A stretch of 19,416 bases of DNA from Desulfobacterales bacterium (lineage in GTDB: Bacteria; Desulfobacterota; Desulfobacteria; Desulfobacterales; UBA2174_A): the NCBI GenBank assembly GCA_025454075.1, contig JALOPD010000044.1:1-19416 (forward strand), read 5' to 3'. Positions within the stretch are counted from its first letter, which is position 1. Each line of letters begins with the position of its first letter. This document shows, piece by piece, positions 1 through 19,416 of this stretch. The position numbers were made by a program, and so were the translations under genes. The notes under the pieces were generated by a model. That model worked only from the letters and a program-made list of their open reading frames with translations, was not told where the DNA came from and did no database searches.

Positions 1-72
1 TAAACGCTCTCCCCGTCGGTGAAAAAACGCATCCGCAGGCCGGAGGGGTTTGTCGGGCTGCAGCCGAAGCAG

Positions 73-1578
73 TTATGGTTTCGGCTGCTTGGCAGTTCTC
101 TTAGGTTTTTTGGCGGGTTCATCTCTGGGATAGATCCGGTTGAAAAGGTTCCGGGCCATCTCCTCGTCCAGTTTCTTCAGGATTTTGAACTGCTCGAGCG
201 CCCCGCTCCTGTCCCCTTTGTAAAGCATGACGGTCCCCAGGATGTAGTGCGCCGGCGCAAAATCCGGGTCCACACGGATCGCCTCCCGAAAGGCGTTGGC
301 CCCTTCTGTTTCGCGCCCGAGGCGGTACAGGGCCTCGCCCATGGCGAAGTAAGCGGGCGCAAAGTCCGGGTTCAGACGGATGACATTTTTCTGGGCCTTG
401 ACCGCTTCCTCGAAGCTCCCCAGTTGGCTGTAGGCGATGCCGGCGTTGAAGTAGGCCGGCGCCGCCTCGGGGTTGATGCGGGTGACGGCCTCGAAGGCCT
501 CCAGGCCTTCCGTGAAGCGGCCCGCCCGCAACAACGCCATGCCCATGTTGAAATAGGCCGCCTCGAACTGCGGGTTGATGCCGAGCGCCGCCCGGTACGC
601 GGCGATGGCCTCCTCAAAGCGGCCCAGCTTGCCGTAATAGTTGCCGAGGTGGAAATGCGGGGCCTCGTCCTGCGGGCCGGCCTCGACGGCTTGCTTGTAA
701 GCGGTGATGGCGTCTTCGGGGTTGTTGAGACCGGCGTAGCAGGAGCCCAGCCCGCTCCAGGCCGCGGAGTCCGAGGGGTCGGATTCGGTCGCCTTCCTGA
801 AATACTCCAGGGCTTTCCGGTCCTCGCCGTTGATGGAGAAGCTGAAGCCTTTCTGGCACAGCGCCTCGGCCGCCCTCGGTTTGTTTCCCAAATGGCCGTA
901 GGCCCACTCTGAAACGGTTTTGGCGGAGTCGAATTTCTTCAAGGATTGAATCTGCGTCGACGTTACGGCAAAATTCAGGTTTTGCCCCTGGACGAACTGG
1001 AACGTGGCGATCCCGACCACCCGGCCCTTCATGCTGGCCACGGGGCTGCCGCTGGAGCCGGGGGAGATGGGTGCGGACATCTGAAAAACGGTGCCCACCG
1101 GCGGGATCTCGCGCACCGAGGAGACGATGCCCTCGCTCACCGTCTGTTCCAGGCCCATGGGGCTCCCGACAACGACCACCCGTTCGGCGATCTCCGGCAC
1201 CCGGTCGTCCACCGGGATCCAGGCGACCTCCTCCGGCGGGATGTCCACCTCCAGCTTCAACAGGTCGGCGCTCCTGTTCTCGGCGATCACGGCCTTGACG
1301 CGGTAGGATCTGCCGGTTGCCGTCCGGACATCGGCCGCGTAGCGGCCCGCCAGCACGTGGAAGTTGGTGATCAGGTGGCCCTGCGGGCTCACGAAGAAGC
1401 CGGTGCCGATGTTGCCGATGTTGCGCTCGATGTCGTAGGCGATGACGGTGGCGACCGCCGGCTGGATTTTTTTGACCAGCCGGATGAGAGCCGTTTGGGT
1501 TTCGGCCGGAGGGGCCGCCCAGGCTGCGCCGGCCAGCGTCAGGCAGACGGCAAATACGGTTAAGCTTTTCTTGAACAT
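73..1578 (-). CDS. Secreted trypsin-like serine protease with C-terminal TPR array
   Basis: The 501-aa protein starts with a signal peptide (MFKK, a hydrophobic stretch, then AWA-AP around residue 21), so it is probably periplasmic. Residues about 28-215 form a Do/HtrA-like S1C trypsin fold. The catalytic triad is visible: H74 in TNFHVLAG, D105 in SADLLKLEV and S176 in PGSSGSP. There is no PDZ domain. Instead, residues about 236-475 hold seven consecutive TPRs with typical spacing (for example LGNYYGKLGRFEEAIAAYRAAL), so substrate or partner recognition is probably by TPR. The start at 1578 has an AAAAGGAA ribosome site seven bases upstream. The gene lies 82 bp downstream of the alcohol dehydrogenase on the same strand but shares no obvious function with it. 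The substrate is unknown. Confidence 0.92.
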   Translation of the reverse strand: MFKKSLTVFAVCLTLAGAAWAAPPAETQTALIRLVKKIQPAVATVIAYDIERNIGNIGTGFFVSPQGHLITNFHVLAGRYAADVRTATGRSYRVKAVIAENRSADLLKLEVDIPPEEVAWIPVDDRVPEIAERVVVVGSPMGLEQTVSEGIVSSVREIPPVGTVFQMSAPISPGSSGSPVASMKGRVVGIATFQFVQGQNLNFAVTSTQIQSLKKFDSAKTVSEWAYGHLGNKPRAAEALCQKGFSFSINGEDRKALEYFRKATESDPSDSAAWSGLGSCYAGLNNPEDAITAYKQAVEAGPQDEAPHFHLGNYYGKLGRFEEAIAAYRAALGINPQFEAAYFNMGMALLRAGRFTEGLEAFEAVTRINPEAAPAYFNAGIAYSQLGSFEEAVKAQKNVIRLNPDFAPAYFAMGEALYRLGRETEGANAFREAIRVDPDFAPAHYILGTVMLYKGDRSGALEQFKILKKLDEEMARNLFNRIYPRDEPAKKPKRTAKQPKP

Positions 1579-1660
1579 TTTGCTGTTCCTTTTACGAGAC
1601 TATAAGCCACCCGAGCGGGATAGGAAAGGCCGGCTTCGGGGAAATATCCGCCCGTTGAGG

Positions 1661-2818
1661 TTATTGAGCCTGTTCCAGGAGGTTTTCCAGTTCCCGGGCC
1701 GTCAAGTCGACGGGGTTGCCCTTCATGCTGCTGGAGCGCATGGAAGCGGCGATCAGATCCGGGGCGTGTTCGCCGGCGAAGCCGTAGTTGGAAAGCGCCG
1801 GCACTTGAAGCCGGTCGCAGAGGGCCTGCAGCCAGGCAGCCCCATCTTCGGCGGCGGCGCCGGTGTCGCCCGTGAATATCCGCGCCGCCTCCAGGAAGCG
1901 CTCGAGGGCGCTGGCGCCCGGGTCGCGCTCGCGAAGGGCCTTGATGTTGGCGGCCGCGACGAACGGCAGCAGCCGCCCGCACACCGCGCCATGGGGCGCC
2001 TTGAATCTGCCGCCGAAAGGCCCGGCGATGCCGTGCACCGCCCCCAGCCTGGCGTTGGCAAGCGCCAGGCCGCCGCAGAGGCTGGCGAGGCTCATCTCTT
2101 CGCGGGCTTGCCGATCGCTGCCGTCTGTGTAGGCCCGGAGGAGGGAGCGCGCGGCGCGCTGCAGCCCCTCGCGGCAGAACCCGTCGGTCAGAGGGTTGGC
2201 GCTGCGGCCGACGAAGGCCTCCAGAAGCTGGGTCAGGGCATCCAGTCCCGTGGCGGCGGTCAGCCCCGGCGGCATGGAATAGGTCAGCTCCGGGTCGACC
2301 AGGGCCAGCCACGGCAGCATGAACGGGCTGCGCATGCTGACCTTGACCTTGTGGGCGGGGGAATCCAGGACCGCGTTGCGGGTGACCTCCGCCCCGGTGC
2401 CGGCCGTAGTGGGCACGGCGATGCAGGGCACCGACGGCCGCCGCAGCGGGCGGCCTTCGCCGATCACCTCCAGGTACTGCAGGAGATCTCCTCCGTTGGC
2501 AAGCAGGGCGGCGACCGCTTTGCCCGCGTCGATCGCGCTGCCGCCGCCGATGCCGATGACCAGGTCGCAGTCGCGGCTGCCGGCTTCCCGGGCGGCTTCC
2601 GCAACCAGGTCGACGGTCGGCTCCCGCCCGATCCGGAATACCGTGTGCATCACATGGTGGCTTTCAAGATCGCGCAGCAGGGGCCATGCGCGCTGCGGAT
2701 CGGCGCCGGTGAGCACGAACGCCCGCCGCCCAAGCGCCGCGGCCTCCCGGCCGATCCTGCCGGCTGCTCCGGGCCCGAAGACAATGCGGGTGGCGGTTGC
2801 AAATTCAAACTGCATCAT
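1661..2818 (-). CDS. Iron-type (group III) alcohol dehydrogenase family protein
   Basis: This 385-aa protein has the length and motifs of Fe-ADH family enzymes, which interconvert alcohols and aldehydes or ketones with NAD(P)H. The nucleotide-binding motif IGIGGGSAIDAGK is at residues 88-100, and PTTAGTGAE at 136-144 is the family signature. Aligned to FucO-type enzymes, the metal-ligand positions are D193, Q197, H262 and H276: three are canonical and the second is Gln instead of His. The start is set by GGAAGGAG just upstream of ATG 2818; a second ATG at 2815 is equally possible. The frame stays open upstream to 2956, but that stretch has no good ribosome site and lies in the AT-richer intergenic DNA. 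Maleylacetate-reductase-like or other metal-altered subgroups are alternatives. The substrate cannot be read from sequence. Confidence 0.9.
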   Translation of the reverse strand: MMQFEFATATRIVFGPGAAGRIGREAAALGRRAFVLTGADPQRAWPLLRDLESHHVMHTVFRIGREPTVDLVAEAAREAGSRDCDLVIGIGGGSAIDAGKAVAALLANGGDLLQYLEVIGEGRPLRRPSVPCIAVPTTAGTGAEVTRNAVLDSPAHKVKVSMRSPFMLPWLALVDPELTYSMPPGLTAATGLDALTQLLEAFVGRSANPLTDGFCREGLQRAARSLLRAYTDGSDRQAREEMSLASLCGGLALANARLGAVHGIAGPFGGRFKAPHGAVCGRLLPFVAAANIKALRERDPGASALERFLEAARIFTGDTGAAAEDGAAWLQALCDRLQVPALSNYGFAGEHAPDLIAASMRSSSMKGNPVDLTARELENLLEQAQ

Positions 2819-3230
2819 GCGTCTCCTTCCGGCTTCAACCCCATCGATAGCACCCCGTGCGGGACGATTCAACAATGAGGCGCCCGGGTGACATTTTTCG
2901 GACGGAATATTGACGAAAATCGTCACCCCCACCCGCCCGAGAATTGGGCGAATCAAGCCAACTTTTTGAAATTAATAGGAATGAAAATATGCCCAACGTC
3001 CTGGCATGGATGTTGAATATTTTCAACAGCAACTTCTCGGATGTGCGTGCATCTTCCCCGACGGGCTCTCACAACTCAAATGATTGGAGGACGGCACCGT
3101 CAGGAACAACGGCATCATGGGAAGTTTTCCATCTCTAATCCTGTTGCGCCGGCCCGAGCGGCTCTGCTACAGTCGGTCCGTGCCGGGCACGCAAACGCCC
3201 GCGGCATGCGCCGAACAGGAAAGGAGAACC
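2819..3230. other. Divergent intergenic region (alcohol dehydrogenase / LOG-family gene)
   Basis: These 412 bases separate two divergently transcribed genes and must hold both promoters. The part from about 2890 to 3030 is markedly AT-richer than its surroundings. It contains the long dyad described separately (2886-2928) and a second small one, GTTGAA-tatt-TTCAAC (3012-3027). A possible 49-codon plus-strand reading frame (2989-3138) has TAGGA eight bases before its ATG. Its predicted product (start MPNVLAWMLNIF) has no recognisable feature, so it is not called as a gene. No convincing -35/-10 pair was found. Confidence 0.6.
2886..2928. promoter_or_regulatory. Long imperfect dyad, candidate operator
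   Basis: The two 15-base arms (2886-2900 and 2914-2928) match at 13 positions. They begin GGGTGAC and end GTCACCC, with TTTTCG/CGAAAA in the inner part and a 13-base centre. No T tract follows on either strand, so an operator is more likely than a terminator. It lies about 70 bp upstream of the alcohol dehydrogenase start and 300 bp upstream of the LOG-family start, so the dehydrogenase is the likelier target. The binding protein is unknown. Confidence 0.45.
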
Positions 3231-4118
3231 ATGATGACGGTCAAACCGCCCCGCAGACGGATTTTTCCCTCCGCCAAGGAGGACGCCCGGATCGCCGGCA
3301 AGACGGCCGAGGCGCCCCACTGCCAGTCCCCCAGCTACCGCCTGGCCTTCCAAGACCCGGATTTTCTTCTCAGGGACGAGCTGCGGCCCGTGCGCCTTCA
3401 GCTCGAGCTGCTCAAGCCCGAGCTGATCCTGCAGGAACACCAGATCGAGTCCACGATCGTCATTTTCGGAAGCGCCAGGATTCCCGAACCGAAGTCGGCC
3501 GCCGAGGGGTTGGCCGCGGCCAGGGCCGAACTTCAGCGTGACGCTTCCAACCCCGCGCTGCAGCGCGACGTCCGCATCGCCGAACGCAAGGCGGCCAACA
3601 GCCGCTACTACGCGGAGGCGCGCCATCTGGGGCGCCTGATTGCCGCGCACTCCGACGACCACCGGTTCGTGGTCATGACCGGAGGGGGGCCGGGCATCAT
3701 GGAGGCCGCGAACCGCGGCGCCCGCGATGCCGGAGCGCTCAGCATCGGCATGAACATCGTCCTGCCCCACGAGCAGCTGCCGAACCCTTACATCACGCCC
3801 GATCTCAACTTTCAGTTCCACTACTTTGCGATCCGCAAGATGCACCTCATCATGCGGGCGAAGGCCCTGGTCGCCTTCCCCGGAGGTTTCGGCACGCTGG
3901 ACGAGCTCTTCGAGACCCTGACGCTGGTCCAGACCGGCAAAGTCCGCCGCATACCGGTGCTGCTGTTCGGGAGGGAGTTCTGGGAGCGCGTGATCCGTTT
4001 CCAGGCGCTGGTGGACGAAGGGACCATCGCCCCGGGGGATCTGAGCCTGTTCAGCTACGTGGACACCGCGGAGGCAGCCTGGGAAATGATCCTGCAGGCC
4101 GAGCAGGCGAAAGGCTGA
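3231..4118 (+). CDS. TIGR00730/LOG-family Rossmann-fold protein (long form)
   Basis: The 295-aa product carries both signatures of the LOG / 'lysine decarboxylase-like' family: GGGPGIMEAAN at residues 151-161 and PGGFGTLDE at 217-225. LOG proteins release ribose 5-phosphate from nucleoside monophosphates such as cytokinin or purine nucleotides. They are not lysine decarboxylases. Classical LOG proteins are about 180-220 aa; this one has about 70 extra N-terminal residues and a charged helical insert at about residues 88-125. The start at 3231 (or 3234) follows AAGGAG closely. Earlier in-frame ATGs such as 3084 lie in AT-rich DNA without a ribosome site. Cytosolic. It is probably a nucleotide hydrolase or binding protein, with the substrate unassigned. 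Confidence 0.9.
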   Translation: MMTVKPPRRRIFPSAKEDARIAGKTAEAPHCQSPSYRLAFQDPDFLLRDELRPVRLQLELLKPELILQEHQIESTIVIFGSARIPEPKSAAEGLAAARAELQRDASNPALQRDVRIAERKAANSRYYAEARHLGRLIAAHSDDHRFVVMTGGGPGIMEAANRGARDAGALSIGMNIVLPHEQLPNPYITPDLNFQFHYFAIRKMHLIMRAKALVAFPGGFGTLDELFETLTLVQTGKVRRIPVLLFGREFWERVIRFQALVDEGTIAPGDLSLFSYVDTAEAAWEMILQAEQAKG

Positions 4119-4134
4119 AGAAAGAGGGTGAGGG

Positions 4135-4155
4135 GTAAACCAAGCCCCTGTTTAC
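4135..4155. repeat. Small inverted repeat GTAAAC-N9-GTTTAC
   Basis: Perfect 6-base arms (4135-4140 and 4150-4155) flank a 9-base spacer in the short gap before the DUF4124 gene. AGGGG/CCCCT (4131-4135 and 4145-4149) offers an alternative pairing. It could be a small operator or a weak hairpin after the LOG-family gene. Chance occurrence is possible. Confidence 0.25.
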
Positions 4156-4209
4156 AGCGTCTAAAAGTCCGTAGCTGAAGGGGACAACCAACCACAACGG
4201 GTGCACGTT

Positions 4210-4887
4210 ATGATGCGGCAGGCGATCATTCTGGGATGGATGGCGATTCTTTGCATGCCGGCGGCCGCCGCCGCCGACATCTACCGCTGGAAGGACGCTC
4301 AAGGCGTGATGCATTTCAGCAATCAACCGCCCCCGGCCGGCGCGACCCTGATCGAGAAGATCGAGGAAACGCCCTACGATGCGGCGGCCGACCGCCAGCG
4401 GATCGAGGAGGAGCGCCGGCTGCGGCTCGAGCGGCAGAAGCTTGAAGTGGAGGAGCGCAAGGCCGATACGGTCGCTCGTGAGCGTGACGCCCAGCTGAAG
4501 CTGGACCAGGCCAACCGCCGCCTGGAGGAGGCCCAACAGCTGGAGCAGCAGGCGCGCGAACAGCCGAAGGGCACAGAGTGCGACGATGACTACTACCTGC
4601 GCTACGGCACCTGCGGGGGATACCCGGCCTACGGCGGCCGCTATTACCGTGGGAGGCCCGGCAGCCCCGACCTGTACCGCGGATACTATCGCGACAACAA
4701 CAACCTCTACTACAAAGACCCTCTCAAGCCGGGCCGCCCGCCGGTGACAACGCCGCCGGGAAAACCGGGCCGGAAGCCCACCCCCCAACCGGAACCCCCC
4801 AAGAGTGCCGGCAAGACAGGCAAGACGCCGTCGGCCATCGAAGACCCGGCCCCAAAGGCCGGCGCATTGCCGGCAGCGCCGAAGTGA
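4210..4887 (+). CDS. Exported DUF4124-domain protein
   Basis: The protein of about 225 aa begins with a signal peptide (MMRQAIILGWMAILCMPAAAAA). A DUF4124 segment follows directly: DIYRWKDAQGVMHFSNQPP, the hallmark 'Y+W.D..G..H.S..P' pattern of small envelope proteins. Residues from about 55 to 120 are highly charged (E/R/Q/K rich) and probably form a coiled coil. A Tyr/Gly-rich patch with two cysteines (ECDDDYYLRYGTCGGYPAYGG) follows, then a proline/lysine-rich disordered tail. The start is uncertain: GTG 4201 and ATGs 4210 and 4213 are all in frame and none has a good ribosome site. It was set at 4210 because this puts the basic residue next to the hydrophobic core. It starts 91 bp after the LOG gene on the same strand; function unknown. 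Confidence 0.8.
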   Translation: MMRQAIILGWMAILCMPAAAAADIYRWKDAQGVMHFSNQPPPAGATLIEKIEETPYDAAADRQRIEEERRLRLERQKLEVEERKADTVARERDAQLKLDQANRRLEEAQQLEQQAREQPKGTECDDDYYLRYGTCGGYPAYGGRYYRGRPGSPDLYRGYYRDNNNLYYKDPLKPGRPPVTTPPGKPGRKPTPQPEPPKSAGKTGKTPSAIEDPAPKAGALPAAPK

Positions 4888-4911
4888 CGGGCCGGCCGGG
4901 CTCCATGCGCC

Positions 4912-5526
4912 TCAGCAACGCAGCGCCAGACACAGCCCGTCCTTTTCCGGGGAATGACCCGGCAGGAATGCGAGCAGAGAGACCGGCCGCCATCCACCGT
5001 CGCTGAAAACCGCCCGGTTGAAGGGAGCCGCATCCGGAAAAGCCACATTGTCCGCCACCAGCAGCCCCTGCGGCCGCAGCAGCCGGTGACACTCGGGCAG
5101 GGCGCGGGAGTAGTCCGCCTTGTCGATGTCCATGAAAATGAGGTCGAACCCGCCCTGCATCCGCGACAGCTCGGCGAACGCGTCGCCGCAGACGACCTTC
5201 GCCTGGTCTGCGAGGCCGGCGCGGCCCAGGTTTTTTCGTGCTCGGGCGGCGAAAGCGGGATCGTGCTCGAGCGTCGTCACTGCGCCGCCGTCCAGGGCGC
5301 AGGCGCGGGCGAGAAAAATGGTGGAATAGCCCGTGGCGGTGCCGAGCTCCAGGATGGAACGCGCGCCGCAAGCGCGCGACAGGATGAAGAGAAGCTCCCC
5401 GACCACCGGGCCCACGATCGGGATGTGCTCTCTTTCGGCTTCCAGCTCCAGTTCTCGCAGCAGCGGATCGTCCTTCCGGGCCAACTGGCGGAAATAGGCT
5501 TCCGGCTCGTCCACAATCGTCGACAT
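4912..5526 (-). CDS. SAM-dependent O-methyltransferase (family 3, catechol/caffeoyl-CoA type)
   Basis: The 204-aa length fits bacterial class I O-methyltransferases of the COMT/CCoAOMT type. The SAM-binding loop ILELGTATGYST is at residues 58-69 and an acidic ribose-binding residue is in TLEHDP (E87). The divalent-metal ligands typical of this family appear as D133 in FMDIDKADYS and D159-N160 in VADNVAFPD, with K136 as the likely catalytic base. The start at 5526 has AAAGGAA six bases upstream. It begins 17 bp after the stop of the upstream 322-aa unknown gene, so the two are probably co-transcribed. The methyl acceptor (a catechol-like diol) is inferred from the family only. Confidence 0.9.
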   Translation of the reverse strand: MSTIVDEPEAYFRQLARKDDPLLRELELEAEREHIPIVGPVVGELLFILSRACGARSILELGTATGYSTIFLARACALDGGAVTTLEHDPAFAARARKNLGRAGLADQAKVVCGDAFAELSRMQGGFDLIFMDIDKADYSRALPECHRLLRPQGLLVADNVAFPDAAPFNRAVFSDGGWRPVSLLAFLPGHSPEKDGLCLALRC

Positions 5527-5543
5527 GACGGGTTCCTTTCGTG

Positions 5544-6512
5544 CTAAAAGAGTTGCGACTGGTCCCGGGGCAGTTCCTTGATGTGGCTGGTGAACCGCTC
5601 GACTTCGCGCTTCAGCGCATCGACCTGCTCACGGTTGGCAAGCTTCCACCGATAGATGTCGTTCTGGAGCCTTCGGCCGTCTTCGGCCAGCGCGTCGGCG
5701 ATCTGGGCCCTCGCGGGCTCCCACAGAAGACGCGCCTCCTCCTCCCGCATCCCCACCCGCTCGAAGTGCCATTGGCAGTAGCGCCGCCACCACGGCGAGG
5801 GCGCCTCGGCGTTGGCGGCGGCGCCTTCAAAATAATAAAAGCACCATTCGAGCTGCGGCAGGGGAATGTGAAGATCCCGGGCCACATCCCGCAGCGCCCG
5901 TTTGCCTTCGGAGGTGTGTCGGTCGAACACCACCCAGTGCGGAAAAGGGGCGTCGGCCGCCGGTGCGGGTGTCGGGTCCGGCAGCGGCGAGCTCACCGCC
6001 AGAAAGGCCGCCGCCTGGACCACCGCCTTGTCGTGGGGGCGGCCGCCTTCGCGGTAACGGCCGGCATTGGCGACCAGAACCCGGCACTTCTGGTCGGCGC
6101 TCTGGGCGGACACCCATTCCCAGAAATCGACGGGATGCCGGATCGCCTTGGCGATCAGCTTGACGGAACGGTCGTCCATCGACGGATTCAGCACGCTCGC
6201 GTCCCCCTTGGCGAATGCATACGCGAGCAACCCGAGGCCGGTCGCATCCCGGGCTTTGTGGGCGCGGGCGACGCGGATGAGGGCGGCCACTTTGCTGGGA
6301 AAGCGCTTGGTGAACACCATCTCGCGGCCGAGGGGCCAGCACTCGCTGAAAACGATGAATGCCGCGCGCTTTTCAAACCAGGCTCGCGAGTGAATGTTGA
6401 GATTTTCGATGAGGGCGCTGACCGTGCAGATCAGCTCGGGGTGCCCGCGGCGGACGGCCTTCTGGAGAAGGGACCGGAACCGGTCGTCGACGGCTGAAGG
6501 GTCTTTGGTCAT
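5544..6512 (-). CDS. Conserved-looking 322-aa protein of unknown function
   Basis: I do not recognise this family with confidence. The reading frame is long, GC-consistent with its neighbours and followed 17 bp later by the methyltransferase gene, so it is probably real. It has no signal peptide or membrane segment. Residues 1-150 look all-helical (for example SLLQKAVRRGHPELICTVSALIENL and VAALIRVARAHKARDATGLGLLAYAFAKGD). They faintly recall the helical C-terminal part of MgsA/RarA-type AAA+ clamp-loader relatives, without any P-loop. A proline/alanine linker (about 175-190) precedes a second region with VVFDRHTSEGKRALRDVA and WCFYYFEGAAANAEAPSPWW. The C-terminus (about 265-320) is charged and probably coiled. 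The ATG at 6512 lacks a clear ribosome site. The RarA resemblance is weak and could be coincidence. Confidence 0.7.
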   Translation of the reverse strand: MTKDPSAVDDRFRSLLQKAVRRGHPELICTVSALIENLNIHSRAWFEKRAAFIVFSECWPLGREMVFTKRFPSKVAALIRVARAHKARDATGLGLLAYAFAKGDASVLNPSMDDRSVKLIAKAIRHPVDFWEWVSAQSADQKCRVLVANAGRYREGGRPHDKAVVQAAAFLAVSSPLPDPTPAPAADAPFPHWVVFDRHTSEGKRALRDVARDLHIPLPQLEWCFYYFEGAAANAEAPSPWWRRYCQWHFERVGMREEEARLLWEPARAQIADALAEDGRRLQNDIYRWKLANREQVDALKREVERFTSHIKELPRDQSQLF

Positions 6513-6547
6513 TTTGTAACGTTTTTTCGCTCAAGGAATCTATACTT

Positions 6548-6646
6548 TCGGTTTAAAAGAAATGATCATTCACGCACCAGGATGATCATCTCCTGGGTGG
6601 TTCGTTTTACACCTCCTTTTAGAGCCGCCCAGGACTTTTAAACCGA
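6548..6646. promoter_or_regulatory. Nested inverted repeats upstream of the 322-aa gene
   Basis: Two perfect 12-base arms (TCGGTTTAAAAG at 6548-6559, CTTTTAAACCGA at 6635-6646) enclose 75 bases. Inside are two copies of the palindrome ATGATCAT (6562-6569 and 6582-6589, 20 bases apart). The second is framed by CCAGGA/TCCTGG (6577-6582, 6591-6596). On the minus strand AAAAGGAGGTG and AGGAG precede tiny frames that start at the ATGATC repeats (7 and 9 codons, overlapping in GAATGA). This is the leader of the 322-aa gene, downstream of the Rrf2 gene. Operator, structured leader or leader peptides are all possible. Confidence 0.4.
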
Positions 6647-6677
6647 TTTAAAGGTGATATCCTCTCTCCTCCAAATG

Positions 6678-6703
6678 GGGTGGATGCCGAAAGGGATCCA
6701 CCC
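6678..6703 (-). terminator. Hairpin directly after the Rrf2 gene
   Basis: GGGTGGAT (6678-6685) pairs perfectly with ATCCACCC (6696-6703) around a 10-base loop, starting 4 bases beyond the Rrf2 stop codon. In the direction of transcription only a short ATTT follows, so an intrinsic terminator would be weak; it may instead stabilise the 3' end. On the plus strand it is followed by an A/T stretch. Confidence 0.4.
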
Positions 6704-6706
6704 TAT

Positions 6707-7147
6707 TTATTTCGGGGAAAGGCAGATGTCCGCCTGCGCATCCATGCCTTTGCCGAGAAGGTCCGCGAAGGTGATTTGATTCAGCCGGGCAAAAAAGGCA
6801 TTGGATGCCTCGACCCACAGAAAGCGCGTGGGGCAACGATCCGAGCGGTCGCAGGCCTTGGGGTTTTTTGAGCAAAAGGTCAGAAACGAGCCGCCCTCCA
6901 TGAGCGCCACCACCTCTCCCACCGTGATCTGCTCAGGGGGCTTGTTCAGCATGTGGCCTCCCTTGGATCCTCGAAAGCTCTTGATGTAATTCGCCCGCTT
7001 GAGCGGACGGATGATCTGCTCCAGGTACTTCAGCGAAATGTTCTGACGCCGGGCAATTTCCCCCAGTTGGATGGGGTTTTTGCCATGGTGTTGGGCCATG
7101 TCCAGAATCAGCCGCGTACCATATCTGCTGCGTGTGGACAATTTCAT
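6707..7147 (-). CDS. Rrf2-family transcriptional regulator with three-cysteine motif
   Basis: The 146-aa protein matches Rrf2/IscR/NsrR-type dimeric winged-helix regulators from its first residues: MKLSTRSRYGTRLILDMAQ, then the recognition-helix region ISLKYLEQIIRPLKRANYIKSFRGSKGG (38-64). C92, C99 and C105 sit where IscR and NsrR carry their Fe-S ligands (C92, C98, C104 in IscR), so it probably senses Fe-S status, redox or nitric oxide through a cluster. The spacing between the first two cysteines is one residue longer than in IscR. The start at 7147 is supported by GGAGGAGG six bases upstream. No isc genes adjoin it. Likely targets are itself and the dyad-rich leader of the next minus-strand gene, which is inference. 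Confidence 0.92.
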   Translation of the reverse strand: MKLSTRSRYGTRLILDMAQHHGKNPIQLGEIARRQNISLKYLEQIIRPLKRANYIKSFRGSKGGHMLNKPPEQITVGEVVALMEGGSFLTFCSKNPKACDRSDRCPTRFLWVEASNAFFARLNQITFADLLGKGMDAQADICLSPK

Positions 7148-7498
7148 TGGCGTCCTCCTCCAACTTTCTCCGACGATGTTTTGAATATGGACAACGACTC
7201 AGGCAGCCATGGCTTGGGGTCCAGGAGAAAAGCAACTGCCCGGATCTGATCGCCGCCGGCCTGATTCGTCCGTGTGGAAGGAGGCCGAGGGTTATGGCGC
7301 CTGTGCTCGCGGGATCCCTGAACCCCGAACCCTTGAAGCCAGAGCAGGTTCAAAGGGTATATAATTAATCCAGGGCAGTCAACTATGATTTCAATGCGGT
7401 GATTTCAATGCGGATAGACAGCTGAAGATGCCTGTCTTAAGTTGCCGACAGTTGATCAGCGGCGCAGCCATGGATCAACGGAATGGAGGATAGATGCT
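7148..7498. other. Divergent intergenic region (Rrf2 / small zinc ribbon)
   Basis: These 351 bases hold the promoters of the Rrf2 gene (minus) and the small zinc-ribbon gene (plus). A perfect TATAAT at 7360-7365, in a locally AT-rich patch, is the best -10 candidate for the plus strand. The nearest -35-like TTGAAG (7333-7338) is 21 bases away, too far for a standard promoter. The 14-base tandem repeat at 7386-7413 lies in the leader downstream of it. On the minus strand TTGTCC (around 7187-7192) lies about 40 bases before the Rrf2 start, without a clear -10. No other gene was seen here. Confidence 0.5.
7386..7413. repeat. Perfect 14-bp tandem duplication
   Basis: TGATTTCAATGCGG occurs twice head to tail (7386-7399 and 7400-7413) with no mismatch. 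It lies between a TATAAT box (7360-7365) and the start of the small zinc-ribbon gene at 7499. It could be a recent slippage duplication or a paired regulator-binding site. Confidence 0.8.
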
Positions 7499-7687
7499 AT
7501 GCCTAAAGACGACCCTGAAAACGTATGCCCTGGATTGGAGCTCAAATGCCCGGGCTGTCAGCGACCGCTCAAGGTCCCCAGAATCAAGGGCAACGAGGGT
7601 AAGCCGCTGATCTGCGGAGGCTGCGGGGAGCGATTCGATTGCGGCGAACTGGCCGCTGCGGCATCGGAACCGCTCCGGACGGCCTGA
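7499..7687 (+). CDS. Small zinc-ribbon protein
   Basis: This 62-aa protein has two CxxC knuckles, C17-x2-C20 (KCPGC) and C39-x2-C42 (ICGGC), about 19 residues apart. That is the layout of a single zinc ribbon, with a further cysteine at 48. The ATG at 7499 has GGAGGA eight bases upstream; an earlier in-frame start at 7442 has no ribosome site. Its function is unknown; such small ribbons often bind nucleic acid or other proteins. It converges with the NUDIX gene, whose end is 17 bases away. Confidence 0.75.
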   Translation: MPKDDPENVCPGLELKCPGCQRPLKVPRIKGNEGKPLICGGCGERFDCGELAAAASEPLRTA

Positions 7688-7704
7688 AGCCCCGGGCCGC
7701 CCCA

Positions 7705-8292
7705 TTACAAAAGCCCCGTTTTGGCGAAATGATCGAGGACCAGCCAGGCCTTGGCGTCGAACTTGAGCGACGCATCGTTGCACAGGCGTCCGGCTTCCTC
7801 CGGTGAGGCAAAGAGCACGTCGATGAACTCCGACGCTTCGTTGGCTTCCGCGGAAGGCTCTCCGTCGCACTCGACATAGACCATCGCTACGGATTCGTCG
7901 GTCATTCCGGCGGTCGAGTACACCGGCGGGCTCTCCTTTAGGAACCGCACCACATCGAGTCCGGTTTCCTCCTTGAGTTCGCGGCGCGTGGCCTCGGCGA
8001 CGGTCTCCCCCTCTTCCACCAGACCGGCAGGAAATCCGTATTCATACCCCCCGAGGGCAACCCGGAACTCGCGGGTGACCACGATTTTCTTCCTGCCGAT
8101 GTGGTACCCCGCGATGACCACGGCATCCGGGCGTTCGAAGCGCCCGTCGGCGCAGCGGGGGACCGGGAGCCGGGTGGCCATCACCCATGACCGCTGCGCA
8201 CCGTTTTTCGTCCGGTAGTGAAGCCGGAAAAGGCGCAGCCAGCCGGCATCCGCCAGAAGGTCCACGCGGTTGATCGTGATCGGGTGGTCCAT
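7705..8292 (-). CDS. NUDIX hydrolase (ADP-ribose pyrophosphatase-like)
   Basis: The 195-aa protein contains a complete NUDIX box at residues 90-112, G(x5)E(x7)REL(x)EE(x)GL, which binds Mg2+ and hydrolyses a nucleoside diphosphate linked to another group. The sequence before the box (VTREFRVALGGYEYGFPAGLVEEGE) resembles ADP-ribose/ADP-sugar pyrophosphatases, where the 'E/QFR...PAG' pattern is usual. That is the likeliest activity, but the substrate is not provable. The N-terminal 50 residues form the short beta-rich extension common in this group. The start at 8292 has GAGGAAA six bases upstream. It is cytosolic, stands alone on its strand, and converges with the small zinc-ribbon gene. Confidence 0.92.
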   Translation of the reverse strand: MDHPITINRVDLLADAGWLRLFRLHYRTKNGAQRSWVMATRLPVPRCADGRFERPDAVVIAGYHIGRKKIVVTREFRVALGGYEYGFPAGLVEEGETVAEATRRELKEETGLDVVRFLKESPPVYSTAGMTDESVAMVYVECDGEPSAEANEASEFIDVLFASPEEAGRLCNDASLKFDAKAWLVLDHFAKTGLL

Positions 8293-8561
8293 TATCGTTT
8301 CCTCGATATGAAAAAAAAGAAAACCATGTTATTGCGGCAGGTATCGGAAAGCCCCCCCGGAGCGGATCAACAGCCACCCACAGGCCATTCCACGCGTGCC
8401 TATCGGAAGGCCGGCTGAATGTCAACCGGGTGTAGTTTTAGGGTGGCTATCAACTGCCGGTTTGGTTCAAGTCGGGGCGTCAGGAAGCCGATAGGAATTA
8501 AATGAGCACCAGGGGGCGGCCGCGTTTTCATCACGCGATCCCTCAATGCGTTTAGATCGAC

Positions 8562-9116
8562 ATGGCAGAGGGTCGTTGCGCGCGCGGAAAGGCGGCGGAC
8601 AAGTTGGGCGAAGGCGAGCGGGACAGAACGGGCCGGTACACGGACGCGTATAGCGGCGATGAGAAGCCGCGTGCGGGACAGGACCGCCGGCGGCGGACGT
8701 TTCCCCCGATGCGCTACCTGATTGCGGGCGGCCGGCGCCGGAAGGTGCGTCGCCGGGAAGACCGGCAGCGCGTCGTCATCCTGGACCGGTACAGCCCCAG
8801 GCTTTTCGGATGCATTGTTGGGATTTTGATCCTGAGCCTGCTCGACGCCGTCTTGACCCTTTACCTGATCGAACACGGGTCCACCGAACTGAACCCGGTG
8901 ATGGACTATTTTCTAAAAAAAGGCCCGTTGCTGTTTACCGTCGCCAAATATGCGCTCACCAGCCTTGGCGTGGTCATCTTCCTGATGGTGGCCAACAGCG
9001 TCGTGCCGCGCACCAATTTCCATGCCAAAAAGCTCTTCCCTTACGCGCTTATCGCCTTCGGGGTCGTTATCGTGTGGGAAATCGTGCTGGTATTCATTCT
9101 GCTGCTTCGGGCTTGA
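8562..9116 (+). CDS. DUF5658-like small membrane protein
   Basis: The first 75 residues are very basic and hydrophilic. Three hydrophobic segments follow: around residues 82-104 (LFGCIVGILILSLLDAVLTLYLI), 124-146 (LFTVAKYALTSLGVVIFLMVANS) and 159-183 (FPYALIAFGVVIVWEIVLVFILLLRA). The motif SLLDAVLTLYLIEHGSTELNPVMDYFL is characteristic of DUF5658 proteins, whose function is unknown. The true start is uncertain: the upstream frame is closed by a TAG at 8553, and ATG 8562 has no ribosome site. ATG 8709 or GTG 8745 would remove most of the Arg-rich N-terminus and give a compact three-helix protein. It lies 57 bp upstream of the radical SAM gene on the same strand. Confidence 0.75.
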   Translation: MAEGRCARGKAADKLGEGERDRTGRYTDAYSGDEKPRAGQDRRRRTFPPMRYLIAGGRRRKVRRREDRQRVVILDRYSPRLFGCIVGILILSLLDAVLTLYLIEHGSTELNPVMDYFLKKGPLLFTVAKYALTSLGVVIFLMVANSVVPRTNFHAKKLFPYALIAFGVVIVWEIVLVFILLLRA

Positions 9117-9173
9117 CAGGATCGCTTTGCCGTTGCGTGCACTGAGAGGGGTCTTTTCCGACGGGTCAAGCGA

Positions 9174-11090
9174 ATGAACCATGTTCTCCTGCTGCAGCTG
9201 CCCATCCCCCGCCAGAACTTCGGGCGCAAGACCGGGAACATCCCGCTGGGGGCGGCCTGCCTGAAGCAGGCGGCCCGGGGCCTTCCCGGCGTGCGGGTCG
9301 ACCTCCTGCCGGAACTCCCGGCCTCCTGTCTCGGTGACGCGGCCCTCCTGAATCTGCTGAGCGGTCATACCCCCGACGTTTTAGGGTTCACGGCGTTCAA
9401 CTGGAATATAGAGCGCAGCCTGTATCTCTCAGAAAAACTGAAGGCCGCCGGGGGGCCCCGGGTCGTTTTCGGGGGGCCTGAGGTCACGCCCGACAACCCC
9501 CTCATCCGTTCGGCGCACGTGGATTTCCTGGCCTGCGGGGAGGGCGAAGCCGTGTTTCGAAGGCTTCTGACGGAGCCGGGCAGCTGGCAAACGGGCAGCG
9601 GTGGAGAAAGTGCGGCCGAGATCTTCCGAACGGCGGAAAGCCCCTACCTGAGAGGGGTTCTCGAGCCGGAGGCCGGGGACCTCATGCTCCTTGAGACTCA
9701 GCGCGGCTGCCCCTACCGCTGCGGGTTCTGCTTTTACAACAAGTCGCGGCAGGGGCTCGTTTTCGCGGAGGAGAGCATGCTGTTGCGGGCGGTGGCCTGG
9801 GCCGTCGAAAGACGGATCGCCGAGGTCTACCTCCTGGACCCCTCCCTGAATTCCCGGCCGCAGCTCAAAACGCTGCTGGCCGATATCGCTCGGTTGAACG
9901 TGAATCGGAGGGTCCGGCTGTTCAGCGAAATACGGGCGGAAGCCGTCGATGACGAACTGGCGGATTTGCTGGCGGCGGCCGGGTTTTACTGGTTTGAAAT
10001 CGGGCTGCAGAGCACCAACCCGAGGGCCCTGAAGCTCATGAACCGGCCGACCCGACTGGAGCGCTTTGTCGCAGGGGCTCAGCGGCTGAAGGCGCGCGGG
10101 ATCACCCCGAGCATCGATCTCATCATCGGCCTGCCCGGGGACGACCTGCAGGGCTTCATGCGCAGCGTCGATTTCGTGGCCGACCACGGCCTCCAGGACG
10201 ACGTGCAGATTTTCCCGTTGGCGGTGCTTCCGGGCACCGATTTCCGCAGGCGTCGTCGTGAACTCGGGCTGCGGTTCGACCCGCACCCGCCCTACACGGT
10301 GACCGGGACCCGCGGGTTCGGCCACGAAGATTTCCTGCTGGCCTACGACTACGCCGAGACCCGCCTCGACGCTGTTTTTTTCCCGTTGCCCGACCTGGAT
10401 GTGTCGTGGCGTGCGGGCGGCGCGGGGGGCGATGTGGAGAAGTCCTCGGATCTGTGCGTGCCGCTGGGCGGCCGGCGGTACGTGGCAAAACTGCTGCTGA
10501 ACCGTGAGCGGCCGTTCAAGGAGATCCGGCACCTGGCCCGGCAGCTGACCCACCCTTATCAAGTGCTGGTCGGGCCCGGGGTCGGTGTCGGTTATTTAAA
10601 AAGCGTCTTGATGATCGCCACCGGTGAAAACCCCTTCACGCCGCTTGAAATCGTTTTTTTCGAGCCGTCCGAGCCCCCCCGGACCCGCGAGCTTCTCGCG
10701 GCCGTCCGCCTGCGACGGCCGCATTTCCTGGACGGAGACCTGCGCTTTCTTTTTGCGACACCCGGCAACCGCGCGGTCCTGTTCACATTGGTTTCGGCAG
10801 ACCCGGCGGCGCGGTTTCAGGGCGACATGGAGCGGCAGGCCTTCTGGTGGCGCCGGCCGGCGCTGCCGGAGCTGAAAGATCTGGCCGGGTTTGAGGAGTT
10901 GGACGGGATTTTGATCGATTCCCCGGTCTCGGCCCGGGAGATCGCCGCATGGCAGGATCGCCTCGGCCGGGAGGCGGCTGAAAAGCACCACATCAGTTTC
11001 GCCGATGCGCACCTGCAGCGGCGCTGGCTGCTGCTTGCCAGCCCCGATGAGTATGTGGAGCAGGTGATGAGCTGGATCAGCCAGGAATGA
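9174..11090 (+). CDS. B12-binding-type radical SAM protein
   Basis: This 638-aa protein has a Rossmann-like N-terminal domain (about 1-135, with GFTAFNWNIERSLYLSEKLK and VVFGGPEVT) typical of cobalamin-binding radical SAM proteins. The radical SAM core follows at about 172-370. The [4Fe-4S] ligands are C179-x3-C183-x2-C186 (GCPYRCGFC), and later strand motifs are visible (EIGLQSTNPRALKLMNR, DLIIGLPGD). The C-terminal 250 residues are unassigned and resemble the extra domains in BchE/MiaB-like family members. The DxHxxG motif of base-off cobalamin binders is not seen in the N-terminal domain. No strong ribosome site precedes ATG 9174, though the frame is well supported. Substrate unknown; methyl transfer or another radical modification is possible. 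Confidence 0.9.
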   Translation: MNHVLLLQLPIPRQNFGRKTGNIPLGAACLKQAARGLPGVRVDLLPELPASCLGDAALLNLLSGHTPDVLGFTAFNWNIERSLYLSEKLKAAGGPRVVFGGPEVTPDNPLIRSAHVDFLACGEGEAVFRRLLTEPGSWQTGSGGESAAEIFRTAESPYLRGVLEPEAGDLMLLETQRGCPYRCGFCFYNKSRQGLVFAEESMLLRAVAWAVERRIAEVYLLDPSLNSRPQLKTLLADIARLNVNRRVRLFSEIRAEAVDDELADLLAAAGFYWFEIGLQSTNPRALKLMNRPTRLERFVAGAQRLKARGITPSIDLIIGLPGDDLQGFMRSVDFVADHGLQDDVQIFPLAVLPGTDFRRRRRELGLRFDPHPPYTVTGTRGFGHEDFLLAYDYAETRLDAVFFPLPDLDVSWRAGGAGGDVEKSSDLCVPLGGRRYVAKLLLNRERPFKEIRHLARQLTHPYQVLVGPGVGVGYLKSVLMIATGENPFTPLEIVFFEPSEPPRTRELLAAVRLRRPHFLDGDLRFLFATPGNRAVLFTLVSADPAARFQGDMERQAFWWRRPALPELKDLAGFEELDGILIDSPVSAREIAAWQDRLGREAAEKHHISFADAHLQRRWLLLASPDEYVEQVMSWISQE

Positions 11091-11189
11091 TGATCAAGGG
11101 GTCATGCCGGGATACCCGGGTGCAGTCCCTAATCTTGAGAGGCCGGACTTGAAGCCGACAAGCAATTAGGCTCAATGTCGGGTTGTGTA

Positions 11190-11218
11190 TTGACAAAAGG
11201 CACACGTATAGTTAAATT
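11190..11218 (+). promoter_or_regulatory. Promoter of the toxin-antitoxin pair
   Basis: A consensus TTGACA (11190-11195) and a TAAATT (11213-11218) are separated by 17 bases. The first start codon is at 11225, only six bases after the -10 box, and there is no ribosome site before it. Transcription would therefore begin at or next to the ATG, suggesting a leaderless message. Confidence 0.6.
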
Positions 11219-11224
11219 CCTTAT

Positions 11225-11503
11225 ATGAAACCATTCGAGTGGGATGAAGACAAGAATCGATGGTTGAAACGGGAACGCGGTGTGTCTTTTGAACAGATTG
11301 TTTTCAGCATTGCCAATGGAAATCTGCTCGATGTGATTCGACATCCGAATCAGGCCAAATACTGCGGACAGTGGGTATATGTGGTTGAGGTCGACAACTA
11401 CGTTTACTTGGTTCCTTACGTCGAAGAAAGAGAGTCTATTTTTTTAAAAACGCTTTTTCCAAGTCGTAAATATACAAAACGACATCTTCGAGCGGGGCCA
11501 TAA
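11225..11503 (+). CDS. BrnT-like toxin of a type II toxin-antitoxin pair
   Basis: The 92-aa protein starts KPFEWDEDKNRWLKRERGVSFEQIV, the BrnT-type N-terminus (F.WD..KN....+.GVSFE). It ends with a basic IFLKTLFPSRKYTKRHLR segment like that of BrnT/RelE-fold ribonuclease toxins. The middle (RHPNQAKYCGQWVYVVEVDNYVYLVPYVEE) matches a subgroup often annotated simply as 'toxin'. Its stop overlaps the antitoxin start by one base (TAATG), and toxin-first order is normal for brnT/brnA. The pair has clearly lower GC and more AAA/GAA codons than the surrounding genes, consistent with horizontal gain. The ATG has no ribosome site. Confidence 0.8.
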   Translation: MKPFEWDEDKNRWLKRERGVSFEQIVFSIANGNLLDVIRHPNQAKYCGQWVYVVEVDNYVYLVPYVEERESIFLKTLFPSRKYTKRHLRAGP

Positions 11504-11778
11504 TGAAACACTTCAACAAAGATGAAAAAGAGTTGATGAAATCCATCGAAAATGAAAAATGGATTTCCGTTGGTAACGTGGAAGATGAGGTTAGAAAGGC
11601 AAGAGCAGCTGCTTATGCGACGGTTGCCAAGAGCGAACGCATGAACATTCGCTTATCGCCCAACGACCTGAAAAGGCTCAAGGTCAAGGCATTGGAAGAG
11701 GGAATGCCCTATCAGACCCTGGTTTCCAGTATCATCCACAAATACGTGACGGGTCGGCTTACGGAACAACGCGAATAA
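11503..11778 (+). CDS. BrnA/CopG-like antitoxin
   Basis: This 91-aa protein has an acidic, flexible N-terminal half (residues 1-45), which would be the toxin-neutralising part. The C-terminal half, SERMNIRLSPNDLKRLKVKALEEGMPYQTLVSSIIHKYVTGRL (46-86), has the ribbon-helix-helix pattern: a beta strand, then two amphipathic helices split by GMPYQT. Such antitoxins usually bind their own promoter, here the TTGACA element just upstream of the toxin. It is translationally coupled to the toxin by the TAATG overlap. Low GC like its partner. The next plus-strand gene starts 33 bases later but has normal GC and is probably not part of the module. Confidence 0.8.
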   Translation: MKHFNKDEKELMKSIENEKWISVGNVEDEVRKARAAAYATVAKSERMNIRLSPNDLKRLKVKALEEGMPYQTLVSSIIHKYVTGRLTEQRE

Positions 11779-11811
11779 ATCTGATTTCATGTGAGGAGTT
11801 GAAGGATAATC

Positions 11812-12018
11812 ATGCCCATCTACGAGTATCAGTGCAAAGCCTGCTGCCATTGTTTCGAAGAGCTTGTCTTTTCATCCAGCGCCCCGAAGCCCAAGTGCCC
11901 CAAGTGCGACTGCGGGGACGTGCAGAAGCTCATGTCGGCCGGCTGCGTGCGCCCCCAGGGAATCCCCACGGGGTCCGGCGGCTTCAAAGCCCCCGCCTGC
12001 AAACCCTCCGGCGGCTGA
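11812..12018 (+). CDS. FmdB-family zinc-ribbon protein
   Basis: The 68-aa protein shows the FmdB/CxxC_CxxC_SSSS signature: MPIYEYQCKAC at the N-terminus, C8-x2-C11 and C29-x2-C32 (KCPKC), then the VQKLMSAG ending of the domain. The family was named after a putative formylmethanofuran dehydrogenase regulator, but its role is not established; it binds zinc. The C-terminal tail is Gly/Pro-rich. The ATG is preceded by AAGGAT. A second, longer member of this family lies at 16829-17083. Confidence 0.88.
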   Translation: MPIYEYQCKACCHCFEELVFSSSAPKPKCPKCDCGDVQKLMSAGCVRPQGIPTGSGGFKAPACKPSGG

Positions 12019-12184
12019 CGGATATAGACCTTCCCCAGTTGGGGGAAACGGTTTCGCTTAAATCCTAATTGCCGGGTGCGCATCGTTTCGGGGAAGAGCC
12101 GCTACGGTCCCTCGGCTTCCTGCCTCTTTACGATAGGCTCACACAACTTGAACCCAAGAACGGCGGAGAGTTGCCCCACCCAGT

Positions 12185-12224
12185 AAAGAATCAGCGGGCT
12201 GCGCGAGCAGACCGCTGATTCTTT
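12185..12224. terminator. Strong hairpin terminator between FmdB and UPF0173 genes
   Basis: Thirteen-base perfect arms (AAAGAATCAGCGG at 12185-12197 and its complement at 12212-12224) flank a 14-base loop. The right arm touches the stop codon of the minus-strand hydrolase gene, and the arms carry A and T runs at their ends. It can serve as a bidirectional terminator for the hydrolase and for plus-strand transcription from the FmdB side. Confidence 0.8.
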
Positions 12225-12907
12225 TATACTTCGATGGTATCCCCCGGCTTCATCACCGCCACCTTGGCCGCGGTCTCCTTTTCCACCCGGGCGGCCCAGG
12301 CGTCCGGGTCCTGCTTGATCACATCAAAGGTGTTGTAGTGGATGGGCACCACGCGTTTGGGCTGGATCAGCTTCACGGCCCGCAGGGCGTCGTCCGGGCC
12401 CATGGTGAAGTTGTCGCCGATCGGCAGGATGGCGAGATCGATCCCTTCCTCGCCGATCAGTTTCATGTCGCCGAAGAGCCCCGTGTCGCAGGCGTGGTAG
12501 ATCTTCCTGCCGTCGATGTAGAACAGGAACCCGCAGGGGTTCCCGCCGTAAGAGCCGTCCGGCAGGGCCGAGCCGTGCAGCGCGAGGGTCAGTTTGACCC
12601 GTCCCCAGGGATAGTCGAAGCCCCCCCCGAGGTGCTGGGGGTGGACGTTTTTGACCCCTTGCGCCACCATCCAGTTCTGGATCTCGAAATTGGAGATCAC
12701 CGTCGCGCCGGTGCGCCGGGCGATGGCCACCGTGTCGCCCACGTGGTCGCCGTGTCCGTGGGAGACCAGGATGTAGTCGGCCGAGACGGAGTCGGCCTTG
12801 ACGGGGGCCAAGGGGTTGCCGGTGAGGAAGGGGTCGATCAGGAGCTTGGCCTTGGGGGTTTGGATCAGGAAGCAGGCATGGCTGAACCAGGTGGCTTTGA
12901 GCGTCAT
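12224..12907 (-). CDS. UPF0173-type metal-dependent hydrolase (metallo-beta-lactamase fold)
   Basis: The 227-aa length and layout match UPF0173/UlaG-like hydrolases. The metal-binding motif SHGHGDH is at residues 49-55 (H50, H52, D54, H55). An early WFSHACFLI (H10) and LLIDPFLTGNP are family marks, and further metal-site residues are seen in HGSA (about 110) and HACDTGL. It is predicted to be a cytosolic binuclear metal phosphodiesterase or lactonase-like enzyme of unassigned substrate. The start at 12907 has a strong AAAGGAGG five bases upstream. It is monocistronic: a 13-bp stem terminator begins at its stop codon. Confidence 0.92.
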   Translation of the reverse strand: MTLKATWFSHACFLIQTPKAKLLIDPFLTGNPLAPVKADSVSADYILVSHGHGDHVGDTVAIARRTGATVISNFEIQNWMVAQGVKNVHPQHLGGGFDYPWGRVKLTLALHGSALPDGSYGGNPCGFLFYIDGRKIYHACDTGLFGDMKLIGEEGIDLAILPIGDNFTMGPDDALRAVKLIQPKRVVPIHYNTFDVIKQDPDAWAARVEKETAAKVAVMKPGDTIEV

Positions 12908-13332
12908 GGGGTCCTCCTTTCGGTGAGGGGCTTTTAAAGCGTCGGATGACGGCGAGGCCGAGCCCCGGGTGCACGACAGCCGTTCATCGGCTTCACACCC
13001 GGCTCCGGCGGCTATTGAACCAGGAGAAAGCCGTAGCGGTTTTGCTCATCCGTGGCAGATAGGTTCCTAATAGTACAAGGGCCCCCGGGTGTCAAAACGG
13101 GCGTTGTCGATAAAATCGGTAAAATACAAAATTGTCTGAAAACTCCTAGATAATTTACACTTATGTCATGTTTCGAAAGGGGCGGGCCGGCGCCAGGCCG
13201 TGACAGTGAAGATATAAGACTCAGAAATAAATGCTAAATACAAGCTGAACGGAAAATAAGTTCGGATGGCATGAATGTTGATATTGAAGAGCGTGTGAGA
13301 GCGTCGGTGGATTCCAGAAGAAAGGATTGAAC
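12908..13332. other. Intergenic region between UPF0173 and small CxxC gene
   Basis: This 425-base divergent gap holds the leader of the hydrolase gene (minus) and of the 63-aa gene (plus). The left part carries the G/C-rich structured element at 12965-13002. The part from about 13100 to 13260 is strongly AT-rich (repeated TAAAAT, TAGATAAT and AATAAAT motifs) and probably holds promoters, but no well-spaced -35/-10 pair could be fixed. No gene was found in it. Confidence 0.5.
12965..13002. repeat. Nested hairpin in the leader of the UPF0173 gene
   Basis: CCGGGTG (12965-12971) pairs with CACCCGG (12996-13002). Within it AGCCG (12978-12982) pairs with CGGCT (12988-12992) around a TTCAT loop. 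Complementarity continues imperfectly outside through GAGCC/GGCTC. No T tract follows on either strand. On the minus strand it would lie about 60 bases upstream of the hydrolase start. Confidence 0.4.
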
Positions 13333-13524
13333 ATGAAACTCGAGGCGTTCGTGAACAAAGATGAGAAGAAGGCCGAGGAGGCCGTCAAGTGCAGCTGCTG
13401 CGATCGAACGCTGAAAAACTCCTCGGAATGGGTCCGCAGCCGCAAGAGCGCGATGTGCGTCTCCTGCTACGAGAGCCTGCTGAACCCCTTCCCGAAGTGC
13501 TGCAGCGGGGGCGCGCTCCTTTAG
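13333..13524 (+). CDS. Small cysteine-rich CxxC/CxxC protein
   Basis: This 63-aa protein begins with a charged helix (KLEAFVNKDEKKAEEAVK). It then shows C20-x2-C23 (CSCC) and C42-x2-C45 (CVSC) separated by a basic linker with WVRSRKS, and a final CC pair at 56-57. The layout suggests a zinc finger; no family was recognised. ATG 13333 has AAAGGA six bases upstream; an in-frame TTG at 13327 is less likely. It is followed by a very stable hairpin (13688-13727). Confidence 0.7.
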   Translation: MKLEAFVNKDEKKAEEAVKCSCCDRTLKNSSEWVRSRKSAMCVSCYESLLNPFPKCCSGGALL

Positions 13525-13687
13525 CATCGGGACGGCGGGACCCGTTGTTTCCAGCGGGGCTTTCCGGCGCTGGCTGCCTGTCCGGAGCCTTGCGGGTTGC
13601 CCCGTTTCCTCCAAAGCACGCGGCGTTTTGCCCACCCAAACCATCAGACCGGCTTCCTGCCGCGAAACCCTCCCTCCTCGTGGCAGA

Positions 13688-13727
13688 GAAAATGAATCGC
13701 CGCCCGCAAGGGCGGCGATTCATTTTC
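13688..13727. terminator. 18-bp perfect hairpin with GCAA tetraloop (bidirectional terminator)
   Basis: Arms 13688-13705 and 13710-13727 are perfectly complementary over 18 bases, capped by GCAA, a GNRA tetraloop. The distal ends are GAAAATGAAT and ATTCATTTTC, so a T tract is available on either strand, and the proximal eight pairs are G/C-rich. It lies 164 bases beyond the small CxxC gene and 82 before the next plus-strand gene. Confidence 0.85.
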
Positions 13728-13808
13728 AGCCAACCGTATTTTAACCGGAAATTAGCAAAATCAAAACAAGCCGGCGGCATCCTTGCCTGAAACCATGGAG
13801 GCAATGAC

Positions 13809-14018
13809 ATGCTGAAATCAGATAGGACGCCCGGCGAAGTCAAATTTTTCCGCAACGCCAACACCGTGTTCATGTTCGACCCGGAAACCTTTCAGGTCTA
13901 TCGATACGATGCCGGTCGGTGGGTCCAATCAAGCGACCTGAAGCTGCGCGAAGACATTCGCCTTTGCTCCGTCGAGGTGAGCCGCAGGGAGGCCTTGCAG
14001 CTCGCCTGCGGGCCATAA
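13809..14018 (+). CDS. Small protein of unknown function
   Basis: The 69-aa product has no recognised domain. The sequence (VKFFRNANTVFMFDPETFQVYRYDAGRWVQSS) reads like a small beta-rich domain with alternating aromatic and polar residues. It has one early basic patch and two cysteines (53 and 67). The ATG at 13809 has GGAGG upstream with a slightly long spacer. It converges with the flavoprotein-SCP2 gene, whose end is 44 bases away. Codon use matches its neighbours; existence is likely but not certain. Confidence 0.6.
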   Translation: MLKSDRTPGEVKFFRNANTVFMFDPETFQVYRYDAGRWVQSSDLKLREDIRLCSVEVSRREALQLACGP

Positions 14019-14062
14019 AAGCCGATTGAATTCCGGGGCGAAAATTTCAGATCCCGTGAGGG

Positions 14063-15226
14063 TCAGCGCGGGAACAGGGTTTTGAGCTTGAGCAGCAGCG
14101 ATAGATCGCCTTCGACCGTGTATTTCCCGCTCATGAAGGCCTGCTGACCGTCGAGTTCCCCGGCGGCGACGGCCGTCCACACATCCTCGGGCGTGCGGAT
14201 CACGATGCCGGGCGCTGCCGCCGGCCCTTCGTGGTAGCTGCAACTCTCCCCGCTGATTCTGAGATGGGCCTGAAACGGCGCCTTCCCCGACACATCGAAT
14301 TGATAAACCGCCTCGAGGCCCCGGGCGGCTGTCGGGTCGAAGCCGAGCGGCATCGATTCCAGAAGCTCCCGGCAGTTCGTCGAGCGGGCGGGGCCAGGGG
14401 CTGAAGCGGTCTGCCGGTTTCCGGGCTTCTTTCCGGTCCGCCGGGAGCGGTGCTGCGCGATGGTCTCTTGAATCCAGGCCTTGCGCATCCCGGGGTCAAA
14501 CGGCGTCGTTTCCCGTTCCTGCTGGACATAGGCTTCGAAATCCCGGTAGAGGCCGTGCTTTTCCCAGTGTTCGAAGTCGTTTTTCATGATCGACTCCCGG
14601 TGCTCGCGGACCAGCGCCCCCATGAACCGGTAAAAAACGAGGTCGCTGTCGGTGGCCGGGTAACGTCGTTTTTCCTTCACCGCTTGCGCCAGGTCCCGGG
14701 CCAGGTCGTGGGCGCGCGCCTCCACCGCGGGCCGGCCCAGGAATTCGCCGGGCCCGGTGGCCAGCGCGGTGAGGCGGCCCACGCTGAAGGCGCCGAAGAC
14801 CCGCAGCAGGTTCCCCAAGTATTCAGCCGTCTGGGTTTCGCCGTAACCGGCCGACACGCTCACGGCCAAGCCCGGCTTCCATCGGGGTCGCGGCTTGTGG
14901 CCGAAGGCCAGGCTGCGGTCGAGAAAGGTTTTCATCTGGGCCGTGACCTGCAGGAAATAGACGGGCGAGGCCAGGATGACGCCGTCGGCCGCCAACAGGC
15001 GTTCGACGAGGCCGGCGTGATCGTCCTGGATCCAGCAACGGCCCTTTTCCATGCAAACCCCGCAGCCGATGCAGTAATCGATGTCCCGGTCGCAGAGGTG
15101 GATGACCTCGAGGGCAAGGCCGTTTTCGGCAAGGGCCGGCCTGAGCATCTCGAGCATCATGGCGGTGTTGCCGATGCCGGCGTGGGGCGACCCGTTTAAG
15201 GCCACGATGGTGAAGCGGCTTTCCAT
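14063..15226 (-). CDS. Iron-sulfur-flavoprotein-like reductase fused to an SCP2 sterol-carrier domain
   Basis: Residues 1-185 are a flavodoxin-like NADPH-dependent FMN reductase domain: IVALNGSPHAGIGNTAMMLE (7-26) is the FMN phosphate-binding loop and ILASPVYFLQVTAQMKTFLDR (84-104) the second flavin motif. C52-x2-C55-x2-C58-x5-C64 (CIGCGVCMEKGRC) matches the compact cysteine motif of archaeal/anaerobe iron-sulfur flavoproteins, suggesting a [4Fe-4S] cluster. A charged linker follows, with residues about 190-260 resembling NAD(P)H-oxidoreductase tails. Residues 285-387 form an SCP2-like lipid-binding domain (GKAPFQAHLRISGES, GELDGQQAFMSGKYTVEGDLSLLLKL). ATG 15226 is preceded by AAGGAG; the frame continues upstream to 15376 without a ribosome site. 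A role in redox chemistry on a lipid or acyl substrate is inference. Confidence 0.88.
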   Translation of the reverse strand: MESRFTIVALNGSPHAGIGNTAMMLEMLRPALAENGLALEVIHLCDRDIDYCIGCGVCMEKGRCWIQDDHAGLVERLLAADGVILASPVYFLQVTAQMKTFLDRSLAFGHKPRPRWKPGLAVSVSAGYGETQTAEYLGNLLRVFGAFSVGRLTALATGPGEFLGRPAVEARAHDLARDLAQAVKEKRRYPATDSDLVFYRFMGALVREHRESIMKNDFEHWEKHGLYRDFEAYVQQERETTPFDPGMRKAWIQETIAQHRSRRTGKKPGNRQTASAPGPARSTNCRELLESMPLGFDPTAARGLEAVYQFDVSGKAPFQAHLRISGESCSYHEGPAAAPGIVIRTPEDVWTAVAAGELDGQQAFMSGKYTVEGDLSLLLKLKTLFPR

Positions 15227-15261
15227 TTTTTGTTTCTCCTTTTGAAAAGGCGTGGCTCCAG

Positions 15262-15420
15262 TCAGGGTTCCTTCTGGAGGCGGTTGCGCAGAACCAGGCC
15301 CGCCGCCGTTAGCAAGAGAGCAAGCAGCCGGGTCTGAGCGGAGGTGAAGCCGGTCAGTTCGGACAGAAGGATCCACGCCGCAGAAACCATGGCGGGGACC
15401 TGGCGGATCAGTCGAGCCAC
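15262..15420 (-). CDS. Possible small membrane protein coupled to MerR gene
   Basis: A 52-codon frame starts at GTG 15420, 13 bases inside the end of the MerR gene, with GAGGAG eight bases upstream. It stops 35 bases before the flavoprotein start. The product has a hydrophobic stretch (RLLALLLTAAGLVL) flanked by basic residues, consistent with one membrane segment or amphipathic helix. A longer frame from 15519 has no ribosome site and overlaps MerR more. The call rests on position and ribosome site only; no homology was recognised. Confidence 0.45.
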   Translation of the reverse strand: MARLIRQVPAMVSAAWILLSELTGFTSAQTRLLALLLTAAGLVLRNRLQKEP

Positions 15421-16157
15421 GGTTCGCGCTCCTCGCTCTCGGGGGTCGGTGTCTCTTTCAGGTCCTTCATGGCCGCCACCCGGTGCTGGAACAGACGGTC
15501 GATGATGTAGGCTCGGCACATGCGGGCGTTCTTTACCATTCGGGTCGTTGCCGCCGCATCCTGCTGATAGGGCAGTAAGCCGGTCATCCGGTTGCGCAGC
15601 GCCATTTCCTGGTCGACGATCTTTTCGCCCAGATCCGCATAGTAAGAGAGGTCTCTCGCCCGGATGCCGAAATGGAGAGCGTCCAGGTACATCCGGCCCA
15701 TGCGGACGTCCTCCGCATCAAACCGGCCCTCGTCGAGCGGCAGCAGCAGCCGCGTCCGCTGCAGCTCTTCCAGTTGGCTTTCGTTCAGGCCCGTTTCGCG
15801 GCAGAAGGCTTCGGCATCGAGCAGACGCCTGGTGCCGCCTGGGCCGAAGACTTCCTCGTTGAGTTCGAGATAGACCCCGAGTTCGGCCCCCCGATCCGTG
15901 TCATCGAGGCAGCGTTTGATTTCAGAAAGCGTGAGGCGATGGCGCTCCTGCATCTGTTGGATGAGCCGGATGCGTTCGACGCAGGCCGGGTCGTAATAGG
16001 CCATGTTGGGGCTCGTCTTGCGGGGGTGGGGCAGGAGCCCCTGGCCGATGTAGTAGAGGATGGTGGATTTGGGTACTCCGGTCGCCGAGGCGAGTTCGTT
16101 CATTTTCAACCCTTGGGCCGGTCCGCCTGAATTACGTTTTGAGTGGCGTTTGTGCAC
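15408..16157 (-). CDS. MerR-family transcriptional regulator
   Basis: The 249-aa protein has a MerR winged helix-turn-helix at about residues 17-88: MNELASATGVPKSTILYYIGQGLLPHPRKTSPNMAYYDPACVERIRLIQQMQERHRLTLSEIK. The remainder is a long helical sensor region (about 100-235) with two scattered cysteines. The compact C-terminal cysteine sites of the metal-sensing MerR proteins are absent, so it more likely senses an organic ligand. The start is a GTG at 16157 in this call; ATG 16103 with AAGGG six bases upstream is an alternative that trims the N-terminus to the HTH. It probably heads an operon with the small ORF and the flavoprotein-SCP2 gene and may control it and itself through the dyad at 16326-16350. 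Confidence 0.9.
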   Translation of the reverse strand: MHKRHSKRNSGGPAQGLKMNELASATGVPKSTILYYIGQGLLPHPRKTSPNMAYYDPACVERIRLIQQMQERHRLTLSEIKRCLDDTDRGAELGVYLELNEEVFGPGGTRRLLDAEAFCRETGLNESQLEELQRTRLLLPLDEGRFDAEDVRMGRMYLDALHFGIRARDLSYYADLGEKIVDQEMALRNRMTGLLPYQQDAAATTRMVKNARMCRAYIIDRLFQHRVAAMKDLKETPTPESEEREPWLD

Positions 16158-16305
16158 GCTGCAGCTCTTATGAAGGGTGCTGTTCGGGTTTGTTTAACGG
16201 CGTGAAGCGTCGTTGATTGGTTCCTCGCCGATTGCCTTTTCACGCCGGTCGGCCGAAAGGTTTGCGTCCGGGCGGAGCCCGCTGAAGAATCGACGCGATA
16301 GTTCC

Positions 16306-16350
16306 CAAATATTCTAAAATTAGATAAGTGTCAAGTGTTGCTTCACACTT
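16306..16350 (-). promoter_or_regulatory. Promoter and candidate operator of the MerR operon
   Basis: On the minus strand a consensus TTGACA (16334 to 16329) is followed after 17 bases by TATTTG (16311 to 16306), giving a plausible sigma-70 promoter. Overlapping the -35 box are three hexamers: AAGTGT at 16326-16331, AAGTGT at 16333-16338 and their complement ACACTT at 16345-16350. Together they form an inverted plus direct repeat, a likely site for autoregulation by the MerR protein. The -10 box is weak. Confidence 0.5.
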
Positions 16351-16405
16351 TATTTTTAAGAAGGCACCGGGGCAAATTGTGCTTGCGGCAGGGGGTGTCA
16401 GCCGT

Positions 16406-16798
16406 CTATTTACTCGATTGAGAAAAATCCGGGGGCGATAGGCGTCTTATGCGGGACAGGACTTCAAGTGCGTCGGATTTTGCCGGGTCAAGCGGGAGCT
16501 GGGCCATTATTCCGAGCCCCTCGCCGGCATCGTGAAAATCCTCTGGGGAAAGGTCGCTGATCACAACGGTGTTGATCATGGCGTTGATCGGCAGCAAACG
16601 TCTCACCAGGTCGAGCCCCGGTATGTCCGGCAGGTTGTGGTCGATGATCACGGCGAGGGGCGGGTGCTTCATGACATCGGCGATGGCCGCCGTGCCGTCT
16701 TCCGCCCACGCCACCTGAATGTCCTGCTGCTCTGCAAGGGATTGAGCGAATTCGGCCAACCGCCTGCGACGGGGCGAGACGATTAAAATACGGTGCAT
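16406..16798 (-). CDS. Stand-alone response-regulator receiver, atypical phosphorylation site
   Basis: The 130-aa protein is a CheY-like receiver domain with no output domain. The phosphoacceptor is D53 (LAVIIDHNLPDIPGLDLVRRL) and the Ser/Thr switch position is S81 (TVVISDLS). The acidic pair that binds Mg2+ is replaced by S8-P9 (ILIVSPRRRR), and the conserved lysine before the beta5 proline is L101 (AQLPLDP). Phosphorylation by the usual mechanism is therefore doubtful, and it may be a pseudo-receiver acting by protein contact. It is the last gene of the ORP/iron-sulfur cluster, 30 bases after the FmdB-like gene. No sensor kinase lies in the window. AAAGG precedes the start. Confidence 0.85.
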   Translation of the reverse strand: MHRILIVSPRRRRLAEFAQSLAEQQDIQVAWAEDGTAAIADVMKHPPLAVIIDHNLPDIPGLDLVRRLLPINAMINTVVISDLSPEDFHDAGEGLGIMAQLPLDPAKSDALEVLSRIRRLSPPDFSQSSK

Positions 16799-16828
16799 GC
16801 TGAAACCTTTCGTTTCCTACGAAACAGG

Positions 16829-17083
16829 TCAACCCTGCGTGCGGCCGCAGCACGAGCCGGGCCCGGCGCACCCGGCCTCGGCCGGCCGGCTGCCGCAGCA
16901 GCCGTGGTCCCGCGGACCCGGCATGTTCCGGCGTCCGCTGCCGGTCAAGGTGCTGGTCGGCGACATCAGCTTTTCCGGCTGAGACCCGCCGCAGGCCGGG
17001 CATTCCAGCGGGGAGTCCGGCGCCAACACCAGGGATTCCCCCCGATAACCGCACTTATGGCAGTGGATGTCGAATATCGGCAT
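16829..17083 (-). CDS. FmdB-like zinc ribbon with Cys-rich tail
   Basis: This 84-aa protein starts MPIFDIHCHKCGYRGE, the FmdB signature. Zinc knuckles are C8-x2-C11 and C28-x2-C31 (CPACGG) and the domain ends EKLMSPTS. The tail from residue about 58 is unusual, with five more cysteines in GCCGSRPAEAGCAGPGSCCG, which could hold a second metal or cluster. It overlaps the last 29 bases of the IscU-like gene and has AAAGGAA before its ATG, indicating translational coupling. A larger frame extends upstream in the same phase but is only a shadow of the IscU-like gene. Confidence 0.85.
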   Translation of the reverse strand: MPIFDIHCHKCGYRGESLVLAPDSPLECPACGGSQPEKLMSPTSTLTGSGRRNMPGPRDHGCCGSRPAEAGCAGPGSCCGRTQG

Positions 17084-17528
17084 CGAGTGTTCCTTTCTTT
17101 TCTGCGGCGCGGGGCGGCGGTTGAGAGGATGCGCCCTGCCGCCCATAGCAGTCTGCGATCGCCTCCCCGAGGGTATTGACGGCCAGTCGCGCGCAGTGCA
17201 GGTGGTCCTCCGGAAGGCCGCCCAGCTCGGCCTCCACATCCTGAGGTGTGATCTCAAGCGCCTGCTCCAGCGACCGGTTCCAGGCGAGTTCGGCCATGGC
17301 GCTGGCGCAGGCGATGGTGAAGGCGCACCCGCGGGGCATGTGCCGGATATCGCTGATCCGTTCGCCGTCCACTTTGAGGGTGATTTCGACGGAGTCCCCG
17401 CACTGGCCGACCCCGACGGCACGGCCGGCCGGCTGCTCGATAACCCCTAAATGGGACGGCACATTCACGTGCCGAATGAAGCGGTTGTCGAGTTTGCTGA
17501 AATCCATCTCAGGTCGATGCGCTTTCAT
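17055..17528 (-). CDS. IscU/NifU-N-type iron-sulfur cluster scaffold-like protein
   Basis: The 157-aa protein resembles IscU: CGDSVEITLKVDGERISDIRHMPRGCAFTIACASAMAEL carries the first two scaffold cysteines (C43, C68), and LPEDHLHCARLAVNTLGEAI carries the third (C112), each in its expected context. IscU-type proteins hold nascent [2Fe-2S]/[4Fe-4S] clusters. The N-terminal approximately 40 residues and the proline-rich C-terminus (about 135-157) lie outside the core. No cysteine desulfurase gene is next to it, so sulfur may come from elsewhere or the scaffold may serve a different metal centre. The start at 17528 has GAGG six bases upstream. It follows the NifX-like gene by 23 bases and overlaps the FmdB-like gene. 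Confidence 0.85.
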   Translation of the reverse strand: MKAHRPEMDFSKLDNRFIRHVNVPSHLGVIEQPAGRAVGVGQCGDSVEITLKVDGERISDIRHMPRGCAFTIACASAMAELAWNRSLEQALEITPQDVEAELGGLPEDHLHCARLAVNTLGEAIADCYGRQGASSQPPPRAAEKKGTLDADIRHPLP

Positions 17529-17551
17529 GCGAACCTCGGCCGGTCATCGAT

Positions 17552-17947
17552 TTATAAAGCCCCCGGCTGATGACCGCCCCCTCCGCCGCAGGTGTGCTGC
17601 TGGCTGAACTCCGCCAGCCGTCCTTCGTTGAACGCCTGGACGGCTTCGGCCACCGTGCGGGCCTGCCCGCAGTGGAAGACCTGGATCCCCATCTGCTGGA
17701 ATCCCATGAGGGGCCGCATGCCCATGCCGCCGGCCAGCAGCACCCGCACCCGGTTCTGGGCCAGATGGCTTACCGGCGCCATGCAGCCGCCCTGTTCGTG
17801 GGGGACGTTGGGGATGACGTTGACGGATGCGACCTGCCCGTCGTTGACGGTGACCAGGGTGTAAAGCTCACAGTGCCCGAAGTGGGCGCCCACGGCGGCA
17901 TCCAGGCCCCCGGGGAGTTCGGAAGGAACGGCAACGATGGTGCTCAT
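17552..17947 (-). CDS. NifX/NifB-type, orange-protein-like cofactor-binding protein
   Basis: The 131-aa protein belongs to the dinitrogenase iron-molybdenum cofactor biosynthesis family (NifX, NafY, NifB C-terminus, MTH1175, ORP). Family marks are IVAVPSELPGGLDAAVGAHFGHCELYTLVTV at the N-terminus, and VRVLLAGGMGMRPLMGFQQMGIQVFH in the core. The C-terminus ends THTCGGGGGH-like (CGGGGGH), a common feature of ORP relatives. These proteins bind metal-sulfur clusters; the D. gigas orange protein carries a Mo-Cu-S cluster. ATG 17947 is preceded by AAAGGAGT; the upstream ATG at 17971 has no ribosome site. It sits 58 bases after the MinD-ferredoxin gene, as in known orp operons. Confidence 0.88.
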   Translation of the reverse strand: MSTIVAVPSELPGGLDAAVGAHFGHCELYTLVTVNDGQVASVNVIPNVPHEQGGCMAPVSHLAQNRVRVLLAGGMGMRPLMGFQQMGIQVFHCGQARTVAEAVQAFNEGRLAEFSQQHTCGGGGGHQPGAL

Positions 17948-18005
17948 GACAGGTTTACTCCTTTCACTCATTGTGTTGTGGATGTCGGTTTCGGACTATC
18001 GCCGC

Positions 18006-18893
18006 TCAAACGGCTTTTGCCTTCTGGTTTCCCAACTCTACGATGCGGCGCCACACCCGCCGGATCTCGGCAGACACTCCGTCGGCGTGGAACTCGGTGA
18101 CCGCCTGCCGCAGGACCATGGCCTCGGTGACGGCCGGATCGTAAGGCAGCGTAGCGAGAAATTCAACCTGAGCCTCGCCGCACCAGCGCCGGATCCCGCT
18201 GGTGTTCGCGGGGTTCAGGTCCGCCTTGTTCACGATCACCCCGGTGGGGATCTTGAAATGCCGGCAGAGGTCGGCCACGCGTTCGAGGTCGTGAAGCCCC
18301 GACGGCGTGGGCTCCGTCACCAGGACGGCGAAATCGGTCCCGCTGAGCGAGCTGATCACCGGGCACCCGATCCCGGGCGCGCCGTCGGACAGGATCAGCG
18401 CGCGGCCGGTCTGCTGCGCCCGTTCTCTCGCCTTCCCGCGCAGCAGCGCCACCAGCCGGCCCGAATTTTCAGCCCCCGGAAAGAGCTGGGCATGGACCAT
18501 CGGTCCGAAGCGCGTGCGCGACAAAAACCACTCCCCGCAGTGGCGCTCCGGAAAACCGATGGCGCCGACCTGGCAGAAGTGCACGCACACCTTGCAGCCT
18601 TCGCACTTGACGGGGTCGACGGCGAAGCCCGCCGCCTGGCTCGTGACCGCTCCGAAACGGCACACCTCGGCGCACACGCCGCACCCGTTGCAGGCCGCGA
18701 GGTCGATGACCGCTTCATGACCGGAGAAAAAATCCTCCCGGACCTCGTTCTCCGGCTGAAGAATCAGGTGCAGGTCCGGCGCGTCCACGTCCAGGTCGCA
18801 GATGACGGCGTCTGCGGCCAGGTGTGCGAAGGCCGCCGTAAGCGACGTTTTGCCGGTGCCGCCCTTGCCGCTGATGACGATGATTTCAGGCAT
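18006..18893 (-). CDS. MinD/ParA-type ATPase with inserted 2x[4Fe-4S] ferredoxin domain (ORP-type)
   Basis: The 295-aa protein has a deviant Walker A, SGKGGTGKT (8-16), typical of MinD/Mrp/NifH-like ATPases, and the ICDLDVDAPD switch I. A ferredoxin insert follows with two clusters of ligands, C68-C71-C74-C78 and C97-C100-C103-C107. Later motifs (LILSDGAPGIGCPVISSLSG, VLVTEPTPSGLHDLER, GVIVNKADLN) match the family. In Desulfovibrio such proteins (ORP3/ORP4) are encoded beside the orange protein. It overlaps the upstream ATPase gene by eight bases, with AGGAGGT eight bases before its ATG. It probably couples ATP hydrolysis to cluster transfer or protein interaction; which one is not known. Confidence 0.92.
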   Translation of the reverse strand: MPEIIVISGKGGTGKTSLTAAFAHLAADAVICDLDVDAPDLHLILQPENEVREDFFSGHEAVIDLAACNGCGVCAEVCRFGAVTSQAAGFAVDPVKCEGCKVCVHFCQVGAIGFPERHCGEWFLSRTRFGPMVHAQLFPGAENSGRLVALLRGKARERAQQTGRALILSDGAPGIGCPVISSLSGTDFAVLVTEPTPSGLHDLERVADLCRHFKIPTGVIVNKADLNPANTSGIRRWCGEAQVEFLATLPYDPAVTEAMVLRQAVTEFHADGVSAEIRRVWRRIVELGNQKAKAV

Positions 18894-19416
18894 GCGCGGT
18901 GACCTCCTGCTGCCGTGAGGCCGCGGCCAGGCCGCGCAGTCCGGCCATCAATGCCGTAAAGGTATTGCGCATGTCCGGCAGGGTTTCCGCCAGCACCTGC
19001 CCCTTGGAGTAGGCTTCCGCCAGCCGGCGCTCGAAGGGGATTTCGGCCAGGATCGGCAGTTGTCGGCTGCGGCAGTAGTCCTGCACGGAGTGATCCCCCA
19101 GCCCCGCGCGGTTGATGACGGCGCCCATGGGTTTGCCGAGGGGAGCGAAGGCTTCGTGGGCCAACCGGAAATCATGGAACCCGAAAGGGGTCGGCTCGGT
19201 GACGAGCAGAATCAGGTCGCTCGGCAGCACGGCGTTGACCGCCGGGCAGCTGGTGCCCGGCGGGGCGTCGATGATGACGTCGGAGGCCGCCTCTTGGCGG
19301 GTTTGCTCGAGCTTGGCGATGACGGCCCGCATCAAAGGGGGGCTCATGGCCTCCCCGACGCGCAGCCGGCCCATGAAAAACCCGATTCGGCCGGCGGCGC
19401 TTCCCCAGGAGATCTC
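18886..19416 (-). CDS. Second MinD/ParA-type ATPase of the ORP cluster (5' end outside window)
   Basis: The frame is open from the right edge of the window to a TGA at 18886, so only the C-terminal 176 residues are present and the start is missing. Visible motifs are IGFFMGRLRVGEAMSPPLMRAV, DVIIDAPPGTSCPAVNAVLPSDLILLVTEPTPFGFHDFRLA and MGAVINRAGLGD, the second half of a MinD/Mrp/ORP-type ATPase. Whether it carries an N-terminal ferredoxin insert like its neighbour cannot be seen. Its stop lies inside the start region of the downstream ATPase gene (8-base overlap), so the two are translationally coupled. Such tandem non-identical ATPases are typical of orp operons. An ATG at 19374 is inside the domain and is not the start. 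Confidence 0.9.
   Translation of the reverse strand, partial: EISWGSAAGRIGFFMGRLRVGEAMSPPLMRAVIAKLEQTRQEAASDVIIDAPPGTSCPAVNAVLPSDLILLVTEPTPFGFHDFRLAHEAFAPLGKPMGAVINRAGLGDHSVQDYCRSRQLPILAEIPFERRLAEAYSKGQVLAETLPDMRNTFTALMAGLRGLAAASRQQEVTAHA

Follow-up and report, generated by a model that had tools for sequence, protein, structure and literature searches.

A gene cluster at the right end of the 19,416-nt stretch of Desulfobacterales DNA analysed here (the window) is a conserved set of neighbouring genes, encountered chiefly among sulfate reducers and related bacteria. We give a probability of about one half to the reading that its products form a special-purpose complex for the assembly and delivery of a metal-sulfur cluster, working like the orange-protein (ORP) complex of Desulfovibrio, with a chemistry and a target that we infer. 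The ORP complex, encoded by the orp1/orp2 operons (Orp3, Orp4, Orp5, Orp8, Orp9), is the closest described system, and its own function is putative. Six ORFs, all on the minus strand and the first ATPase gene cut by the window edge, occupy 16406..19416; they are given here with the MerR gene that lies 3′ of the receiver:

18886..19416, minus strand: MinD1, a MinD/ParA-type ATPase, open at the window edge with its N-terminal part outside
18006..18893, minus strand: MinD2, a ferredoxin-MinD ATPase with CbiA and Fer4 Pfam matches
17552..17971, or 17552..17947 from the second ATG, minus strand: NifX/ORP-type protein (PF02579)
17055..17528, minus strand: IscU-like scaffold, NifU_N (PF01592)
16829..17083, minus strand: FmdB-type zinc ribbon with a Cys tail (TIGR02605)
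16406..16798, minus strand: stand-alone pseudo-receiver (PF00072, AlphaFold model, PDB fold matches)
15408..16157, minus strand: MerR-family regulator, 3′ of the receiver

MinD1 and MinD2 overlap by 8 nt and the IscU-like and FmdB genes by 29 nt; MinD2 is separated from NifX by 34 or 58 nt, depending on the NifX start chosen, NifX from the IscU-like gene by 23 nt and FmdB from the receiver by 30 nt. The first-pass annotation had described six minus-strand genes with these families, overlaps and gaps, and the ORFs and profile searches confirmed its description. Because of the gene spacing and the conserved order, we infer that the six genes are co-transcribed, while the MerR gene is probably a separate unit. 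No sigma-70 promoter was found in 15200-19416, and terminator-like matches were at chance level (4 found, 3.5 expected). No RNA family reached its gathering score anywhere in the window, and PADLOC gave no match for the five cluster proteins other than MinD1.

Searching with the IscU-like protein yielded 80 loci. In 45 of them a same-family receiver lies directly 3′ of the IscU-like gene, and these 45 loci also carry genes for a ferredoxin-MinD (41), NifX (43) and FmdB (19). The comparison of IscU-like and receiver gene neighbourhoods that had been suggested at the outset thus recovered a conserved cluster. A survey of the phylum returned the receiver in 28 of 247 genomes. Fifteen of the 28 have an IscU-like gene no more than 6.4 kb away on the receiver's contig; in 11 it is not near, and 2 are undecidable, with the receiver at a contig end. 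The idea that the receiver is a part bound to IscU was rejected on account of these 11 genomes. Since MinD and NifX remain neighbours of the receiver at 10 of these 11 loci, the receiver belongs with a MinD-NifX core, to which IscU and FmdB are an add-on; this core may need neither, given that FmdB occurs in only 19 of the 45 loci and the IscU-like gene is away from 11 of the 28 receivers. The initial proposal of a U-type scaffold, FmdB and a receiver as a joint addition therefore stands as regards conserved neighbours, but not as regards a tie between receiver and scaffold. The dissimilatory sulfite reductase DsrA was present in 26 of the 28 receiver genomes compared to 96 of the 219 without a receiver match (Fisher p 3.4e-7, kinship not controlled).

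The resemblance to an ORP-type cluster noted in the first-pass annotation was borne out by two MinD ATPases that each bear two [4Fe-4S] motifs and by the NifX/Di-Nase protein (PF02579); in addition, a sigma-54 PAS activator lies near the cluster in L002 which, with L003, is one of the two nearest relatives whose upstream DNA was available. Unlike the ORP operons, the window cluster adds an IscU-like scaffold, FmdB and a pseudo-receiver, all three of which are absent beside the MinD pair in two classic ORP loci (L115 and L116) read ORF by ORF. Orp5 may be related to one of the window cluster proteins. According to excerpts of PMC6345978, MrpORP is polar and transfers Fe-S to Orp3-Orp4-Orp8. What lies beyond the right edge was judged from L002 and L003; L001, a third near relative, is cut within MinD2. 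Both supplied the complete MinD1 (7636-8523 in L002), but neither showed an Mrp there: MrpORP (the Mrp-Di-Nase fusion, NF041136) is absent from the examined stretches of L002 and L003, L001 and the window being uninformative since both are cut upstream. For this reason we call the cluster ORP-like and not ORP, and the six genes do not simply make up an orp operon. The Mrp matches in the genome of L002 (G001), at 383.8 and 377.8 bits, fall short of the cut-off of 450 bits, and an Mrp gene is near 4 of the 45 receiver loci (L007, L012, L015 and L049). Mutual exclusion of MrpORP and receiver was considered and rejected, as MrpORP at the curated cut-off occurs in at least 4 of the 28 receiver genomes (40 genomes had MrpORP over the cut-off, 39 of which served to judge the overlap). 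Matches to a -24/-12 promoter were not above chance in L002 (0 versus 1.2 expected) or L003 (3 versus 2.1 expected).

The IscU-like protein matches PF01592 (NifU_N) over the cut-off (1.6e-25), has a structure model with a pLDDT of 83.8 and finds NifU-1 (4eb5, E 1.7e-34) as best profile match among solved structures. With the IscU/NifU scaffolds of the ISC, NIF and MIS systems it shares the NifU_N domain and the residues C43-D45, C68 and H111-C112; C43, D45, C68 and C112 are kept in 80 of 80 rows. A fourth Cys, C74, is usual in relatives and missing in 5 of the 80 rows, a conservation that is partly selected because one of the three search patterns used to find the relatives contained C74. The protein differs from canonical scaffolds in lying outside their clade (support 100/100) and within a 52-row clade (support 99/95), in this fourth Cys, and in scoring under all four listed NCBIfam cut-offs for IscU, NifU and SufU (at best 84.1 versus 187.9 bits). 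It differs also in its surroundings: a desulfurase-family gene (PF00266 at 1e-30) was found within 5 kb of 0 of 29 divergent scaffolds, which include paralogues from outside the window's clade, compared to 15 of 17 canonical IscU/NifU scaffolds, in 16 genomes that are all relatives of the window's genome. From the missing desulfurase we predict the use of sulfide or of a housekeeping desulfurase.

Two IscU-receiver fusions were found, P0207 (from L015, a metagenome-assembled genome) and P0210 (a database protein). They are 54% identical, and each is closer to unfused relatives than to the other; both retain the start Met of the receiver, which leaves room for an error at a short gap. The receiver overlaps MinD by 4 nt in L091 and L092 and is separated from it by 3-16 nt in L104, L112 and L113 (longest-ORF starts); no receiver-MinD fusion was present among the ORFs scanned, where the relation is one of adjacency. 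On the basis of these fusions and this adjacency, specific physical contacts are predicted.

MinD2 carries a deviant Walker A motif (GKGGTGKTS) and an inserted 2x[4Fe-4S] ferredoxin with two CxxCxxCxxxC motifs (8 Cys), and its Pfam matches to CbiA (1.3e-12) and Fer4 (2.6e-10) are both over the cut-off. MinD1 scores 23.6 against a Pfam cut-off of 27.1, probably because its gene is cut at the window edge. The switch-II motifs, DGAPGIGCP in MinD2 and DAPPGTSCP in MinD1, both include a Cys that is present in 182 of 183 homologous MinD ORFs versus 0 of 38 Mrp ORFs; two ferredoxin motifs occur in 176 of the 183, a few ORFs being counted twice since some fetched stretches overlap. This Cys, seven residues after the Asp, presumably parallels that of NifH. 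In PMC9012536 and PMC12068725, as far as their excerpts go, the inserted ferredoxin sits in another protein. Membership of the MinD family is also what would be expected if the cluster encoded an ORP-type complex for septum or chromosome positioning, in which the MinD pair does the work and IscU, FmdB and NifX mature its clusters. Excerpts of PMC6345978 and PMC4672049 propose a role of ORP proteins in cell division, and the former describes a C-terminal amphipathic helix in Orp3/4; likewise, the C-terminal segments of both window MinDs, selected by visual inspection, exceed shuffled sequences in amphipathicity (about 4% and 3% of 2000 shuffles equal them), and the polar MrpORP points the same way. 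Even so, we consider positioning rather unlikely, as two ferredoxin motifs and a near-invariant switch-II Cys per ATPase, with further metal proteins, would be excess machinery for it, and the phylum survey gave no receiver match for 219 of the 247 genomes.

The receiver matches PF00072 over the cut-off (1.7e-9) and has a confident CheY fold (AlphaFold pLDDT 92.6). The PDB fold matches listed are ordinary receivers, with no CpaE/TadZ chain among them, an absence that proves nothing. Standard receiver chemistry needs an acidic pair and a Lys. None of the 46 rows has the acidic pair: position 8 is always T, S or A, and position 9 is Glu in 3. The Lys at position 103 (assigned via the Spo0F alignment) is likewise missing from all 46, 4 of which have a Lys at the next residue. 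On these residues we rejected the idea of a genuinely phosphorylated response regulator through which a two-component system would switch the module; it is improbable, although D53 (45/46) and Ser/Thr81 (46/46) are kept and a hybrid histidine kinase and the sigma-54 activator lie upstream in L002. The strongest conservation is elsewhere, at H89, E93, G94 and G96 (each 46/46), within the motif FHDAGEGLG in the window and FHExxEGLG across the family. The identity of the lost receiver residues, as well as C74 of the scaffold and the invariant switch-II Cys of the ATPases, had not been noted in the first-pass annotation.

The NifX protein matches PF02579 over the cut-off (3.2e-18), and its PDB relatives include the ORP 2wfb (E 2.8e-4). 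FmdB is below its Pfam cut-off (29.7 versus 34.4 bits) and above that of NCBIfam TIGR02605 (36.2 versus 31.3), and ends in a Cys tail, CCG...CAGPGSCCG, whose conservation was examined among relatives. An operon for metal homeostasis or stress whose sole role is to store or buffer Fe, Zn, Cu or Mo would fit this tail, the adjoining MerR gene and the Mo-Cu sulfide cluster with which the ORP family has been linked (cited in PMC6345978, in excerpt). It would not need two ATPases and a scaffold, however, and among the 80 loci a MerR match adjoins the receiver in L001 and L002 alone; we hold it to be improbable too.

A dedicated metal-sulfur cofactor module, as first suggested, remains the most economical reading, with product and client enzyme being predictions. 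The cluster would encode scaffold and carrier proteins but no desulfurase to go with them; the MinD pair would drive this set and offer a docking site to the pseudo-receiver, as in TadZ/CpaE. The IscU-like protein would build or hold the cluster on the three canonical Cys and C74; free sulfide, or else a housekeeping desulfurase in trans, would provide the sulfur, and FmdB would buffer or supply metal. MinD1 and MinD2 would use ATP, their ferredoxin clusters and the switch-II Cys so that the cluster is reduced, moved or released, and NifX would carry the product. By analogy with TadZ/CpaE, the pseudo-receiver may act as an adaptor that needs no phosphorylation, binds both the MinD pair and the scaffold and determines where in the cell they sit. 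It is doubtful, though conceivable, that the set is an undescribed machine in which a four-Cys IscU paralogue with no desulfurase dedicated to it takes sulfide directly, a NifH-like, ATP-gated ferredoxin-MinD pair reduces or inserts the cluster, and the pseudo-receiver anchors them, so that a particular enzyme of sulfate-reducing bacteria is matured.

Two other systems offer partial parallels. In TadZ/CpaE an atypical receiver is likewise paired with a MinD/ParA ATPase and is thought to place this MinD-like ATPase in the cell (PMC13170226, in excerpt); in the window, receiver and ATPases are instead separate genes and the ATPases bear ferredoxin. In the SMS system (SmsCB), excerpts of PMC12192291 describe an ATPase-linked Fe-S assembly fed by sulfide without a desulfurase, but SmsCB are SUF-type proteins of other families and the analogy concerns the sulfur source only.

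Little is known of how strict anaerobes produce and position special metal-sulfur clusters, a process for which the conserved scaffold, FmdB and pseudo-receiver provide concrete candidate partners.

The six minus-strand genes of the window had been given positions and spacing that match its sequence, and domain searches likewise upheld the domain assigned to each of them. MinD1, the first of two MinD/ParA-type ATPases, is truncated at the window edge. MinD2 carries two ferredoxin motifs and, as claimed in the first-pass annotation, the IscU-like scaffold has all three canonical cluster cysteines and the zinc-ribbon protein FmdB has a cysteine tail. The remaining two genes encode NifX (PF02579) and a stand-alone pseudo-receiver:

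16406-16798, minus strand: receiver of predicted CheY fold that has lost the acidic pair and the Lys

To compare gene neighbourhoods around the IscU-like and receiver genes, we built an alignment (A2) of 32 IscU-like proteins, the window protein plus 31 chosen from the 120 that were listed out of 674 matches. Scanning genome contigs with A2 gave 87 relatives in 126 matched stretches, of which the best 80 of the 87 were kept. A receiver of the same family, that is, one scoring above 110 when other receiver domains in the 80 loci reached at most 53, followed the IscU domain in 45 of the 80 loci, at 45-463 nt from the matched domain and in one case at 1111 nt. These 45 loci also contained NifX (43), MinD2 (41, on the same strand in 38), MinD1 (34) and FmdB (19), several of the losses being cuts at contig ends (for example, in loci L025 and L032). 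The window gene cluster is a real, conserved module, for which gene content, order, residue conservation and the predicted receiver fold are established. L002 is the closest relative whose locus extends far upstream. Ahead of its full counterpart of the cut MinD1 stand two DUF134 genes, one of which carries a fused NifX domain, together with a divergent hybrid kinase and sigma-54 activator. Other genes of the window were also noted:

6707-7147: candidate Rrf2-type regulator with clustered Cys, judged by eye
9174-11090: candidate B12-binding radical SAM protein, judged by eye
14063-15376: single ORF with NADPH-dependent FMN reductase and SCP-2 domains
15408-16157: MerR regulator, whose counterpart adjoins the receiver in only two of the 80 loci (L001 and L002)

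The receiver belongs with the core of MinD and NifX. When 247 genomes sampled from the phylum were searched with a profile built from 46 receivers, 28 gave a match. Each of the 28 also matched the IscU-like profile somewhere; this profile catches canonical scaffolds too. Of the 28, 15 had an IscU-like match that shares the receiver's contig and lies no more than 6.4 kb from it, and 11 had none near it; in the other two (G050 and G251) the receiver sits at a contig end and proximity could not be told. Ten of the 11 receiver loci lacking a near IscU-like gene (L087, L090, L103, L104 and L107-L113) contained both a ferredoxin-MinD and NifX, and the remaining one, L110, only NifX. Across 23 receiver neighbourhoods read from the survey genomes, one of which (L098) surrounds the second, weaker of two receivers in G134, MinD was present in 18 and NifX in 21; L002, L006 and L015 are further receiver loci of the survey, and G070 and G211 fall outside this reading. 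With mechanical ORF starts, the receiver and the neighbouring MinD ORF share 4 nt in L091 and L092 and are 16 nt apart in L104, 10 nt in L112 and 3 nt in L113. The receiver version at 7538-7903 of L107 had no Pfam match up to an E value of 0.001 and is therefore likely to be annotated as hypothetical.

Residues C43, D45, C68 and C112 of the scaffold were present in all 80 IscU-like rows. A fourth cysteine, C74, occurred in 75 of the 80, a count that is partly selected because C74 was part of one of the three patterns used for searching, and in 32/32 rows of A2, which was picked independently of C74; all 17 canonical IscU/NifU sequences taken from these genomes lack a Cys at this position. In a tree of 100 rows, for which the tool warned of few columns for that many rows, the 17 canonical sequences formed one clade (support 100/100) and the window scaffold fell inside a 52-row clade (99/95). 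A canonical scaffold was additionally present in 14 of 17 genomes searched. In 16 of these 17 genomes (G015 was left out), a class V aminotransferase of the desulfurase family lay within 5 kb of 15/17 canonical genes and of 0/29 divergent scaffold genes, the latter including paralogues outside the window's clade. In these relatives of the window, the divergent scaffolds have no desulfurase gene nearby. Two proteins, P0207 (L015, 9944-10750) and P0210, join the IscU-like and receiver domains in a single chain and are 54% identical over 96% of the query. Each is nearest to different unfused proteins (P0208, P0209 and L026 for P0207; P0260 and L007 for P0210), which suggests two separate fusion events, although each could possibly be a sequencing slip at a short gap.

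A switch-II Cys (DxxPGxxCP) was found in 182 of 183 ferredoxin-MinD ORFs, a few counted twice in overlapping stretches, the remaining one having no motif. It was found in 0/38 Mrp ORFs, where 36 have Asp and in the other two the pattern matched at another place. In NifH, the cluster ligand Cys132 is spaced from the switch-II Asp just as this Cys is. The FmdB tail (CCG...PGSCCG) was present in 25 of 33 FmdB matches, 24 of these 25 no farther than 3 kb from an IscU-like gene; this conservation is partly self-selected, as the window protein served to seed the profile.

Other arrangements surround the IscU-like gene elsewhere. Among the 80 loci, 16 bear the title Omnitrophota or Omnitrophica; none of these had a same-family receiver, and 14 had MinD2. 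A DUF2099 gene, which we take to be of the methanogenesis marker 8 family, stands just before the IscU-like gene there, after the MinD pair where the locus covers it:

8930-9904 of L056: DUF2099 gene with IscU-like; cluster members in L059, L060, L063, L067 and L073

Other neighbours in various Omnitrophota loci, each identified by a Pfam search on one representative, are Fur, DUF5320, NifX genes, a methyltransferase, a radical SAM protein and a ZIP transporter. A second cluster type, without the MinD pair or this receiver (L030, L036, L039, L041 and L047), combines a DUF134/NifX-group protein, IscU-like and Mrp, with a DtxR-type repressor and a Cys-tailed FmdB each in four of the five loci. 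In L099, L100, L101, L106, L114 and L117, the IscU-like gene is near Mrp or MrpORP and MinD, without this receiver.

The cluster had been called ORP-type. According to PMC6345978 and PMC3897727, the orange-protein complex of Desulfovibrio is under sigma-54 control. Its members are the MinD proteins Orp3/Orp4, which carry two [4Fe-4S] motifs; Orp5, a homologue of a [2Fe-2S] protein; Orp8, the ORP itself; and Orp9, the MrpORP, which is polar and hands clusters to Orp3-Orp4-Orp8. The likeness holds for the MinD pair and NifX, common to both, but the cluster is not classed as an ORP operon because Mrp, part of that complex, is absent from the L002 and L003 stretches. No description of the scaffold-FmdB-receiver set was recognised in the literature searched, which is weak evidence that none exists because the founding 2011 ORP paper lies outside that search. 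DsrA, the dissimilatory sulfite reductase, was present in 26/28 receiver genomes versus 96/219 others (Fisher P = 3.4e-7, shared ancestry not controlled). It is also enriched in MrpORP genomes (31 of 39 listed, of 40 tallied), so the DsrA link extends beyond the receiver and the co-occurrence is a lead only. For the module itself, we infer a role in cluster chemistry with ATP-driven delivery to a target, in which the receiver would act as an adaptor.
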